The translations under genes were made by a program, and so were the position numbers. Under the pieces are notes generated by a model. The model was not told where the DNA came from. It was given only the letters and a program-made list of their open reading frames with translations, and searched no databases. From Mucilaginibacter sp. L294 (GTDB lineage: Bacteria; Bacteroidota; Bacteroidia; Sphingobacteriales; Sphingobacteriaceae), in contig NZ_LGEK01000011.1 of the NCBI RefSeq assembly GCF_001636615.1, positions 1-64,000 of the forward strand: 64,000 bases of DNA, in the 5' to 3' direction. Below, one piece after another: positions 1 to 64,000 of this stretch (position 1 is the first letter of the stretch; the number at the start of each line of letters is the position of its first letter).

Positions 1-19
1 AGATGTGTATAAGAGACAG
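1..19 (+). other. Residual Tn5/Nextera mosaic-end adapter
   Basis: The first 19 bases, AGATGTGTATAAGAGACAG, equal the Tn5 transposase mosaic end used in Nextera libraries. Genomic sequence starts at about position 20. This is a library artefact left at a contig end, not a biological transposon: no transposase gene or second mosaic end is present. Confidence 0.95.
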
Positions 20-30
20 ATTCAAATTGC

Positions 31-74
31 TTCTCTAACAAGTTTTCTCCTCGTACCTCGTTCGAAATAACAAC
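31..74 (-). repeat. Dispersed intergenic repeat, family B copy 1
   Basis: Read on the minus strand, this contains a core TTTCGAACGAGGTACGAGGA followed by GAAA and a short tail. The same core recurs on the plus strand at 17618-17660. It resembles one arm of the larger family A elements (cgtcattgcgag type), which carry similar cGAGGTACGAag segments. It is intergenic and has no coding potential. Confidence 0.7.
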
Positions 75-77
75 GTG

Positions 78-200
78 CCCCCCCCAAACGCCCCAAAACG
101 CCCTCAAACGACCTAAAACATCTTTAAAACATCCCTTAACGCATTCAAACGTCCACAACCGCTTACTATCGCCCTGAAACGATTTCAAACGCCTTTTGGG
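78..200 (+). repeat. Degenerate 10-bp tandem array (NNNNNAAACG)
   Basis: About twelve successive 10-mers follow a pattern of five variable, C-rich bases then AAACG (for example cccccaaacg, ccccaaaacg, ccctcaaacg). One single-base slip occurs near 121-130, after which the phase continues to about 190. Units are diverged, not identical. A period of 10 does not fit a reading frame, and there are no long identical repeats with unique spacers, so it is neither a coding repeat nor a CRISPR array. Its function is unknown; the period equals about one DNA helical turn. Confidence 0.75.
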
Positions 201-700
201 GTAAGCGGGGTTGTAAACCGTCCGCCCCCGTCCACCATGCCCGTACCTGCGGACGGACGGACGCTTTTAGTGAACTGTGAATGGTTGATTGGTGAGTAGT
301 TGAGCTACCCCAACTTCCCTAAACCCGATAGCAGCGGATACCGGCACTTCGACGGGCTCAGTGTAACAGCCGTGCCTAAGGCCTGCGGGCGTATAAGCGG
401 ATAGCGGGGCTACCGTGGCCTAAGTACCACAGGCTTTGCTTTACCTATCGGCTAATGGTTCGACAGGCTCACCATGACCGGAAGGCTGTCAAATCCATTA
501 ACACACCCCTAACCCTCTCAAGAGGGGAACGAATGCGGCCAGCGCGGTTCCCTCCCCACGGGAGGGTGCAGGGAGGGGTTTAGACGACCATGCCTCACCA
601 ACAACCCCTCCCTGCCATCACACAGGCCACCGCACCCCTCCCAAGGGCGTGAATTTAAGCTATTCCCCCGCTCCCAACCACTCACCAATCAACCATTCTC
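201..700. repeat. Gene-free region with C/G-rich inverted repeats
   Basis: No credible gene is seen. The stretch holds short degenerate elements: ttcgacgggctcagtg near 347 and ttcgacaggctcaccatgac near 459 (related to each other and to part of family C at 2158-2253), and a C-rich inverted repeat at about 501-580 in which acccctaaccctctcaagag pairs imperfectly with the ccctccc/ggagggtgcagggagggg segment. A further acccctccctgcc copy follows at about 604. Similar C-rich pieces occur at 55076-55105 and, as a terminator, after the superoxide dismutase gene. Confidence 0.6.
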
Positions 701-718
701 CACTCACTAATTATTTAC

Positions 719-726
719 TAACTTTG
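719..726 (+). promoter_or_regulatory. Putative -7 promoter box (TAACTTTG)
   Basis: Exact match to the Bacteroidota -7 consensus TAnnTTTG, 27 bases before the ATG of the B12-binding protein gene. I see no clear TTTG at -33. Confidence 0.45.
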
Positions 727-753
727 ATGAGCTTTTAACGCCATTTGCTAAAT

Positions 754-1176
754 ATGAGCGAGAACCAATTTAACCGCCCTATACGTGTTTTAGTTGCCAA
801 AGTAGGCCTTGACGGGCACGACCGCGGCGCGCGCATTATTGCTACCACCCTGCGTGATGCGGGTATGGAGGTGATATACACCGGCCTGCGCCAAACGCCC
901 GAAATGGTGGTGAACACCGCCCTGCAGGAGGATGTAGACGCTATTGGCATCAGCATCCTGTCGGGCGCGCACATGACGGTTTTCCCCAAGGTGATGGCGC
1001 TGATCAAAGAGAAAAAGATGGACGATGTGCTGCTTACCGGCGGCGGCATTATCCCGGCCGATGATATGGCCGAACTGAAGAAGATAGGCGTGGGCGAGCT
1101 TTTCCCGCCGGGTACCAGCACGGCCGATATTGTTACCTACATTACCAACTGGGTACATACAAACCGCAATTTTTAA
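754..1176 (+). CDS. Stand-alone cobalamin (B12)-binding domain protein, methylmalonyl-CoA mutase C-terminal type
   Basis: A 140-residue protein that is a single B12-binding Rossmann-like domain of the acyl-CoA mutase family. The cobalamin-ligating DxHxxG signature is present as DGHDRG near residue 22, followed by the SILSGAH segment and the GGGIIP loop that cradle the nucleotide tail. It should bind adenosylcobalamin and pair with a separate catalytic TIM-barrel subunit to rearrange an acyl-CoA such as methylmalonyl-CoA or isobutyryl-CoA; that subunit is not in the window. I chose the ATG at MSEN; an upstream TTG would add three residues. It lies 12 bases before an enoyl-CoA hydratase gene, so the two are probably cotranscribed and work in acyl-CoA metabolism. 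The exact substrate cannot be told from this domain. Confidence 0.9.
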
Positions 1177-1188
1177 CACCACCGTACG

Positions 1189-1971
1189 ATGAGTTTCCAG
1201 AACATACTTATACAGGATAAAGACCGCATTCAATATATTATCATTAACCGCGAAAGCAAGCTGAACGCCCTTAACCAGGCTACCCTTGCCGAGCTGCACA
1301 CGGCGCTTACGCAGGCCTTCCGCAATAACAACGTTGGGGGTATCATCATTACCGGCGCGGGCACCAAGGCTTTTGTGGCCGGGGCGGATATCAGCGAGTT
1401 TGAGGGTAAGGATGTTGACAGCGGCAGGCGGATAGCCTACGATGGGCAGTCGAACGTGTTTGATGTGATAGCCGGCGGCAACAAGCCGGTAATTGCAGCG
1501 GTAAACGGTTTCGCCCTGGGCGGCGGGTTGGAACTGGCCATGGCCTGCCATATCCGTATAGCTTCCGATAATGCCAAAATGGGCCTGCCCGAGGTGACGC
1601 TGGGACTGATACCGGGCTACGGGGGCACGCAAAGGTTAACGCAACTAATTGGCCGCGGCAAAGCGCTGGAGATGATCATGACGGCCGATATGGTTACCGC
1701 TGCCGAGGCGCTGCAACTGGGACTGGTTAACCACGTGGTTTTCCAGGACGACCTGTTGCCCAAGGCCGAGGAAATACTGAACAAGATATTAACCCGCGCC
1801 CCGCTGGCCCTTGCCGCGGCCATCCGCGCGGTGAACGATGCCCAAACCGATGGCGTGAACGGCTTCGATACCGAGATTGAGGAGTTTGCCCGCTGCTTCG
1901 GCACCAAGGATTTTAAGGAAGGCGTTTCGGCCTTCCTGCAGAAACGGAAACCGGAGTTTAAGGGGAAGTAG
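1189..1971 (+). CDS. Enoyl-CoA hydratase/isomerase (crotonase family)
   Basis: This 260-residue cytoplasmic enzyme has the usual length of a single-domain crotonase. The oxyanion-hole segments AFVAGADI (about 61-68) and ALGGGLELA (109-117) are present. Two acidic residues, E115 and E135, are spaced exactly like the catalytic pair E144/E164 of rat enoyl-CoA hydratase, the second in LPEVTLGLIPG. It should therefore hydrate trans-2-enoyl-CoA to 3-hydroxyacyl-CoA. The C-terminal FKEGVSAFLQKRKPEFKG segment is typical of the family. It follows the B12-binding mutase subunit gene, fitting fatty-acid, branched-chain amino-acid or propionate metabolism. Chain-length preference is not visible. Confidence 0.93.
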   Translation: MSFQNILIQDKDRIQYIIINRESKLNALNQATLAELHTALTQAFRNNNVGGIIITGAGTKAFVAGADISEFEGKDVDSGRRIAYDGQSNVFDVIAGGNKPVIAAVNGFALGGGLELAMACHIRIASDNAKMGLPEVTLGLIPGYGGTQRLTQLIGRGKALEMIMTADMVTAAEALQLGLVNHVVFQDDLLPKAEEILNKILTRAPLALAAAIRAVNDAQTDGVNGFDTEIEEFARCFGTKDFKEGVSAFLQKRKPEFKGK

Positions 1972-1992
1972 GGGCTCCACCTAAAACGCTAC

Positions 1993-2086
1993 CGTCATTG
2001 CGAGCGATAGCGTGGCAATCTTCGATAGAAAAGCCGGCGACAAGCATGTCGAGGATTGCCGCGTCGCTACGCTCCTCGCAATGACG
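1993..2086. repeat. Palindromic intergenic repeat, family A copy 1
   Basis: An imperfect inverted repeat of 94 bases with ends CGTCATTGCGAG and CTCGCAATGACG and inner arms ggcaatcttcgat / catgtcgaggattgcc. It folds as one long hairpin. Related copies lie at 10110-10194 and 19954-20047, each just after a gene. This is a REP-like nonautonomous element; the open frame running through it is not a gene. Confidence 0.85.
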
Positions 2087-2157
2087 CCTTTTTTAATAGT
2101 CGCCGGGGTGAGTAAAATCGCCAACAATAAAAAACTTCTGCGCCTTTTTTATTCTCC

Positions 2158-2253
2158 TGTCATCCTGAGTGAGCGAAGGATCTATCGGCGAGTGGTTCTA
2201 CAAGCTCACCATGACAGAAGGCAAATAGATGCTTCACGATGTTCAGCATGACA
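2158..2253. repeat. Palindromic intergenic repeat, family C copy 1
   Basis: Begins TGTCATCCTGAG and ends gttcagcatgaca, with the internal matched pieces gcgaaggatctat and atagatgcttcac. A clear second copy is at 23797-23890 with the same ends and a different centre. The centre of this copy contains gttctacaagctcaccatgac, related to pieces near 459. Confidence 0.8.
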
Positions 2254-2277
2254 AGGGGTAAAACAAAAAAATATCCG

Positions 2278-2322
2278 CTACCTCTGTGCTTTTTCTACCT
2301 CTGTGGCCGCTGTGGTAAAACA
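2278..2322 (+). repeat. Dispersed ctctgtgg-type repeat
   Basis: A run of tacctctgtgctttttctac and ctctgtggccgctgtggt. It is one of several short elements built on CTCTGTGG / CCACAGAG, also seen at 7331-7422 and 23905-23966. The rest of the gap between 1972 and 2541 has no other recognisable feature. Confidence 0.6.
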
Positions 2323-2541
2323 CCCTAAAATTCTATTTTCATCCAAATTTCATACTACAGGGCACTTTTTAACAGATAATTTACACTATCCTGACTATTT
2401 ACATAATCGGGTCAAATTTAAAACGCTATCAATCAATCGATTGAATAATCGTGACAATTGGATGAAAAATGATATATGTTTTCATGCTTTACTTTGCCCT
2501 GTGCAATACAAAAAAGCACGTTATCTAAATATTATTATATC

Positions 2542-3138
2542 ATGAAAAGTACATTAAAAATCGCAGCTCTGGTTTTAGCATTCGCAGGTTTATCTGTAGC
2601 CGCTAAAGCCCAAACAACAACTTCTACATCTACTTCTACTACAACAAAAGACGGTATACGTTACAGCATCGGCGTTGAAGCAGGCATCCCTGTAGGCAAC
2701 TTTAAAGACGGCCACAAATGGAACCTTGGTGGTTCGTTACAGGCAGACATCCCTGTTGCATCACAATTATTTGTAACTGTTAACGCAGGTTTTAACAACG
2801 TATTTGGTAAAAAAGATATTACTGTTGCTGGTGTTACAGGTGATGTTCCAAACATCCAGTTATTACCGGTTAAAGCAGGTTTAAAATACTTTGTTATACC
2901 AAACCTTTATGTACAGGGTGAAGCAGGTGCTGCATTCTTGTTAAACAAAAACGAAACAGGTGTTGATAAGTCAACCGCGTTTGTTTACGCTCCGCAAATT
3001 GGTGTTCAGTTCCCGGTTAGCGCAAACGGTAACTTTATTGATGCCGGTGTACGTTACGAAGCTACTACCAAATACACCAGCGGTGTAGATGACAGCAAAA
3101 TAAGCTTTTTAGGCTTACGTGTTGCTTACGGTTTCTAA
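2542..3138 (+). CDS. Small outer-membrane beta-barrel protein (porin-like family)
   Basis: I start at MKSTLKIAALVL, which gives 198 residues with a clean signal peptide ending at AKAQ; an upstream in-frame start would put 22 extra residues before the signal and is unlikely. After a Thr/Ser-rich linker (about 24-35) the protein has alternating short strands with Gly turns, such as YSIGVEAGIPVG and GLKYFVIPNLYVQGEAGAAF, and ends in an aromatic residue in LGLRVAYGF, as outer-membrane barrels do. It should be an eight- to ten-stranded barrel of unknown function. Its codons are A/T-ending more often than those of its neighbours, which may reflect strong expression. It is monocistronic, closed by a strong terminator. 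Confidence 0.85.
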   Translation: MKSTLKIAALVLAFAGLSVAAKAQTTTSTSTSTTTKDGIRYSIGVEAGIPVGNFKDGHKWNLGGSLQADIPVASQLFVTVNAGFNNVFGKKDITVAGVTGDVPNIQLLPVKAGLKYFVIPNLYVQGEAGAAFLLNKNETGVDKSTAFVYAPQIGVQFPVSANGNFIDAGVRYEATTKYTSGVDDSKISFLGLRVAYGF

Positions 3139-3173
3139 AACCCGGGCATCTGCCTATCAAAAACAACAATTAC

Positions 3174-3202
3174 AAAAAAGGAGGCGATAAGCCTCCTTTT
3201 TT
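3174..3202 (+). terminator. Rho-independent terminator
   Basis: Perfect 12-bp stem (aaaaaaggaggc / gcctcctttttt) with a 5-base loop gataa and a T6 tail, 35 bases after the barrel gene. Confidence 0.93.
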
Positions 3203-3310
3203 GTTGATTAAAGCCATTTTTTACCACCAGCTAATAATAATTCTGATAAATTAGCAAATATTTGTACCTTAACCTGCGTAATACATTTACCTGTAAGAGT
3301 AATTGCTGAT

Positions 3311-4723
3311 ATGAAAAAAATACTCATCATAGATGATGAAGTTAATGTTGGACTGTTGCTATCAAAATTTTTGGTACGTAATGGTTTTGAGGTAAACACT
3401 GCTACCAACGGCGGCGCGGGCATGGAGTTTTTAAAGAAAACTGATTTTGACCTGGTGCTGTGCGATTTTAGGCTGGAGGATACCGATGGCCGCGAAATGC
3501 TCAAAAACATTAAGGCGCTTTATCCCAAAACAGGTGTGATTATTATAACCGGCTACTCGGATATTAAGATGGCCGTTGAGCTGATTAAGATGGGCGCTTA
3601 TGATTATATCACCAAGCCCCTTTACCCCGACGAGATCCTGAACACCATTAACAAGGCTATTGAAACCCAATACGCCCTGCAGGAAATGGCCGCTAATGAT
3701 TATACCACGCTTGATAAGCCACCAAAAGAGGGCAAAAAGCAAATACTATCGGGCGAGTTTGTGGTAGGTACCAGCCGGGCATCAAAAGAGTTACTGAAAC
3801 AGATAGAGCTGGTTGCACCAACTAATTACAGCGTTATTATACTGGGCGAAAGCGGCACGGGCAAGGAGTCGGTCGCTAAAAGCATCCACTCAAACAGCCC
3901 CCGTCATAACCAGCCCTTTGTGGCAATGGATTGCGGGTCGCTGACCAAAGAGCTTGCCGCAAGCGAGTTCTTCGGGCACGAGAAAGGGTCGTTCACCGGG
4001 GCGTTGTACACAAAAATAGGCCACTTTGAAATGGCCAATGGCGGTACCTTGTTTTTAGATGAAGTGGGCAACCTGTCGTACGAGATACAGGCCGCCTTGC
4101 TGCGTACCGTGCAGGAACGTAAAGTAAAGCGCATAGGCAGCACCAAAGAGATAGACCTTGATGTGCGCATCATCATCGCAACTAACGAGAACCTGCAGGA
4201 CGGCATCACCAAGGGCCGTTTCCGGGAGGACCTTTATCACCGCTTTAACGAATTTAGCATTTTCATGCCGCCCCTGCGCGAGCGTGGCAACGATATTATG
4301 ATGCTGGCAGAGCATTTCCTGAAAATTGCCAACCACGAGCTTGACCGTAACGTAACCACCTTTGCACCCGAGGTAGTGGAGTGCTTTATGAACTACCGCT
4401 GGCAGGGGAATATCCGAGAGTTGAAGAACGTGGTACGCCGCGCTACTTTACTAAGTGAGGGCAACGAGATCTCGATGAAAACGCTTCCGCTGGAGATCTC
4501 TAATTTTAAGGTATCCTCGTCTTTTGAACAGTCAACGCCATCTGCTTCAAACGAGGTTAAAGAGCCCAAGCACGATCTGAAGAACGCGGCCCTTGGTGCC
4601 GAGCACGAAACTATTTTAAAAGTGCTGCGCGAGGTGAACTTTAACAAAACCAAAGCCGCCGAGATCCTGAACATTGATCGTAAAACGCTTTACAATAAAA
4701 TGAAGGCCATCAACCTAAAATAA
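3311..4723 (+). CDS. Sigma-54-dependent response regulator (NtrC/AtoC family)
   Basis: A 470-residue, three-domain transcription activator. The receiver domain (1-120) has the acidic pocket D8/D9, phospho-acceptor D52, T80 and K102. The AAA+ domain (about 150-385) shows Walker A GESGTGKE at 179-186, the sigma-54 contact loop GSFTGA at 226-231 (a normal variant of GAFTGA), Walker B GGTLFLDE at 244-251 and the RWQGNIRELKN sensor-2 region. A Fis-type helix-turn-helix lies at about 433-468. When phosphorylated it should oligomerise and drive sigma-54 promoters. No complete histidine kinase is adjacent. Instead a 69-residue protein resembling a kinase dimerisation domain starts 2 bases after the stop, which suggests that the two work together. 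Confidence 0.95.
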   Translation: MKKILIIDDEVNVGLLLSKFLVRNGFEVNTATNGGAGMEFLKKTDFDLVLCDFRLEDTDGREMLKNIKALYPKTGVIIITGYSDIKMAVELIKMGAYDYITKPLYPDEILNTINKAIETQYALQEMAANDYTTLDKPPKEGKKQILSGEFVVGTSRASKELLKQIELVAPTNYSVIILGESGTGKESVAKSIHSNSPRHNQPFVAMDCGSLTKELAASEFFGHEKGSFTGALYTKIGHFEMANGGTLFLDEVGNLSYEIQAALLRTVQERKVKRIGSTKEIDLDVRIIIATNENLQDGITKGRFREDLYHRFNEFSIFMPPLRERGNDIMMLAEHFLKIANHELDRNVTTFAPEVVECFMNYRWQGNIRELKNVVRRATLLSEGNEISMKTLPLEISNFKVSSSFEQSTPSASNEVKEPKHDLKNAALGAEHETILKVLREVNFNKTKAAEILNIDRKTLYNKMKAINLK

Positions 4724-4725
4724 TT

Positions 4726-4935
4726 ATGGCAGGCGATGACGAAAAAAATGCATTAAGCAGCAAGGATTTTGATATGCTGAAGCACGATATCCGCAACCAG
4801 CTATCAAACATACAGCTGGCTTTAGAAGGCCTTAAGTACGAGGTTGATGACCCCAATAATGACCTGGCTTTATACTTTGACAGCATGTCGCAGTCGGCCA
4901 AAAAGATAGACAAGCTGCTGGGTGGTTTTGAATAA
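4726..4935 (+). CDS. Tiny stand-alone HisKA/DHp-like protein
   Basis: A 69-residue protein with no signal peptide or membrane segment. Residues 18-36 (LKHDIRNQLSNIQLALEGL) look like the H-box of a histidine kinase dimerisation domain: H20 is followed by D21 and N24, giving the HDxxN pattern that carries phosphotransfer and phosphatase activity in HisKA kinases. A second helix (about 45-66) would complete the helical hairpin. There is no ATPase domain. It begins 2 bases after the sigma-54 response regulator gene and shares its terminator, so cotranscription is likely. It could act as a phosphotransfer or phosphatase partner of that regulator, in the manner of Spo0B; this is an inference from the motif and context. 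Confidence 0.7.
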   Translation: MAGDDEKNALSSKDFDMLKHDIRNQLSNIQLALEGLKYEVDDPNNDLALYFDSMSQSAKKIDKLLGGFE

Positions 4936-4943
4936 ATTCATAC

Positions 4944-4972
4944 AAAGCGCCAAAACTTATCGGCGCTTTTTT
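4944..4972 (+). terminator. Rho-independent terminator
   Basis: Stem aaagcgcc / ggcgcttt with a 10-base loop and a T-run, directly after the DHp-like gene. It separates this operon from the permease gene. Confidence 0.88.
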
Positions 4973-5003
4973 GTTATATATTAGTATCACAATTTAGCTC
5001 TCC

Positions 5004-5010
5004 AGGGGGT
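5004..5010 (+). promoter_or_regulatory. Unusual Shine-Dalgarno-like site
   Basis: The sequence agggggt stands 5 bases before the ATG at 5016. Purine-rich ribosome binding sites are rare in this window, so this supports the chosen start. Confidence 0.5.
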
Positions 5011-5015
5011 AACCA

Positions 5016-6062
5016 ATGTCCATTTTTAACTATAAACAGCGCAATAATATTATACTGGTAAGCATAGTTGTGCTTGGCTGTTTTTTGCTGTACGCGTTAA
5101 GCGAGCTGTTCAGTTCCATATTGGGTGCAATTGTACTGTTCACCATTTTCCGCCCGTTTTATTTGTACATGGTAGAGCGGCGCAGGTTCAACAAAGCGCT
5201 TTCGGCAGTTATCATTATCCTTATATCGCTTGTTGTTATTGTTATTCCGTTCCTGTCGCTTAGTATTATGGTGATAGGCAAAATATCAAGCATTAACCGC
5301 GAGGAGCTGAATATTGACAAATGGACGCAAAAGATTGACGCCTTTACCGCCGCCAACCTTAACCAGCCACATTTTGCCGAAAACACCCTGCAAAAATTAG
5401 GGGCCTACGCCGCCGATCTGTTCCCATCTATATTAGGCAGCGCTGCCAATATTATACTAACGCTGCTGGTGATGTACTTTTTGCTGTACTTTATGTTTGT
5501 GCAGATGCGCGAGTTTGAGATAGGCCTGCTTAAATATGCCCCCTTTCGCGAGCAGCATGCCCTGAAATTCGCGGTGGAACTGCGAAACTCCACCTACTCA
5601 AACGTATTGGGGCAGGGTATAATCGCTATAGTACAGGGCGCCTTGCTGGCCAACGGCTTTTGGATCTTCCACATTCCCGACCCTATCTTTTGGGGCGTTA
5701 TAGGGGCCTTTATATCGTTTTTGCCTGTTGTTGGCGCGCCAACCCTTTGCATACCCGCCAGTATATTGCTTTATGCCAATGGCGAAAAGGTGCAAGGCGT
5801 AATATTATTATTATACGGCATATTATTTATAGGCAATGTTGATAATGTGTTGCGTATGGTCATAAACCGCCGTATTGGCAATACGCATCCTATTATAACC
5901 GTTATAGGGGTGTTTATCGGCCTGCCGTTGTTTGGTATTCTTGGCCTGGTTTTTGGTCCTGTGTTGCTGTCATATTTTTTGCTATTATTGGAGATATACG
6001 AAACCAACCGCATGGCTGCCGAGAGGCTGGAGCGCATACGAACCGGGCCCGAAACGCAATAA
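5016..6062 (+). CDS. AI-2E family transporter (PF01594-type permease)
   Basis: A 348-residue polytopic inner-membrane protein. Hydrophobic segments fall at about 12-30, 32-50, 62-90, 143-165, 200-225, 228-250, 258-280 and 295-330. The central soluble stretch (about 95-140) and the motifs FISFLPVVGAP (about 232-242) and LGLVFGPVLLSY near the C-terminus are typical of the AI-2E/PerM family. Members have been linked to export of small molecules or to sodium/proton exchange; the autoinducer name comes from one E. coli protein and should not be taken as function here. It stands between two terminators and is probably monocistronic. Confidence 0.88.
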   Translation: MSIFNYKQRNNIILVSIVVLGCFLLYALSELFSSILGAIVLFTIFRPFYLYMVERRRFNKALSAVIIILISLVVIVIPFLSLSIMVIGKISSINREELNIDKWTQKIDAFTAANLNQPHFAENTLQKLGAYAADLFPSILGSAANIILTLLVMYFLLYFMFVQMREFEIGLLKYAPFREQHALKFAVELRNSTYSNVLGQGIIAIVQGALLANGFWIFHIPDPIFWGVIGAFISFLPVVGAPTLCIPASILLYANGEKVQGVILLLYGILFIGNVDNVLRMVINRRIGNTHPIITVIGVFIGLPLFGILGLVFGPVLLSYFLLLLEIYETNRMAAERLERIRTGPETQ

Positions 6063-6128
6063 ACACACAAGAAATAAATTTATTTAATAATTATAAAAAC
6101 AAATATTCAACTTAAAAATTAATACAAT

Positions 6129-6395
6129 ATGAACGATAACACAAAAGTGGTTGTCGCGTTGCTGGCAGGATTAGCGGCAGGAGCGGCATTAGGCATCTTA
6201 TTTGCACCTGAAAAAGGAACCGAAACACGCGACAAGCTATCAGAATCATTAAGCAACCTTGGCGACTCTATTAAAGAAACCGCCGCAGCCGAAATTGACA
6301 AACTGGTTGGCTTAAAAGACAAAGTAGTTGATAACATCAAAACCAAAGTAAGAGGCGCCGAAGAAGAATATCAGGACGACCTGGAACACGCATAA
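6129..6395 (+). CDS. YtxH domain-containing protein
   Basis: An 88-residue protein with one N-terminal hydrophobic, glycine/alanine-rich segment (about 7-27, ending LGILFAPEKG) and a charged helical tail (30-88). The small-residue membrane helix followed by FAPEKG is the YtxH signature. Relatives are stress-induced envelope proteins of unknown mechanism. It is the first gene of a three-gene set with a holin-like membrane protein and an unknown protein, an arrangement common in Bacteroidota. The tail probably forms an amphipathic helix or coiled coil in the cytoplasm. Confidence 0.88.
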   Translation: MNDNTKVVVALLAGLAAGAALGILFAPEKGTETRDKLSESLSNLGDSIKETAAAEIDKLVGLKDKVVDNIKTKVRGAEEEYQDDLEHA

Positions 6396-6443
6396 CTTAC
6401 CGTTACGGGCATACATTAATTTACCCGCAACTAACTATAAACT

Positions 6444-6788
6444 ATGGAACCCGAAAAAAAAGAAGAACCAGTACGCCCAATAATCGACCAGCTAAAAGAG
6501 TATGCTGAAACACGCCTTAAGCTTTTAAAATACGAAGTTATTGAGCGCAGCACATCTATCATAGCCGATGTTATAACCGATGTGGCTGTCATACTAATAT
6601 TAGTGCTAACCTTTTTATTCGCAAGTTTCACACTGGCATTGTTCCTGGGCGAAGTTTTGCATTCCTACTGGCAAGGTTTTGCATGTGTTACCGTATTATA
6701 TGCACTTATTGCAACGGTAATAGCATTTGCTAAACACAGTTTTGAAAGGCCGCTTATTAACGGAATGGTCAGAAAGTTTTTTAAATAA
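6444..6788 (+). CDS. Phage holin family / holin-X-like membrane protein
   Basis: A 114-residue protein: an amphipathic N-terminal helix (about 12-40, EYAETRLKLLKYEVIERS) then two hydrophobic hairpin helices (about 48-70 and 78-97). This matches the putative holin superfamily III layout (PF07332-like). Despite the name, no phage gene is nearby; in this YtxH context such proteins are housekeeping or stress-related membrane proteins. It starts 48 bases after ytxH and ends 3 bases before the next gene, so it is cotranscribed. Confidence 0.82.
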   Translation: MEPEKKEEPVRPIIDQLKEYAETRLKLLKYEVIERSTSIIADVITDVAVILILVLTFLFASFTLALFLGEVLHSYWQGFACVTVLYALIATVIAFAKHSFERPLINGMVRKFFK

Positions 6789-6791
6789 CGC

Positions 6792-7247
6792 ATGGAAACA
6801 CCTATCAGAAATATATTTGAACTGCAAAGCGAAATTGGGCGGTTAAAGAATCTGGAAACAGAGCAGGCCATCGCTTTAAAAATACGCTTTACCGGGCGAT
6901 CGGCGATATTTTCAACATTTATGTCGTTATTTCCAAAATCGCCAACAGTTGATGGTGTAAAGGGGGCCGGCTTTTTTAACCAGGATTTTTTAGGCCTTTT
7001 ATCAAGGTTTGCATTGCCATTGGCATTAAACAAAACATTGTTTAAGCATTCTAACTTCCTGGTAAAAACACTGGTGGGCATCTTGTCGCAAAAGGCATCG
7101 CATTACATCAGCGAAGACAATGTTAGCGGTGTTTGGGGCAAGGCGAAAGGCATAATTAATAATCTGTTTAAAAAGAAAGATAAAAAAGATAAAGAAACCG
7201 GGATAGTACTCGAGAAAGACGATGTACCGGCATATCAGCCTTATTAA
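6792..7247 (+). CDS. Hypothetical protein of the YtxH/holin-like operon
   Basis: I do not recognise a named family. The 151-residue protein has an N-terminal charged helix (1-28), a moderately hydrophobic central part (about 60-110, including LLSRFALPLALNKTLF and LVKTLVGILSQKASHYI) and a Lys-rich linker (KKKDKKDKE, about 127-135) before a short acidic tail. It starts 3 bases after the holin-like gene and is followed by a terminator, so it closes the three-gene operon. The hydrophobic helices suggest peripheral or membrane association beside the other two products. Confidence 0.75.
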   Translation: METPIRNIFELQSEIGRLKNLETEQAIALKIRFTGRSAIFSTFMSLFPKSPTVDGVKGAGFFNQDFLGLLSRFALPLALNKTLFKHSNFLVKTLVGILSQKASHYISEDNVSGVWGKAKGIINNLFKKKDKKDKETGIVLEKDDVPAYQPY

Positions 7248-7286
7248 AAGCTTAAAGCCCTGTTGCGAAACACGGTTTTAAAGGAG

Positions 7287-7322
7287 AAGGGATAGACTTA
7301 TAAGGGTTTATCCCTTTTTTGT
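7287..7322 (+). terminator. Rho-independent terminator
   Basis: Stem aagggata / tatccctt around a 14-base loop, followed by a T-run. It ends the YtxH operon. Confidence 0.82.
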
Positions 7323-7330
7323 TTAGTATT

Positions 7331-7422
7331 AACCACAGAGGGCACGGAGGTTTTGCCTGTATAATGATCAACTTTTCTCTCTGTGTACTTTATGTTTTTC
7401 CCCTCTGTGACCTCTGTGGTTA
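7331..7422. repeat. Dispersed ccacagag inverted repeat
   Basis: aaccacagagggcacggagg at the left end pairs imperfectly with ccctctgtgacctctgtggt at the right end. It is the same family as 23905-23966 and 2278-2322. Confidence 0.7.
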
Positions 7423-7451
7423 AAAAAAATTCATGTTAGCCCGCAAATACT

Positions 7452-7459
7452 TATTTTTG
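7452..7459 (+). promoter_or_regulatory. Putative -7 box (TATTTTTG) of trmB; near-leaderless
   Basis: Exact TAnnTTTG with only 7 bases to the trmB ATG. A transcript starting at the usual distance from this box would have almost no leader. Confidence 0.6.
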
Positions 7460-7466
7460 CATTTTT

Positions 7467-8114
7467 ATGGGAAAAGATAAGATAAGGCGCTTTGCCGAGA
7501 TAGAAACATTTAGTAACGTTTTACAGTTAGATGCCGGTAAACCGTTTAAAGGCAACTGGGCTACTGGTTTTTTTAAAAACAACAATCCTGTTGTATTAGA
7601 GCTGGCCTGCGGTAAAGGCGAGTACACGGTTAACCTTGCGCAAATGTTCCCGGGTAAAAACTTCATCGGGATAGATTATAAGGGTAACCGCATTTGGCGC
7701 GGGGCCAAAACCGCGTTAGAAGAGGGCGTAAACAACGTGGCCTTTTTGCGCATGCAGATAGAGAACTTGGTTGATTACTTTGCCCCCGGCGAGGTTGACG
7801 AGATCTGGATAACCTTTCCCGACCCGCAGCCGCAGCTAAGCCGCGAAAAGAAACGCCTTACCTCGCCACGTTTTTTAGATATGTACCGCGTTGTATTAAA
7901 ACCCGGAGGCTACATGAACCTGAAAACCGATAACGACGGCCTGCACGCCTACACCGCCGAAAAGATAGCCGAACTTAGTTTGCAGCTTTTTGTAAAAACC
8001 GAAGACCTTTACCATTCGGAACATGCCAGCGAGGTGTTATCCATCAAAACCTATTACGAGAAAAAATACCTTCAGCATAATAAAAACATTAACTACCTTA
8101 AGTTCTCATTTTAA
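7467..8114 (+). CDS. trmB: tRNA (guanine-N7-)-methyltransferase
   Basis: A 215-residue SAM-dependent methyltransferase that makes m7G46 in the tRNA variable loop. The SAM-binding motif ELACGKGEYT (about 45-54), the IGIDYKGNRI strand (about 67-76), WITFPDPQPQ (about 114-123) and LKTDN (about 151-155) are all TrmB hallmarks. Length is normal for the family. It is followed 8 bases later by the alkyltransferase-like gene, so the two are probably one transcript. A promoter box lies just before the ATG, supporting this start. Confidence 0.95.
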   Translation: MGKDKIRRFAEIETFSNVLQLDAGKPFKGNWATGFFKNNNPVVLELACGKGEYTVNLAQMFPGKNFIGIDYKGNRIWRGAKTALEEGVNNVAFLRMQIENLVDYFAPGEVDEIWITFPDPQPQLSREKKRLTSPRFLDMYRVVLKPGGYMNLKTDNDGLHAYTAEKIAELSLQLFVKTEDLYHSEHASEVLSIKTYYEKKYLQHNKNINYLKFSF

Positions 8115-8122
8115 CCCCCACC

Positions 8123-8455
8123 ATGCCCGACTATAACTTTTTCGATAACGTGTATGATGTAGTGAGGCAGATACCCAGGGGCAGGGTAACATCCTATGGC
8201 GCTATTGCGGCTTACCTGGGCTCAAAGCAATCATCCCGCATTGTAGGTTACGCCATGATGGCCTGTGGTACCGCTAACCCACCGGTACCGGCGCACCGTG
8301 TACTAAATAAACAAGGTTTATTAACCGGCAAAATTCACTTTGGCGGCGATACCATGGAGCAAATGCTGCAAAGCGAAGGAGTTGAAGTGGTAGATAACCA
8401 GGTGCAAAATTTTAAAGAGATCTTTTGGGACCCGGCTATAGAATTGGCGCTTTAA
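8123..8455 (+). CDS. Alkyltransferase-like protein (ATL; MGMT family lacking the acceptor cysteine)
   Basis: A 110-residue protein matching the C-terminal DNA-binding domain of O6-alkylguanine-DNA alkyltransferase: IPRGRVTSYGAIAAYLG is the helix-turn-helix region and SSRIVGYAM carries the arginine finger. The active-site PCHR is replaced by PAHR (56-59), so it cannot accept an alkyl group. Known ATL proteins bind alkylated guanines and hand them to nucleotide excision repair. A tag glycosylase gene lies 2.3 kb away, so the neighbourhood carries two alkylation-related functions. Its 3' end overlaps the convergent membrane protein gene by 20 bases. Confidence 0.9.
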   Translation: MPDYNFFDNVYDVVRQIPRGRVTSYGAIAAYLGSKQSSRIVGYAMMACGTANPPVPAHRVLNKQGLLTGKIHFGGDTMEQMLQSEGVEVVDNQVQNFKEIFWDPAIELAL

Positions 8456-8807
8456 CTGTATCTCTTTTTGTATTATAATCGGTAAATATGGCTATGATCA
8501 ATATCATAATACCTAAGCCGGCATAGTACCCTTTAGCCCGCTCGTCATACTGTAATAAAGTAAATGCAGCAACAGTTAGCCCTACACCCACAAGCAGTTC
8601 AATAATGCCATGTACTTTTAAGGGGACCAGTTTAAATATTCCATAACTGTAATTAGTTAGAATAGTAAGCAGTAAATGTACTGTTGCTAAAATATAGGTG
8701 TAGGTAGCGGTATCGTTCGCCAAGCTAAACATAGTGGGCGATGCATACAGGAATATGATTAAAACATAATCTAAAATACCATGCAGTTTGGGCGAAATGA
8801 TTTTCAT
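8436..8807 (-). CDS. Four-helix membrane protein with internal repeat
   Basis: A 123-residue protein with four hydrophobic helices (about 9-28, 36-52, 66-86 and 94-111). The two halves begin alike, KLHGILDY at 7-14 and KVHGIIEL at 64-71, suggesting an internal duplication similar to SPW-repeat membrane proteins. Acidic or charged loops lie between helices. I cannot assign a function. It is convergent with the alkyltransferase-like gene, overlapping its last 20 bases, and stands apart from the VOC genes upstream. Confidence 0.78.
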   Translation of the reverse strand: MKIISPKLHGILDYVLIIFLYASPTMFSLANDTATYTYILATVHLLLTILTNYSYGIFKLVPLKVHGIIELLVGVGLTVAAFTLLQYDERAKGYYAGLGIMILIIAIFTDYNTKRDTVKAPIL

Positions 8808-8852
8808 GCGGTCTGAATTTCTACTACATACGCAGAAACCAGGCCAATGATT

Positions 8853-9224
8853 TTACAGTGCTCCTATAATTTGCAGCAATTCCATCCGGTTACCAAACGG
8901 GTCTATAAAGGCAAAGCGGCGGCGGCCGGGGATGGCCGGCTCTTCCACTATCTCCACGCCATTAGCTTCCAGGTGTTTGCGGGCGGCGTCAACATCTGTA
9001 ACTTCCATAGCGGTGTGGCGGATGCTGCGGGGCAAAGCGGGTTCAACGCCAATGTGCAGTTGTATATCGCCAATGTTTAACCAGTATCCGGCCGACGAGA
9101 AAAGGTGATCGGGCCGGTTAATCAGTTCCAGCCCGAGTACTTTTGTATAAAAGTCCTTTGCTTCCTCCAGTCTTTCGGGTGGTACGCAAACATGAAAATG
9201 GTCTGCACGTTTAAAGGTGATCAT
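8853..9224 (-). CDS. VOC family protein (glyoxalase/dioxygenase fold)
   Basis: A 123-residue vicinal-oxygen-chelate protein with the paired beta-alpha-beta-beta-beta modules. H9 or H11 in RADHFHVCV, a mid-chain histidine in LHIGV, a second-module histidine in RHTAMEV and E114 in GNRMELLQ are at positions expected for the metal site, so a metal-dependent lyase, dioxygenase or thiol-modifying role is possible. The substrate is not visible. Its start overlaps the stop of the upstream VOC gene by 4 bases (ATGA), so the pair is translationally coupled. Confidence 0.88.
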   Translation of the reverse strand: MITFKRADHFHVCVPPERLEEAKDFYTKVLGLELINRPDHLFSSAGYWLNIGDIQLHIGVEPALPRSIRHTAMEVTDVDAARKHLEANGVEIVEEPAIPGRRRFAFIDPFGNRMELLQIIGAL

Positions 9225-9598
9225 TCGTGTTCGGCAAAAGTTAAAACATAGTTGTTATTATCCAGTATAGAAAACTCGGTGGCGCCGTAAAAAGTTTTCT
9301 CCAGGCCTTTAAGCACGGTAACCTTATCTTTTATCGCCTCAAAAAAGTGTTGAATATTGGCCAGGTTGATATAAAGCAGCAGCGAGCCGCCGTTGGTGCG
9401 GTTTATCCCGGGCAGGTCATCCGCCAGGCTCTCAAACGTTTGGAACATCATAGTAACCTTGCCGTTGGTCATCATCGCCCAAACCAGGTCATCGCCGGTT
9501 TCGGGTACGCTCATGGTTATTTCAAAGCCCAGTACCCTGTAAAAAGATACAGTAGCTTTCATGTCGTTTACAAAAATATTGGGGGATAAGCTTTCCAT
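9221..9598 (-). CDS. VOC family protein (bleomycin-resistance-like)
   Basis: A 125-residue protein with the motif MKATVSFYRVLGFEITMS in the first module and the LLLYINLANIQHFFEAI second module, typical of the small VOC family. The metal-ligand pattern is weak: there is no histidine at the usual first position (SPNIFVND). It may bind a ligand without a metal, as the bleomycin-binding members do. It is the first of two overlapping VOC genes read leftward. What it binds is unknown. Confidence 0.85.
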   Translation of the reverse strand: MESLSPNIFVNDMKATVSFYRVLGFEITMSVPETGDDLVWAMMTNGKVTMMFQTFESLADDLPGINRTNGGSLLLYINLANIQHFFEAIKDKVTVLKGLEKTFYGATEFSILDNNNYVLTFAEHE

Positions 9599-9674
9599 AC
9601 TGGTTTTTAATTGCGCGGTAAATTTATGATAAATCGGGCTGCATGAAAATAAACATTTATACCTTTAATCGCTA

Positions 9675-9692
9675 TCCCGATAGCTATCGGGA
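9675..9692. repeat. 18-bp perfect palindrome
   Basis: TCCCGATAGCTATCGGGA is its own reverse complement. It lies in the 127-base gap between the divergent VOC and AhpD-like genes, so it could be an operator for either. Related CCCGATAGCTATCGGG blocks are, from memory, common in Bacteroidota intergenic DNA, so it may just be a short mobile palindrome. Confidence 0.7.
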
Positions 9693-9725
9693 CACAAACG
9701 CAGTAAATCACAAATTACATACCCC

Positions 9726-10079
9726 ATGGGACAATTAATAAACGACTTTGAAGCCTATCGTACCAAAATGAACGACAGGATAATGGAAACCGCCAACACC
9801 AACATTAAACGCTTTTTCGCGCTGGATACCACTACCTATGCCGATGGCGCGCTTGATGTAAAAACAAAAGAAATGCTGGGGCTGGTAGCCTCGATGGTGT
9901 TGCGCTGCGACGATTGCATCAAATATCACCTGGGCAAGTGCCACGAGGCCGGCGTAAAACACGACGAAATGAACGAGGTGTTCATGATAGCCAACCTGGT
10001 AGGCGGTTCCATCGTTATCCCGCATTATCGCCGCGCTGTTGAGTATTGGGATGAGTTGAATGCAGTTGGCGGTTTGTAG
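9726..10079 (+). CDS. Carboxymuconolactone decarboxylase family protein (AhpD-like)
   Basis: A 117-residue helical protein with the AhpD-type redox centre: E49, then C61-x-x-C64 and H68 in RCDDCIKYHLGKC, an arrangement that supports disulfide exchange and peroxide reduction through a proton relay. It carries a third cysteine (C72). The family also contains decarboxylases, but those lack the CxxC, so a thiol-peroxidase or disulfide reductase role is more likely. It is probably monocistronic, followed by a family A repeat. Confidence 0.88.
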   Translation: MGQLINDFEAYRTKMNDRIMETANTNIKRFFALDTTTYADGALDVKTKEMLGLVASMVLRCDDCIKYHLGKCHEAGVKHDEMNEVFMIANLVGGSIVIPHYRRAVEYWDELNAVGGL

Positions 10080-10194
10080 TTTGCAGTTCGCAAATACCAA
10101 CCTCCCGCACGTCATTGCGAGCGTAGCGTGGCAATTTTCGACATGCTTATCGCCGAGTTTTCTATCGAAGATTGCTTCGTACCTCGCAATGACG
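10066..10194. repeat. Family A palindromic repeat copy 2 with leading direct repeat
   Basis: The hairpin itself spans 10110-10194 with ends CGTCATTGCGAG and CCTCGCAATGACG. Before it, gttggcggtttgtagtttgc (from about 10068) recurs as gttggcggtttgcag near 23774, there leading into a family C element. So the two repeat families share a short leader. Confidence 0.8.
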
Positions 10195-10214
10195 TACCTT
10201 TATAATAAGTATCC

Positions 10215-10805
10215 ATGCGCAAACCTAAAACCCAATTTTACATTCCAATAGACCTCGCCGCAGTATGTTCGGTAGCATTTTTATTGCTGTTATTGTACCT
10301 AAGCATGGCAAGGGAAAAGTCAGAGGAACCGGTTGAGGTCAATATGCCCGAAACATCCGGGTATATGTGTACGCTGAATACACTCGGAGATGCCATTATA
10401 TTAATAGGCAAGGATAAGGTGTTTTTGAAGTTGCCCGACACCGTGCGCAAGGATGCACTTTTAGAAATGAGCAGTAAGTATAACCTTCGTTTCACAAAAT
10501 CACATCTCGATAGGTTTAAAAACATAGATTTTATTGGTATGCCCGTGGCGGAATTTAACCAGAGTAAAATAGCGGGCAATTTAGCTGGGATAAGCATACA
10601 AAACCCGGACAACCAGTTGGCGGCCTGGATTCGTGCTGCTAATAAAGCATACTATTCCCTTTATAAACGGAGGATGATAATAGGCATTAAAGCCGATAGG
10701 GATACCGGTTATCCGTTGATAAAAAACGTAATAGCTACCCTGCAAGATCAGGACATCAACAAATTTGCTTTTATCACAGCAACTAAAGCTAAACTTAATG
10801 ACTAA
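10215..10805 (+). CDS. ExbD/TolR-like protein lacking the transmembrane aspartate
   Basis: A 196-residue protein with one N-terminal membrane helix (about 13-31) and a periplasmic domain. The helix start IDLAAVCSVAFLLLLL lines up with the Bacteroidota ExbD pattern IDMTAMCDVAFLLLTFF. The C-terminal IIGIKADRDTGYP and INKFAFITA match the ExbD strand-helix-strand end (vxIkaDkdxxy, insklalvT). The key proton-carrying Asp of the helix is Ser19 here, and no exbB gene is adjacent. It is therefore probably not a working motor subunit; it may have a structural or regulatory role. It overlaps tag by 8 bases, so the two genes are coupled. The family assignment rests on my reading of the two ends. Confidence 0.68.
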   Translation: MRKPKTQFYIPIDLAAVCSVAFLLLLLYLSMAREKSEEPVEVNMPETSGYMCTLNTLGDAIILIGKDKVFLKLPDTVRKDALLEMSSKYNLRFTKSHLDRFKNIDFIGMPVAEFNQSKIAGNLAGISIQNPDNQLAAWIRAANKAYYSLYKRRMIIGIKADRDTGYPLIKNVIATLQDQDINKFAFITATKAKLND

Positions 10806-11349
10806 AGAACTAACCCGCTGCCGCTGGTGCGGAACCGACCCGCTTTACATGGAATATCATGATAAGGAATGGGGCAAAACCACGCACGATGATAAGGTAC
10901 TGTTTGAGTTTTTGACGCTGGAAGCTGCACAGGCAGGCCTAAGCTGGATAACCATTTTGCGCAGGCGCGATAATTACCGCGAGGCTTTTGCCGGTTTTGA
11001 TGTGCAGAAGGTTGCGAAGTTTGATGAGAAAGACAAAGAACGTTTACTGAACGATGCGGGCATCATCCGTAATCGTTTAAAAATAAATTCGGCCATCAAT
11101 AATGCTAAGCTATTCATCGAAGTGCAAAAAGAGTTCGGCTCGTTCAATAACTACCTGTATAGCTTTATGCCCGGTAGCAAACCCATTACCACCTACACCG
11201 GCCCGCACGTAAGCACGCCCGAATCTGACGCGATAAGCAAGGACATGAAAAAGCGCGGCTTTAAGTTTTTTGGTACTACCATTTGCTACGCCCACATGCA
11301 GGCTACCGGCATGGTGAATGATCATATTCCTGAATGTAGTTTCAGGTAA
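10798..11349 (+). CDS. tag: DNA-3-methyladenine glycosylase I
   Basis: A 183-residue base-excision repair enzyme that removes 3-methyladenine. I start at MTKELTRCRWCG, because the zinc-site cysteine of the family lies near the N-terminus. Family marks are CRWCGTDPLYMEYHDKEWG (about 7-25), LEAAQAGLSWITILRRR (about 44-60) and the C-terminal zinc ligands in NDHIPEC. The start overlaps the end of the ExbD-like gene. Together with the alkyltransferase-like gene upstream it gives the region an alkylation-repair flavour, though they are not one operon. Confidence 0.95.
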   Translation: MTKELTRCRWCGTDPLYMEYHDKEWGKTTHDDKVLFEFLTLEAAQAGLSWITILRRRDNYREAFAGFDVQKVAKFDEKDKERLLNDAGIIRNRLKINSAINNAKLFIEVQKEFGSFNNYLYSFMPGSKPITTYTGPHVSTPESDAISKDMKKRGFKFFGTTICYAHMQATGMVNDHIPECSFR

Positions 11350-11445
11350 AATAATATCAAATCCCGAATGTTGAATTTCGGACGCCGAAGTATTTCATCA
11401 TTCAATATTCGAAATTCTGTGTTCGATATTAACATAGTGAAATTG

Positions 11446-11453
11446 TATTTTTG
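11446..11453 (+). promoter_or_regulatory. Putative -7 box (TATTTTTG) of polA
   Basis: Exact TAnnTTTG match, 46 bases before the polA ATG. The rest of the gap holds an imperfect repeat of attcgaaatt/ttgaatttcgg and the phrase atcggtg(t/c)aatc twice. Confidence 0.5.
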
Positions 11454-11499
11454 AAAAATCGGTGTAATCCCAAAACATCGGTGCAATCAACGAGTAATT

Positions 11500-14310
11500 A
11501 TGAAGAAGCTTTTTCTATTGGATGGTATGGCCCTGATATACCGGGCGCATTTTGCGCTGAGTAAAAACCCGCGTTTTACCTCGGCGGGCTTAAACACTTC
11601 GGCGGTTATGGGTTTTACCAATACCCTGCTGGAGGTTTTACGTAAAGAGAAACCCACCCATATGGCCGTGGTTTTTGATACCGATGCCCCAACCGAGCGC
11701 CACACCGAATATGAAAAGTACAAGGCCCACCGCGAGGCCATGCCCGAAGATCTGAGCAAAGCTCTTCCCTATATATTTAAGGTGGTTTTAGGCTTTAACA
11801 TCCCGCTGATCACATCAGACGGTTATGAGGCCGATGATATTATAGGCACCCTTGCCAAAAAGGCCGAGCAGAAAGGTTACCAGGTTTACTGTATGACACC
11901 CGATAAGGATTTTGCGCAGCTGGTATCCGAGAATATCCGCATTTACAAGCCCGCCCGTATGGGTAACGAAATGGAAATACTGGGCGTTAAAGAAGTGCTG
12001 GAGAAATGGGAGATAGAACGCCCCGAGCAGGTAATAGATATCCTGGGCCTTTGGGGCGATGCGGTAGACGGCATCCCCGGCATCCCGGGTGTTGGCGAAA
12101 AAACTGCCAAGCTTTTAATTAAACAATATGGCTCGGTTGAAGAAATTATAGCCCATAGCCATGAGTTGAAAGGCAAGCTGCGCGAGAACGTGGAGAACTT
12201 TGCCGAGCAAGGTATCATGTCAAAACGGTTAGCTACCATCAACCTGAATTCGCCGGTTGAACTGGACGAGGCCGGGCTGGAAATGTGTGCCCCAAGTAAA
12301 GACCTGCTGGAGCCGCTGTTTGCCGAGCTGGAGTTCCGTACCCTTGGTCGCCGTGTATTTGGCGATGATTTCAGCATCACCGAAACCCGTGCCGTATCGG
12401 TACAAACCGATCTGTTTGGTGATCCGGTTGCAAGTGCCCGTACAACCCTTTCGGTTGATGTGCAGGATATTTACGAAGCGCCAACGCCGGTAGAGATCAA
12501 GAACATCAACACCATTGAGCACGATTATATACTGGCCGATACTTTCGAGAAGCGCGCCGAGCTGATCAACATACTGAAACAGCAAAAACACTTCTGCTTT
12601 GATACCGAAACCACCGGCACCGATGCCAACCAGTGCGAGCTGGTGGGTTTATCCTTCGCGGTGAAGCATAACCAGGCATGGTACGTACCTGTACCTGTTG
12701 AGGAAGCAGAGATCATTAAAATAGTTGCCGAATTTAAGCCGGTATTTGAGGCTGCCAACATCGGCAAAACAGGCCAGAACCTGAAGTTTGATATCCTGAT
12801 GCTGAAATGGTATGATGTAGAAATGAAAGGCGACCTGTTCGATACCATGATGGCGCATTACGTGATAGACCCGGATACCCGCCACGGTATGGATATCCTG
12901 TCAGAAAATTACCTGCAATATAAACCTGTTTCCATTACCGAGCTAATTGGCCCCAAGGGTAAAAACCAGGGCAACATGCGCGATGTGGAGATAGAAAAAA
13001 TAAAAGAATACGCTGCCGAGGATGCCGATATTACCCTGCAGCTGCGCACCGTTTTTGAGCCGAAAATTAAAGAAGTAGAGGCAGAAGACCTGTTACATAA
13101 AATTGAGAACCCGCTGATATATGTACTGGCCGATATTGAGCACGAAGGTGTAAAAATTGACCACGAAACATTAAAAGAATTCTCCAAATTATTGGAAACG
13201 GATATTGCCGCGCTGGAGAAAACCGTGTTTGAAAAAGCGGGTGTAAGGTTCAACGTGGCATCGCCAAAGCAATTGGGCGAGGTGCTGTTTGAGAAACTAA
13301 TGCTCGACCCTAAGGCCAAAAAAACCAAAACCGGCCAATACCAAACCGGCGAAGACGTGCTTTTAGCCCTTGCCGCCAAAAGCGATATTGTGCGGGATAT
13401 ATTGGATTTCCGCCAGCTGCAAAAGCTAAAATCTACCTATGTAGATGCCTTGCCAACCATGGTGAACCCCAAAACAGGCCGTGTGCATACCAGCTATAAC
13501 CAGGCGGTTGCGGCCACGGGTAGGTTAAGCTCTAACAATCCCAATCTTCAAAATATCCCTATCCGTACCGAACGCGGCCGCGAGGTGAGGAAAGCTTTCA
13601 TCCCGCGCGATGAGAACCACAGCATCGTATCTGCCGATTATTCGCAGATAGAGCTGCGCATCATTGCCGAGATCAGTAAAGACCCAAACATGCGCCAGGC
13701 CTTTATTTATAATATTGATATCCACACCGCTACGGCCGCTAAAGTTTACGGTATAAGTATTGAGGATGTGGATAGCACACAGCGCCGCAACGCCAAGGCA
13801 GTAAACTTTGGCATCATATACGGGCAGTCGGCATTTGGGTTATCGCAAAACCTGGGCATCCCACGTAAAGAGGCCGCCGAGATCATCGAAAACTATTTTG
13901 CCCAATACCCCGGCATAAAACAATACATGGCCGATACCATGAACTTTGCCCGCGAAAACGGTTACGTAACCACACTGATGGGCCGCCGCCGTTACCTGCG
14001 TGATATTAACAGCGCCAACCAAACTGTACGCGGCTTTGCCGAGCGAAATGCCATTAACGCCCCCATACAAGGTTCGGCAGCGGATATGATCAAGATAGCC
14101 ATGATCAACATTCACCGCGAATTTAAAGCCCTTAAACTGGATGCCCGCATGACCATGCAGGTACATGATGAGTTGGTTTTTGATGTGCCCAACCATGAGA
14201 TAGAAATTGTAAAACCCATCATCCTCGATAAAATGAAAACCGCCATTAAAACCGAAGTACCGATTATGGTAGAAATAGGCACCGGCTTAAACTGGCTGGA
14301 AGCACATTAA
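11500..14310 (+). CDS. polA: DNA polymerase I
   Basis: A 936-residue full-length family A polymerase. The 5' nuclease domain (1-290) has DGMALIYRAHFA, GYEADDIIGTLA and GIPGVGEKTA. The 3'-5' exonuclease domain (about 340-540) keeps its catalytic residues: D368 and E370 in DTETTG, the GQNLKFD segment and the YAAEDADI segment, so proofreading should be intact. The polymerase domain has motif A DYSQIELR (D713), motif B RRNAKAVNFGIIYG and motif C VHDE (H889-E891). It fills gaps and removes RNA primers. It reads on to a lipoprotein gene 3 bases later, perhaps by readthrough. Confidence 0.98.
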   Translation: MKKLFLLDGMALIYRAHFALSKNPRFTSAGLNTSAVMGFTNTLLEVLRKEKPTHMAVVFDTDAPTERHTEYEKYKAHREAMPEDLSKALPYIFKVVLGFNIPLITSDGYEADDIIGTLAKKAEQKGYQVYCMTPDKDFAQLVSENIRIYKPARMGNEMEILGVKEVLEKWEIERPEQVIDILGLWGDAVDGIPGIPGVGEKTAKLLIKQYGSVEEIIAHSHELKGKLRENVENFAEQGIMSKRLATINLNSPVELDEAGLEMCAPSKDLLEPLFAELEFRTLGRRVFGDDFSITETRAVSVQTDLFGDPVASARTTLSVDVQDIYEAPTPVEIKNINTIEHDYILADTFEKRAELINILKQQKHFCFDTETTGTDANQCELVGLSFAVKHNQAWYVPVPVEEAEIIKIVAEFKPVFEAANIGKTGQNLKFDILMLKWYDVEMKGDLFDTMMAHYVIDPDTRHGMDILSENYLQYKPVSITELIGPKGKNQGNMRDVEIEKIKEYAAEDADITLQLRTVFEPKIKEVEAEDLLHKIENPLIYVLADIEHEGVKIDHETLKEFSKLLETDIAALEKTVFEKAGVRFNVASPKQLGEVLFEKLMLDPKAKKTKTGQYQTGEDVLLALAAKSDIVRDILDFRQLQKLKSTYVDALPTMVNPKTGRVHTSYNQAVAATGRLSSNNPNLQNIPIRTERGREVRKAFIPRDENHSIVSADYSQIELRIIAEISKDPNMRQAFIYNIDIHTATAAKVYGISIEDVDSTQRRNAKAVNFGIIYGQSAFGLSQNLGIPRKEAAEIIENYFAQYPGIKQYMADTMNFARENGYVTTLMGRRRYLRDINSANQTVRGFAERNAINAPIQGSAADMIKIAMINIHREFKALKLDARMTMQVHDELVFDVPNHEIEIVKPIILDKMKTAIKTEVPIMVEIGTGLNWLEAH

Positions 14311-14313
14311 TAT

Positions 14314-15129
14314 ATGAGATATTTTTTCCTGCTGATGATAGTTGTTTTGTTCGGTTGTCATCAGCCGGAGAAAAAAGCCGTTGCTAAAAATAAGCTAACC
14401 TCAAACGATTCTACCAGAATAGAAACTCGTAAAAATGAAGTTGCTGATAGCATCATCCAGGTAAAACTACTGGATGCCGCTTTGAAATATGCTACCATAA
14501 ATTTGCGGCAAAACTATTATCAAAAAAAGATATATCTCAATCAGGATACCTCAAAAAATGCAGTGTTGCAGTACGGCCATTTATTCGGCAATAATGTTAA
14601 ACATTTGCTTTTGAAAACTAACAGTAGCTGGAACATTAACACGAGAATTTTTGTGTTCGATAATGGTAACCTTAAACAGGTTTTAAGCCAAACAGAATGG
14701 GATCTTAATTTTGTTGCCGATACCATAAGGGATGTTAACGGCGATGGGTTCAAGGATTTTATTTCTATCACTTATTCCTCTTCGGGATGTTGCGCCCGTA
14801 GTTATAACAACGTGAGCCTTTATGAACCGGCTCAAGGGGCATTCTCTAAAAGCTATTTTTTTATAAATCCCGATTTCTTCCCGAAAGAAAAAGTGATACG
14901 TGGTGTTAACTACGGCCATCCTGGTGAAGTTCCACTATATAAATATAAATGGAATGGTGCTAATATTGATACGGTAGAATACATCTATCCTGCAGACACG
15001 TTAAAGAAAAAATTCTATCTGGTACATCATTACGGCGACAAAGACAATCCACAAAAGCGTAAAACGCTATCTGCTGTTCCTAAAGAATATTTAAAGATAA
15101 GTGGGTATGATTGGTTTATTGATTATTAA
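14314..15129 (+). CDS. Hypothetical lipoprotein with an EF-hand-like loop
   Basis: A 271-residue protein with a short lipoprotein signal (MRYFFLLMIVVLFGC, lipidated C15). No family is recognised. A calcium-loop-like DVNGDGFKDF lies near residue 146, as in FG-GAP/VCBS-type proteins, followed by a CC pair in SSGCCARSYN. The rest is strand-rich with many aromatic residues. It probably sits in the outer membrane or faces the periplasm. It begins 3 bases after polA, but a functional link is doubtful. It is convergent with the FAD oxidoreductase gene. Confidence 0.75.
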   Translation: MRYFFLLMIVVLFGCHQPEKKAVAKNKLTSNDSTRIETRKNEVADSIIQVKLLDAALKYATINLRQNYYQKKIYLNQDTSKNAVLQYGHLFGNNVKHLLLKTNSSWNINTRIFVFDNGNLKQVLSQTEWDLNFVADTIRDVNGDGFKDFISITYSSSGCCARSYNNVSLYEPAQGAFSKSYFFINPDFFPKEKVIRGVNYGHPGEVPLYKYKWNGANIDTVEYIYPADTLKKKFYLVHHYGDKDNPQKRKTLSAVPKEYLKISGYDWFIDY

Positions 15130-15169
15130 TACATCGCTCTTTGCACCAAACACACAGCACCTCCAAAAA

Positions 15170-16996
15170 CTAATCTACCAGCTTACCGGTAATATCAACC
15201 GTGCGGGCAAAGGGGTTAAAAAAGCGGTTGGCCAGTACGGCAAATTCGCGGCGGGTGGCGGTACGTTTAAGGTTAAACGGTGTGTTGAAATGGTAATAAC
15301 TTTTCCAGGTTTTCCGGATGGCTTCCTGCAATTCGGCGGGGTCGCGTAAAGTCATTTCGCTGATGTAGCTGAGCAGGTTGCCAAGGGTAAAGGCCTCGCC
15401 CGGTTTTTCTTTATTGAACCATATAAAGGCACGCGAATACAGTTCGGTAAGCAGGGGTTGCACTTCGCCGGTGCGGATGGCGCTATCGGGCATAAATAGC
15501 ACCTCTGCGCTTTGACCATTAGCTTTTTGAATGCCCTGTATCATCCCCGTTGCGGCTACCTGCTGTATGGCGCGGAAGTCGCGATCGGTTTGGGGGATAT
15601 CGGCAAAGGGTAATAGGCTGCCTTTATGGTCCAGTATTTCGCCCTGTATGGTACGCACATCCAGTTGTTTGGTGCTTCGTTTAAAAAAAATGCAGAAGGC
15701 GGCAGTGGCCCCGGCGCCTTGCCCAATGGTCATTTGTACGGCGGGATTGGTAACGGCGCCATTCACCAAATGCGTAACCGAAAGGGCTTTTTCTAACACC
15801 AGCAGGTTTTCCTGGTCTTTTGCTACTATGGCCCCCAGCGGCACGCTAAACGCCGGGAACGGCGGGTAGACAATATGCGGCACGCCAGCCACGCTGTAAT
15901 GCTGCCCGGGCAGGGCATCGGCTACGCCAATACTGGTGCGGTACAATTTGCTCTGGCGATTGTAAGGCGTATAAATATCATCCAATACCATGCGTACCAT
16001 TCCCGCGGCGCGGCGGTTCTCGCGGATGTAGGGGAGGTACGGCAGGTGGTCGGTGGTTTTAAAATCGTCAGCAAAACCAAGGTTTTTGTAACCCAGTGCG
16101 GTTTGCAGGTAATGAATGAGCCCCAGCGTGCGCAGCCTTGCTTTGCGGAAAGTGGCCTCACGGTTTTCGGGTTTCAGGTCGTCGGCAGTAACGGAGTATT
16201 GGTTACCACAGTTTTCCCAGTTAATGAGGTATTTATCGTTAGGCAATACGGCGGCGGCCAGCAGTTTTTTTATGTCGGCAGCTTTCAGGCAGGCATATTG
16301 CGCGGCGTTGTAACCTTCGGGTGGGGGGATGGTGCGGTCGGCAGCCTTGCCAAAGTCTTTCAGGATGGCCAGGTAGCTGATGTCCTGGATCTGGTTGGTG
16401 GCGTTATCGGGCGCAAGGGCTTCTTTGGTATCCTGCCTGCTATCAAAACCCGAAGTAAGCAACACACCCGCACCGGCAGCAACATCGCCAAGTTCGGTAG
16501 CGTCAAGCACTATTTTGGCTTTGATGATAAGGGGTTTGCCGTTTTCCGTTACGGTGACCACCCAGTCCGTACCATCTTTTTTGATGGATGAAAATGGCGT
16601 ATTAAGCTTTACCGTGAGGTTTTTAACGGTATCGGTTATTTTTTTGAGGATGGATGCACCGGTGGCCGGCTCAAATACCAAAGCAGCGTTGCGGGTGGTA
16701 TCGTACCCTAAACGGGGCTTGTAAAACTCGCGGATGTGGTTCCTGAACTCGACGTAGATGCCCGATGCCAAATTCCGGTTTTCAGGCATAATGCACATGC
16801 CACCGCTGGTGGCGCTGCCGCCCAGCCAGGGGCCCTGTTCAACCAATAAGGTCTTTATTTTACTGCGGGCGCTTTGTATGGCCGCGGCTACCCCGCCCGC
16901 GCCGCCGCCCACTACCAAAACATCGGTGCGGATGGTTTCGGCAAAGCCTGCGGTACATTTAAGCAAAAGGCATATCAGCAGTAAATTTTTATACAT
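15170..16996 (-). CDS. Exported FAD-dependent oxidoreductase (FAD_oxidored, PF12831-like)
   Basis: I start at MYKNLLLICLLLKC, giving 608 residues with a signal peptide ending near FAE; a longer frame upstream would place 31 extra residues before the signal. The dinucleotide-binding motif DVLVVGGGAGGVAAA follows directly (about 24-38), then LVEQGPWLGGSATSGGM, a flavin-contact segment of the family, and the late LVNGAVTNPAVQMTIGQGAGATAAF segment closing the FAD site. Members of this family are found in polysaccharide and sugar-acid degradation loci, but no substrate can be assigned. It is divergent from the YfiT-like gene, 78 bases away. Confidence 0.85.
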   Translation of the reverse strand: MYKNLLLICLLLKCTAGFAETIRTDVLVVGGGAGGVAAAIQSARSKIKTLLVEQGPWLGGSATSGGMCIMPENRNLASGIYVEFRNHIREFYKPRLGYDTTRNAALVFEPATGASILKKITDTVKNLTVKLNTPFSSIKKDGTDWVVTVTENGKPLIIKAKIVLDATELGDVAAGAGVLLTSGFDSRQDTKEALAPDNATNQIQDISYLAILKDFGKAADRTIPPPEGYNAAQYACLKAADIKKLLAAAVLPNDKYLINWENCGNQYSVTADDLKPENREATFRKARLRTLGLIHYLQTALGYKNLGFADDFKTTDHLPYLPYIRENRRAAGMVRMVLDDIYTPYNRQSKLYRTSIGVADALPGQHYSVAGVPHIVYPPFPAFSVPLGAIVAKDQENLLVLEKALSVTHLVNGAVTNPAVQMTIGQGAGATAAFCIFFKRSTKQLDVRTIQGEILDHKGSLLPFADIPQTDRDFRAIQQVAATGMIQGIQKANGQSAEVLFMPDSAIRTGEVQPLLTELYSRAFIWFNKEKPGEAFTLGNLLSYISEMTLRDPAELQEAIRKTWKSYYHFNTPFNLKRTATRREFAVLANRFFNPFARTVDITGKLVD

Positions 16997-17074
16997 CGGT
17001 GAACCAAAATAACTGTAAAACGCTAATTTAGCCCAATTCCTTACGGAACAATAAATTTTAACATTTTTAACCCC

Positions 17075-17605
17075 ATGACAGACGAACAAATGCGCTACCC
17101 GATAGGGAAATTCGTACAGCCGGTATCATACACTGATGATGATATGCGCCGCTGGATCCACGAAATTGCTACCCTGCCGGGCCGCATCCGCGAGGCCATT
17201 ATAGGTTTAACATATGAGCAGCTGGATACCCAATACCGCACCGGCGGCTGGACCCTGCGCCAGGTGGTACACCATGTTGCCGACAGCCACATGAACTCGC
17301 TTTGCCGCTTTAAACTGGCCATTACCGAAGATAACCCAACCATAAAACCTTACGACGAGGCTGGATGGGCCATACAGCCCGATTACCGCCTGCCCGTTGA
17401 ACCGTCCCTGAAAATGCTTGATGGTATCCACCAGCATATGGTAGCCCTTTTTGAAAGTTTTAGCGAAGACCAGTGGAACCGTACTTTCGTTCACCCGGAG
17501 TCGGGCAGTGTTACGCCTTTGAAAAAGAACCTGGCCTTATACGCCTGGCACGGTAACCACCATTTGGCGCATTTAACAGAAACGGTAAAGAAGTTAAGGA
17601 AGTAA
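17075..17605 (+). CDS. DinB/YfiT family metalloprotein, putative bacillithiol S-transferase
   Basis: A 176-residue four-helix-bundle protein of the YfiT branch. The start MRYPIGKFVQP and the metal ligands, one in VVHHVADSH (about 65-73) and two in WHGNHHLAHL (about 158-167), are the family signature. Relatives in Firmicutes conjugate bacillithiol to electrophiles, and many Bacteroidota make bacillithiol, so a thiol S-transferase or hydrolase role is plausible. EgtB, elsewhere in the window, uses a related DinB-type domain, but in a different pathway. Confidence 0.88.
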   Translation: MTDEQMRYPIGKFVQPVSYTDDDMRRWIHEIATLPGRIREAIIGLTYEQLDTQYRTGGWTLRQVVHHVADSHMNSLCRFKLAITEDNPTIKPYDEAGWAIQPDYRLPVEPSLKMLDGIHQHMVALFESFSEDQWNRTFVHPESGSVTPLKKNLALYAWHGNHHLAHLTETVKKLRK

Positions 17606-17617
17606 GCTCAATCCAAG

Positions 17618-17660
17618 GTGTCATTTCGAACGAGGTACGAGGAGAAATCTTCTACGAGCA
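17618..17660 (+). repeat. Dispersed intergenic repeat, family B copy 2
   Basis: Plus-strand copy of the element at 31-74, sharing TTTCGAACGAGGTACGAGGA and a following GAAA. Confidence 0.7.
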
Positions 17661-17719
17661 GTAAGTAGTGATAAATCGGTGTACTAATAACTTGGCCGCT
17701 CATTCGCCACGGAGGGCTG

Positions 17720-17760
17720 TTACTTTGTCTTGATACAAAGTAACCAAAAATCAAGACAAA
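17720..17760. repeat. Nested inverted repeats ttactttgtcttga
   Basis: ttactttgt (17720-17728) pairs with acaaagtaa (17735-17743). Alternatively tttgtcttga (17724-17733) pairs with tcaagacaaa (17751-17760). The two hairpins are mutually exclusive. The rest of the gap from 17606 to 17950 is a G/C-rich stretch with ggcccggttttttgtcgggc near 17796 and no gene; the short open frame on the minus strand there looks spurious. Confidence 0.7.
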
Positions 17761-17937
17761 AAAATCCTTCCCCGCATGAAGCCTTTACCTTTTGGCCCGG
17801 TTTTTTGTCGGGCTTTCGCGCGTTCGATAACCTGTATGCCTCATTGCCGGTGGCTTTAGCCAACGGATAAATGGCCCCCCCATTCCCGTCCCACATAAAA
17901 AAACTGGCGGACGCAAACATAATTAAAACCAACACCC

Positions 17938-17945
17938 TACCTTTG
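17938..17945 (+). promoter_or_regulatory. Putative -7 box (TACCTTTG) of csaA; near-leaderless
   Basis: Exact TAnnTTTG match ending 5 bases before the csaA ATG. Confidence 0.6.
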
Positions 17946-17950
17946 CCCGT

Positions 17951-18286
17951 ATGGAAACCATTAGTTGGAACGATTTTGAAAAAGTTGAACTGCGTGCCGG
18001 TACAATACTGGAGGTTGCAGATTTCCCCGAAGCACGCAAACCCGCGTATAAGTTAAAGGTTGATTTTGGGCCGTTGGGCATTAAGCAAAGCAGCGCGCAG
18101 ATCACTAAGCATTATACAAAAGAAGAGTTGCCGGGTAAGCAGATACTGGGCGTGGTAAATTTTCCTAAAAAACAGATAGCTACGTTTATGTCGGAGTTTT
18201 TGGTGACGGGCCTTGCCGATGAGAATGGCGATATTGTACTCACCGCGATAAATAAACCCGTACCCAACGGCAGTAAACTGATATAA
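17951..18286 (+). CDS. csaA: tRNA-binding protein CsaA
   Basis: A 111-residue OB-fold protein of the CsaA/EMAP-II-like tRNA-binding family. [17 protein letters not shown] at the start, [11 protein letters not shown], and the terminal [10 protein letters not shown] are all conserved in CsaA. It binds tRNA as a dimer and has been linked to chaperone activity in protein export in Bacillus. It starts a probable three-gene operon with an SdpI-like gene (1 base later) and tadA, so tRNA binding and tRNA editing are encoded together. Confidence 0.93.
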
Positions 18287-18287
18287 C

Positions 18288-18665
18288 ATGCATATAGAGC
18301 ATTGGCTGATAGGGCCGCAGTTGATAGGCCTGATCTTTTTGATAATGGGCTTTATACAAAAGCGCTTCCCGCCAAAGCATATCAATAGCCTATATGGTTA
18401 CCGTATGCCATCGGCCATGAAAAACCAACAAACCTGGGACGAGGCCAACGGGTTTTCGGCCAGGTATATGATAAAGCTTGGTTTGATCATGATGGTGCTT
18501 GGCTTTGTTTTGGTGCCCTGTTTAGACTTGATCAATATGAAAGAAGATGCGCGGATGGGCCTGCATGCGGCATTGTTGGTTGTGTCATCCATGACGATGG
18601 CCGTATTGCTGATAACCGGTACCGAAAAACACATGAATAAAGTATTTGATAATAAACCCTTATGA
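18288..18665 (+). CDS. SdpI family membrane protein
   Basis: A 125-residue membrane protein with three hydrophobic segments (about 8-24, 60-80 and 89-109). Between the first two lies YGYRMPSAMKNQQTWDEAN (about 36-54), which is the SdpI/YhfL signature. In Bacillus, SdpI confers immunity to the SdpC toxin, but most members outside Firmicutes are of unknown role. No toxin gene is nearby, so an immunity function is not supported here. It overlaps tadA by 4 bases (ATGA). Confidence 0.88.
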   Translation: MHIEHWLIGPQLIGLIFLIMGFIQKRFPPKHINSLYGYRMPSAMKNQQTWDEANGFSARYMIKLGLIMMVLGFVLVPCLDLINMKEDARMGLHAALLVVSSMTMAVLLITGTEKHMNKVFDNKPL

Positions 18666-19132
18666 GGTATATAAATTTTGGCGATGAACAGCCCGCCATC
18701 TCTCCCGATGAATTTTTTATGAAGGAAGCCCTGAAGGAAGCCCGCCAGGCCCTTAAGGAGGATGAGATCCCCATTGGTGCCGTAGTGGTTTGCAAAGGGC
18801 AGATCATCGGCCGTGGCCACAACCTTACCGAACGGTTGAACGATGTATCGGCACATGCCGAAATGCAGGCGCTTACGGCGGCAGCCAACTCTATGGGTGG
18901 CAAATACCTGCCCGAATGCACGCTGTATGTTACCATGGAGCCCTGCGTGATGTGTGCGGGTGCAAGCTACTGGTTCCAGATAGGGCGCATCGTTTTTGGG
19001 GCTTATGATACCCAGCGAGGGTTCGGCAGGCTTAACCAAACTATTACGCATCCCAAAACGCTGGTAACCGGCGGGATTAATGAAAATGAATGCTCGCAGC
19101 TGGTGAAGGATTTTTTTAAGGGGAAGCGCTAA
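18662..19132 (+). CDS. tadA: tRNA-specific adenosine-34 deaminase
   Basis: A 156-residue zinc deaminase that converts A34 to inosine in tRNA-Arg(ACG). H65-A-E67 and PC95-x-x-C98 form the zinc site and proton shuttle. The start overlapping the SdpI-like gene gives an N-terminal extension of about 19 residues before MKEALKEA, the point where shorter relatives begin, so the true start could be there. It is the last gene of the csaA operon. Confidence 0.94.
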   Translation: MRYINFGDEQPAISPDEFFMKEALKEARQALKEDEIPIGAVVVCKGQIIGRGHNLTERLNDVSAHAEMQALTAAANSMGGKYLPECTLYVTMEPCVMCAGASYWFQIGRIVFGAYDTQRGFGRLNQTITHPKTLVTGGINENECSQLVKDFFKGKR

Positions 19133-19189
19133 ACCAGTCCCTTAACAAAAACTTGACATTGATATAGAACAATTACCTGCCTCAACCCT

Positions 19190-19197
19190 TATATTTG
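19190..19197 (+). promoter_or_regulatory. Putative -7 box (TATATTTG) of the superoxide dismutase gene
   Basis: Exact TAnnTTTG, 41 bases before the ATG. The upstream ttgaca at 19153 is too far away to be its partner. The leader is A/T-rich with attttaaatatt just before the ATG. Confidence 0.55.
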
Positions 19198-19238
19198 CTA
19201 CATCACACGAAACAGTTTAACCTTAAATTTTAAATATT

Positions 19239-19850
19239 ATGGCATTTACACTACCGGCGTTATCTTACGCTACCGATGCTCTGGAACCACACATTGATAA
19301 AGCTACGATGGAAATTCACCATGGTAAGCACCACCAGGCTTATGTTACCAACCTTAACAAAGCTTTAGAAGGTAAACCAGAGGCTGATGGTAAAATTGAA
19401 GACATCATCAAAAATATCTCAAAGTTTGCGCCTGCTGTACGCAACAACGGTGGTGGCCACTATAACCACTCTTTATTCTGGACTTTGCTTTCACCAAGTG
19501 GTGGCGGCGAACCTACAGGCGCACTGGCCGATGCTATTAAAAGCACATTCGGTTCGGTTGCCGATTTTAAAACTAAAGTGAACGAAGCCGGTGCAACCCG
19601 TTTCGGATCTGGCTGGGCATGGCTTATTGTTACTGCCGATAAAAAACTGGCTGTAACATCAACCCCAAACCAGGATAACCCTTTAATGGATATTGCTGAA
19701 GTAAAAGGTACCCCAATTTTAGGTATTGATGTATGGGAACACGCGTACTACTTAAAGTACCAGAACCTGCGCCCGGCATACCTTACAGCTATCTGGAATG
19801 TGATCAACTGGAACCACGTTTCTGAATTGTACACAAAAGCTATCGCTTAA
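19239..19850 (+). CDS. Superoxide dismutase, Mn-type by sequence
   Basis: A 203-residue cytoplasmic enzyme of the Fe/Mn family. Metal ligands are H27 in [10 protein letters not shown]77 in [11 protein letters not shown], and D164 and H168 in DVWEHAYY. The residue pattern GGGHYNH with Gln in TPNQDNPLM (Q145) is the Mn or cambialistic type, since iron enzymes carry the Gln in the first half. It removes superoxide. It has its own promoter box and two strong terminators, so it is monocistronic, and A/T-ending codons suggest high expression. Confidence 0.96.
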
Positions 19851-19860
19851 ACCCCACCCA

Positions 19861-19885
19861 ACCCTCCCCTTCAGGGGAGGGTTTT
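19861..19885 (+). terminator. First terminator after the superoxide dismutase gene
   Basis: Perfect stem accctcccct / aggggagggt with a 2-base centre (about 4 unpaired in practice) and TTTT. It belongs to the C-rich intergenic repeat type, so it may double as a mobile repeat. Confidence 0.75.
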
Positions 19886-19893
19886 AAATACAG

Positions 19894-19928
19894 AGCGGCA
19901 GATTGGAAACAATCCGCCGCTTTTTTTA
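19894..19928 (+). terminator. Second terminator after the superoxide dismutase gene
   Basis: Stem agcggcagatt / aatccgccgct with one mismatch, loop ggaaac, and a T7 tail. This is the stronger of the two. Confidence 0.9.
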
Positions 19929-19953
19929 TTTTTACAAATACCAATTACCACCA

Positions 19954-20047
19954 CGTCATTGCGAGGAGCGTAGCGACGTGGCAATCTTCGATAGAAAAGT
20001 AGGCTACATGCATGTCGAAGATTGCCACACTATCGCTCGTAATGACG
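19954..20047. repeat. Palindromic intergenic repeat, family A copy 3
   Basis: Ends CGTCATTGCGAG and CTCGTAATGACG, inner arms ggcaatcttcgat and gtcgaagattgcc, almost identical to the copy at 1993-2086. It ends 16 bases before the next ATG, so it forms the immediate upstream region of the reductase gene. Confidence 0.85.
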
Positions 20048-20063
20048 CGGAAAACATCGCCAT

Positions 20064-21059
20064 ATGAAAGCCATCGTATTAGAATCCGCAGAAAACCCTT
20101 TGGTTGTAAAAGAGGTTGCCAAGCCTACACCCGGCGCGGGCGAAGTATTGGTACAAATAAAGGCTGCAGCACTAAACCGCCGCGACTGGTGGATAACCCA
20201 GGGCAAATATGCCGGTATTAAATACCCAACCATATTAGGTGCCGATGGCTCGGGCATCGTTGCCGAAGCTGGCGAAGGTGCGGGCGATTGGTTAGGCAAA
20301 GAGGTGATCATCAACCCGTCGCATAACTGGGGCGAGCACCCGGAGTTTCAATCAAAACAGTTTAAAATTTTAGGCCTGCCGGATGATGGCACCATGGCCG
20401 AATACGTACTGGTTAAAGCCGAATACCTATACCCCAAACCTCCCCATTTAAACTGGGAGCAGGCGGCGGCGTTGCCTTTGGCGGGGCTTACAGCATATAG
20501 GGCATTGTTCACCAAGGCGCATATCAAAAAAGGGGATAAGGTTTTGGTGGTTGGTGTTGGCGCAGGTACCGGATCGTTTACCTTACAGTTTGCTGTAGCC
20601 GCCGGGGCGCAGGTATTTGTAACATCAGGCACGGGCGAAAAGATTGACAGGGCTAAACAGCTTGGCGCATGCGCTGGTGTAAACTACAAAGCGCAGGATT
20701 GGGCACAGGAGCTGAAGCATTTTAGCGGCGGTGGTTTTGATATTGTGGTAGATAGCGCCCTTGGTCCCGATTTTAATAAGATCCCGGATATTTGTAACCC
20801 GGGCGGCCGCATCGTGTTTTTTGGCGGTACGGCAGGTAATATCCCCGAGCTGAATGCGAGGCCGATATTTTGGAAGCAACTGCAAATATTAGGTACCACT
20901 ATGGGCACGCAGGAAGATTTTAAAGCGATGCTTGCCTTTGTTAATCAGCATAAAATAGTGCCGGTGGTTGATGAGGTTTTCCCGCTGGCAGATGCTAAAA
21001 AGGCTTTTGATAAAATGGGGGCTGCGAAGCAGTTTGGGAAGATCGTGATAGCGTTGTAG
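20064..21059 (+). CDS. Zinc-binding dehydrogenase family / MDR oxidoreductase
   Basis: A 331-residue medium-chain dehydrogenase/reductase. The N-terminal GroES-like domain has KAAALNRRDWWITQGKYAG and LGADGSGIVAEAGEG; the Rossmann domain (about 130-280) has VGVGAGTGSFTLQFAVAAGA for NAD(P)H. The catalytic zinc ligands are not evident, since no GHE-type motif is present, so it is closer to quinone oxidoreductases (zeta-crystallin type). It should reduce a quinone or an activated alkene with NADPH; the substrate is unknown. A family A hairpin occupies the space just before its ATG. Confidence 0.88.
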   Translation: MKAIVLESAENPLVVKEVAKPTPGAGEVLVQIKAAALNRRDWWITQGKYAGIKYPTILGADGSGIVAEAGEGAGDWLGKEVIINPSHNWGEHPEFQSKQFKILGLPDDGTMAEYVLVKAEYLYPKPPHLNWEQAAALPLAGLTAYRALFTKAHIKKGDKVLVVGVGAGTGSFTLQFAVAAGAQVFVTSGTGEKIDRAKQLGACAGVNYKAQDWAQELKHFSGGGFDIVVDSALGPDFNKIPDICNPGGRIVFFGGTAGNIPELNARPIFWKQLQILGTTMGTQEDFKAMLAFVNQHKIVPVVDEVFPLADAKKAFDKMGAAKQFGKIVIAL

Positions 21060-21076
21060 ACTAAACTTTTCGCAAT

Positions 21077-21184
21077 CGCTCGGCTGCTGCCGGGTGATAA
21101 CTATTATAAGGCCTCCGGCCGTCAAATTAATTATGACTGCGGCGGTACGCCGTGAAATAACGGTCACCCGGCGGGAGCCGAGCG
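21077..21184. repeat. Long imperfect hairpin
   Basis: A 29-base left arm (21077-21105, cgctcggctgctgccgggtg...) pairs with a right arm (21156-21184, ...cacccggcgggagccgagcg) with few mismatches. Between them lie smaller palindromes, ggcctccggcc and cggcggtacgccg. It follows the reductase gene and could stop transcription or protect the 3' end, but has no T-run. No second copy was found in the window. Confidence 0.8.
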
Positions 21185-21266
21185 ACGGCTAAGTACTTCA
21201 TAGTCATAAAACCCTCACGTTTATTCCTATGATCAGTATTAATTGGGCTTTCAAAAAATAATCCAC

Positions 21267-21274
21267 TAATTTTG
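21267..21274 (+). promoter_or_regulatory. Putative -7 box (TAATTTTG) of the permease gene
   Basis: Exact TAnnTTTG, 16 bases before the ATG. Confidence 0.5.
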
Positions 21275-21290
21275 TAGGCTTAAGTATAGT

Positions 21291-22739
21291 ATGATCAAAA
21301 AACCTATCGAGCTGTTGCTTCGGGAATCGGAAGAAGAAGGGGAGCACTCGTTAAAACGCTCGCTTGGCCCGGTTAACCTTATCCTTATTGGTATAGGCAT
21401 TATTATAGGTGCCGGTTTATTCTCATTAACCGGCATAGCCGCAGGCCAGCATTCGGGCCCGGCAGTAACCATATCATTTTTAATAGCCGCTTTAGGCTGT
21501 ACATTCGCCGCCCTGTGTTATGCCGAGTTTTCGGCCATGATACCGGTAGCGGGTAGCGCCTACACATACTCGTACGCTACCATGGGCGAACTTTTTGCCT
21601 GGATAATAGGCTGGGACCTGATGCTGGAATATGCAGTAGGCGCTGCCACGGTGGCCATCAGCTGGTCGCAATACCTTACCAAGTTTCTTTCCTGGTTTGA
21701 TCTGTACCTGCCGCCGCAGCTTATCCTCTCGCCGTTTGAAACTTCGAAAGCGGCCAATGGCGATGTGGTACGTGGCATTATTAACCTGCCCGCGGCTTTA
21801 ATAGTTGTGCTGGTAACCAGTATCATTATCAGGGGCACAAAAGGCTCGGCGCTGATCAACGCTATCATTGTAAGTTTAAAGGTTGGCGTGGTGCTGGTAT
21901 TCATTGCTGTGGGCTGGTCGTTCATTAACCCGGCAAATTATCACCCTTACATCCCACAAAATACAGGCGTTTGGGGCGATTACGGCTGGTCGGGTATATT
22001 ACGTGGCGCCGGGCTGGTGTTCTTTGTATTTATAGGCTTTGATGCTGTATCAACCGCCGCGCAGGAGGCCAAGAACCCGCAGCGCAACATGCCTATCGGT
22101 ATCATCGGCTCGCTGGTGATATGTACCATATTGTTTGTGATCTTCGCGCATGTGATGACGGGGATGGCCAATTATAAAGAGTTCATCGGCTCGGGCGCGC
22201 CGGTTGCTATCGCTATTGAAAAAACGCATTACCAGTGGTTAAGCAAAGCTATTGTACTGGCTATATTAATAGGGTACACCTCGGTAATATTAGTGGATCT
22301 GCTGGGGCAATCGCGGGTATTTTTCTCTATGTCGAAAGATGGTTTATTGCCCAAAGTGTTTTCTGAAGTCCACAGCAAATTTCGTACGCCATGGAAATCG
22401 AACATGCTGCTTTGCGCGTTCATCTCTATTTTCGCAGCATTTGTGCCGATAAAGGTTGTCGGCGAAATGACCAGCATCGGCACCTTGCTTGCCTTTGTTA
22501 TGGTATGTGCCGGTGTGCTTATTTTACGCAAACAACAACCCAATGTGCACCGGCCTTTTAAAACACCGTTTGTACCCCTGGTGCCGATATTAGGGATCTT
22601 AACCTGCTTTGCCATGATGACATTTTTACCCGGCGATACCTGGTTAAGGCTGATCATATGGCTGGCCATTGGTTTAGCCATTTATTTTACCTACGGTAAA
22701 AAGAACAGTGTATTAAGAAAAAGAATGGCGAAAGAGTAG
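21291..22739 (+). CDS. APC-family amino-acid permease (cationic amino-acid transporter type)
   Basis: A 482-residue inner-membrane transporter with twelve or so helices. GIGIIIGAGLFSLTG (about 33-47) is the unwound first-helix substrate motif of APC transporters. AEFSAMIPVAGSAYTYSYATMGELFAWIIGWDL and FFVFIGFDAVSTAAQEAKNPQRNMPIGI segments (each within about 78-110 and 242-270) are typical of the CAT/YfnA branch. It should import amino acids, probably with protons. It ends 8 bases before the reductase gene ATG, so the two may be one transcript. Confidence 0.92.
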   Translation: MIKKPIELLLRESEEEGEHSLKRSLGPVNLILIGIGIIIGAGLFSLTGIAAGQHSGPAVTISFLIAALGCTFAALCYAEFSAMIPVAGSAYTYSYATMGELFAWIIGWDLMLEYAVGAATVAISWSQYLTKFLSWFDLYLPPQLILSPFETSKAANGDVVRGIINLPAALIVVLVTSIIIRGTKGSALINAIIVSLKVGVVLVFIAVGWSFINPANYHPYIPQNTGVWGDYGWSGILRGAGLVFFVFIGFDAVSTAAQEAKNPQRNMPIGIIGSLVICTILFVIFAHVMTGMANYKEFIGSGAPVAIAIEKTHYQWLSKAIVLAILIGYTSVILVDLLGQSRVFFSMSKDGLLPKVFSEVHSKFRTPWKSNMLLCAFISIFAAFVPIKVVGEMTSIGTLLAFVMVCAGVLILRKQQPNVHRPFKTPFVPLVPILGILTCFAMMTFLPGDTWLRLIIWLAIGLAIYFTYGKKNSVLRKRMAKE

Positions 22740-22747
22740 ATTTGCGC

Positions 22748-23764
22748 ATGCTTCAATTACGGGTTGACGGAATAAAATGGGAGGCGCCGGATACGGCTAC
22801 TTTTTACCTGGTTAGGGCGGTTGGCAGCACTGTGCCCTATAAAGCGGGGCAATTTATTACGCTGGTATTTAACCATCATAACCAGGAGGTAAGGCGTTCT
22901 TACTCGTTAAGTTCCTCGCCGGATGATGAGCGAATGGCTATTACGGTAAAACGGATCAGCAACGGCGAGATCTCCCGGTTCCTGCTCACCAAAGTTAATG
23001 TGGGCGATGTGTTGAATGCTGTTGAACCTGCAGGCGTATTTATCCATAGCAGCGATTATGCCGCCGAAAAAGACATGCTGTTTTTTGCAGCCGGAAGCGG
23101 GATAACGCCGATCTTTTCGCAGCTTAAATACATCCTGAATCGCCCCGGAAAAAGCAAAATTCACCTGCTTTACAGTAATTTAAATAAAGAGTCGGTATTG
23201 TTTAATAACGAACTGAATGAGTTATTGGCAAGCTATCACGATAGGTTTAACATTACCCATCTGCTAAGCAGTGAGGCCAACAGGTTAACCAATATCAAAG
23301 TAGAGCAACTGGTTAACGAACAACTATCGTTCGCCAAAGAGAAAGCCGAATTTTACCTGTGTGGCCCCTTTGTGTATATGCGCATGATCAGGCTTACGCT
23401 GCTTTATATGGGTATTGAGCCGCAACAGATCCACAAAGAGAATTTTGTATTGGAAACCGTACCCGTGACCGGCAGCCAAACCAATTATCCACCCCAAAAT
23501 ATCCGCATCAATTTTAATAACGAGCTGCATGATATCGCCGCGGGCGAGAACCAATCCATATTGCAGGCAGCCTTGCAAAATAACATCCAGCTACCCTACA
23601 GTTGCCGTAGCGGCATCTGCTCGGCCTGCGTGGCCTTCTGCAAAACCGGCAAGGTAGAAATGGCCAAGAACGAAGTATTAACCGATGAGGATATTGCTAA
23701 AGGCTGGATATTGACCTGCACCGGGCATGCTTTGACGGATGATGTAGAGATTGAGTATAAGTAG
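22748..23764 (+). CDS. Ferredoxin-NAD(P)H reductase with C-terminal [2Fe-2S] domain (PaaE/Hmp-like)
   Basis: A 338-residue electron-transfer flavoprotein. The FAD domain (about 1-100) has RRSYSLSSSP; the NAD(P)H domain (about 105-230) has FFAAGSGITPIFSQL and FYLCGPFVYM. The plant-type [2Fe-2S] domain (about 250-338) has C-x4-C-x2-C in SCRSGICSAC and a fourth Cys in LTCTGH. It should pass electrons from NAD(P)H to an oxygenase, desaturase or similar partner, which is not encoded nearby. A TTG two codons earlier is in frame, but the ATG is more likely. The phrase TAGATTTG, ending 3 bases before this ATG and including the stop of the permease gene, equals the -7 consensus, but could be chance. 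Confidence 0.92.
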   Translation: MLQLRVDGIKWEAPDTATFYLVRAVGSTVPYKAGQFITLVFNHHNQEVRRSYSLSSSPDDERMAITVKRISNGEISRFLLTKVNVGDVLNAVEPAGVFIHSSDYAAEKDMLFFAAGSGITPIFSQLKYILNRPGKSKIHLLYSNLNKESVLFNNELNELLASYHDRFNITHLLSSEANRLTNIKVEQLVNEQLSFAKEKAEFYLCGPFVYMRMIRLTLLYMGIEPQQIHKENFVLETVPVTGSQTNYPPQNIRINFNNELHDIAAGENQSILQAALQNNIQLPYSCRSGICSACVAFCKTGKVEMAKNEVLTDEDIAKGWILTCTGHALTDDVEIEYK

Positions 23765-23966
23765 GCGGTTGGCGGTTGGCGGTTTGCAGTTTTCCCTGTC
23801 ATCCTGAGCGATAGCGAAGGATCTATTAATGAACTATGCATAAACGCTTACAAGTCGGCGAATAGATGCTTCACTATGTTCAGCATGACAAGCTTATATA
23901 ATTAAAAGGCCACAAAGAATAAATCTCTGTGGCCTTTGTGGTTTTCTCTTAGTGCTCTCTGTGGTT
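23765..23966. repeat. Repeat cluster: leader, family C copy 2, ccacaaag repeat
   Basis: The gap is filled by three elements: gttggcggttggcggtttgc (related to about 10068), then the family C hairpin at 23797-23890 with TGTCATCCTGAG and gttcagcatgaca ends, then an aaggccacaaag / ctttgtggtt and ctctgtggttaaaa repeat at 23905-23966. It separates convergent genes. Confidence 0.8.
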
Positions 23967-23972
23967 AAAAAA

Positions 23973-25151
23973 TCAGGAAGCCTGCACTGTCCGCCTGTGC
24001 GTTTTATGATGCACCGCATCGCGTACTTTCTTCCCTTTTGATTTTGATTTTTTGCGTTTGCCCAACCAGATGATAAAGCCGGTTATGGGTAAACTTGCGC
24101 ATATCAAGCTGGCTAAAAACGCGATGATCTTGGTGGTAAGGCCAAATATTTGGCCCACATGGATATCGTAATTCATCTCATTTAGCTTTAGGCCCGGGCT
24201 CTTCTTGTCGTATATATACGCCTTTAGCAATTTGCCGTTGTATTTGTCAAATTCGAAACCATTGGCGTGCGAGTAATTCATCGATTTGGCATAGGCTCCT
24301 ACACCAATAGCGCCGGACAAGGCAGGGTCATTATGGATCAAGAACATTTCAGCTTTGGGGTCTTGCTGCCTGGCGTATGCAAAGGCGATATCAACTACCG
24401 GTTTATCGGCAATCCCGGCTTTTTTAAGTGAATCAGACTTCGGTTCGGTTACTTCATCCTCGTATTTAATGTTCCTGCCAATATTTGCTGTATTGTAGAT
24501 GGCCTTGCTTACCGGTTCAAATGCTATGGCAAGGCCGGTTATAGATAATATGATGGCGATGGACGTAGCATAAAACCCCAGTACGTTATGCAGATCGTAA
24601 TTAACCCTGCGCCAGCGGCCACCCCATTTAATGGTAAAACTGCGTTTTCGGTCGGTTTTGCGTTTGGGCCACCAAAGGATGAGCCCCGTGATCATGATCA
24701 CCATAAAAATGATGACCGATACACCCACTATCCAATGCCCAATGGCTGGCGGCAGCAGCAGGTACAAATGTATATACTCTACTACAATGAAAAAGTTGGT
24801 CTGCGGCTTTTCGTGGTAAGTGATCTTGCCTGTGTATGGGTTTAAATATACAAGCTCATACCCGTCCTTACCCAGGTTGGCGTATACACCGGCCGGCCTT
24901 TCGGCGCCATAGTAATAAATAAAATCTGATGATGCCTTGGGGTAAGCTTTTTTAACCTCGTTTATTAATTGTGATGGTTGTACGTATGGCTTACCGGTGT
25001 TTTGTACGGTACGATAATCGTAAACAGCATCCTGTATCTCGTCCTGAAAGCAAAAGATACAGCCAGTGATACTTACTATAAACACCACAAGCCCGGAGAT
25101 AAATCCGAGCCAGCGGTGGCAAAAAAGTAATACTTTTTTAAATGGTGTCAT
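23973..25151 (-). CDS. PepSY-associated TM helix protein (putative ferrisiderophore/heme reductase)
   Basis: A 392-residue inner-membrane protein: four main helices at about 8-35, 140-165, 192-215 and 340-365, with periplasmic PepSY-like regions between them. CHRWLGFISGLVVFIVSITG near the N-terminus and YDLHNVLGFYATSIAIILSITG in the middle carry the conserved histidines seen in PepSY-TM reductases (PiuB/FoxB/FsrB type), which bind heme and reduce imported ferrisiderophores. The basic C-terminal tail (KKSKSKGKKVRD) is cytoplasmic. It starts 2 bases after the upstream TonB receptor gene stop, so iron release after uptake is the likely job. Confidence 0.88.
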   Translation of the reverse strand: MTPFKKVLLFCHRWLGFISGLVVFIVSITGCIFCFQDEIQDAVYDYRTVQNTGKPYVQPSQLINEVKKAYPKASSDFIYYYGAERPAGVYANLGKDGYELVYLNPYTGKITYHEKPQTNFFIVVEYIHLYLLLPPAIGHWIVGVSVIIFMVIMITGLILWWPKRKTDRKRSFTIKWGGRWRRVNYDLHNVLGFYATSIAIILSITGLAIAFEPVSKAIYNTANIGRNIKYEDEVTEPKSDSLKKAGIADKPVVDIAFAYARQQDPKAEMFLIHNDPALSGAIGVGAYAKSMNYSHANGFEFDKYNGKLLKAYIYDKKSPGLKLNEMNYDIHVGQIFGLTTKIIAFLASLICASLPITGFIIWLGKRKKSKSKGKKVRDAVHHKTHRRTVQAS

Positions 25152-25153
25152 AC

Positions 25154-27622
25154 TTACAATTTATAGGATGCGCTTAACACAAACTGACGTAACCGTTGCG
25201 GGTTGATGGTTGTGTAACCGGTATAGTACTCTTTATTGGCCAGGTTGTTAACGCTTAATCCGAAACGGTATTTTGATTTATCATAAAACAGGTTGCCGTT
25301 TAGTATCACGTATGAAGGTAACTCAAATGTACCTTCAGAAACGCTGTTTATTATTTTATTGCTGCTGGCGTAGTTACCACCAAAACCAATGCCTAAACCT
25401 TTAAGGGCGGTTGCCGGTAAGCGGTAGCTTGCATAAAAGTTAGCCAGGTATGGCGAGCCGGCAGTGTTTGGACGAAGGCCCTCCACGTTAGCATCGGCTT
25501 TGGTGAACTTAGAATTATTGTAGGCAAAACCGGCAATGATGTTTACAGATGATATTGGGTTAGCCACAATTTCCGCTTCAAAACCTTTGCTAAGTTGTGT
25601 GCCATCCTGTACTTGTATCGTTTGTGCTCCGGATCCGGGTACGGTACGTAGTACGTTGGTAAGATTAATACGGTAGTAGCTTAACGTTCCATTCAACTTG
25701 CCGTTGAACAAGGCCATTTTAACACCACCCTCTATCTGGGTAGCGTTTTGGATTTTAGGTGAAACAGTTTGGCCACTGGCATTTAAATATGGAGTTAGGT
25801 TTTGAAAACCGTTCTGGAAATTTGCGAATAACGAAAGCGCATCTTTAATGGGCTGATAGATCAACCCGAATTTTGGAGAAAATGCGGTTTGGCTAAACGG
25901 CGCAGCTATTAATGAATCTTTAAGATTGTAGTTGCCTTTGTTCTCAAAACGGTCTACACGTAAACCTACAGATGCGATTAACCTGTCGGTGATATTTACT
26001 ACGTCAGACGCGTAGGCGCTGTAGGTATTTGTTTTGTAGATGTAAGGGAAAGCACCGGCTGGGTTATAAATGTTAGCGTCAACCAATAACTTGTTAAACG
26101 AACCGTAATTATAGGTAGGGTCGTTTATAGGCGCTACGCCATACGCTCCGCCATAATATACCTGGTTAGAGTTTTGATGTTGAAAGTCTAACCCAACTAC
26201 AAAACGGTGGCGTGTAGTACCAATGTTAAAATCGCCGTTGATGTTTTCCTGGATCTCGATAGCGTTAAGTTTGCTATGGTAGGTAGACTGGTCCATAAGG
26301 GCGACGTAGTTTGCTTCGCCTGGCAGGTCTGGAGTGCCTGGTGCGTAAACAGCAGCCCTTTCATCAGTAACTAAATAAAAATAAGGGCTTGCACCATTAG
26401 AGTAGCTGTTTGATGATGAGAAAACAGTTTGTGATTTTAATTTATCAGAGAATTGGTAGTTAACAGTTGCAAAGTAGTTAGTGCTGCGGCTAAATGATTT
26501 TATATCATCATTTACGTAAGCGTTCTTGTAATTGATGTTTAAGTCACTTACTTTGCTTACACCCAAAGCTTTTGGTGACGAAAGGTAATCAAAGAAGAAG
26601 AAAGGTTTAGCCGCGTTACGGCCAACAAATACTTCGCTTTCTAATAAGAATGATAGTTTATCGTTCGCTTTTATAGCCAAACTTGGTGCAAAAGCAAAAC
26701 TGCGGCTTTGGCCATAGTTTTGGAAACTGCCTTCGTAATTATAAGCGGAGTTTAAACGGAAAGAAACGTTTGAACCTATTGGAGTATTCAGATCAATAGT
26801 AGTGCGGTTAAGGTCATAACTGCCTACCGACTCTCCAATTTCAAGGCCAAATGAGTCATAGGGTTTTTTGGTAACCCTGTTCACCAAACCACCGAACGAG
26901 GTTAAAGTGCTGCCAAATAATGTAGCCGACGGGCCTTTTATTACTTCAATTTTTTCGATGTTAGCTGCATCAATCCCGCTGGTAACTAAACCGGCTATGC
27001 CGTTGCGTAAGCGTGTTTGGGTAACAAAACCACGTAAGGTAAAGTAACCACCACCATCGGCTGCACGGCCTGTTGCATCCCACATTTTTTGGATACCGGG
27101 GGCATTTTTTAGCGCATCTTCAACATTGAAGATGTTTTGCTCTTTCAAAAGCTCATTGGTAACGGTGCTATAGCTTTGTGCGTTCTCTAAATTATCCAAA
27201 GGAATTTTACCCACATCCACACTTGTTTTACGGGTAAAGCGATTTGCCCTGTTGGCAATTACGTTTACCTCTGTTAATTGCGACTGGCTGGCGCGAATCA
27301 TAATTTGCGGTACGATTACTGTTTGGCCGGCGGTAACTGTAACGGGTACTTCTATACGTTCTACACCAACGTACGATATAATTATTTTGTATGAACCGGC
27401 TGGCGCTTTGAATTGATATTCGCCATTGGCTTTAGTGGTTGTGCCATAGCTGGTGCCTTCTAAACCTATAGATACGTTGTCGGCAGGTTCGTTATTGCTG
27501 GTCACCACCTTACCTTGTATGGTACCCCTGTTTTGTGCAAACAGGCTTGCGGGATTAATCAGGGTGAGCAGCACTATAATTGCCGCCGATAGTTTAAATA
27601 AATTAGGGACTGATGTATTCAT
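25154..27622 (-). CDS. TonB-dependent siderophore receptor with carboxypeptidase-like domain (second of pair)
   Basis: An 822-residue outer-membrane receptor. A signal peptide ends near LFAQ; then a CarboxypepD_reg-like domain (about 33-115, GTIQGKVVTSNNEPADNVSI), the plug (about 150-270, with KIPLDNLENAQSYSTVTNELL and VTSGIDAANIEKIEVIKGP), and a 22-strand barrel ending in FVLSASYKL. The plug motifs are those of FhuA/FecA-type siderophore receptors. It lies 26 bases after a paralogous receptor and 2 bases before the PepSY reductase gene. Which siderophore it takes up is not visible; no synthesis genes are in the window. Confidence 0.93.
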   Translation of the reverse strand: MNTSVPNLFKLSAAIIVLLTLINPASLFAQNRGTIQGKVVTSNNEPADNVSIGLEGTSYGTTTKANGEYQFKAPAGSYKIIISYVGVERIEVPVTVTAGQTVIVPQIMIRASQSQLTEVNVIANRANRFTRKTSVDVGKIPLDNLENAQSYSTVTNELLKEQNIFNVEDALKNAPGIQKMWDATGRAADGGGYFTLRGFVTQTRLRNGIAGLVTSGIDAANIEKIEVIKGPSATLFGSTLTSFGGLVNRVTKKPYDSFGLEIGESVGSYDLNRTTIDLNTPIGSNVSFRLNSAYNYEGSFQNYGQSRSFAFAPSLAIKANDKLSFLLESEVFVGRNAAKPFFFFDYLSSPKALGVSKVSDLNINYKNAYVNDDIKSFSRSTNYFATVNYQFSDKLKSQTVFSSSNSYSNGASPYFYLVTDERAAVYAPGTPDLPGEANYVALMDQSTYHSKLNAIEIQENINGDFNIGTTRHRFVVGLDFQHQNSNQVYYGGAYGVAPINDPTYNYGSFNKLLVDANIYNPAGAFPYIYKTNTYSAYASDVVNITDRLIASVGLRVDRFENKGNYNLKDSLIAAPFSQTAFSPKFGLIYQPIKDALSLFANFQNGFQNLTPYLNASGQTVSPKIQNATQIEGGVKMALFNGKLNGTLSYYRINLTNVLRTVPGSGAQTIQVQDGTQLSKGFEAEIVANPISSVNIIAGFAYNNSKFTKADANVEGLRPNTAGSPYLANFYASYRLPATALKGLGIGFGGNYASSNKIINSVSEGTFELPSYVILNGNLFYDKSKYRFGLSVNNLANKEYYTGYTTINPQRLRQFVLSASYKL

Positions 27623-27648
27623 TATATGAGTTGAGTTATAGGGGTATG

Positions 27649-30060
27649 TTAAAATTTATAGCCAACGCTTAAACGGATGGTTGTTGGCGCTTCGGCCTGC
27701 CAGCTGTAAACGGTTTTTGCATCTGGCGTACCGTATGCTGCATGAGTATAATCTTCATGCCCGCCCGAGTACAGGTAAGCGTTTAAAACGTTGTTTACGT
27801 TTACGGCGAAGCTCATCCTCTTGAGCTGGTATGATGCGCCCGCGTCTAAACGGAAGTAATTTGGCAGATCGGACGTGCCGGTGCCAAGGCTCCATGGTAA
27901 GCGGTTTAACTGCCATTGGTACCCGCTCGAAAAGCCTAAGCCTTTTAATGCGCCGCGTTGTATGCGGTATGTAAGCCAGGCGTTGGTTACGTGTTTGGCA
28001 AAGCCGGGTACCGGGTTGCCTACATTTGCAGGGTCGGCATCTTTGGCTATTTTAGAATCGGTATAGGCGTAATTGATCATCAAGCTTAAGCCGGTAATGA
28101 TCTCGCCGCGGGCATCAAACTCAATACCCTGTGTTTTAGTTTGGCCTAATTGTACAACTTCGTTTGTATTGCCCGGCACACCAACCAACTGGTTATTTTT
28201 AAGTATCCGGTAAGCAGATAATGAGGTGCTCCATTTACCGTCAAACCAATCGCGTTTAATGCCCAGTTCAAAATTATTACCTGTAATTGGTTTTACCTTG
28301 CCGCCGCCGGCTATGTTTCCGTTTTGCGGTAAAAAAGCCTGGTCATAAACACCATAAACACTGGTTGCCGAATCAATAGAGTAGCTTACACCAATACGCG
28401 GTGTTATCTTTTTGTCGTTAGTGTTTTTAAATCCTTCATTGGCGCTGGCATCAAAGGTGGTAGCATGCGTAAAACGGCCGCCAATGGTTAGGCGTAGCTT
28501 ATCATTAAAAAAGCCTAACTCATCCTGCACATACACAGATTGATATTTTTCTGTACTGTACCAGTCTTTACCACGCTCGCTAAGTGGAGCTTGGGTGTCA
28601 AATACAGGCAAGGTAACCGGGCCATTGTTGGGGTTGTGAATGTTAAATAGATTGGCGGGATCGGGGTCAAGCGAGCCTGCTTGGATATAATCGGGCAGGT
28701 AATATTTATCGCCAATATCTACACCGCCTAATATACGGTGGTTAACAGCACCGGTTCTTACTTCGCCATTTACAAAGGCCTGGGCAAACTTATTTTTGTT
28801 TATAGCATCCCATAAGCCAATATTACGGTCAACATCGCCATTATCGGCAATACTGTTTATCCAATAACTGTAACCGTTTTGTGCATAGTTAAAGTAAGCG
28901 CCCTGTGCGGTTACTTTCCATTTATCGCTGAATTTGTGTTCGTAAGTTAAAAATGCGCTATGGTCCTTGATATTGGTTGCCGGTGAGTTTGATGGCGCAT
29001 TGGTAAAATTGCGGGGAAGGCTTGCATAACCATCGGTAGAGAAAAGGTAGGCAGAGCCAAACGCATTCATACGCTGAAACTGGTAGGTGTATTCGGCAGT
29101 TAAAGTGTTTTTATCATCAAATTTATAACGCAATACCGGTGCTATGGCAACGCGGTTTGTAAAATCGTACGGGCGCCATGATTCCGACATCTGGCCCATC
29201 AGGTTTAAGCGGTACTGTAGTTTGCCATTGCTGGTAAGCTTGCCGTCAAAATCGGCAGTAGCGCGGTAGTTGTTAAAACTGCCCGCTGTAAAGCTGAAAG
29301 CCTGGCTGGTTACACCTGTAGGCTTTTTGGTAACCACGTTGTAAAAACCGGATGGGTTACCGTTGGCCAGCATAAACCCGGCCGGGCCTTTTACAAATTC
29401 GATACGGTCAACAAATGACATATCCTCGGTTAAGGGGCCCCAGGTGGCCTCAATGTTCATCCCGTTACGGAAAGGGGCCAGCCTGTCGCCACGGCCGTTA
29501 ACACGGGCGTAGTTACCCCAGTGTTCCTGCATGGTTAAGCCGCTCACGTTGCGCGATACACCTTCCAGCATGTTAAAGATCTGCTGCTCCTGTAACTGAT
29601 CACTGCTCACTACCTGGATGTTTTGCGGGATCTGTAATAGTGGTTCGTTTAAACGCAGGGTTGGCGATGGGTTATCAATTTTAAACTTGTGCTTATTATC
29701 TGAAATGATAACTTCTTTTAGCTGACTGGCGTTTTCCCTTAAGGTAAAATCAACAACGGTGGTGTTGCCCGCAGCAACGGTTACTGATTTTTCTTCGCTT
29801 GCTAAACCTAATGCAGATACATGAATGATGTAAGTGCCGGGTTTTACTTTAAACTGAAAATTACCGTTAGCATTGGTCATGGTACCAATGGCGGTATTTT
29901 TCACCCCTACAGATACAGCCTGGGCAGGTTCGCCGTCGGATGTTTTTATAGTACCCTTAACAATGGCATTTTGCTGGGCCAATGCTATGCTTGATGTAAT
30001 GAGAAATATTAAAAAAAGGAAAGATGATTTGGATAGTAAATAGGTATTCGGTAGCTTCAT
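27649..30060 (-). CDS. TonB-dependent siderophore receptor with carboxypeptidase-like domain (first of pair)
   Basis: An 803-residue paralogue of the next gene, with signal peptide (ending ALAQ), CarboxypepD_reg-like domain (about 32-115, AIVKGTIKTSDGEPAQAVSV), plug (about 140-255, LLQIPQNIQVVSSDQLQEQ and FVDRIEFVKGPAGFM) and a barrel ending TIRLSVGYKF. It is the first gene of the iron operon, with a recognisable promoter in front. Two receptors in one operon suggest two related siderophores or two forms of one. Expression is probably iron-repressed; an A/T-rich dyad lies just beyond the -33 box. Confidence 0.93.
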   Translation of the reverse strand: MKLPNTYLLSKSSFLFLIFLITSSIALAQQNAIVKGTIKTSDGEPAQAVSVGVKNTAIGTMTNANGNFQFKVKPGTYIIHVSALGLASEEKSVTVAAGNTTVVDFTLRENASQLKEVIISDNKHKFKIDNPSPTLRLNEPLLQIPQNIQVVSSDQLQEQQIFNMLEGVSRNVSGLTMQEHWGNYARVNGRGDRLAPFRNGMNIEATWGPLTEDMSFVDRIEFVKGPAGFMLANGNPSGFYNVVTKKPTGVTSQAFSFTAGSFNNYRATADFDGKLTSNGKLQYRLNLMGQMSESWRPYDFTNRVAIAPVLRYKFDDKNTLTAEYTYQFQRMNAFGSAYLFSTDGYASLPRNFTNAPSNSPATNIKDHSAFLTYEHKFSDKWKVTAQGAYFNYAQNGYSYWINSIADNGDVDRNIGLWDAINKNKFAQAFVNGEVRTGAVNHRILGGVDIGDKYYLPDYIQAGSLDPDPANLFNIHNPNNGPVTLPVFDTQAPLSERGKDWYSTEKYQSVYVQDELGFFNDKLRLTIGGRFTHATTFDASANEGFKNTNDKKITPRIGVSYSIDSATSVYGVYDQAFLPQNGNIAGGGKVKPITGNNFELGIKRDWFDGKWSTSLSAYRILKNNQLVGVPGNTNEVVQLGQTKTQGIEFDARGEIITGLSLMINYAYTDSKIAKDADPANVGNPVPGFAKHVTNAWLTYRIQRGALKGLGFSSGYQWQLNRLPWSLGTGTSDLPNYFRLDAGASYQLKRMSFAVNVNNVLNAYLYSGGHEDYTHAAYGTPDAKTVYSWQAEAPTTIRLSVGYKF

Positions 30061-30089
30061 TCTTATTAAGACTAATTATAGATAATGGC

Positions 30090-30121
30090 CAAAAATACAT
30101 TGTAATGACTTGGTATCCAAA
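30090..30121 (-). promoter_or_regulatory. Full Bacteroidota promoter of the iron operon
   Basis: On the minus strand TTTG (30121-30118), a 20-base spacer and TATTTTTG (30097-30090) match the TTTG-N-TAnnTTTG consensus. The leader would be about 25 bases. This is the best two-box promoter in the window. Confidence 0.75.
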
Positions 30122-30144
30122 TTATTTAGAATAATTATAAATAA
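30122..30144. promoter_or_regulatory. A/T-rich dyad, possible operator
   Basis: TTATTTA (30122-30128) and TAAATAA (30138-30144) form an inverted repeat between the iron-operon promoter and the divergent nucleotidase promoter. Its place fits an iron-responsive regulator such as Fur, but it is not a good match to the standard Fur box. Confidence 0.35.
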
Positions 30145-30163
30145 CTTACTGGTTTAAAGGCTT

Positions 30164-30171
30164 TATATTTG
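30164..30171 (+). promoter_or_regulatory. Putative -7 box (TATATTTG) of the nucleotidase gene
   Basis: Exact TAnnTTTG, 17 bases before the ATG. Confidence 0.5.
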
Positions 30172-30188
30172 TGTACTAATGACACACT

Positions 30189-30713
30189 ATGAAGAGAATA
30201 GCTATTGATATGGATGAAGTGATTGCCGATGCCAACTTCCGCTTTGCGGAGTGGTATACACGCGATCACGGCATTGAATTTACCCACGAACAACTCAACT
30301 CGAAAAGATTTTCAGACCTGCTGCAAGACGATCACAAGTACCTGATAAAAGAATACGTGTATCATGATGATTTTTTTAAAGACCTGCCTGTTATGCCCGG
30401 TTGTCAGGAAGTAATTAAAGACCTGTATGACAAGTACGAGATATTTATCACTACGGCTGCTATGGAGTTCCCGAACTCACTTTTACCTAAACTGGACTGG
30501 CTGGGTAAACACTTTCCCTACATTTCCTGGACAAACATTGTTTTTTGCGGCGATAAAAGCATCATTAATGCCGATTACCTGATTGATGACAATGTGAAGC
30601 ATTTTAAACGATTTATAGGGCAGGGCGTGTTATTTACTGCAAGCCATAACCACGATGTGGTGTGGGATGTACGTGTAAATACCTGGGATGATGTGCGTAA
30701 ACTGCTGTTGTAA
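30189..30713 (+). CDS. 5'(3')-deoxyribonucleotidase (HAD family, NT5C-type)
   Basis: A 174-residue HAD phosphatase. IDMDEVIADAN gives the catalytic D7 and D9, ITTAAMEFPNS carries motif II Thr, and YLIDDNVKHFKRF carries motif IV with two aspartates. This is the small NT5C branch, which dephosphorylates dNMPs and helps balance nucleotide pools. It is convergent with ruvC, with only 5 bases between the stop codons. Confidence 0.92.
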   Translation: MKRIAIDMDEVIADANFRFAEWYTRDHGIEFTHEQLNSKRFSDLLQDDHKYLIKEYVYHDDFFKDLPVMPGCQEVIKDLYDKYEIFITTAAMEFPNSLLPKLDWLGKHFPYISWTNIVFCGDKSIINADYLIDDNVKHFKRFIGQGVLFTASHNHDVVWDVRVNTWDDVRKLLL

Positions 30714-30718
30714 CAGCC

Positions 30719-31315
30719 TTACTTTTTAGAGCTGATATTAACCCTGGTGGCATTGTCTTTTACAAAAGCCTCCCAGCCCGAATGGCTTTTTTTGCTGGTA
30801 ACTTTGCCGCCGCGCGATACCTGTATTTTTTGAAATGAGTGGCATACGGCTACGGCCAGCCCGTCGGTAGCGTCAAAAAAATCGGGTGTTTCGGTGAATT
30901 TTAAAAGGGTTTGCAGCATGGCCGATACCTGTTCTTTAGTAGCGCTGCCATTACCCGTGATAGATTGTTTTATTTTACGTGGGGCATACTCGGTGATGGA
31001 TACATTGCGCGATAGGGCAGCGGCCATACAAACGCCCTGCGCACGGCCAAGTTTTAACATCACTTGTATGTTTTTGCCATAAAACGGGGCTTCAATGGCC
31101 AGGCAATCGGGTTTGTAATTATCAATAAGGGCAACGGTTTTTTCAAAAATGCGCTGCAGTTTCAGCATGTGGTCGTCAATCTTATCCATCTTAACCACAC
31201 CCAGGCTTATGAGTTCAATTTTTGGCCCTTTCTCCAGCACCAGGCCGTAGCCCATAACCGCCGTGCCGGGGTCAATGCCTAAAATAATACGCTCTTTGTG
31301 ATTTGCCTGCTCCAT
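30719..31315 (-). CDS. ruvC: Crossover junction endodeoxyribonuclease
   Basis: A 198-residue Holliday junction resolvase with an RNase H fold. The four acidic residues are present: D15 in GIDPGTAVMGYG, E75 in AIEAPF, D148 and D151 in DATDGLAVAVCH. It nicks four-way junctions made during recombination, with RuvAB. The C-terminal 30 residues are basic and extend a little past the usual end. A promoter box lies 7 bases before the ATG. Confidence 0.96.
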   Translation of the reverse strand: MEQANHKERIILGIDPGTAVMGYGLVLEKGPKIELISLGVVKMDKIDDHMLKLQRIFEKTVALIDNYKPDCLAIEAPFYGKNIQVMLKLGRAQGVCMAAALSRNVSITEYAPRKIKQSITGNGSATKEQVSAMLQTLLKFTETPDFFDATDGLAVAVCHSFQKIQVSRGGKVTSKKSHSGWEAFVKDNATRVNISSKK

Positions 31316-31322
31316 CTGTTTA

Positions 31323-31330
31323 CAAAACTA
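31323..31330 (-). promoter_or_regulatory. Putative -7 box (TAGTTTTG) of ruvC; near-leaderless
   Basis: Exact TAnnTTTG on the minus strand, 7 bases before the ATG. Confidence 0.6.
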
Positions 31331-31334
31331 ATGT

Positions 31335-31973
31335 TTAGGCAACGGTTTTATGCAGTATGCCAATATATTCTTCGCGGGGGAGCATGCGTGCGCCCATACT
31401 TTGCAGGTGTTCGGTATAAACCTGGCAATCTATCAGCTTATATTTACCGGTATTGCAAAGCCATATCAGCGCGGTTTTTGAGGCATTGCTAACCAGGCTA
31501 AACATACTTTCGCCACAAAATACATCACCGGCGTGTACGCCGTAAAGCCCGCCAACCAGTTTGCCATCAAGCCAAACCTCAACAGAGTGGGCGTACCCTT
31601 CGTGGTGCAGGTTGGCGTAAGCAGCCTTCATATCATCGGTTATCCAGGTGCCATCCTGCCCCTCGCGTATTACAGACGAGCACGCGGCAACAACGTCATC
31701 AAAACAAGTATTGGTGGTAACAGTGAATTTACCCGAACGCAAAACCTGCCTCATTGATTTTGACACTTTCAGTTCGGCAGTGTAAAGCACAAACCGTTCG
31801 TGTGGTGAATACCACAGAATAGGGTCATCATCACTATACCATGGGAAAATGCCATTTTGATAGGCCAGCAGCAGGCGCTCCGTAGAAAGATCGCCGCCTA
31901 CTGCCAACAGCCCGTCCTCTTCGGCAAGCGAGGGGTTGGGGAACAGTAAACGGTCATCAAGCCTGAAGATCAT
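31335..31973 (-). CDS. aat: Leucyl/phenylalanyl-tRNA-protein transferase
   Basis: A 212-residue GNAT-fold enzyme that adds Leu or Phe to proteins with N-terminal Arg or Lys, marking them for ClpAP through the N-end rule. FPNPSLAEEDGLLAVGGDL, YQNGIFPWYSDDDPILWYSPHERFVL segments (about 11-60), GTWITDDMKAAY and GGLYGVHAGDVFCGESMFS are all family signatures. Length is normal. A promoter box lies in the last codons of the preceding gene, so it has its own promoter despite tight packing. Confidence 0.95.
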   Translation of the reverse strand: MIFRLDDRLLFPNPSLAEEDGLLAVGGDLSTERLLLAYQNGIFPWYSDDDPILWYSPHERFVLYTAELKVSKSMRQVLRSGKFTVTTNTCFDDVVAACSSVIREGQDGTWITDDMKAAYANLHHEGYAHSVEVWLDGKLVGGLYGVHAGDVFCGESMFSLVSNASKTALIWLCNTGKYKLIDCQVYTEHLQSMGARMLPREEYIGILHKTVA

Positions 31974-31978
31974 GCAGG

Positions 31979-31986
31979 CAAAATTA
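31979..31986 (-). promoter_or_regulatory. Putative -7 box (TAATTTTG) of aat; near-leaderless
   Basis: Exact TAnnTTTG, 5 bases before the aat ATG. It overlaps the stop codon of the DUF3857 gene. Confidence 0.6.
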
Positions 31987-33918
31987 AGCCTTCTTACGTA
32001 TCACCAGTTTTTTATTTTGCGCTTTGGCAATGTTATCCATGTACTGCTGCATCTCGTTGTACTTGGAAGCGGGTATAACGTGGTTGGTTAGGCTAAATTT
32101 AGTAGTGCTTATTACCTGGTTTTTTGCTGCATCATAAACGTATTTAACATCATAGCTGCCATAAGTAAAATTTAAGCTTTGATTAACCGGCAGGGTTTCT
32201 ACCTCGAAACCGGCAGGCAGATCAATGGTGGTAACGCATGATTTTTGCATGGGGTGCGAAAAGTAAAAATCGTTTCTCCTCTTTTCCAAAACAGGTAAAG
32301 TTGTTCCCCACAGATCGAACGCGCGGGGCCGGTAAAACATTTTATTGCCCGCGGCTATATCGCAAAACTTATCATATTCCAGGTCAATGCCTAACTCTTT
32401 GGTGCCATCTTTGTCGGTAGCGGGCTTAACATCTATTGCCGATGGTTGCTTCATGTTCAGCATCCTGATCAGATATTCTTTCTGTTCATCCGTTTTTAAA
32501 GATGCCAGGCCAATATAATCATCGCGATAACCACCGGTGCTTAAAATTTTCACCTCGGCTATAGCGCCGCCTTCCGGGTTAAGGGCAAGGTGCACCACGC
32601 TGTTAAACTGATTGTCTTGCATGGTGCTTTTTGGGGTGTTCATTAATACGCCGCCGGTTTCGGTAATGGCCAGTGCGTTGCGGTTTTCGGTGAATGCGCC
32701 AAGTTTGCCAAAAAGGCTGGTATTGCTTGTGCATTCAAGCCAAGTGGTATCGCCCTTAAACGGGATACACAAGATAACGTGGTTAAACGGATCTGACGGG
32801 AACGCAGCATTAGCGGGTTCCTCATTTTCGCCGGCGCGAATCATCGCATAGTACGATGGGATGTTTACAGCCTTTAGCAAGGCCGACATGTAATTGGATA
32901 AAGCCTTACAATCGCCATATTTTTTTTGGTCGACAAAAGTAGCGGGGAAGGGTTTCAGGCCGCCAATACCCAGCTGGATGCTTACATAACGCATGTTTTG
33001 CTGCATGTAATTATACAGGAACCGGGCTTTTTCTTTGTCGGTTTTTAAAGCGGCTGTCATGGCTTTTACCTCTTCAACACGTTGCGGCGTAAGTGTACAA
33101 ACGTCGGCATTTAAGGCTTGTTGCCATTTGCCATAACTTTGCCAGTTGCTTATATCGCCCGGCAGGCCATCAAACTGAAAATACCGGGTAGCAAAAGCTA
33201 TATGTGGAAACACCTGCCAGTTTACGGCGTCTTTTTCGGGTTTTATGGCTTTTAGGTTATTAACCTTCCAGGTATATTTATCCAGCCCATCGTCTATTGT
33301 TTTTTGCGGTTTTATACCCGTGTTTTTGTTGATATACCTAAAGCCGCTTTCGGGAGTGGTGCGTACAATGTATTCAGCATATTGTACCGCTTTTTCGGGT
33401 TCCTGGTATTGCCATTCGCCCAGATCCAGATAACTATTTTTGCTGGTTTCATAAGTAACCTCAATGGTTGCCGGGTACGCTGCTACGGTATGCGATAGTG
33501 CCAGCAAGCGATAATCTGTTATGATAGACATGCCATCAATAGCAGCCCTATCGTACATATCGCTTTTGTGATATTTTTTTAACTGTGTGCCGGCAGCGTT
33601 GTACGCAATCATTTCTACACTATTTACAGTGTTGAATTTTTTGTCGTAATATAAGATCAGTTGGGCTTCATCATCTCCTTTTTCATTTAAAATGGTGACG
33701 ATGCTGTGGTGCCTGGTGATAATTTTATCCTTGCCCTTGATGTATAACTCATCAGATGAGTAACGCACCACAGAGTTGGCCTTGTCCTTCAACGAATCGG
33801 GGATGGTAGCCGCTACGTACAAGTCTTTTGATAGCTTATCCTGTGCAATAGCATAACCGGTATTAAAAAATATGGCTGCTGCCGCGCAAAACAGCAGCTT
33901 GAAAATTGTGCGTTTCAT
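31984..33918 (-). CDS. DUF3857 / transglutaminase-like secreted protein, active-site intact
   Basis: A 644-residue protein with a signal peptide ending YAIAQ, an N-terminal DUF3857 beta-rich domain (about 50-230), a transglutaminase-like domain (about 260-400) and a C-terminal DUF3858-like beta domain (about 420-600). The catalytic Cys is C337 in KKYGDCKALSNYM, with H380 in FNHVIL and E395 in WLECTSN in place of the usual Asp. It could be a periplasmic or surface peptidase or cross-linking enzyme. It starts 6 bases after the paralogue upstream, so the two are one operon. Confidence 0.86.
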   Translation of the reverse strand: MKRTIFKLLFCAAAAIFFNTGYAIAQDKLSKDLYVAATIPDSLKDKANSVVRYSSDELYIKGKDKIITRHHSIVTILNEKGDDEAQLILYYDKKFNTVNSVEMIAYNAAGTQLKKYHKSDMYDRAAIDGMSIITDYRLLALSHTVAAYPATIEVTYETSKNSYLDLGEWQYQEPEKAVQYAEYIVRTTPESGFRYINKNTGIKPQKTIDDGLDKYTWKVNNLKAIKPEKDAVNWQVFPHIAFATRYFQFDGLPGDISNWQSYGKWQQALNADVCTLTPQRVEEVKAMTAALKTDKEKARFLYNYMQQNMRYVSIQLGIGGLKPFPATFVDQKKYGDCKALSNYMSALLKAVNIPSYYAMIRAGENEEPANAAFPSDPFNHVILCIPFKGDTTWLECTSNTSLFGKLGAFTENRNALAITETGGVLMNTPKSTMQDNQFNSVVHLALNPEGGAIAEVKILSTGGYRDDYIGLASLKTDEQKEYLIRMLNMKQPSAIDVKPATDKDGTKELGIDLEYDKFCDIAAGNKMFYRPRAFDLWGTTLPVLEKRRNDFYFSHPMQKSCVTTIDLPAGFEVETLPVNQSLNFTYGSYDVKYVYDAAKNQVISTTKFSLTNHVIPASKYNEMQQYMDNIAKAQNKKLVIRKKA

Positions 33919-33924
33919 TTCTGT

Positions 33925-35895
33925 TTATGATTTTTTTAGCACAACCTGCTCGTTCAGCATCTCATACATCTTTTTATAAAATTCATGAAAATCGAGGTAA
34001 TTTTCTTTAGGGTAAAGAGTGGCTTTATAGTCAATAACATAGCGTACCATTAAAGTGCCATCCTCTGCCGCTACATAGCGCTTAAAGGTAATGCTGCCAT
34101 CAGGCATGGTCATGCTGGTGCTTTTTGGCAGCGCATCAACTTTATAATTTGCAGGTAGTTTGTAGGTGCTTACAATAGAGTAGCTGTTACGATAGCCAAA
34201 TTCAATATCGGTACGCCTGTTTTCGCTCAAAAACGGATTGGTACGTAACGAGTTAAAGATGTTTGGTACAAAGTAGATGTAATTATCGTCAGAACTGGTC
34301 AGGTCGAGTTTGAAATTGACAGTTTGCGTTAGCGGCAGGGTATCAATTTCCATGTTATCAAACTTAAGCGATGTTACTTTTAAGTTGTTATTGTTATCTC
34401 GTAAATAGTCGGTATACTTTTGCTCTCCGTCGGTTTTATAACGAGACAGGGTATGTATACGGTTATAGCCAAAACTGCTTATCTGGGCTATGCCATCTAT
34501 TTTCCCGTCGCTCTTAACCTCGCCGGTTACAATTACGATCTGCCTTACCGGGTCTTTTCTTTCCAGGTAAACCATATCGTACTGCTTTTTCTCCTTGTCT
34601 ATGTATAAAGCGTCGGAGTTTAGCAGGTTATCGGGCAGCTCGTTATAAATATTGTACTTGTTTGTAGCATCAAGTACGTAGTTGTGGGCGCTATCTATTG
34701 GTACATAAACCACGGCCCTGTTAAACTGGTATAAAAAAGTATAGTAAGGTACCACCTTGCCATGGTCGCGGGTGCTTACTACCATTGGGTAGGCTTTAAT
34801 GCCCGCTTGTTTTAATAAATGGTATAATATCAGGTTTACCTCGGCCGAATTGCCGGTTTTCTTTTCCCATGCCTTTACAGTACCATCGTTGGTGTACCAG
34901 CGGTCAACGCCATTCCATTTTATGTTGTTTTTTACTTCGCCAAAAATGTATTGAATTTTTTGATCGTTGGTTGTAAGCGTTTTAACCTTTGCAATAATGG
35001 CATCTTCGCCTGTTAGTTTTCTTTTTAGCTGCAGGCCAAAGTCTTCATCATCAGCCAGTATACCACCAACCTTCGCCCAGGTATCCGAAAAGCTTTTAGC
35101 AAAGCCAATGTTTGGCCTTATGGAAGTTAACTGGTATATAATTGATTGCAAATTGTCAGTGGTAGCGGTCATGTACGGTTCATCATTTAATGATGGCACA
35201 TTAGCAATACCCCTTATATTTCTTTCAAGTGTATAAGGTATTGCATCGCTCCCCGCGCCTAAACTGCGGCCTTCATCTTTACGGGTATTTACAACCCAAG
35301 GCTGCACAATGTTAACTTTTTGCTTAAAAAATAAAAAATCGGGGATAGAAGTGGTTAACTCGCTGTAACGGGTTGGCAGTTTATCCTGAAAATACCAATC
35401 CGGGAAATTGCTAAGCGAGTTGGTGTTCCAAATATATTTGTATTCGATGATCGAACCTGGTTTGATGTTAGGCATACTAAATACGAGTGCCGAGCGGCTT
35501 TTGTCAACAAGTTCTGTAAATACCAGTTTTTTATCAAGCTTGGTTATCTCGGGCTTGCCGTTAACCAGGTTAATGGTTTGGGCCTGCAAGCCTGTAATGT
35601 ATTCCATATGGTTACCGCTGATAAATTCAATACGGATGTTGGCGTTATCCTTGCCATTGGTGTTGTATATTTTTATTCTTTTATGCCTCTCCATCCCCAG
35701 GTCAAGGTTGGCGTCATAATATATCTCAGCTTTATCAAAAAGTATTTCGGCGTTGGCATCTTTCTCAAAAGCGCAGGTTTTTGATTCAAGGTCGGCAATG
35801 TCAACTTTGCCAAAGGGCTGTGTGATGGGTTTGGTTTGTGCGTGGGCGAATGTTACACCAAGGCACAATAGCAGGAAAGTAATAGTTCTGTACAT
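33925..35895 (-). CDS. DUF3857 / transglutaminase-like secreted protein, active site lost
   Basis: I start at MYRTITFLLLCLG, giving 656 residues with a signal peptide ending AHAQ; the longer upstream frame has no support. Domain order equals that of its neighbour. At the catalytic Cys position it has S350 in KTGNSAEVNLIL, and at the His position it has Arg in FNRAVVYVP; the acidic residue remains in YVLDATN. So it probably has no Cys-protease-type activity and acts as a partner, binder or inhibitor. The gene is divergent from the DUF1800 gene. Confidence 0.85.
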   Translation of the reverse strand: MYRTITFLLLCLGVTFAHAQTKPITQPFGKVDIADLESKTCAFEKDANAEILFDKAEIYYDANLDLGMERHKRIKIYNTNGKDNANIRIEFISGNHMEYITGLQAQTINLVNGKPEITKLDKKLVFTELVDKSRSALVFSMPNIKPGSIIEYKYIWNTNSLSNFPDWYFQDKLPTRYSELTTSIPDFLFFKQKVNIVQPWVVNTRKDEGRSLGAGSDAIPYTLERNIRGIANVPSLNDEPYMTATTDNLQSIIYQLTSIRPNIGFAKSFSDTWAKVGGILADDEDFGLQLKRKLTGEDAIIAKVKTLTTNDQKIQYIFGEVKNNIKWNGVDRWYTNDGTVKAWEKKTGNSAEVNLILYHLLKQAGIKAYPMVVSTRDHGKVVPYYTFLYQFNRAVVYVPIDSAHNYVLDATNKYNIYNELPDNLLNSDALYIDKEKKQYDMVYLERKDPVRQIVIVTGEVKSDGKIDGIAQISSFGYNRIHTLSRYKTDGEQKYTDYLRDNNNNLKVTSLKFDNMEIDTLPLTQTVNFKLDLTSSDDNYIYFVPNIFNSLRTNPFLSENRRTDIEFGYRNSYSIVSTYKLPANYKVDALPKSTSMTMPDGSITFKRYVAAEDGTLMVRYVIDYKATLYPKENYLDFHEFYKKMYEMLNEQVVLKKS

Positions 35896-36015
35896 TGTAA
35901 CGTATAAGGTTAGGTTGTACGAATATAACACTTGCCGGAATATTTTTAATAGTAAATTAAAAAATTGTGGTTCGGGCATTAAACTACCCTCCAATTCAAT
36001 TGTCTTTACTATATA

Positions 36016-37395
36016 ATGGACAGCACAAAAAAAACAGCACATTTATATGCAAGGGCAGGTTTTGGGCTACGCTTTGCAGACCTGCAAGCAGCGCAGCACC
36101 TTACTGTAAAGCAAACCACCGACGGGCTTTTTAAAGCATCTGATGGGGTTGTACCGCTTAAAGTGGTGGCAACAAACAGCAACTATAAAGATGCCGACGA
36201 TGCTTTAACCAAAAAGATGTTTTTGCAACAGCAACGCCAGTTACAAAAGGACCTGAATATTGCCTGGATAACCCAAATGAGTAAGGGGAATGCCCAATTA
36301 CGGGAGAAGATGACCCTTTTTTGGCATAACCATTTTGCCTGCCGTACGCAAAACCCCTGGTACGCCCAGCAGTTGAATAATTTACATAGGGAACACGCTT
36401 TAGGTAATTTTCGCACCATGTTATTGCAGGTTTCGCAAACCCCGGCCATGCTGCAATTTTTAAATAATCAACAAAATAAAAAGGGACACCCTAACGAGAA
36501 CTTTGCCCGTGAACTAATGGAGCTTTTTACCATTGGCCGTGGTAATTATACCGAACAGGATATCAAAGAATCGGCGAGGGCGTTCACCGGTTGGGGTTTT
36601 AATAATAACGGCGAATTTGTTGAGCGTAATTTTTTACATGATGCTGGCCCAAAAACCTTTATGGGTAAAACCGGAAATTTTACAGGTGCTGATATTATTG
36701 ATACCCTGCTGCAAAAAAAAGAAACAGCAAGGTTTATTTGCAGCAAACTATATAAGTACCTGGTTAATGATACGCCAGATGCCGCACATGTTAACACAAT
36801 GGCTGATGTGTTTTACAATGGCAATTATGAGATAACACCCGTATTGAAACTGATTTTTACTGCCGATTGGTTTTATGAAGATAAGAATATAGGGAACCTT
36901 ATTAAATCGCCGGTTGATTTTATTGTGGGGCTTAACAGGCAGTTTTATGTTGATTATAAAAACCCCGATGTGCTGCTGCAGTTTCAGCGTACTTTGGGGC
37001 AGGTGTTGTTTAATCCACCAAATGTTGCCGGCTGGCCCGGGGGTAAAAGCTGGATAGACAGCTCATCGCTCATGTACAGGATAAAGATACCATCAACAGT
37101 TTTGAACGATGGTGTAATTGATTTTGCAGGTAAAACCGACCCTGAAGATGAGGCAGCACTGGCTGCTATGCCTAACATCAATGCCCGTAAGGATGTAAAC
37201 ACACCGGCGCAAAGCCAGCCAAACTGGGATGAATTTTTGGCGGCTATACCACATGGTACCACTAAAGCGGCAATTGCACAATTATTGTTGGCTACACCGC
37301 TAAGTAATGACTTAATGCAAATGATGAATAAGGCCACCAATACAAAGGCAATGGCTATTGAACTGGTTTCGACACCCGAGTATCAACTATGTTAA
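36016..37395 (+). CDS. DUF1800 domain-containing protein
   Basis: A 459-residue helical protein. TAHLYARAGFGLRFADL at the start, MTLFWHNHFACR (about 99-110), NENFARELMELFTIGRGNYTEQDI (pieces about 159-182), ARAFTGWGF and PPNVAGWPGGKSWIDSS are family hallmarks; it has the full domain. No clear signal peptide is seen. These proteins occur almost always beside a DUF1501 protein, as here, with 12 bases between stop and ATG. The pair is thought to act on the outside of the cell, but the reaction is unknown. Confidence 0.9.
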   Translation: MDSTKKTAHLYARAGFGLRFADLQAAQHLTVKQTTDGLFKASDGVVPLKVVATNSNYKDADDALTKKMFLQQQRQLQKDLNIAWITQMSKGNAQLREKMTLFWHNHFACRTQNPWYAQQLNNLHREHALGNFRTMLLQVSQTPAMLQFLNNQQNKKGHPNENFARELMELFTIGRGNYTEQDIKESARAFTGWGFNNNGEFVERNFLHDAGPKTFMGKTGNFTGADIIDTLLQKKETARFICSKLYKYLVNDTPDAAHVNTMADVFYNGNYEITPVLKLIFTADWFYEDKNIGNLIKSPVDFIVGLNRQFYVDYKNPDVLLQFQRTLGQVLFNPPNVAGWPGGKSWIDSSSLMYRIKIPSTVLNDGVIDFAGKTDPEDEAALAAMPNINARKDVNTPAQSQPNWDEFLAAIPHGTTKAAIAQLLLATPLSNDLMQMMNKATNTKAMAIELVSTPEYQLC

Positions 37396-37407
37396 TTGGA
37401 TAAAGTG

Positions 37408-38607
37408 ATGAAGAGAAGAGATTTTTTAAAAAGTACAACACTGGCATCGGGCGCGTTTTTAATACCATCATTTTTAAAACCACTTGAAGCTATGGCATCT
37501 GCCGATATGACCGGGTATAAAAACCTGGTGATCATCCAGCTATCGGGCGGAAACGATGGGTTGAATACCATAATACCCTATGGCAATGATATTTATTACC
37601 AAAAACGTAATACCATCGCCATAAAAAAACCGGAGATAGTTACACTGGATGATATGCAGGGCCTTAACCCCAACCTCTCTGCCCTAAAAGAGATTTATGA
37701 CCAGGGCTGGATGAGTGTGATCAATTCTGTAGGTTACCCTAATCCCGACAGGTCGCACTTCCGCTCGATGGATATTTGGCAAACCGGCAGCGAAGCCAAT
37801 CAGTTTTTAACCACCGGCTGGATAGGCCGGTACCTGGATGCCAATTGCGCTGTTAATAAAGACCCATACACCGCCGTTGAGGTTGATGATACCCTATCAC
37901 TTGCCATGAAAGGGGTTAAGATGAAAGGGATTGCTGTACAAAACCCGGCAAAGTTATACCAATCAACCCGCGAGCCTTTTTTTAAAGAACTGGTTGATGA
38001 ACACTACAGCACTCATTTAAATGAGGATAACCTGGGCTACCTGTACAAAACCATGATAGAAACCTATTCATCGGCCAACTATATACAACAAACCTCAAAA
38101 ACATACAATACTACTGCGCAATATCCGCAAACGGCATTTGCCAAACAGCTAAAAAGCGTTGCTAAATTTATTAATTCAGGGCTAAAAACAAGAGTTTATT
38201 ATGTGTCGTTAAGTGGATTTGATACCCACACACAGCAGCAAAACCAGCAAGGCCGCCAACTTAAAATTTATGGTGATGCAGTAGCCGCATTTGTAAAAGA
38301 CCTTAAACAGGCCGGTAAGCTTGACGATACCCTGGTAATGACCTTTTCTGAATTTGGCCGGCGCGTAGAACAAAATGCCAGCAATGGTACTGACCACGGT
38401 ACGGCAAACAACGTAATGATATTTGGCGGTAAGCTTAAAAAGGCAGGCATCTACAATAATGCGCCAAACCTGGCCCAATTAGATAATGGTGACTTAAAGT
38501 ATGAGATAGATTTTAGGGATGTTTACGCCACGCTGCTTGATAAATGGCTTAACGTAAATAATAGCCAGATATTGAACAGGAATTTTGCCGGGTTAAACTT
38601 CGTGTAG
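37408..38607 (+). CDS. DUF1501 domain-containing protein, Tat-exported
   Basis: I start at MKRRDFLKSTTLASG, giving 399 residues; a TTG four codons earlier is less likely. The RR pair in KRRDFLK followed by a hydrophobic stretch is a twin-arginine signal, so it is exported folded. The body resembles the alkaline phosphatase/sulfatase superfamily: QLSGGNDGLNTIIPY near the start, DRSHFRSMDIWQTG, GFDTHTQQ, MTFSEFGRR and DHGTANNVMIFGG. The His/Asp-rich sites suggest a metal centre. Partner of the DUF1800 protein just upstream. A tatA gene is 17 kb away. Confidence 0.9.
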   Translation: MKRRDFLKSTTLASGAFLIPSFLKPLEAMASADMTGYKNLVIIQLSGGNDGLNTIIPYGNDIYYQKRNTIAIKKPEIVTLDDMQGLNPNLSALKEIYDQGWMSVINSVGYPNPDRSHFRSMDIWQTGSEANQFLTTGWIGRYLDANCAVNKDPYTAVEVDDTLSLAMKGVKMKGIAVQNPAKLYQSTREPFFKELVDEHYSTHLNEDNLGYLYKTMIETYSSANYIQQTSKTYNTTAQYPQTAFAKQLKSVAKFINSGLKTRVYYVSLSGFDTHTQQQNQQGRQLKIYGDAVAAFVKDLKQAGKLDDTLVMTFSEFGRRVEQNASNGTDHGTANNVMIFGGKLKKAGIYNNAPNLAQLDNGDLKYEIDFRDVYATLLDKWLNVNNSQILNRNFAGLNFV

Positions 38608-38721
38608 GCGTTAATAATAAAGCAGCGATTGTGATATTAGAATAGCCTATTAATCAAACTTGTATCTTCTCAAATTGTCGTATATTGGTTTACCGTAAGC
38701 GTTATCAAATACCCCTGATTA

Positions 38722-40575
38722 ATGGAGAATATTTATAAGATCATTCTTGAAGAGACTCTTGCAGGGTATTGGGATTGTTATCTGCGTGAAGATAGGGTGA
38801 TCTATAGCAGTACTTTTAAAAATATATTTGGTTACCAGGACGACGAATTGCCAAACACCACAGAAACCTGGGCAAACCTGATAGTGCCTGAAGACAGGCC
38901 CCGGATGGACGCCTGCCTTAAACAGCATTACGAAAGCCATGGCAAAAAACCATTTAATATTGATGTAAGGTACACCCACAAAAACGGCACGATAGTTTGG
39001 ATAAACAGCACAGGCCGTGTAATTGAATGGGATAATGACGAACCTATACGCATGGTAGGCTGCCATATTGATATCAGTGATAAAAAACTTACGGAGCAAA
39101 CGCTTGAAATAAGCGAGGAAACATTCAGGAATGCCTTTGAGTACTCGCCTATAGGGATGGTGCTGGTATCGGTACAGGGCCGGTTTTTAAAAGTTAACAA
39201 AAGCATCTGTGATATGCTGGGCTATACAGCCGATGAACTGATTGCAAAAACCTTCCAGGAGATAACCCACCCCGACGATCTGGGAGCCGATCTTGCCCTC
39301 CTGCAAAAAACATTGAATAAAGAGGTAAGCGGGTACCAAATGGAAAAAAGGTACCTGAAAAAGGATGGCGGTATTATCTGGGTGGTACTAAATGTAGGCA
39401 TTGTACGCGATAAAGCAGAAGCGCCGCTGTATTTTGTATCGCAGATAAAAGATATTACCGAACACAAACTTGCCGAAACCATCCTTAAAGAAAGTGAACG
39501 AAGATGGATCTTTGCATCCGAAGGATCAGGCGGGGGCATCTGGGACCTGGATTTGGTTAACAACACCGTTTTTCACTCAAAACAATGCCTGAGTATGATA
39601 GGCCTGGAAGAACATGAGTTTAGTAACATACCCGGGCAGTGGACAAGCAGGGTGCACCCCGATGACCGGGATAAATACGTGGCTGATGTAAGAGCCTATA
39701 TAAACGGCGAAACGGATTTTTACTCGAACCAGCACCGTGTTTTGTGCAAAGATGGCACCTATAAATGGATATTGGACAGGGGAAAAGTTATTGAATTTGA
39801 TGAAAACAACAGGCCCGCCCGTATAATAGGCACCCACACCGATATTTCCGAGCAAAAGCAACAGGAACAGCTCCTGCGCGAAACCCTGGAAGTAATAAGC
39901 GGGCAAAATAATAGGTTGCTAAACTTTGCCTACATCGTATCGCACAACCTGCGCACCCACGCAAGCAATTTTAAAATGCTGATGGATGTGCTGACCGACC
40001 CTGTTACAAACGAGACGGAAAAACAGGAGCTATCTAACCACCTGGCAAAAGTTTCTGAACAATTGAATGATACTATTGCCAACCTTAACGAGGTAGTGTC
40101 TATACAAACCAATCTCAATATTCAAACAGCCGAGGTTAACCTGCTTAATTATTTTAACAGGGCTATAGCACTACTGGCAAATGACATTAAAACCTGGGAT
40201 GTGGATATAGAAAGTCTTATCCCCGCCGAATGTTCCCTCGTGCACAGCCCTGCTTATTTGGAGAGCATCATCTTTAATTTAATAAGCAATGCTATCAAAT
40301 ATCGCCCGGTAACTGCCCGACCTAAAATTACGCTGGGTTATTTTAAAGATGCCGATGGCAGGGAGGGTTTTACAGTTGCAGATAACGGCATAGGTATCGA
40401 TCTGCAAAAACATGGTAATGATCTGTTTGGTATGTATAAAACCTTTAACGGTAACCGCGATGCCAAAGGCATGGGGCTTTTTATCACCAAAAACCAGATA
40501 GAAGCATTAGGCGGTAAAATTGAGGTTGAAAGCGAGTTGGGCCGGGGCACAACTTTTAAGGTTTATTTAACCTGA
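38722..40575 (+). CDS. PAS-domain sensor histidine kinase (soluble)
   Basis: A 617-residue kinase without membrane segments. Three PAS/PAC units lie at about 5-120, 125-250 and 255-385. The histidine region is atypical: H408 in SHNLRTHASN instead of SHELRTPL, a form common in Bacteroidota PAS kinases. The ATPase domain (about 505-617) has the N box FNLISNAIKY, DNGIGI with D554 and a G2 box GMGLFITK. It should sense a small ligand or redox state in the cytoplasm. No response regulator is adjacent; it is followed 22 bases later by a permease. Confidence 0.92.
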   Translation: MENIYKIILEETLAGYWDCYLREDRVIYSSTFKNIFGYQDDELPNTTETWANLIVPEDRPRMDACLKQHYESHGKKPFNIDVRYTHKNGTIVWINSTGRVIEWDNDEPIRMVGCHIDISDKKLTEQTLEISEETFRNAFEYSPIGMVLVSVQGRFLKVNKSICDMLGYTADELIAKTFQEITHPDDLGADLALLQKTLNKEVSGYQMEKRYLKKDGGIIWVVLNVGIVRDKAEAPLYFVSQIKDITEHKLAETILKESERRWIFASEGSGGGIWDLDLVNNTVFHSKQCLSMIGLEEHEFSNIPGQWTSRVHPDDRDKYVADVRAYINGETDFYSNQHRVLCKDGTYKWILDRGKVIEFDENNRPARIIGTHTDISEQKQQEQLLRETLEVISGQNNRLLNFAYIVSHNLRTHASNFKMLMDVLTDPVTNETEKQELSNHLAKVSEQLNDTIANLNEVVSIQTNLNIQTAEVNLLNYFNRAIALLANDIKTWDVDIESLIPAECSLVHSPAYLESIIFNLISNAIKYRPVTARPKITLGYFKDADGREGFTVADNGIGIDLQKHGNDLFGMYKTFNGNRDAKGMGLFITKNQIEALGGKIEVESELGRGTTFKVYLT

Positions 40576-40597
40576 ATATTAAACTATTGACAAGCAA

Positions 40598-41944
40598 ATG
40601 GCTACACCCGGTAAACAGAAGGAAGTAAAATTAAAAAAGGTTTTAGGTATTGTATTTGGCGTATCAATAGTTGTGGGCAGCACCATTGGCGCGGGTATTT
40701 TGCGTGCGCCGGGAAGCATTGCCGCACTTTTGCCCAATAAACTGCTTATACTTTGCTGCTGGCTATTAACAGGAGTTTATATTTTATTATGCGCAAGTTC
40801 ATATGCTGAACTAACCGCTATGATGCCAAAAGCAGGCGGTGCATTCAATTATATTAAAAGGGCTTTTGGTACCTATATTGGCTTTGCCGCCGGGTGGTTT
40901 GATTTTGTATTGAATGTAAGCGCACCCGCGTTTTTCTGCATTGTTTTAGGCGAATACACCGCCTTGCTTTTTCCGCGATTGCAAGGGTATGATAAGTCCG
41001 TTGGTATGGGTTATTTAACCGCATTTACACTGCTTAACCTGCCCGGTATAAAAACAAGCAGCGCCACACAAAAAATAACAAGTATTTTAAAGGTTGTTTT
41101 ACTGCTGGTTTTGGTTGCCGGTTGTTTTTTGGCAAAGCCTCAGCAATCATCGGGCTTATTGGTTACGCAAACTACTGTATTTAACGGGGCATTACTCATT
41201 GCCTTTTTTAAGGCCATGCAGTTAATTTTAGGTACTTATGACGGCTGGATGGCAGTATCGTTTTTTGCAGAGGAAGATGAAAACCCCGGTAAAAATATAG
41301 CCCGGTCTTATTTTATTGGCGCTATTACTATTATTATCCTTTACCTGCTAATTAACGGCGCCATTTTATATGTGCTTCCGCTTAGTTCAATAGCTAAATC
41401 GCCTTTGGCTGCTTCTGCTGCCGCCGCGGTTGCTTTTGGCAGTTGGAGCTCTATCATCATCAATATAATAGCCATCTTTTCCGTTATCAGCATATTAAAT
41501 GCCTACATGCTGATACCCCCGCGGATACTTTTTGGCTTAAGCCGAGAAGGTTTTTTTATAAAGCAGGGGATACTGTTAAACAAGGGGGGGACCCCGTACG
41601 TTTCCATGCTGGTTTGTTATGTATTATCGTTTGTTTTTATCATGTATAATACTTTCGAGCAAATCTTCTCTCTTGCGGCAGTAATGCTAACCGTTGTCAC
41701 CTCTTTTTCGTTCGCATCGTTATTAATACTGAGGAAAAAAGAGCCGGGCCTTCATCGGCCGTATAAAGCGTGGGGGTACCCTTATTTAACCATTCTTGCG
41801 CTTACGGTTAGCTTGGTATTGTTTGTAGGCTTTGCCATAAGCGATACCAGGAGCTTTATATTTGTGGTGGCTCTTTTCCTGGTATCATATCCTCTTTACA
41901 GGGTGGTAACCAGGGTAAATGGTAGTGCGACCAAACATCTATAA
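40598..41944 (+). CDS. APC-family amino-acid permease
   Basis: A 448-residue transporter with about twelve helices. VGSTIGAGILRAPGSIA (about 26-42) is the substrate-binding unwound helix of the APC fold; SYAELTAMMPKAGGAFNYIKRAFG (pieces about 68-90) and FFAEEDENPGKNIARSYFIG (pieces about 224-243) are family landmarks. It lies in the LAT/YfnA-like part of the family, but the amino acid is not visible. It starts 22 bases after the PAS kinase and is probably cotranscribed with it. Confidence 0.9.
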   Translation: MATPGKQKEVKLKKVLGIVFGVSIVVGSTIGAGILRAPGSIAALLPNKLLILCCWLLTGVYILLCASSYAELTAMMPKAGGAFNYIKRAFGTYIGFAAGWFDFVLNVSAPAFFCIVLGEYTALLFPRLQGYDKSVGMGYLTAFTLLNLPGIKTSSATQKITSILKVVLLLVLVAGCFLAKPQQSSGLLVTQTTVFNGALLIAFFKAMQLILGTYDGWMAVSFFAEEDENPGKNIARSYFIGAITIIILYLLINGAILYVLPLSSIAKSPLAASAAAAVAFGSWSSIIINIIAIFSVISILNAYMLIPPRILFGLSREGFFIKQGILLNKGGTPYVSMLVCYVLSFVFIMYNTFEQIFSLAAVMLTVVTSFSFASLLILRKKEPGLHRPYKAWGYPYLTILALTVSLVLFVGFAISDTRSFIFVVALFLVSYPLYRVVTRVNGSATKHL

Positions 41945-41981
41945 ATTACTTGTTTACTATCCGGGCAGCGGCATCGCTTAT

Positions 41982-42953
41982 TTAAATGGTTACCACCAGG
42001 CGCTGTCCGCCGGGTACATCAAGGTTCCATAGGTCGGTTATATCTTCCAGTTTAACCCGGGTGGTTTCTATTTTTAGTTTGCCTTGTACAGCCAGCAGGA
42101 ACATTTCGGGCAGTATCTCGCTAATAAGCTGGCCAACCTGCTGCTTTGACCATGCACCCAGGCCCGAGCCGTTTAGTTTCAGGTCGACACTCCTTAAGTT
42201 CGCAGCCGATAGCTGGATCAAATCGCCACCCATGCTGCCTATGGAAACGTATCTTATTTTATTGGTGAATGAGCCATCACCTTTTATGCAGGCCAGGATC
42301 ATTTCGGCCGTATGGCCCCACAGGTAATCGATTATAATATCAATAGGGGTAGCCTCATGTATTGCGGTAAGCTGCGCTTTAAAGTTTTCGTCATCCTGCA
42401 ATACCGAAACGGTTTCGTCGGCACCAAGCGATAACAGATCGTTCAGCGATTGTTGGTTCCTACCGGTTACAATTATCTTTTTTGCACCGTAGTGTTTGGC
42501 TATCTGTACGGCAATGCGGCCGGTAAAACCAGTTGCGCCGTTTATCAATACTACATCGCCGGCTTGTATATTCGCTTTAAATTTAAGCCCCATAGCAGCG
42601 CCCATTATACCGTTTGGCAGGGCTGCTGCTGTAGCATCGTCAAGCCCATCGGGCACCGGTACGGTATAGCTTTTACGGATGGTTGCCTTTTCGGCCAGCA
42701 TGCCGCTTACGCCAATGGCATAAACACGTGTGCCATTGGCAAGCAGGCAAACGCCATCGCCACCAATTACACGGCCGTTTTGTTTTGGCGCTTCGCTTGA
42801 ATAGTGGCTGCCGGCCGCCACACCTTTATCAAAATGTTTAATAGCTACCGCCTTTACGGTAACCAAAACTTCATCATCGTTCTGTGAGGCTGGCTCGGGG
42901 AAATCGGTATATTGGGGTAATCCCCCTTTTTGATACATTACTGCTGCTTTCAT
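41982..42953 (-). CDS. MDR-family quinone-oxidoreductase-like protein
   Basis: A 323-residue medium-chain reductase. The N-terminal domain has AVAIKHFDKGVAAGSHY and RVIGGDGVCLL; the Rossmann motif is INGATGFTGRIAVQIAKHYGA (pieces about 136-156), the short-gap form that binds NADPH in quinone reductases. Zinc ligands are absent. It should reduce a quinone or enone-type substrate. A -7 box and a 16-bp palindrome lie before it, next to the gene of a Crp/Fnr regulator, so it is the probable target of that regulator. Confidence 0.88.
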   Translation of the reverse strand: MKAAVMYQKGGLPQYTDFPEPASQNDDEVLVTVKAVAIKHFDKGVAAGSHYSSEAPKQNGRVIGGDGVCLLANGTRVYAIGVSGMLAEKATIRKSYTVPVPDGLDDATAAALPNGIMGAAMGLKFKANIQAGDVVLINGATGFTGRIAVQIAKHYGAKKIIVTGRNQQSLNDLLSLGADETVSVLQDDENFKAQLTAIHEATPIDIIIDYLWGHTAEMILACIKGDGSFTNKIRYVSIGSMGGDLIQLSAANLRSVDLKLNGSGLGAWSKQQVGQLISEILPEMFLLAVQGKLKIETTRVKLEDITDLWNLDVPGGQRLVVTI

Positions 42954-42976
42954 TTTCTTTGTCCTGTTTGTTACGA

Positions 42977-42984
42977 CAAAAGTA
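42977..42984 (-). promoter_or_regulatory. Putative -7 box (TACTTTTG) of the oxidoreductase gene
   Basis: Exact TAnnTTTG on the minus strand, 23 bases before the ATG. With the start of transcription about 4-6 bases past the box, the palindrome upstream would be centred near -41. Confidence 0.55.
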
Positions 42985-43006
42985 GGGCAGGGCCGGTGCC
43001 CGGCAC

Positions 43007-43022
43007 GATAACATATGTTATC
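43007..43022. promoter_or_regulatory. Perfect 16-bp palindrome, candidate Crp/Fnr-type operator
   Basis: GATAACATATGTTATC is its own reverse complement. On the minus strand the left half extends to TTGATAAC, like the Fnr half-site TTGAT. It lies in the 73-base gap between the Crp/Fnr regulator gene and the oxidoreductase gene, at a spacing from the -7 box that suits a class II activator site. Confidence 0.6.
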
Positions 43023-43026
43023 AAGT

Positions 43027-43611
43027 TTAGAAATGCGCGTTGCCTTTAGCTATTTTACTTTTTATGCGACTAAGGTGTACCGTGCTTACGCCCAGGTACG
43101 AGGCAATGTAATGTTGCGGAACCCGCTGGATGATATGCGGGCGATTGGTTAACAGGCTTAGGTAGCGTTGCTCGGGCGTATCGCGGATGAAGGAGAAAAA
43201 CTCGTTCATGTAATGCATCTGTCGTTGCGCAAACATCTGCAGCATAAGTTGAACAAACTCCGGCTCGCGGGTTAATTCTTCCACTAATTGCAGTGCGTAC
43301 TGTTTAGGGAGTAAATAAATAACCGATGGCTCAGTGGTTTCAATAGTGATAAGGCTGGGAACGTTGTTTGTAAAACTATCGAAGGAGGTAAGCCCCTCGT
43401 TCTCGAAGAAGAACTGCACGGTTTTATCGTCGCCGTTGTTATTGAAGAATGCCCTTACGCATCCTTTTTCAATGAAGATATAATTCTGTGAAACCTTGCC
43501 TTCTTTCAACAGAATTGTTTTTGCCGGGATATCCAGTCGTTTTTGAAATGGCAGGTACTTATCCCAGAATGGATTTAATTGAGGGAACTTGTTTCTGAAA
43601 TGGAAGATCAT
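43027..43611 (-). CDS. Crp/Fnr family transcriptional regulator
   Basis: A 194-residue regulator. The cyclic-nucleotide-binding-like beta-roll (about 25-115) has LKEGKVSQNYIFIEKGCVRAFF and FENEGLTSFDSF; the dimer helix is at about 118-140; the C-terminal winged helix (about 145-190) has RVPQHYIASYLGVSTVHLSRIKSKI, where VSTVHLSRI is the recognition helix. No iron-sulfur cysteine cluster is seen at the N-terminus, so it is not a classic Fnr. What it senses is unknown. Its start overlaps the WG-repeat-like gene by 4 bases, and the oxidoreductase gene follows. Confidence 0.9.
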   Translation of the reverse strand: MIFHFRNKFPQLNPFWDKYLPFQKRLDIPAKTILLKEGKVSQNYIFIEKGCVRAFFNNNGDDKTVQFFFENEGLTSFDSFTNNVPSLITIETTEPSVIYLLPKQYALQLVEELTREPEFVQLMLQMFAQRQMHYMNEFFSFIRDTPEQRYLSLLTNRPHIIQRVPQHYIASYLGVSTVHLSRIKSKIAKGNAHF

Positions 43612-44462
43612 AGCGTTCTATTGCCGGGAGAGTACATAAACTCTTTATTTACCTTGTTTAGAATAACAACATCTCCTTTCATATTTACAGCCACACGACC
43701 GGTAGGTGATATCCAGTCATAATTTTGGGGAAGTACCGTAATGCCCTTATTATTTAGGATGTTATATTTCCCTTGAGTTTTGTAAATAAACACGTTGTCT
43801 GCAAATGAAAGCGGTTTAAATTTACTCTTGAAAAGAAGCTTATCCTTTTTAAAATAATACCAAATCTGGTTCTTTCTGAGCCCATAAAATCCATTATACT
43901 TCCAAAAATTCTTTGTCGTTGCAAAATCATCATAAATTAAAGGAATATCTTTTCGGGCTGTATCACGCAGATAAAATTGCCTGCCTTTTTTAATCACAGG
44001 GGGTATCGGTTCCACAGGATCGCCATCCATATAATCTCTGTCAGATAAAATCCCTTCAACTAAGTTGAAAAAATTAAGCCCATAACCACCATGAAAACTT
44101 ATACTTGGACGGTCGACAGAAAATTCAAACCCTCGAAAGGTCGGTTTAACAACTATCTCACTATCTCTTTTAATGATGCCGTATTTTCCATTTATCCTAA
44201 CCAAACCAAAGCCATTATAAAATGGATAAGCTTCTTCAAAACTCTGGTTCAATACTTTTTTACCTGTATAAGAATTAATATAGTAATATTTTGAGGCCCG
44301 ATAAGTTGGAACAATTGTGTCGTTTACTATTAAGTCTTGAGCCGCATAAGCCAGGTACTTAAAATTAAAAGGATATGCCCTGGCGGGGAATTCAATTTGG
44401 GCAAAGCCATAGCTTTTAATAACAATCATAAGGAGAAGGGTTATAAAAGCTCTGTTGCGCAT
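43608..44462 (-). CDS. Exported WG-repeat-like protein
   Basis: A 284-residue protein with a signal peptide ending YGFAQ. It holds degenerate repeats of the WG type, such as NGFGLVRINGKYGIIKRDSE (about 88-107), TQGKYNILNNKGITVLPQNYDW (pieces about 230-251) and GRVAVNMKGDVVIL. Such repeats form beta-sheets for protein binding. It overlaps the Crp/Fnr gene (ATGA), so expression is coupled. No function is known. Confidence 0.75.
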   Translation of the reverse strand: MRNRAFITLLLMIVIKSYGFAQIEFPARAYPFNFKYLAYAAQDLIVNDTIVPTYRASKYYYINSYTGKKVLNQSFEEAYPFYNGFGLVRINGKYGIIKRDSEIVVKPTFRGFEFSVDRPSISFHGGYGLNFFNLVEGILSDRDYMDGDPVEPIPPVIKKGRQFYLRDTARKDIPLIYDDFATTKNFWKYNGFYGLRKNQIWYYFKKDKLLFKSKFKPLSFADNVFIYKTQGKYNILNNKGITVLPQNYDWISPTGRVAVNMKGDVVILNKVNKEFMYSPGNRTL

Positions 44463-44472
44463 GTAGTTAATA

Positions 44473-46059
44473 TTATTGCCTAAGCCTGCTCAAAATATCA
44501 TCGGCTGATAGTTTTTCCTGCTCGCCGCTTTCCATATTCTTAAAAGTAAGCAGTCCGCTCTGCATTTCGTCGCTGCCAATTAAAACGGTGTAGGGGATCT
44601 GCTTGTTATTGGCATACTCCATCTGTTTTTTAATTTTAGCGCCTGCGGGATAAAGCTCGGCATTGATGTTTTGGCTGCGCAGGTTTTGCAACAGGGGCAG
44701 GCCATATTTTTCGCCCTGTTCATCAAAGCAGCAAATAAGCACCTGCGTGCTTTGCTCAGCCGATTGAGGGAACAGGTTTAGTTCTTCCAATACATCATAG
44801 ATCCGGTCGGCACCGAAAGAGATACCCGCACCGGTAAGGCCTTTTAAACCAAACATTCCGGTCAGGTCGTCATAACGGCCGCCGCCGCCAATGCTGCCCA
44901 TAGCAACCTCGTTGGTTTTCACCTCGAAGATAGCACCGGTATAATAATTTAAGCCGCGGGCAAGGGTAATATCCAGCTCCAGTTTAGCGGTTAATGGTTT
45001 GCAGGCGGCCACGTAGCTAAATACGGTTTCTATCTCCTCACAACCTTTTAGGCCGATCTCTGAATTTTGCAAAGCAGCACGCAGACTGGCCAGTTTTTCA
45101 TCATTGGTGCCTTCCAGCAGAATGATGGGTTTAATATGATCGATATCTGCCTGCGTAAAGCCACGCTCCAGCAGTTCTTTTACAACGCCGTCAAAACCAA
45201 TCTTGTCCAGCTTGTCGATGGCTACGGTCATGTCAATAATGCTATCGTTTTTGTCTATCACTTGTGCAATGCCCGATAGTATTTTTCTATTGTTTATTTT
45301 AATGCTAAAATCTTTTAAACCAAGCAGGCTTAAGGCTTCGTCATAGATCATAATAAACTCCGCCTCGTTCAATAAAGAAGCAGAGCCAACTACGTCAGCA
45401 TCACACTGGTAAAACTCGCGGTAGCGGCCTTTTTGTGGCCTGTCTGCCCGCCATACCGGCTGCACCTGGAAACGTTTAAAAGGGAAGGTGATCTCATTTT
45501 GGTGCTGTACAACGTAACGCGCGAAGGGCACGGTTAGGTCATAGCGCAGGGCTTTTTCTGAGATTTCAGGAGTTAATTCTTTTGATTCAAAGCCTAACTC
45601 TTCTGTACTAACTACAAAATCCTTATCTAAATCAAGATTTAATTGCGAAATAAGCTGTTCAAGTGCAATCTCCTTATTGTTCCATTTTTCTTTGATATGC
45701 AGTAATTCTTTGACAAGATTATTATAATACTCAAAATCAGCATCATTTTCTGGCAAATTGGATAGTCTGATATTCCGGCTAATTAACCCGTTTATAATAC
45801 TTTCAACAGGGCTTATTTTACGTTTAATTTTAGAAATATAATCTCCACTATCCAATATTTTAAATATCAGCTTGTCGCCCTCATCACCATATTTACCGGT
45901 AAGGGTGCTTAGGTTTTCCATCGATGGGGTTTCTATCTGCTGGTAACCGTATTTCCTGAATACGCTTTTAATGGTATCAAAAATAAAGTTACGCTTTGCC
46001 ATTTCGGCGGGAGAGAAATCGCGGGTGCCCTTTGGTACAGATGGTTTGATGGATGCCAT
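44473..46059 (-). CDS. hisS: Histidyl-tRNA synthetase with an internal insertion
   Basis: I start at MASIKPSVPKGTRDF, giving 528 residues. Class II synthetase motifs are present: motif 1 around YQQIETPSMEN (39-49), motif 2 around FQVQPVWRADRPQKGRYREFYQCD (pieces 197-220), the His-specific loops LARGLNYYTGAIFEV and SIGGGGRYDDL, motif 3 GISFGADRI, and the C-terminal anticodon domain (about 435-528). The usual length is near 455-460. The excess lies between SGDYISK (71-77) and LTPEISEKALRYD (162-174), where about 70 additional, Lys/Glu/Asn-rich helical residues occur, encoded by DNA of about 29 % G+C against about 53 % nearby. The frame is intact, so the enzyme is probably working. A promoter box lies 4 bases before the ATG. 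Confidence 0.95.
   Translation of the reverse strand: MASIKPSVPKGTRDFSPAEMAKRNFIFDTIKSVFRKYGYQQIETPSMENLSTLTGKYGDEGDKLIFKILDSGDYISKIKRKISPVESIINGLISRNIRLSNLPENDADFEYYNNLVKELLHIKEKWNNKEIALEQLISQLNLDLDKDFVVSTEELGFESKELTPEISEKALRYDLTVPFARYVVQHQNEITFPFKRFQVQPVWRADRPQKGRYREFYQCDADVVGSASLLNEAEFIMIYDEALSLLGLKDFSIKINNRKILSGIAQVIDKNDSIIDMTVAIDKLDKIGFDGVVKELLERGFTQADIDHIKPIILLEGTNDEKLASLRAALQNSEIGLKGCEEIETVFSYVAACKPLTAKLELDITLARGLNYYTGAIFEVKTNEVAMGSIGGGGRYDDLTGMFGLKGLTGAGISFGADRIYDVLEELNLFPQSAEQSTQVLICCFDEQGEKYGLPLLQNLRSQNINAELYPAGAKIKKQMEYANNKQIPYTVLIGSDEMQSGLLTFKNMESGEQEKLSADDILSRLRQ
45582..45828 (-). other. AT-rich in-frame insertion inside hisS
   Basis: Codons about 78-160 of hisS. By hand count the stretch 45601-45840 has about 69 G or C in 240 bases; the line 45481-45540 has 32 in 60. 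The residues (for example NLVKELLHIKEKWNNKE) read as charged helices and show no endonuclease or intein motif that I recognise. It lies between two conserved parts of the catalytic domain. Confidence 0.7.
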
Positions 46060-46063
46060 GCGG

Positions 46064-46071
46064 CAAAGGTA
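46064..46071 (-). promoter_or_regulatory. Putative -7 box (TACCTTTG) of hisS; near-leaderless
   Basis: Exact TAnnTTTG, 4 bases before the ATG chosen for hisS. It also argues against a longer N-terminus, which would place the promoter inside the gene. Confidence 0.6.
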
Positions 46072-46126
46072 CAAAAAAGCATAGAAGCTTAAAGGGATGG
46101 TTTGTGATTGACTCACCCGGTTTCAC

Positions 46127-46242
46127 GCTACCGCAAGCGCCCCGCTTGTGGCCACATACATGGTAGACGCGTTGCATCCTATTGTGTAAAACTTAGCTTG
46201 ATCAAACCGTCCTAAATCCACAAGCGGGACGCTTGCGGTAGC
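46127..46242. repeat. Inverted repeat, family D (ctaccgcaagcg)
   Basis: A left arm gctaccgcaagcgccccgct (46127 onward, 25 bases with tgtgg) pairs with a right arm ending gacgcttgcggtagc at 46242 with one mismatch. A partial third copy, gggacgcttgcggtagcg, is at 48226-48243. It fills most of the gene-free gap from 46072 to 46439, which otherwise shows only A/T-rich upstream DNA of the next gene. Confidence 0.85.
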
Positions 46243-46439
46243 AGATCCCCAGTCATCTCACGGATTATAATTAAAAGACGTTTTTACCCCGACTAATAAG
46301 ATGGTTTTAGGGTATTCCTATTAGTTGTGTTTGGTATATTTACATACTGACTATCAAGATTTTATAGCCTCGTTGAAAATACAGACTGTAAGTTTTTGAA
46401 AGCCCGAAACAAAGTAACCTTAACCAAACCACAATTAAA

Positions 46440-48209
46440 ATGAAAAAACAAGTATTGATAACCGCATTGCTTAGCCTGTTGGTTATTGTATTATGGCGCT
46501 GCAGCGCGCCCAAAACAGAAGTCACCACATCAGCTGTAACCAAAAACCTGCTGCCCGATGATGTAAACCCCGTTTGCACCATTTCCGATTCGGAATTTGC
46601 CGGTTGGTTTGCCGATGGTAAAGTATCTCTTAACGGATTGGTTACGCCTGCAAATAGTGTTGCCTTTTCTGTAAAAAATGGCAACTGCGATTTTTATGAT
46701 TGGTCTGAACATATGCTGCTTTGGCTTACCTCGCCAGTAAAAGAAGGTGGGTCGGTATTGGAGTCGTCATTATTTTATGATGTTTCGGCCAAGATCAATG
46801 ATGAGCGTAAGCTGGTGCCGCACGATGCAAAAAGGGTTTTAAACATGACTAACAACATCAATAAAACCGGCCCGAACGGTTTGCCTGTAATGGAAGACAG
46901 CACCGGCAGATTGCTGGAAATAGAAAACGCCGGGCCTGAAGAAAATACCCCAGCCTTAGTAAAAAGCGATAAAAACGGCTCGCAGGAAGTGGCCAGTGTT
47001 CAACAGGATGCCAAAGGAATACTTCATTTTAAAGACAGTAAGAATAACGAGATAGCGAATCCAAAGGCGCTTATCCGCCATTCGGTTAAAGAGAATTTTG
47101 TGGAACGCTTTAAAGTGGGTAACCATTTTGTATTCCTTGATGCTAAAGGCAAGCTTACACAATCAGAAGTGGGCCAGGCTACCGGCCACGTGCTGATGTC
47201 AAAACAAGGCTCGCTGGTTTACTATCTGTCATCAGTAAATGACGTTTATGCCTATTATATGACCGGCGCTAAAAATGGCGAGTTGAACAAGAGCCACTTC
47301 CCAACAACCGCCGCGGCGCGGGATAGCATTACAGCTTACGCACGTAAAACCGGCCACACGCTGCCCGATTCTAATGCGCTGGCGCTGGAGATTAAAACAT
47401 CGTGGGTGGAAGCGAGTACTTTGCCTGATGCCGCTCAATACTTCCAGGTGAAAGCTACCATCCCGGTTTATGATACTACCAGCAATACCAAATGGACGCC
47501 AAAGGGTGAAAAAACGGTTGCCATGGCGATGGTGGGTATGCACATTGTAGGCAGCGTAGCTGGTCACCCGGAGATGATCTGGGCCACTTACGAGCATAAT
47601 GGCATCACACCAAATGCCGCTTATGACTATATTACTAAAAATGGTAAAACAGCTACACAACCTGCCGATACCGGCACCGGGTGGGTCTTTTCAACCAATG
47701 CAGCTGATACAGCTGCAAACGTTCCACACATGGGCAACCGCGATGCGCAACGCCAAACTGTACCTTATATCACTGCTGAAACAGGAAAAACGATCAGCGC
47801 AAGTAACACGCAGCGCGTTTTTGCCTGGGGGGCTTTCGGGATAGCTAACCCAAGGTCTAAATCTGCAGCGGTGTCTAATACCGAGCTGATCTCGATCAAC
47901 AAAACAATTGCGACATTACTTTCACCGGGTGATGTGCGGGCAAATTACCTGCTGATAGGCGCTACCTGGACAGAAAAAGGCGCAGCACCCAATGGCAAAA
48001 GCTATAGCGCCGAAAATACTAAACCGGGATCTGCAGTGGGTACCAATGTTTTGGCCAACAGCACCATGGAGACCTATTTCCAAACACCCATCAAATCGTG
48101 CTTTACCTGCCACAGCAATAGCGTAGTGAATGGGGTATTGCCTGCCGATCTGAGCCATTACTTTAAGTCGCTGCAACCGTTGGTGGCTGCAAAAGCAATA
48201 GGTAAATGA
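46440..48209 (+). CDS. Exported CxxCH protein (putative mono-heme cytochrome-like)
   Basis: A 589-residue protein with an N-terminal membrane/signal helix (about 5-19) followed by a Cys at 21 that is not in a good lipobox, since Arg precedes it. No overall family is recognised. One c-type heme motif, C554-x-x-C557-H558, lies near the C-terminus in KSCFTCHSNS, and a GMHIVGSVAGHPEMIWATYEHNG segment (pieces about 365-387) is strand-rich and carries His and Met. It is probably periplasmic or surface-exposed, and it may carry one heme. It has a shared bidirectional terminator with the OmpA gene. Confidence 0.78.
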   Translation: MKKQVLITALLSLLVIVLWRCSAPKTEVTTSAVTKNLLPDDVNPVCTISDSEFAGWFADGKVSLNGLVTPANSVAFSVKNGNCDFYDWSEHMLLWLTSPVKEGGSVLESSLFYDVSAKINDERKLVPHDAKRVLNMTNNINKTGPNGLPVMEDSTGRLLEIENAGPEENTPALVKSDKNGSQEVASVQQDAKGILHFKDSKNNEIANPKALIRHSVKENFVERFKVGNHFVFLDAKGKLTQSEVGQATGHVLMSKQGSLVYYLSSVNDVYAYYMTGAKNGELNKSHFPTTAAARDSITAYARKTGHTLPDSNALALEIKTSWVEASTLPDAAQYFQVKATIPVYDTTSNTKWTPKGEKTVAMAMVGMHIVGSVAGHPEMIWATYEHNGITPNAAYDYITKNGKTATQPADTGTGWVFSTNAADTAANVPHMGNRDAQRQTVPYITAETGKTISASNTQRVFAWGAFGIANPRSKSAAVSNTELISINKTIATLLSPGDVRANYLLIGATWTEKGAAPNGKSYSAENTKPGSAVGTNVLANSTMETYFQTPIKSCFTCHSNSVVNGVLPADLSHYFKSLQPLVAAKAIGK

Positions 48210-48224
48210 TCGTTAAGAAGAAGA

Positions 48225-48243
48225 CGGGACGCTTGCGGTAGCG
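48225..48243 (-). repeat. Family D repeat, partial copy
   Basis: cgggacgcttgcggtagcg, the same as the right arm of the inverted repeat at 46127-46242. Confidence 0.7.
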
Positions 48244-48271
48244 TTTGAAGACTAAAATTAGCCCAAACAGA

Positions 48272-48301
48272 AAAGCCCTTGCTATGCACAGCAAGGGCTT
48301 T
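48272..48301. terminator. Bidirectional terminator between convergent genes
   Basis: Perfect 12-bp stem aaagcccttgct / agcaagggcttt with a 6-base loop, and A- and T-rich flanks on both sides. It can serve the CxxCH gene on the plus strand and the OmpA gene on the minus strand. Confidence 0.88.
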
Positions 48302-48325
48302 CTTAATTAACTATTGATCTTAGTA

Positions 48326-49006
48326 TTAATTAGTGGCTTGTTTAGCTTGGTTTTTCATGGCATCATTAGCCACGATCACGATCTCAACCCTACGGTTTTG
48401 GGTACGGCCTTCAAGGGTATTGTTGTCTGCAATTGGCTCGCTTTCGCCTTTACCGCTTGTGCTTAAACGAGAGTTAGCTACGTTATTTGCAGAGATGTAT
48501 GCTTTTACCGATTCGGCCCTTTTTACAGAAAGGTTTTGGTTATACTCATCTGTACCGGTGTTATCTGTATGGCCCACAATAAGGATGTTTGTTTGCGGGT
48601 TGTTTTGTAATGATGTAGCCAGGTTAGCCAGGTTTGTACGTGCAGCAGGTTTTAAATCTGATGAGTTGGTATCGAATAGGATCCCTGAATCAAATTTCAC
48701 CAAAATACCTTCGCCTTCGCGGGTTACGGTTGCGCCCGGTACGGTTTGTTTAATTTCGGCAGCTTGTCTGTCCATATTACGGCCAATGAATGCACCGGCT
48801 GTACCACCAACGGCACCACCAATAATTGCTCCTAATGCAGTGTTACCGGCTGCTTTACCAATAAAAGCACCAAGGGTACCACCGGCACCTGCGCCAATAG
48901 CGGCACCTTTTTGGGTTTTTGTTAATGAGTCGCAGCCTGAGCCTAATATGCCTAACGAGGCTAATGCAATGCTATACGTAGCAATTTTTATTCTTAGTGT
49001 TTTCAT
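48326..49006 (-). CDS. OmpA family lipoprotein with glycine zipper
   Basis: A 226-residue protein. The lipobox ILGSGC gives lipidated C25. A glycine-zipper segment (about 34-76, GAAIGAGAGGTLGAFIGKAAG and later GAIIGGAVGGTAGAFIG) is membrane-embedding. The C-terminal OmpA domain (about 95-212) has FDTNSSDLKP, VGHTDNTGTDEYNQNLSVKRAESV (pieces) and GKGESEPIADN...NRRVEI, which bind peptidoglycan. It should tie the outer membrane to the wall. It is monocistronic with the shared terminator. Confidence 0.92.
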   Translation of the reverse strand: MKTLRIKIATYSIALASLGILGSGCDSLTKTQKGAAIGAGAGGTLGAFIGKAAGNTALGAIIGGAVGGTAGAFIGRNMDRQAAEIKQTVPGATVTREGEGILVKFDSGILFDTNSSDLKPAARTNLANLATSLQNNPQTNILIVGHTDNTGTDEYNQNLSVKRAESVKAYISANNVANSRLSTSGKGESEPIADNNTLEGRTQNRRVEIVIVANDAMKNQAKQATN

Positions 49007-49208
49007 CTTTAAATTGGGTGTGTAGTTAATTTATTTGCAAAGCGAGTGCCAAAAATCAAAACTATATAATATTAAAATATTACGGATATTTTGAAAACCA
49101 ATCCATACTACAACAACATATTTTTAAGATTTGAGAAAATAACAACGGGTTAGCAATAATACCTTAAATAATAAGCTATGCAGTGCTGCCTTTTATTTAG
49201 TACAGCCT
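49007..49208. other. A/T-rich intergenic gap
   Basis: About 200 bases with no gene, repeat or clear terminator. It separates the OmpA gene from the two-component operon. Confidence 0.5.
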
Positions 49209-50549
49209 TTAGTTTACTGGTGAATTACCGGTGAGTTTTACAGGGAATGTTAAAGTAAATGTACTGCCAACGCCCTGCTCAGAAACCACATCGATGCCGA
49301 TTTGATGAAAGGCGGCTATTGATTTTACAATGGGCAAGCCTAAACCAAAGCTATCCTGCGAGAGTGATTGTTTCAGTTTTTTAAAGCGGTTAAATATATA
49401 AGGCAGCTCTTCTATCGCAATACCAATACCGGTATCGGTAATTTTAATGGTGTAATTATTTTTTACCCACTGCCCGGTAACGGTTATTTCGCCATCGGGG
49501 CGGTTGTATTTAATGGCGTTATTGATCAGGTTGAACAACAGGTTAAACAGCAGGAATTTATTTACGCCAAGCAGCTCCACATTATCTATCACTAAAATAG
49601 CCATGCTGATGTTCCTGTCCTGCAGGCGGATGGAGATCTCTTCGTAAACGTCCTGTAGCAGGTCGTTTACCGAAATAATATCCTCCTTCAAAAACTGGTC
49701 GTTCTCTATCTGCGATATCAGCAACAGGGTTTTGGTAATGGCTTTTAACCGGTTCAATATCTTTTGCATTTCCAGCAGGCGTACCTTAAGCTCGTCGGCA
49801 ATATCATCCTGCTCAAACATGTTCTCGATTTTCGATTGCAGGATAGAGATAGGGGTCATCAGCTCGTGCGAGGCGTTTGATATAAACTCCCGTTCTTTTT
49901 GAAAAGTAGTTTCAATGGTCTCTATCATCTGATGTATGCTGATATCCAGGTGCTGAAAATCGGATGTGCTGGTTTTAACCTCTTTATAAACCGTAACTTT
50001 TGGGAACTTATTACCAATAAGCTTGGTGCGGATAATAATGCTTAGCGGGCGCAGTATGTAGTTAGAGTAGATCTGATCTGCCAGGATGGTAAGCAGTATC
50101 ATCCCCAGCAATATCTGGAATGCGATATTTTGCAGCGGGCCGGTAGTTTCGCCAATGGTTTCGGTACTCTTGCCTATTTCCAGCAGGTAGTTTTTTTTAC
50201 CGGCTTTAAAGGTGTGGCTTAATATGCGGTAGTCAATAGTGTCGCGTTCAATACTGCGTTGCTCATCCTTAATGGTATCTAAATGATAGGTTGGTTCAAC
50301 CTCGTCAAGGCTGATGTATTCTTCTTTTAGGGGCAGGTAACTACCGTAACTTTCGCCGTTTTCTATATAGGTTTTGATGCCTTTGTCCCTTACGATCTGT
50401 AAAAGTTTTTCCTTTTGTTTTACCAGGCGGCTATCGGTATAGCTTTTGTTTATTTTTTCGATAATGTTGGGCAGCAGCAGGATAAAAAGGGTTACAATAA
50501 CCAGTTTTGAGATGGCATTAAACAGCGTAAGTTTGGTTTTGAGTTTCAA
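49209..50549 (-). CDS. Membrane sensor histidine kinase
   Basis: A 446-residue kinase. One membrane helix at about 12-30, a periplasmic sensor of about 110 residues (31-140) and a second helix at about 143-160. Then comes a linker in the place of a HAMP domain, the DHp helices with H228 in NASHELMTP, and the ATPase domain (about 330-440) with LLFNLINNAIKYN, DTGIGI and FGLGLPIVKS. It should phosphorylate the response regulator encoded 4 bases upstream in the same operon. The signal is unknown. Confidence 0.93.
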   Translation of the reverse strand: MKLKTKLTLFNAISKLVIVTLFILLLPNIIEKINKSYTDSRLVKQKEKLLQIVRDKGIKTYIENGESYGSYLPLKEEYISLDEVEPTYHLDTIKDEQRSIERDTIDYRILSHTFKAGKKNYLLEIGKSTETIGETTGPLQNIAFQILLGMILLTILADQIYSNYILRPLSIIIRTKLIGNKFPKVTVYKEVKTSTSDFQHLDISIHQMIETIETTFQKEREFISNASHELMTPISILQSKIENMFEQDDIADELKVRLLEMQKILNRLKAITKTLLLISQIENDQFLKEDIISVNDLLQDVYEEISIRLQDRNISMAILVIDNVELLGVNKFLLFNLLFNLINNAIKYNRPDGEITVTGQWVKNNYTIKITDTGIGIAIEELPYIFNRFKKLKQSLSQDSFGLGLPIVKSIAAFHQIGIDVVSEQGVGSTFTLTFPVKLTGNSPVN

Positions 50550-50553
50550 ATAC

Positions 50554-51237
50554 TTAAACGTTTGTTTTTATCCTGTAGCCCAGGCCGCGAACAGTTTCCA
50601 GCCAATCTACGGGGGCAAATGAGCTTAGCTTTTTACGTATATTTTTAATGTGGGCGTCAATAAAGTTCGAGTCGTAATCGTCATTGATAACGCTGCCCCA
50701 AATGTGCTCGCTTAACTGCGCACGGGTTAGCGTGCGGTTTTTATGTAACAGCAAATAAGCGATCAGGTCAAATTCCTTTTTGGTGATGGTGTTTACCGGG
50801 TTAACCTGATAAAGGATGGTACGATCAGTAATATTAACCAAAAAACCATCCAGGTCAATAACTGTTTGGGTGATGCCGAATTTTCTGCGGGTGATGGCCT
50901 GCATGCGGCTTTGCAGTTCTAAAAGCGAAAACGGTTTTGCCAGATAATCATCAGCACCCAGGTCAAGGCCTTTTACGCGGTCGGTAACTTCGGCGCGGGC
51001 GGTAAGGATAATACAGGCAGCTTCGGGGTTTGCTTTTTTGGCTTCCCTGAGCAGGTCCAGCCCTTCATAATCTGGCAGGCCAAGGTCCAGCAGGATAAAA
51101 TCATAAAGGTTAACGGCAATTTTTTCTGATGCGGAGGCGCCGTCGTAACAGATCTCGCAGATGTAGTTGTTTTTTACCAGAAAAAATTCCAGTTCGTGGG
51201 CAAGTGCCTTTTCGTCCTCAATGATCAGTACGTTCAT
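50554..51237 (-). CDS. OmpR/PhoB-family response regulator
   Basis: A 227-residue regulator. The receiver domain (1-118) has E7/D8 and phospho-acceptor D51, and LAKPFSLLEL with the conserved Lys. The winged helix (about 130-225) has EFDLIAYLLLHKNRTLTRAQL and DAHIKNIRKKL with the LETVRGLGYRI end. It starts right after the stop of the barrel gene and is followed by the kinase gene. Confidence 0.95.
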   Translation of the reverse strand: MNVLIIEDEKALAHELEFFLVKNNYICEICYDGASASEKIAVNLYDFILLDLGLPDYEGLDLLREAKKANPEAACIILTARAEVTDRVKGLDLGADDYLAKPFSLLELQSRMQAITRRKFGITQTVIDLDGFLVNITDRTILYQVNPVNTITKKEFDLIAYLLLHKNRTLTRAQLSEHIWGSVINDDYDSNFIDAHIKNIRKKLSSFAPVDWLETVRGLGYRIKTNV

Positions 51238-52116
51238 CTAATAAAACACGTAATAAAAGGTGAAATTAAAAAACGATTCGCGGCGGTTCTTCAATGCGCC
51301 TTCCACGTTTACGGGTATAGAATATTTGTACGAAGCTTCCAGCGTATAATGTGGCATATTATAGGCCAGCGGTATTTTAAAACTATAATTCAGCATGTTG
51401 AATTTGGCATTTGCCCGGGCGCGACGGCCATTTTCATTTAATGTAGCAATGTTATCAACCTCTAAGCGGGAATCGTGGTCAACAGCGTAACGCTGCACAA
51501 AGTTTTGCGTACCGAAAATGAGGTTAACGCTTGGGTTGATAGAAAGAAAATCCTGATCGTTAAAAACATTAAAGCTGCTCTCGAAATATTTAGAGTTACT
51601 GATGGTGGTAAAAACATCATACGATTTACCAAAAAGATAATCGACCGTAGCGCTTGTTTTCAGGTATTTCCAATCGTAGCTATTCTTCCAGTTGATATCA
51701 TTTGATGCAGATGATTTAATGATATTAGCCTCTTTGTTAAAAATAAACCGGGTATAGCTTACCGTACCGGTGAATTTTTTAGATAAGCGGTAGTAATAGC
51801 CGCCGCCAAGGTCTATCTCATCAACAAGGGGTTTATAGCCCAATACTTTTACAGCCGAGCCGTACACAAAAAAGCCCGCCTTACTATTAAAAATAATATC
51901 GGTAGACATGAACGGGTAGGTGATAGGCCCTGTACGGCCAAAAAACAAAGCGTCGCTACCATAACTTATTCCCGCAGATACCGAATTTTTACGTACAACG
52001 GTATCCGTGTCAGCAACCGCATGATTATCCCGATATGCTATTATATGCGGCTTTATTGCAGCCGCATGTAATGCATTACAGGTAATTATAAATAACAGGG
52101 CGCCAAAATATCTCAT
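51238..52116 (-). CDS. Putative outer-membrane beta-barrel protein of a two-component operon
   Basis: I start at MRYFGALLFIITCNALHA, giving 292 residues with a signal peptide; an upstream start would put 34 residues before the signal. The mature part has alternating strands with many Tyr, Phe and Gly (YYYRLSKKFTGTVSYTRF, YTLEASYKYSIPV) and ends in FTFYYVFY, as outer-membrane barrels do. The stop codon touches the start of the response regulator gene, so it is translationally linked to the two-component system. It could be a sensor-related pore or the target of the system. No family name can be given. Confidence 0.75.
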   Translation of the reverse strand: MRYFGALLFIITCNALHAAAIKPHIIAYRDNHAVADTDTVVRKNSVSAGISYGSDALFFGRTGPITYPFMSTDIIFNSKAGFFVYGSAVKVLGYKPLVDEIDLGGGYYYRLSKKFTGTVSYTRFIFNKEANIIKSSASNDINWKNSYDWKYLKTSATVDYLFGKSYDVFTTISNSKYFESSFNVFNDQDFLSINPSVNLIFGTQNFVQRYAVDHDSRLEVDNIATLNENGRRARANAKFNMLNYSFKIPLAYNMPHYTLEASYKYSIPVNVEGALKNRRESFFNFTFYYVFY

Positions 52117-52132
52117 TAATATAGCTGTAATA

Positions 52133-52471
52133 TTAGTCGTTTCTCCTTGGTATTTCAGGTGGCCGCTCCAAACCTTCGGGCCTGCGCTGCCGTTTTGGTT
52201 TTTGTTTTGCAGGGTCAACAGTTTCTATTTTCTCGGGTTTAGGTTGTTTTTTTGCCTTAGCAACCTCCTTGATTTTCTTTTTGTCTTCTTCTGATTGCCG
52301 TTGCTTGCCTTTTGTTACAGTTGTATCATGTTGTAACGAATAATTTGTGTTAAATGATACAATCGTGTATGCATGCAAAAGATTGCCGTGAAAGCTTGTA
52401 TTGTTTTTAGCGTATGACAAGCGTGGCGCGAATATCATTAAAAGTACAATATACAAAAACCACTTTATCAT
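52133..52471 (-). CDS. Small exported basic protein of the two-component operon
   Basis: A 112-residue protein with a signal peptide ending SYAK. The C-terminal half (about 52-112) is very rich in Lys, Arg, Glu and Pro (KKKIKEVAKAKKQPKPEK, RRPEGLERPPEIPRRND), so likely unstructured and periplasmic. First gene of a four-gene set with the barrel (16 bases later), response regulator and kinase. No homologue is recognised. Its composition suggests that it binds something acidic, such as phosphate groups or nucleic acid, but this is a guess. Confidence 0.65.
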   Translation of the reverse strand: MIKWFLYIVLLMIFAPRLSYAKNNTSFHGNLLHAYTIVSFNTNYSLQHDTTVTKGKQRQSEEDKKKIKEVAKAKKQPKPEKIETVDPAKQKPKRQRRPEGLERPPEIPRRND

Positions 52472-52498
52472 TTTAAGGGGAGAAACGCTTAATTATTG

Positions 52499-52506
52499 CA
52501 AAGATA
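52499..52506 (-). promoter_or_regulatory. Putative -7 box (TATCTTTG) of the two-component operon
   Basis: Exact TAnnTTTG, 27 bases before the ATG of the small basic protein. Confidence 0.5.
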
Positions 52507-52639
52507 CGCAGGCAACCGCGTATAGGTGTATTAAATTATTGTATGTAAAAATGCGCCAAACACCCGGGGCTTTATCCCTGTTTGTTTAGCGCGTTAAAGT
52601 ATTTTAGTAATAGGTTTACAGTAAAGGTAAGCATTGGGC

Positions 52640-53593
52640 TTACATCATTACACTTATATTTTTTGATGTATATACACGTGCATGGTCATCAACAATGATG
52701 CACGCTATCTGGTTAAGCTTGTTTATTAAATATAAACCGGCGTTTACGCCCATGGCAATAATAGGGGTGGCCATGGCATCGGCTAATTCGGCACCTGGTG
52801 TAATAACGCTTACGCTTTCAATTTTACTAACCGGGAAACCATTCTCGGGGTTAATATCAGCTTTGGCTTTAATATTATTAATGCTGGTGTACTTTTCTGT
52901 ATTGTAAGAAGTAGCAACCGCCATGTTACTAATGTTTACCCCGGCGTAAGGCTGGTTTGCCTGCGATGGGTCGGCAGTGGCAATGGTCCATGGTGTATTG
53001 TCTGGCTGCAGGCCCCAGGTAAGTAAGTCGCCGCCGGCATTAATAACACCACTGCTAACGCCCTCCATTTGTAAAATGTATTTTGCCCTGTCGGCAGCAT
53101 AGCCGCGGCTAATGGCGCCAAAACCTATACGCATGCCCTTGTTTTTAAGGAATACGGTTTGGGCGGCAAAGTCAAGCACAACGTTGGTGTAGTTTGTAAG
53201 GCTTATCTTCTTTTTAAGTTTTTTAGCAGGGGCAATAGCAATCGGGGTATAAATATCGTCAGTATCAGTATTCACCGCATTATAGGTAATGTCAAATGAG
53301 CCATCGGTAAGTGATGATATTTGCATAGCCCTGTCAATTATCCTGAAGGTTTCTGCATCAACACGTACCGGCTTTACGCCGGCATTGCGGTTTATGGCGT
53401 TTATAGAGCTATCTTCGGTAAAAGCGCTCAATAATTTTTCAACACGGTTTATTTCGGCAATAGCGCTATCAATACGCGCCAGCGCCCAAATATGGTCGGT
53501 AGCTACTAAACTGATCTCGAACCTGTTTCCCATTAAACGAACCTCGCGGTTGAAAATGGTTGAAGTGCCTGTTAAATTTTTTACTGCCAGCAT
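52640..53593 (-). CDS. apbE: FAD:protein FMN transferase (ApbE family)
   Basis: A 317-residue enzyme that attaches FMN through a phosphoester bond to Thr in flavoproteins such as NqrB/C or RnfG. ApbE features: LMGNRFEISLV, SLTDGSFDITY, FGAISRGYAADRA, SGVINAGGDLL and ELADAMATPIIAMG. The usual HIIDPRTG reads DINPENGFP, so a conserved His is replaced by Asp. Unlike most bacterial members, no signal peptide or lipobox is seen, so it may work in the cytoplasm. No target flavoprotein is encoded nearby. Confidence 0.88.
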   Translation of the reverse strand: MLAVKNLTGTSTIFNREVRLMGNRFEISLVATDHIWALARIDSAIAEINRVEKLLSAFTEDSSINAINRNAGVKPVRVDAETFRIIDRAMQISSLTDGSFDITYNAVNTDTDDIYTPIAIAPAKKLKKKISLTNYTNVVLDFAAQTVFLKNKGMRIGFGAISRGYAADRAKYILQMEGVSSGVINAGGDLLTWGLQPDNTPWTIATADPSQANQPYAGVNISNMAVATSYNTEKYTSINNIKAKADINPENGFPVSKIESVSVITPGAELADAMATPIIAMGVNAGLYLINKLNQIACIIVDDHARVYTSKNISVMM

Positions 53594-53731
53594 AAATAAA
53601 ATAGCGTTATAAACAGTTAAGCTTGTTGTATTTAAACATTACGTAACATAATATGTAAATGCAACTTCACAAACGCTAAAATAGGTGGGCATTATGAAAT
53701 TGACATGAAATGCAGGTTTCTATAAATGAAA

Positions 53732-53752
53732 AAAGCACCATATAGGTGCTTT
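53732..53752 (-). terminator. Terminator of prfA
   Basis: Stem aaagcacc / ggtgcttt with a 5-base loop, followed on the minus strand by a T-run. Confidence 0.85.
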
Positions 53753-53776
53753 CAATTTTATAATTATAATAATTTT

Positions 53777-54850
53777 TTATGCTGCGGTGCCTTCTTTTAA
53801 CCTTTCGGCGTTCTCTGCAAATTGCAGGGCTTCCATAATTTCCTGCAGGTCGCCGTTCATTACACCGGTTAAGTTATAGATGGTTAAACCTATACGGTGC
53901 TCGGTTAAACGGCCTTGCGGATAGTTATAGGTACGCACCTTGGCGCTCCTGTCGCCGGTGGCAACCATGGTTTTACGTCTTTTAGAGGTTTCTTCCAGGT
54001 GCTTTTGCAGCTCCATTTCGTAAACACGTGAGCGTAATACCCCTAAAGCCTTATCATAGTTTTTTAACTGCGATTTTTGATCCTGGCATTGCGCTACGAT
54101 ACCTGTAGGCAAGTGTGTTAAACGTACGGCAGAGTAGGTAGTATTTACCGACTGCCCACCCGGACCAGATGCGCAGAACAGATCCTTACGGATATCGCTT
54201 ACCTGCAAATCAATATCAAACTCATCAACCTCGGGCAGTACCACTACCGATGCGGCAGATGTATGCACGCGGCCCTGCGTTTCGGTATCGGGCACGCGTT
54301 GTACACGGTGCACGCCACTTTCGTATTTAAAGTTGCCATAAGCATCCTCGGCGTTTACGCTGAACACGATCTCTTTATAACCGCCGGCAGTGCCTTCGGT
54401 ATAATCAACCAGTTCTGTTTTCCAGCCGCGGCGTTCGCAGTAACGCATATACATACGGTAAAGGTCGCCTGCAAAAAGCGAGGCCTCATCACCACCTGTA
54501 CCACCACGTATCTCTATCATGGCGTTTTTAGAATCCTCAGGGTCTTTTGGTATCAGCATCAAACGGATAATTTCTTCCATTTCATCCTGTTTTACCAGCA
54601 ACTCATCTAATTCAGCCTTAGCCATCTCGCGGAACTCTTCGTCCTTTTCGGTAGCTAAAATTTCTTTATTGCTTTCAATGTTGCTCATAATGTTTTTGTA
54701 AACATTATACTGATCAACAATTTTGGCAAGGTCTTTATATTCCTTGTTCATCTGGGCAAAACGCTTCATATCAGCCATGGCATCAGGACTGCTTAAATCG
54801 CCTTCTACGGTTTTCCAGCGTTGAAATATTAATTCTAATTTCTCTAACAT
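53777..54850 (-). CDS. prfA: Peptide chain release factor 1
   Basis: A 357-residue release factor that reads UAA and UAG. GPGGQSVNTTYSAVRLTHLP (about 231-250) carries the GGQ that triggers peptidyl-tRNA hydrolysis, and RVPDTETQGRVHTSA carries the PxT stop-codon reading motif of RF1, rather than the SPF of RF2. Length is standard. It is monocistronic. Confidence 0.97.
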   Translation of the reverse strand: MLEKLELIFQRWKTVEGDLSSPDAMADMKRFAQMNKEYKDLAKIVDQYNVYKNIMSNIESNKEILATEKDEEFREMAKAELDELLVKQDEMEEIIRLMLIPKDPEDSKNAMIEIRGGTGGDEASLFAGDLYRMYMRYCERRGWKTELVDYTEGTAGGYKEIVFSVNAEDAYGNFKYESGVHRVQRVPDTETQGRVHTSAASVVVLPEVDEFDIDLQVSDIRKDLFCASGPGGQSVNTTYSAVRLTHLPTGIVAQCQDQKSQLKNYDKALGVLRSRVYEMELQKHLEETSKRRKTMVATGDRSAKVRTYNYPQGRLTEHRIGLTIYNLTGVMNGDLQEIMEALQFAENAERLKEGTAA

Positions 54851-55238
54851 CTTCTTATTTGAAAATCAATTGCAGCGTTTATGGGTGCTGCAGCCCCGCT
54901 TTTCACGGCAAGCTTTTGCCTGCCCGCTAATCCATCACACAAAAGCTTTTTATTACAATCGGGTTTATGGTTGTTATTGTACTACAAAAAACATGCAAAA
55001 ATACGCATTTATCGGCACATAATAAATTCAGCCAATTGTAAAGAGATTTTGTGTGCAGGCATTGTGTATCTCAATCACCCCTGCGCCCCTCTCAAAAGGG
55101 GAACCGCACAGCCCGCCTTTTTCTAAACACGTTACAGATACTGTAACTACAAAACAAACGTTCTTAATACATCGTACACAAAACTATTATTGTGTATTAA
55201 ACGTACTTACAGTATCTATCAAATTAAAAGGACTTATT
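54851..55238. other. Gene-free region between prfA and tatA
   Basis: A TATTTTTG box on the minus strand at 54996-55003 could be the prfA promoter with a long leader. A C-rich piece (cacccctgcgcccctctcaa followed by aaggggaac, 55076-55105) repeats the element near 501-530. Nothing else is seen. Confidence 0.5.
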
Positions 55239-55409
55239 ATGGGAGCACCAGAAATTATATTGATCATTATTGCCATTTTAGTATTATTCGGCGGTAAAAA
55301 AATACCCGAAATGATGAAAGGCCTTGGTAAAGGCATTAAAGATTTTAAAACCGCGCAAGAACCGGAACCTATCCCGGTCCCGGTAGAGGTTAAAGAAACA
55401 AAGATTTAA
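55239..55409 (+). CDS. tatA: Twin-arginine translocase subunit TatA/TatE
   Basis: A 56-residue protein that begins at MGAPEIILIII. It has one membrane helix (about 5-17), the hinge FGGKKIPE (18-25) and an amphipathic helix (about 26-41, MMKGLGKGIKDFK), then a short Pro/Glu tail. It forms the pore of the Tat system, which exports folded proteins; the DUF1501 protein in this window has a Tat signal. No tatC is near. An upstream in-frame start would add 62 residues unlike TatA. A weak aaaagga lies 5-12 bases before the ATG. Confidence 0.92.
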   Translation: MGAPEIILIIIAILVLFGGKKIPEMMKGLGKGIKDFKTAQEPEPIPVPVEVKETKI

Positions 55410-55414
55410 TAACG

Positions 55415-55443
55415 AATGGCTGCCATAAAGGCGGCCATTTTTG
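55415..55443 (+). terminator. Terminator of tatA
   Basis: Stem aatggctgcc / ggcggccatt with one G-T pair, loop ataaa, and a T-run, 5 bases after the stop. Confidence 0.88.
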
Positions 55444-55477
55444 TTAGTCTTCTTTTTAAAACGCAGCCTGGTTGAAA

Positions 55478-55660
55478 CTTGCAGCTTCGACCTAAAATAA
55501 GTTAAGCTTTCAGCTTAACCGTGCCATTTCGCCGTTGTTGGTGTTGTCACTAACAACCTTTACACAGGTAGTAAACAAGCATGACGGCTTGTTGGTGACA
55601 ACACCAACAAGGGCGGAGTATTCTATTTATAACCCCATCGGGGTTACAGGTTGGTAGAAG
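55478..55660. repeat. Compound hairpin repeats, family E
   Basis: gttaagctttcagcttaac (55501-55519) is a small hairpin, repeated as gtaagctttcagcttac at about 59459-59475, where it also follows a ctaaaa(ata/cta) phrase. Then a 22-base arm (55535-55556, ttgttggtgttgtcactaac) pairs with 55589-55610 with one mismatch; flanking cgcc/ggcg extends it. aaccccatcggggtt near 55630 is a third hairpin. No gene is present. Confidence 0.75.
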
Positions 55661-55703
55661 TATAGAAAAATAAAAATTTTCGTGCCGTAGGTACGATTGA
55701 ATC

Positions 55704-56459
55704 TTACCCCTCCTTCTCAAACCACTTTAATTCCAGATTCATCCCGTCAAAAACAGCATAGGTGTTATAATTCACCCATTCGCCCAGGTTTACGTAACGG
55801 CTGTTATCTGGTAGGGCTATATCCAAAGGCAAGTGCCTGTGCCCAAAAACAAAATAATCAAAATGCCGGGTTTTTAGAACTTCCAGCGAATACGCTTCCA
55901 GCCATTCCTGTTGATGCTGGATCTTTTCTACATCCTGTTTATTGGCTATACGGCTTTGCTGCGACCATGTATTAGCAATACCGACACCCAAATTGGGGTG
56001 CAACCTGGCAAACAACCATTGGCACACTTTACTACGGAAAAACTTTTTCAGGAACTTGTAAAATTGATCGCCGGGGCCAAGGCCATCGCCATGGTGCAGG
56101 TAGAATTTTTTGCCGCCGCGCTCCATCTCCAGTTCGTTGGTAATAATGGTGGCACCAAGCTCCTGTACAAAATAATCGAACATCCACATATCGTGGTTGC
56201 CTTTAAACAGGTACAGTTTTACGCCGGCATCGGTTAACTGGGCAAGCTTACCCAAAAAGCGGATATAGCCTTTGGGCACTACCGTTTTATACTCAAACCA
56301 AAAATCAAATACATCGCCCATTAAAAAAAGTTCGGCAACATCATCTTTGATCATGTCAAGCCAGCGGATAATACGGTCTTCCCGCTCGCGCGATGAAGCG
56401 TACCCAACGGCACCCAAATGAAAATCAGAAGCAAAGTATAAGTTTTTACCGGTTGGCAT
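55704..56459 (-). CDS. lpxH: UDP-2,3-diacylglucosamine diphosphatase-like metallophosphatase (LpxH type)
   Basis: A 251-residue calcineurin-like phosphoesterase. Metal ligands are D12 and H14 in SDFHLG, D49 in LMGDVFDFW, N88/H89 in GNHD, a His in LHHGDGLGPGD and the GHRH pair at about 208-211. The order and the WFEY and RSRIANKQD-like segments point to LpxH, which removes UMP from UDP-diacylglucosamine in lipid A synthesis. A near-identical paralogue in some Bacteroidota has an unclear role, so the symbol is likely rather than certain. Confidence 0.85.
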   Translation of the reverse strand: MPTGKNLYFASDFHLGAVGYASSREREDRIIRWLDMIKDDVAELFLMGDVFDFWFEYKTVVPKGYIRFLGKLAQLTDAGVKLYLFKGNHDMWMFDYFVQELGATIITNELEMERGGKKFYLHHGDGLGPGDQFYKFLKKFFRSKVCQWLFARLHPNLGVGIANTWSQQSRIANKQDVEKIQHQQEWLEAYSLEVLKTRHFDYFVFGHRHLPLDIALPDNSRYVNLGEWVNYNTYAVFDGMNLELKWFEKEG

Positions 56460-56466
56460 ATAGCTT

Positions 56467-56474
56467 CAAAAGTA
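56467..56474 (-). promoter_or_regulatory. Putative -7 box (TACTTTTG) of lpxH; near-leaderless
   Basis: Exact TAnnTTTG on the minus strand, 7 bases before the ATG. Confidence 0.6.
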
Positions 56475-56575
56475 CGGGAATAATCAGGAGTGTCAAAATT
56501 ATGCTTCGTAAAGAGGTTGCTGATTTATAGTATATTTATTGGCCCAACTATAAGGGGTAATTAACAACAAACCAT

Positions 56576-56797
56576 ATGCTAAAAAAGGGAGAACATATTG
56601 AGGGCACACCAGCAGAACTACAAGTGTTGTTAAATGCCGATGAAGAGGCGAGCATTTTTTTTGAAGGCCTGTCTAAATCATACAAACAGGGCTATTGCGA
56701 TTGGGTAGGCTCTGCCAAGCAGGAAGATACCCGTAAAGTAAGGGCAGCTAAAGCCTTAATTATGCTGCAAAACAAACAAAAAACACTAAAGACTTAA
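56576..56797 (+). CDS. YdeI/OmpD-associated family helical protein
   Basis: A 73-residue protein equal to the C-terminal helical domain of the YdeI/OmpD-associated (PF13376-like) family: PAELQVLLNADEEASIFFEGLSKSYKQGYCDWV (pieces 12-43) followed by GSAKQEDTRKVRAAKALIML with the conserved AK-x-E-TR-x-R core. The usual N-terminal DUF1905 domain is missing, so this is a stand-alone version. Relatives have been tied to resistance to cationic peptides or bacteriocins. It is monocistronic. Confidence 0.82.
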   Translation: MLKKGEHIEGTPAELQVLLNADEEASIFFEGLSKSYKQGYCDWVGSAKQEDTRKVRAAKALIMLQNKQKTLKT

Positions 56798-56833
56798 ATC
56801 TTACCAACTCGCATTTCCCTGCGGCATCAGTTG

Positions 56834-56898
56834 TTTCACGCAAAGACGCCATGGAAGCTTGTAATAATTACCAAATAGTGTAGCGTCTTTGCGTGAAA
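56834..56898. repeat. Inverted repeat tttcacgcaaagacgc
   Basis: Perfect 16-base arms (56834-56849 and 56883-56898) around a 33-base centre. It lies between convergent genes and may end transcription from both sides, but has no T-run. Confidence 0.85.
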
Positions 56899-56912
56899 AA
56901 TTCTGCAACCAC

Positions 56913-57470
56913 CTACAAACTCGCATTTTCCGGCGGTATGTATTGCAGGCGTTTGGTAAAATAAATATCCCAGCTGTGTTGCTGCTGGCGGTTTACCATG
57001 TGTTCGGTATCCTCATCATAGTCCTGGTTTAGCTGCTTGTATTTAGCATCAATGCGGTTAAATATGGCCATCGCCTCGGCATTGTAGTTGTAGGTAAAGC
57101 GGGTGTGTTCAATGGCCCTTAAAACTTCTTGCTGCTCCAGATAGGCAATGGTATAATGCCCCTGCTCGTGTTTCAAAACCTCCGCTAACTGATCGGCACT
57201 GCCGATGCGCGACCTGTCTATCCACGATTTATAGTTATTCAAGTACAGGCGCACATTGGCATGCAAAATATAATTGCCATTGTTACGGCTGGCCTGGTAC
57301 GAAAAATTAATAGTGCAATTGGTGTAAGCGATAACGCCCCGCCCGTTTGCCCTGGGCGCACCCTGAAAATCATTAACCGTTAACATGCGGTGCGGTTGTG
57401 CCGATGCCGGGTTTAACGCAAAGCACAGCAATGCACAGGCGCAAAAAGCGCGTAAAAATTTGAATACCAT
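56913..57470 (-). CDS. DUF922-type secreted zinc protease
   Basis: A 185-residue protein with a signal peptide ending ASAQ. KHEQGHYTIAYLEQQE (about 99-114) contains HExxH, the zinc and catalytic site, as in DUF922 proteases. The N-terminal part (30-90) is strand-rich and sits over the active site in relatives. It is probably periplasmic. It starts 24 bases after the SPFH gene stop, so the two may be cotranscribed. Confidence 0.82.
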   Translation of the reverse strand: MVFKFLRAFCACALLCFALNPASAQPHRMLTVNDFQGAPRANGRGVIAYTNCTINFSYQASRNNGNYILHANVRLYLNNYKSWIDRSRIGSADQLAEVLKHEQGHYTIAYLEQQEVLRAIEHTRFTYNYNAEAMAIFNRIDAKYKQLNQDYDEDTEHMVNRQQQHSWDIYFTKRLQYIPPENASL

Positions 57471-57494
57471 TTAGCCAACTTGTAAAGTGAAACT

Positions 57495-58436
57495 TTACTT
57501 TTTGACAGGCTCGGTATGTAAAAGGTTTAAAGCCATCATTTCTTTCATGGTATGCTGCATACCTTCGGTAGAACCATCCAGGAAAATAACGTTGCCTTTT
57601 GAGTTTTCGGCGAAGTGTTTGATAGATTCTGTCCACATGGTGAAAAGGATAACTGAGGTATCCATATTGGCGCCCTGCATTTCTTTAGCGGCCACTGTCA
57701 TACCCTTGGCCACTTCCTCGCGGAATAGCGCGATACCCTGCCCGCGCAACTGTGCCGCCTGGCGCTCGGCCTCGGCAGAGATCTTGATGGCGTTACCTTC
57801 GGCTTCGGCAGCTTTGGTTTTGGTGATCAGCAGGGCCTGGCCTTCGTTTTCGGCAGCGGCTTTAAGGTTGTTTGATGCCACCACCTGGCTCATCGATTTC
57901 ATGATGATATCATCAAAGGTAATATCGTTCAGTTGCAAATCCTGCAGGTGATAGCCCCATCCTTCCAGTATGGTATCCAGTTGTTCTTTTACGTGTTCTA
58001 CAATATCGCGGCGAAGTATCAATACTTCACTTTGGCGTTTGGTGGCCACAAATGCGCGGATAGAGCCCTCAACGGTGCGGATAAGTGCCTGCATCAGGTT
58101 GCGCTCGTCCACAAACTTAAACGCTACGTTTTTGATGCTTTCTTCTTGTTGGTCCAGTACCGAATACAGCAGCATGGCTTTGAAGTAAACGTTGGCCTGG
58201 TCAAACGTTACGGCCTGGAATTCCAGCTCTACAGAGCGGTTCTGGATAGATATTTTTGAGTAGATCTGCTCTACCAATGGAATTTTAAAGTTTAAACCAG
58301 GAGTAAGTATACGGCGGTATTTACCAAATATGGTTACCACGGCAATGGTACCCTGTTTAACGGTTACAAAAGATGATAGCAGTACAATAATGATGAAGAA
58401 TACCAGCAGGTAGGCTACAATTGATGATGGTGTCAT
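57495..58436 (-). CDS. SPFH/Band 7 family membrane protein
   Basis: A 313-residue protein with one N-terminal membrane helix (about 5-25), an SPFH domain (about 25-200, VKQGTIAVVTIFGKYRRIL and LNFKIPLVEQIYSKI) and a helical coiled-coil tail (about 190-260, KAAAENEGQALLITKTKAAEAEG) rich in Ala and Glu. It should form ring-shaped oligomers at the membrane, as in prohibitin, HflK/C or stomatin. Related proteins stabilise membrane proteases. It lacks the NfeD partner usually seen next to stomatin-type genes. Confidence 0.9.
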   Translation of the reverse strand: MTPSSIVAYLLVFFIIIVLLSSFVTVKQGTIAVVTIFGKYRRILTPGLNFKIPLVEQIYSKISIQNRSVELEFQAVTFDQANVYFKAMLLYSVLDQQEESIKNVAFKFVDERNLMQALIRTVEGSIRAFVATKRQSEVLILRRDIVEHVKEQLDTILEGWGYHLQDLQLNDITFDDIIMKSMSQVVASNNLKAAAENEGQALLITKTKAAEAEGNAIKISAEAERQAAQLRGQGIALFREEVAKGMTVAAKEMQGANMDTSVILFTMWTESIKHFAENSKGNVIFLDGSTEGMQHTMKEMMALNLLHTEPVKK

Positions 58437-58553
58437 TAGGCTTATAATTTTTAATAAATATAGGCTTAATTACAATAGGTGCAAGTGCAAAGTAGGCCTG
58501 TGATTAATAAGTGCTTTATATTATATATTTTTAGTGGGCCAAATTTTAATAAA

Positions 58554-59384
58554 ATGGACGAAAGCTTAAACGACAACCCTGACTACGATAAAATAACAAC
58601 TGAGAACGTTGATAAATATGGTTGCCATTTGGTATTGATAGAAGCGGGCAATTATTTACCGGCTTTTGTGTACTCTATTGGGCTTTACAAAAATTTTGGC
58701 CATCCTGAAATTATTTGCTTTGGATTGAAAACAGAAGTAATGGCGGGTATTATTAATCACGCCCGTGATATGATAAAAGCAGGCGAAACTTTTCTCCCTG
58801 ATAAAGCTTACCGGGGATTTTTAGAAGGTTACGATATTCAGTTTGTTGAGGTGGATAAAGAGTTTTACGCTAATTATTTAGGATACGCCGGGTGGTTTTA
58901 TAATAGCACTTTTGATTTTCCGGCACTGCAGCTTGTATGGCCGGATAAGGAAAGTAATTTTCCATGGGAGGATAGTTTTAACCCAGACTGGAAATTTAAA
59001 CAGCCGTTATTAGATAGAAACGTGGATTTTAAATTTTATGAGAGTAAAGATCTCGGTGTATACACAACCCAACAGGCGTTAGATGGTACCCCTGTTTTAT
59101 ATGTTTACCATAATGAAGATGGCGACTGGCAATTTCATACAAGTTTAGAACCGGATATTAGCGATGGAAAACTTGTTTGCCTTAAACACCTTGTAGAAGT
59201 CGATCCATCATTAAATTCAATTTATCACCTGCAATATGGTTGGGCTGCTTCCCGGACTGATCGGGACTCAGAATGGGAACTGGAAGAATACCCTGATGAG
59301 GAAGAATCAATCGACCAACCAAACAGCATTAACAAACCAACCTCCGGCATCAAAAAAGTGATTAATTGGTTTAAAGGCAGTTAA
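58554..59384 (+). CDS. DUF4262 domain-containing protein
   Basis: I start at MDESLND, giving 276 residues; the upstream extension has no support. The N-terminal part (about 20-150) is DUF4262: YGCHLVLIEAGNYLPAFVYSIGLYKNFGHPEIICFGL (pieces), as in the family pattern ysiGL...hPEi...GL. The second half (about 180-250, with TPVLYVYHNEDGDWQFHTSLEP) resembles DUF2185-like immunity or regulatory domains. The C-terminal tail is acidic. Such proteins are often found as immunity or orphan cytoplasmic proteins, but I see no toxin here. Confidence 0.82.
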   Translation: MDESLNDNPDYDKITTENVDKYGCHLVLIEAGNYLPAFVYSIGLYKNFGHPEIICFGLKTEVMAGIINHARDMIKAGETFLPDKAYRGFLEGYDIQFVEVDKEFYANYLGYAGWFYNSTFDFPALQLVWPDKESNFPWEDSFNPDWKFKQPLLDRNVDFKFYESKDLGVYTTQQALDGTPVLYVYHNEDGDWQFHTSLEPDISDGKLVCLKHLVEVDPSLNSIYHLQYGWAASRTDRDSEWELEEYPDEEESIDQPNSINKPTSGIKKVINWFKGS

Positions 59385-59864
59385 AGAGCCATGTTATTAA
59401 CCTGCTATATCCCAGCCTGGTCTAAGTTTAGCGCAGCGTAACTTACACCTAAAACTATGTAAGCTTTCAGCTTACACTACCCCAAAAGCCTGTTCCATTC
59501 GGGACAAAATGGAACGTAACGGAATAAGGCTTAAATTCATAATTAGCTATAAATCATATATTTAACTAAATAGCTACCCTGGCTTATAATTGGTATTATT
59601 GATTCTAAAAAGGGCGAACCAAGGGCGAAAAAAGGCGAAAAAAAGTCACTTTTTTCTGTTATTTGCCGGTTAATTTCTTGTTCCATTTTGCAAAAAGTGG
59701 AACAAAGGGCGGGTTTTTATAAGTGTTTAATATATAGATTTTTAATATGAAAATTGTGAAGTAAAACTTTAGATAGAAGAACAAAATTTAAATGTTAATT
59801 ACCTTATTTTCAAGATGTTCCATTTGTTCCGCTTGTTCCATTTCTCAGTGGAACAGAACAAGTT
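59385..59864. repeat. Gene-free region with GTTCCA dyads and AGGGCGAA repeats
   Basis: Family E hairpin (gtaagctttcagcttac) near 59459-59475. Then three dyads with GTTCCA/TGGAAC: 59492-59515, 59678-59705 and 59815-59862 (the last has GTTCC three times, then TGGAAC). Between them AGGGCGAA is repeated at 59611, 59622 and, as AAGGCGAA, 59632. No gene is seen in 480 bases. The third dyad lies just after egtD and may end its transcript, but without a T-run. Confidence 0.7.
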
Positions 59865-60851
59865 TTATTCGGCCGTCCAGATAGCATCTACAAACCATTT
59901 TTTGCCGTCGAAAAACTGGTTCAATGGTTTAAAGCCGGCCTTCGCTGCCAGTTCATGAGTTTGCTCAACCGCGTATTTTTGAGAGATCTCCATATCGATA
60001 TATTCATCTTTCAAAAAGCTGATGGTTTCGTCGCCAATCTTTACTTTCTGGTCGCTAAGGCTGATGAGGTAACTTTTACAGGCGCCTGTTTCGGGGTTAT
60101 AGGAGGCATAATGGTCAAACTGGCGGGTGTTAAAGTCGCCGCCAAGCTCGCGGTTTATGCGTTCCAGCAGGTTAAGGTTAAAACGTTTGGTGATACCCTC
60201 GCTATCGTTATAAGCGGCCAAAACGGTTTTCGGGTTTTTCTTCAGGTCGATGCCGATCAGCACCATATCCCCTTCGGATAGGTTGCTGCGCAGTTCCCTG
60301 CAAAAGCCCTGGGCTACATTAACCGGCATGTTGCCCACGTTAGACCCCAGGAACATCACCACCTTGCGTTTGTTGGAAATAGACGCCGCTTTTTTCAGCA
60401 TATCAAAATACTCGCCGTTAAGGCCGGTTATATTGATGCCGGGCAGGGTAACAGGCAGTGTAATATTCAGGTATGATATTACATTTTCTGAGATATCTAT
60501 GGGCAGGTAGGTAAAATCGGCTTTATTGTCTATCAGGTATTTTAGTAACTGGGTTGATTTTGTGGCATCGCCGGCGCCAAGCTCTATCAGGTCGAAGGCG
60601 TCGCCACCGGCAATGATGGCTTTACAAATTTCGGCGGTTTGGCTGGTGAAGATCTCCATCTCGCAATTGGTGGGGTAGTAATCTTCGCAACCCATCAGCT
60701 CCTGGAAAATTTTATCGCCCTGGGCGTCATAAAAATATTTCGAATCCAGGCGTTTTGGCGTGGATGTTAAACCTTTTACAACGTCCTTATAGAACTGCTC
60801 GTCGGTAAGTACATTGGTTGTTTGTTGTGCTGCTGTGGTGGTGGAAGCCAT
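59865..60851 (-). CDS. egtD: L-histidine N-alpha-methyltransferase (ergothioneine pathway)
   Basis: A 328-residue SAM enzyme that methylates histidine three times to give hercynine, the first step of ergothioneine synthesis. KYFYDAQGDKIFQELMGCEDYYPTNCEMEIF segments (about 38-68) and the SAM motif LIELGAGD (88-95) are signatures of the family; N171 in LGSNVGN, E288 and S290 in MEISQKY stand where the EgtD histidine-binding residues are. Length is normal. It is the last gene of the operon, 18 bases after egtB. Confidence 0.95.
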   Translation of the reverse strand: MASTTTAAQQTTNVLTDEQFYKDVVKGLTSTPKRLDSKYFYDAQGDKIFQELMGCEDYYPTNCEMEIFTSQTAEICKAIIAGGDAFDLIELGAGDATKSTQLLKYLIDNKADFTYLPIDISENVISYLNITLPVTLPGINITGLNGEYFDMLKKAASISNKRKVVMFLGSNVGNMPVNVAQGFCRELRSNLSEGDMVLIGIDLKKNPKTVLAAYNDSEGITKRFNLNLLERINRELGGDFNTRQFDHYASYNPETGACKSYLISLSDQKVKIGDETISFLKDEYIDMEISQKYAVEQTHELAAKAGFKPLNQFFDGKKWFVDAIWTAE

Positions 60852-60869
60852 AGGTAATATGTTGTGGTA

Positions 60870-62021
60870 TTATTTAGCAAGACGTATGCCAGTAAACTGC
60901 CATCGCAGCTCCGGCTGAAAAAAATTGCGGTATGTGATGCGGCTATGATTAGGCGAGGTAACTTCAGATGCCCCACGTAATACTTTTTGGCCTACCATAA
61001 ATTTGCCGTTGTATTCGCCAATAGCACCCGGTGCTTTCGCAAAACCGGGGTAGGGCAGGTAAGCGCTTTCTGTCCATTCCCAGCGCAGGCCCCAGTTAAA
61101 TTGTTTGGCTGCAGCCTCCCATTCAAATTCTGTTGGCAGGCGCAGGCCTTTCCATGAGGCATAGGCATAAGCCTCGTAATAGCTGATGTGTGTAACCGCA
61201 TCATGCATATGAACAGGCTGTAGGCCATGGTAGGTATAGTTATGCCATTCGCTCTCTATATTGTGCCAGTACATGGGTGCTTGTACGTTATTGGTATTTA
61301 CCCAATCCCAACCGGCTGCATGCCAGTGGCGAAAATCGTGATAACCGCCATCGTTTATAAATTCAAGGTACTCGGCGTTGGTAACTAAATCCGGACTTAT
61401 CTCAAAAGCATTCAGGTAAACTTTGTGCCGGTTCAGCTCATTATCGAATGAAAAACCTTCGCCCTCAAAACCTATCTCGTAAATGCCTTCGTTCAATTTT
61501 ATGAATGGCGCGCCTGTTTTGTCCGATTTTGGCGAAACGTAGTCTTTTGAATAGGCCGGGAACAGCGGGTTATTACCCAGGATGTATTTAATATCGGTCA
61601 ATAAAAGCTCTTGATGTTGTTCTTCGTGGTTAAAGCCGAGCACCAATAATTCCTTTACATTGTCAGTGATGTCGCCGCAGGCAATAAAATTCAGCATAGC
61701 ATCATCTACATACTTGCGGTAACGTTTAATATCGATAACAGTTGGGCGGCTCAGGTTACCCCTGTCGGTACGGATAACGCGGTTGCCAACGGTTTCGTAA
61801 TAGCTGTTAAAAACATAATTGTAGTTGGGGTCAAATTCCTGGTATTCGGCGAAGTAAGGTTTCAGAATAAAGGTTTCGAAGAACCAGGTGGTGTGCCCTA
61901 TATGCCACTTAGGCGGACTAACATCAACCACAGGTTGTACCACATAATCTTCAATTTGCAGGGGTTCGCAAATTGCTTCGGTACGGTGGCGTACTTTTAT
62001 GTAACAGTCGGCTATGTCCAT
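60870..62021 (-). CDS. egtB: Hercynine oxygenase (ergothioneine sulfoxide synthase)
   Basis: A 383-residue non-heme iron enzyme that joins a thiol (cysteine or gamma-glutamylcysteine) to hercynine with oxygen. A DinB-like domain (about 1-150) carries iron ligands in KWHIGHTTWFFE (H43, near H40) and in NHEEQHQE (H132 and H136). The C-terminal formylglycine-enzyme-like domain (about 170-383) has EIGFEGEGFSFDNELNRH, LPTEFEWEAAA, LRWEWTESAY and VLRGASEVT. No egtA or egtC gene is here, which fits forms that use cysteine directly or a thiol from elsewhere; a C-S lyase (EgtE) is also missing from the window. It lies 3 bases after the transporter gene. Confidence 0.93.
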   Translation of the reverse strand: MDIADCYIKVRHRTEAICEPLQIEDYVVQPVVDVSPPKWHIGHTTWFFETFILKPYFAEYQEFDPNYNYVFNSYYETVGNRVIRTDRGNLSRPTVIDIKRYRKYVDDAMLNFIACGDITDNVKELLVLGFNHEEQHQELLLTDIKYILGNNPLFPAYSKDYVSPKSDKTGAPFIKLNEGIYEIGFEGEGFSFDNELNRHKVYLNAFEISPDLVTNAEYLEFINDGGYHDFRHWHAAGWDWVNTNNVQAPMYWHNIESEWHNYTYHGLQPVHMHDAVTHISYYEAYAYASWKGLRLPTEFEWEAAAKQFNWGLRWEWTESAYLPYPGFAKAPGAIGEYNGKFMVGQKVLRGASEVTSPNHSRITYRNFFQPELRWQFTGIRLAK

Positions 62022-62024
62022 AGT

Positions 62025-63596
62025 TTACTTGCTATCTAAATAGCGTTTAAGGTTCGAAATTGTTTTTATGTTTAACTCTTTTGCTTGCTGCTCGCGCATC
62101 ATTAATGCATACGCATTATTAAACCCAATTGGTTTTAACCATTTAATTTGATACCGTTTTTTAAACTCGGCCTGCACGTAATTGTAGGTGCTATCCTTAC
62201 TTACCTGAAGCTTTGTAACCGTTTGCGTCGGTGTCTGTAATATTGCCAGCAAGCCGGTGCCGGTGTATTCTGGGTAAACGTCTATCTGGTCGTTGGTCAT
62301 GGCGTCAAAAACTATTTTGGTGCCGCCTAAGCCGGTTTTTGTGGCAACATCATAATTGGTGTAGCCTTTTATCAGCATAGTATACATGCTGGCTAAAATG
62401 TACTGCTCGCCAAATATTTTTGAGCCGATACGCACCACGGCTTCATGGCCTCCGCGCTCAGGTTTGTACAGTTTTTTCGATACCAGAAAATCTTTGGCTA
62501 CCCGCTCGGGTGTTTGGTGAAGGTAGTCGGTTTTGTAGTTTAGTTCGGTCATTACCGAGTCAGTAATTGTGCCGGCCAGCAGGTTCAGTGTTTTTTCCAG
62601 TTCGGGGAATTTACGCAAGGCGTCTTCCCGAACAATTGGCGCCGCATAATAGGGAGGGAAGATCTTTTTATCATCATCCAGCACCACCAGGTTATAAGCT
62701 TTCAAACGCCCATCGGTACTGTAACCGCTTATTACGTCAAGTTCCTTCTCCTGCGCGGCCTTATACATTACCGCGTCGTTTATCACAATGGTGTGGATCT
62801 TTAATCCATATTTGCTGATGAGGCCCAGGTTGCCATCCTGCCGGCCCATAAACTCGGGCGTAAAGCCTGCCGTAAGCTTGCTGCCATAGGCCGATGGGAT
62901 GAAGTATAAGCCCGATAATAATATCAACAAAACCGGGGCCATCTTAACCGCGCCTTTTATCTTTTTAAAGTTGAGCCTTTGCAATCGCGATAGCAGAAAA
63001 TCGAACAAAATAGCCAATGCCGCCGCCGGAATGGCACCTGCCAATATCATATTAGTGTTGTTTAGCGAAATGCCCCCGAAAATAAATTCGCCCAGGCCGC
63101 CCGCCGCAATATAGGATGCCAGTGTAGCCACCCCTACATTAATCACCGTAGCGGTACGGATACCTGCTAATATAACCGGCATAGCCAGCGGCAATTCTAC
63201 TTTGAATAATACCTGCCATTTGTTCATGCCCATGGCTACAGCGGCTTCTTTAACAGATGCATCAACCCCGGTAATGCCCGTATACGTATTACGGATGATG
63301 GGAAGCAAAGCGTAAAGCAGTAAAGCTACGATAGCAGGTTTGGCGCCGATGCCCAAAACAGGGATCATAAAACCAAGTAGCGCAATACTGGGGATGGTTT
63401 GTAAGATGCCCGCAATGCCCAATACGATACCCGAAAGCTGTTTTTTGCGGGTAATATAAATACCTAAAGGCAACCCAACCAGTACGGCAATAAACAACGA
63501 AATAAAAGTAAGGCCGATATGCTGCATAGTTTGCACGCCAAGCTTATCGGCTTGTTGCTGCATAAATTCCCACAGGGTTTGCTGATGCTCATTCAT
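62025..63596 (-). CDS. ABC transporter permease fused to a circularly permuted OpuC/EgtU-type binding domain
   Basis: A 523-residue inner-membrane protein. The permease (about 1-235) has about six helices and the EAA loop at 117-149 (EAAVAMGMNKWQ...), like ProW/OpuCB and EgtU. The periplasmic binding domain (236-523) belongs to the glycine betaine/choline/ergothioneine class, but in swapped order. First come GRQDGNLGL (251-259), GYSTDGR (291-297) and DDDKKIFPPYYAAPIVR (307-323), then RIGSKIFGEQ (389-398), YPEYTGTG (441-448) and GFNNAYAL (491-498), which in unpermuted relatives stand at the N-terminus. It should bind a trimethylammonium compound. Placed 3 bases before egtB, ergothioneine or hercynine is the likely substrate; choline or betaine is the alternative. 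Confidence 0.88.
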   Translation of the reverse strand: MNEHQQTLWEFMQQQADKLGVQTMQHIGLTFISLFIAVLVGLPLGIYITRKKQLSGIVLGIAGILQTIPSIALLGFMIPVLGIGAKPAIVALLLYALLPIIRNTYTGITGVDASVKEAAVAMGMNKWQVLFKVELPLAMPVILAGIRTATVINVGVATLASYIAAGGLGEFIFGGISLNNTNMILAGAIPAAALAILFDFLLSRLQRLNFKKIKGAVKMAPVLLILLSGLYFIPSAYGSKLTAGFTPEFMGRQDGNLGLISKYGLKIHTIVINDAVMYKAAQEKELDVISGYSTDGRLKAYNLVVLDDDKKIFPPYYAAPIVREDALRKFPELEKTLNLLAGTITDSVMTELNYKTDYLHQTPERVAKDFLVSKKLYKPERGGHEAVVRIGSKIFGEQYILASMYTMLIKGYTNYDVATKTGLGGTKIVFDAMTNDQIDVYPEYTGTGLLAILQTPTQTVTKLQVSKDSTYNYVQAEFKKRYQIKWLKPIGFNNAYALMMREQQAKELNIKTISNLKRYLDSK

Positions 63597-64000
63597 GTGC
63601 CTTGTGGGTTTTATATTTTGAAAATGCGGCCATCAACTGGTCGAACGTGATGCCTTTTACTTCTTTACTTTTCTCGTCAAAAATATCAAGGCTTTCGCGG
63701 GAAGAGAACTTGAAAGTTTCCAGCGCTTCCCATATACCGGCTTTCGCTGATAATTGCGAAGTGTTTGTTTTTTTACCAGTATCGGGTAGGTGTTCCCAAA
63801 TATCTATCAGCTTAATAATCTTAAATTCCAGTTGCAGGTGCTGCTCTTTTAGAAAATCACTTACAAAATCGTTAGCCGGTTTAAACAACAAGTCGGCGGG
63901 TGTGCCAATTTGCACTATTTTGCCTTTATCCATCAATGCTATGCGGTCGGCCAGTTCAAAGGCCTCCTGCACATCGTGCGTAACCATGATGATGGTTTTG
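63589..64000 (-). CDS. ABC transporter ATP-binding protein, C-terminal part (partial)
   Basis: The coding frame continues past the window end. The visible 137 residues begin KTIIMVTHDVQEAFELADRI, which is the H-loop and switch region of an ATPase, then MDKGKIVQIGTPADLLFKPANDFVSDFL, typical of the ProV/OpuCA class. The tail after about residue 50 (DIWEHLPDTGKKTNTSQLSAKAG...) is in the place of CBS domains but looks short and degenerate. It overlaps the permease-fusion gene by 8 bases, so it is its partner and the first gene of this operon seen here. Walker A and B are outside the window. Confidence 0.9.
   Translation of the reverse strand, partial: KTIIMVTHDVQEAFELADRIALMDKGKIVQIGTPADLLFKPANDFVSDFLKEQHLQLEFKIIKLIDIWEHLPDTGKKTNTSQLSAKAGIWEALETFKFSSRESLDIFDEKSKEVKGITFDQLMAAFSKYKTHKAHE

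Follow-up and report, generated by a model that had tools for sequence, protein, structure and literature searches.

Why would a bacterium that makes the antioxidant ergothioneine need to take it up? In the available portions of PMC9732360, the importer EgtU is described as the route by which non-producing bacteria acquire ergothioneine, so an EgtU-like importer that occurs only together with synthesis genes, as in the family sampled here, raises this question directly. The window, which is the whole 64,000-nucleotide stretch of Mucilaginibacter sp. L294 DNA that we analyzed, ends in such an arrangement. It comprises the following features, together with their neighbors on the same contig.

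63589..64000, minus strand: in-window part of the ATPase gene, cut by the window edge
63589-64554 of contig C242 (L002:5590-6555), minus strand: complete ATPase gene, 321 aa
62025..63596, minus strand: permease/binding-protein fusion gene, 523 aa, with a permuted betaine-class substrate-binding domain
62460..62885, minus strand: first half of the fused binding domain (fusion residues 238-379), corresponding to the C-terminal half of EgtUC
62028..62435, minus strand: second half of the fused binding domain (fusion residues 388-523), corresponding to the N-terminal half of EgtUC
60870..62021, minus strand: egtB, sulfoxide synthase, 383 aa
59865..60851, minus strand: egtD, histidine N-alpha-methyltransferase (predicted hercynine maker), 328 aa
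64562-65953 of contig C242 (L002:6563-7954), minus strand, outside the window: flavin disulfide reductase gene, about 463 aa
65950-66231 of contig C242, minus strand, outside the window: DUF427 gene, about 93 aa

The initial annotation had described the ATPase, fusion, egtB, and egtD genes as four closely spaced minus-strand genes. A check of the open reading frames bore out their positions, and the junctions came out identical (ATPase/fusion, an overlap of 8 bases, or -8; fusion/egtB, +3; egtB/egtD, +18). Upstream of the ATPase gene lie the reductase gene and then the DUF427 gene, whose stop codon overlaps the reductase ATG, all on the same strand. This extension of the cluster beyond the window edge was invisible to the initial annotation. 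Repeats are present 3' of egtD.

Both synthesis enzymes are recognizable. EgtB passes the curated equivalog model TIGR03440 (533 bits against a cutoff of 360). Its closest solved chains (404 bits) are EgtB (Cabther) and relatives, which we take to be EgtB of Chloracidobacterium, and 4x8b, presumably the mycobacterial EgtB, scores only 110 bits. Five of its residues are invariant in all 77 sequences, namely Y74, Y75, and the histidines H43, H132, and H136, which we take to bind iron. EgtD matches the Pfam family Methyltransf_33 (PF10017) with 323 bits against a cutoff of 23 (E = 1.7e-96) and, at 287 bits, falls just below the cutoff of 290.9 for the curated equivalog TIGR03438; the solved relatives found for it are EgtD chains. 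The positions aligned to EgtD Y39, F47, Y56, N166, Y206, and E282 are invariant in 76/76 sequences, that of the window included, and the S284 position is kept in 75/76; like M252, these are presumably active-site positions. As in known EgtB-EgtD ergothioneine synthesis, both enzymes are present, EgtB with its invariant residues and EgtD with most of its presumed active-site positions kept. Unlike in that system, the cluster has no egtA, egtC, or C-S lyase gene, and the EgtD M252 position is Ser in all 76 sequences.

The last step had been assigned to a gene elsewhere in the genome, and our searches fit this assignment. EgtE (TIGR04343) scored over its cutoff of 400 in none of 21 genomes, including that of L294 (best match, 99.6 bits), a search that has no positive control, since none of 14 control genomes passed the cutoff either. 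A PatB-type C-S lyase gave no match in the L294 genome at E = 1e-30. Neither EgtE nor PatB was accepted as the lyase of this genome, there being no convincing match. Yet a PatB-family C-S lyase gene lies directly behind the fusion gene in 6 of 80 related loci (the best 80 of 583 matches).

The importer is an ABC transporter, as the initial annotation proposed, with BPD_transp_1 and OpuAC domains in the permease-binding-protein fusion. Its complete ATPase matches ABC_tran (E = 2.7e-40) and, with 311 bits for TIGR01186 (proV), stops just short of the cutoff of 326.6; the Walker A Lys, Q-loop Gln, signature Ser, Walker B Glu, and H-loop His are invariant in 70/70 sequences. Compared with EgtUC, the fused binding domain shows a circular permutation and combines an EgtUC-like sequence with an OpuAC-like chain order. 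Both halves align to EgtUC but are swapped, the better-matching half being 46% identical, and in a Foldseek comparison EgtUC aligns over a single half of the domain. The 50 VIA-align matches listed comprise OpuA and OpuAC entries and others that cover the permease; EgtUC, AfProX, and OpuBC are not among them, which excludes nothing. The chain 8dp6, which we take to be the binding domain of Helicobacter pylori EgtU, is not among the five top-ranked alignments of the binding-domain searches. The permutation had gone unremarked in the initial annotation. Permutation as such is not new, because PMC2395249, as far as its available text goes, already reports it among glycine betaine-binding proteins, and the accessible part of PMC2861598 makes no mention of such a permutation. 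The domain is a natural circular permutation within the Tyr-cage betaine family.

To what extent is this gene grouping conserved? Among the best 80 of 583 confirmed Bacteroidota matches, the neighborhood of the transporter includes egtB in 78 loci, the ATPase gene in 77, egtD in 76, the reductase gene in 52, and the DUF427 gene in 29, with the next most frequent neighbor in only 12. Linkage is conserved, though in several orders: egtD-egtB-ATPase-permease, egtB-egtD-reductase-ATPase-permease, and egtD-reductase-ATPase-permease-egtB. In many Bacteroidota, predicted egt genes stand side by side with the importer and, often, with a disulfide-reductase gene. Because the genes occur together in dozens of species, their linkage is not a matter of chance.

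Co-occurrence points in the same direction. In a sample of 121 genomes from the same family (raw counts, kinship ignored), 36 encode the full-length fusion, and all 36 have egtB and egtD, with same-strand linkage in 31. The transporter was never found without egtB in these 121 genomes, and egtB was found without the transporter in 18. At E = 1e-100, the reductase is present in 34 of the 36 fusion genomes and linked in 29 (27 on the same strand, 2 convergent); across the 54 egtB-containing genomes, it occurs in 34/36 with the transporter versus 3/18 without. Transporter and reductase genes are adjacent with egtB and egtD elsewhere in two genomes (G020 and G055), and in three others (G040, G050, and G054) the genes are unlinked yet all present. 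Across 345 genomes of the phylum, egtB was found in 14 of 16 with the permuted fusion, 22 of 28 with a permease-only match, and 60 of 301 with neither; the two permuted-fusion genomes that gave no egtB match at E = 1e-50 are genomes G199 and G244. Of 11 other genomes examined, 4 have a differently built fusion beside egtB/egtD. Linkage, co-occurrence, and this second fusion type lend good support to a central claim of the initial annotation, namely that synthesis is coupled with an importer of the betaine class. The other part of that annotation, ergothioneine or hercynine as the ligand, is something we only infer, and the G244 and F293 residues of EgtU are missing.

The reductase has a Pyr_redox_2 and a dimerization domain and carries the features of class I flavoprotein disulfide reductases: C40-x4-C45 and the C-terminal His-Glu pair H445/E450 (461-aa query numbering) are invariant in 51/51 sequences. 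An extra Cys350 is kept in at least 95% of these 51. Curated models describe it as a generic FAD oxidoreductase, and the dihydrolipoyl dehydrogenase model is passed by 3 bits; none of the RclA, MerA, HOSCN reductase, and glutathione reductase models is passed. The closest solved chain is 6kgy, presumably RclA. Like RclA, MerA, and Har-type reductases, the enzyme has the C-x4-C redox and C-terminal His-Glu pairs; unlike them, it passes none of the four models just named and has the extra Cys350. Gene linkage makes it a testable candidate for an ergothioneine-disulfide reductase. Its distribution extends further. When the phylum was searched at E = 1e-120, the reductase was matched in 20 genomes, 7 of which gave no egtB (5 of the 7 in family f35), and in the family sample, both G100 (which also has DUF427) and G037 encode the reductase with egtB and transporter absent. 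In 20 wider flanks from other families, no reductase gene stood beside the transporter; one flank holds a 32% match. The DUF427 protein of this cluster matches its domain model with E = 3.2e-32; in 17/24 family genomes, the DUF427 match ends 2 to 21 bp before the reductase match.

What, then, does the importer carry? In 52/52 fusion sequences, the pocket positions K242, T275, T296, N339, Y341, E375, R379, and Y443 are unchanged; the Y419 position is Tyr in 46 and Ser in 6. The betaine cage, the carboxylate contacts, and the imidazole contacts are thereby kept, but F395 replaces EgtU G244 and Y444 replaces F293 in all 52. Both are ergothioneine-specificity determinants of EgtU in the available text of PMC9732360, where the G244F substitution in SpEgtUC is given as weakening ergothioneine binding approximately 100-fold. 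With the contacts kept but Phe and Tyr at these two positions, we predict hercynine or ergothioneine as the likely imported substrate, and uptake of ergothioneine with the high affinity seen in S. pneumoniae appears doubtful.

The importer could instead serve the uptake of glycine betaine or another osmoprotectant of this kind and be merely a cluster-mate of the egt genes, for example because both are stress induced. The Phe/Tyr/Phe at EgtU positions 244, 293, and 337 (Phe 244, Tyr 293, Phe 337) resembles AfProX at the positions compared in the accessible part of PMC9732360, and close homologs are named osmoprotectant transport permease or ABC transporter permease. An identical pocket is also found in homologs without egtB/egtD in the fetched flank, some from genomes in which no egtB was found; in family f35, a search for egtB came up empty in 5 of the 6 genomes that have the transporter. 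The pocket thus does not single out histidine-betaines, and no residue among the positions compared separates egt-linked from unlinked homologs. We nevertheless regard osmoprotectant uptake as a possible rather than a probable explanation: the egtB/egtD linkage outlasts several rearrangements and recurs in two further families whose fusion is of the other build, and egtB accompanied the transporter in 36/36 cases in the 121-genome family sample. It is unlikely that the importer works beside synthesis as S. pneumoniae EgtU does, scavenging ergothioneine specifically and with high affinity; the 46% identity of one half to EgtUC and the retention of E375, R379, K242, T275, and T296 (52/52) speak for it, but the replacement of both G244 and F293 (52/52), which the PMC9732360 text at hand ties to ergothioneine affinity, speaks against it. 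A third reading, that the cluster persists as a moved or inherited block whose importer and reductase lack functional coupling to ergothioneine, draws on counts that ignore phylogeny, on a shared block order within genera, and on reductases that occur also without egtB, but is very improbable given that linkage survives shuffling into three orders and that G040, G050, and G054 hold all the genes though unlinked.

The egtD, egtB, importer, reductase, and DUF427 genes belong to a conserved cluster, likely one operon. Because the egt genes, importer, and reductase stand side by side, we lean toward one functional unit that makes ergothioneine, recaptures histidine-betaines lost from the cell, and re-reduces oxidized ergothioneine. 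EgtD would form hercynine, EgtB would add cysteine sulfur to give the sulfoxide, and a C-S lyase encoded elsewhere would complete ergothioneine. Outside the inner membrane, the binding domain may catch a carboxylated betaine, hercynine or ergothioneine, through its Tyr cage and a Lys/Arg/Thr carboxylate clamp, with Glu possibly holding the imidazole; the fused permease and the ATPase would then import it. The reductase could use NAD(P)H to return ergothioneine disulfide to the thiol. Over-oxidation of this disulfide yields hercynine, according to the available part of PMC8868364, and EgtB might re-sulfurize hercynine of this origin as well as imported hercynine. Only tentatively do we extend this to a self-contained ergothioneine cycle, in which EgtD and EgtB would carry out synthesis, the permuted importer would recover hercynine and ergothioneine that have leaked out or come from the environment, a dedicated bacterial flavoenzyme would reduce the disulfide directly, and EgtB would act a second time to repair desulfurized hercynine, with DUF427 as a reductase helper. 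The candidate ligands are directly testable on one purified domain.

A literature search, with most subscription journals outside its coverage, found no paper title on a Bacteroidota egt-transporter operon. Among known systems, EgtU of S. pneumoniae (Firmicutes), as presented in the available sections of PMC9732360, shares the ATPase, the permease fused to an OpuAC-type binding domain, and most cage, clamp, and imidazole-contact positions. It differs in having the canonical N-half followed by the C-half after the permease, whereas the halves are swapped here, and in its G244 and F293, which are Phe and Tyr here. It also differs in setting, since that text deals with scavenging bacteria and the importer here accompanies synthesis genes. 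We rejected filing the importer as EgtU because neither the chain order nor G244/F293, both tested, agreed. The OpuA/OpuAC glycine betaine importer shows 16% sequence identity, and the cage of OpuAC consists of Trp side chains (PMC9732360, available text) where the present domain has Tyr. The AfProX and OpuBC/OpuCC class shares the Tyr cage and, in AfProX, Phe/Tyr/Phe at 244/293/337, but its chain order is different, so that it matches in two swapped stretches, and its solved chains have no fused permease.

The four minus-strand genes reported in the initial annotation, with junctions of -8, +3 and +18 bases between ATPase, fusion, egtB and egtD, were correctly described. We found that the cluster extends beyond that view, with a reductase and a DUF427 gene lying upstream, outside the window. 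The assembly comprises 5.25 Mb, and the window is positions 1-64000 of contig C242 (97,515 bases). The cluster reads as follows:

59865-60851, minus strand, egtD
60870-62021, minus strand, egtB
62025-63596, minus strand, permease fused to binding domain
63589 to the window edge, minus strand, ATPase (read past the window, complete to 64554; 321 aa on the contig)
C242:64562-65953, flavin disulfide reductase (about 463 aa), upstream of the ATPase and past the window edge
C242:65950-66231 (7951-8232 in L002, the same locus read past the edge), small DUF427 protein, preceding the reductase

The DUF427 stop and the reductase start overlap as ATGA. The nearest proteins carrying an organism name are from Mucilaginibacter. 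Several TGGAACA/TGTTCCA repeats lie in the gap downstream of egtD (window 59385-59864); ATGGAACA has 5 matches in the whole 64-kb window, 4 of them in this gap, against 2.0 expected in 64 kb, and 7 of 100 shuffles gave at least 5.

Protein families suggest that EgtD and EgtB would synthesize the ergothioneine precursor. EgtB scored 533 bits (cut-off, 360), and its nearest solved structures belong to the EgtB (Cabther) group at 404 bits, with 4x8b, mycobacterial EgtB, far lower at 110. Residues H43, H132 and H136 and the Tyr pair 74-75 were invariant in all 77 sequences, including that of the window. EgtD was a clear Pfam match (323 bits) that scored 4 bits below the NCBIfam equivalog cut-off. 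Among 76 EgtD homologs of these clusters, including the window copy (59865-60851), six aligned active-site positions were kept in all, and 75 also retain S284. Ser replaced mycobacterial M252 in all 76. The reductase motif C40-x4-C45 and the H445/E450 pair were present in 51/51 sequences. Its top NCBIfam models were generic FAD oxidoreductases, all below their cut-offs; it exceeded the cut-off of a dihydrolipoyl dehydrogenase model by 3 bits, and none of the NCBIfam RclA, MerA, hypothiocyanous acid reductase or glutathione reductase models passed.

Scanning genome contigs with an eight-sequence alignment yielded at least 583 confirmed matches, of which we kept the best 80, with neighborhoods of up to 8 kb per side (some contigs were shorter). 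These 80 include Mucilaginibacter, Pedobacter, Sphingobacterium, Olivibacter, Chitinophaga, Niastella, Segetibacter, Dyadobacter, Chryseobacterium, Flavobacterium and others. Their neighbors were egtB (78 loci; absent from L087 and from L122, which sits on a 4-kb contig), ATPase (77), egtD (76), reductase (52) and DUF427 (29). The four-gene order ATPase-fusion-egtB-egtD, which the initial annotation suggested seeking in relatives, occurred in 9 loci, and longer versions were found with the reductase, either preceded by DUF427 (28) or lacking it (19). The order egtD-egtB-ATPase-fusion occurred in 16, and eight further arrangements once each. No other recurring ORF family (≥90 aa, ≥35% identity) appeared in more than 12 of the 80 loci. 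A phytanoyl-CoA-dioxygenase-like gene, named by eye, was seen in 12 (e.g., L081), about 3.9 kb downstream of the fusion start and on the opposite strand in 11. One fusion homolog (L015, G013:C1:109234-110793) has an internal stop near its start, reflecting a broken gene or a sequencing error.

A PatB-family C-S lyase lies directly behind the fusion in six of the best 80 loci (L098, L105, L115, L128, L132 and L140); the two copies that were scanned scored 440 and 437 bits against a cut-off of 340. This lyase is a candidate enzyme for completing ergothioneine synthesis. In G042, a genome without the transporter, such a lyase follows egtB within 30 bases. The window's own genome gave no PatB-family match at E 1e-30 and no EgtE match over the cut-off.

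Because the 80 loci are those closest to a mostly egt-linked query set, their linkage rate is biased upward, and genome samples are a fairer measure. Among 121 family genomes, 36 carry a full-length fusion; matches to EgtB (E 1e-50), EgtD (E 1e-10), reductase (E 1e-100) and DUF427 (E 1e-10) occurred in 54, 56, 39 and 24, respectively. Both egtB and egtD were present in all 36 transporter genomes, 31 of which show same-strand linkage (both genes partial, at contig ends, in G027). No family genome had the transporter without egtB; 18 had egtB without the transporter. The reductase was linked in 29 of the 36 (2 convergent), elsewhere in 5 and not found in 2. Among egtB genomes it occurred in 34/36 with the transporter versus 3/18 without; Fisher values for co-occurrence in this and the phylum sample ignore phylogeny. 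DUF427 was found in 23 transporter genomes and one other, its match 2-21 bp before that of the reductase in 17 of these 24, and it precedes the reductase also in G075, where the latter lies away from the transporter, and in G100. Two genomes (G020 and G055) have transporter and reductase adjacent with egtB/egtD elsewhere, and gene orders differ in G099 and G102. Counting against coupling, G100 (DUF427 and reductase) and G037 (reductase) gave neither egtB (E 1e-50) nor transporter.

In a phylum sample of 345 genomes (transporter threshold, E 1e-40), 16 had a full-length type A fusion, the window's architecture, and 14 of these had egtB. Another 28 had a permease-only match, 22 with egtB; the 16 of these that were read all carry type B, a differently built fusion. 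Overall, egtB occurred in 96/345 genomes and in 60 of the 301 with neither match. Flanks were retrieved from 20 genomes (type A, 9; type B, 11); egtB or egtD adjoins the transporter in 5 of the type A set (G199, egtD only) and 4 of the type B set. The reductase adjoins it in none of the 20 (G149 holds one 32% match), and in G363 DUF427 directly precedes the ATPase. At E 1e-120, 20 of the 345 genomes had the reductase, 11 of them with a type A fusion, 7 with a permease-only match and 2 with neither; egtB was found in 13 of them and not in 7, 5 of which belong to one family (f35).

The initial annotation had proposed that synthesis is coupled to import or recapture of ergothioneine or hercynine. 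Comparative genomics supports well a probable coupling of ergothioneine synthesis to a betaine-class importer; specificity for ergothioneine is not well supported. The importer would bring hercynine or ergothioneine back into the cell, and the reductase would convert ergothioneine disulfide back to the thiol. PMC8868364 reports that mammalian selenium thioredoxin reductase reduces this disulfide directly and that hercynine is the desulfurized over-oxidation product. Hercynine so formed could be reused by EgtB. The importer ligand and the reductase substrate are the weakest steps of this scheme.

In S. pneumoniae EgtUC numbering, all 52 type A proteins keep the K242, T275, T296, N339, Y341, E375, R379 and Y443 positions, and 49 keep I243. 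At the Y419 position, 46 proteins have Tyr and six have Ser; this cage substitution occurs in L072, L094, L112, L125, L134 and L139, all Chitinophaga. Phe, Tyr and Phe replace G244, F293 and Y337 in all 52. A comparison of both types shows the Phe/Tyr/Phe set, cage and clamp in 20 of the 22 type A sequences aligned and in all 16 of type B, whether or not these are linked; T275 is replaced by Ser in one type B protein. In G199 and G399, the type A protein carries Leu-Gln at 243-244. The pocket therefore points to a carboxylated betaine. Linkage suggests a histidine-betaine, and neither line favors ergothioneine over hercynine.

These substitutions can be set against the binders characterized in PMC9732360. 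There, G244F lowers ergothioneine affinity about 100-fold, F293Y less so, and E375Q about 500-fold. In AfProX, a Glu at the position of E375 is important for glycine betaine as well. H. pylori falls outside the EgtU subcluster and imports ergothioneine with lower affinity. Whereas EgtU has Gly244, Phe293 and Tyr337, the type A fusions share their Phe/Tyr/Phe set with AfProX, the glycine betaine binder (PMC9732360).
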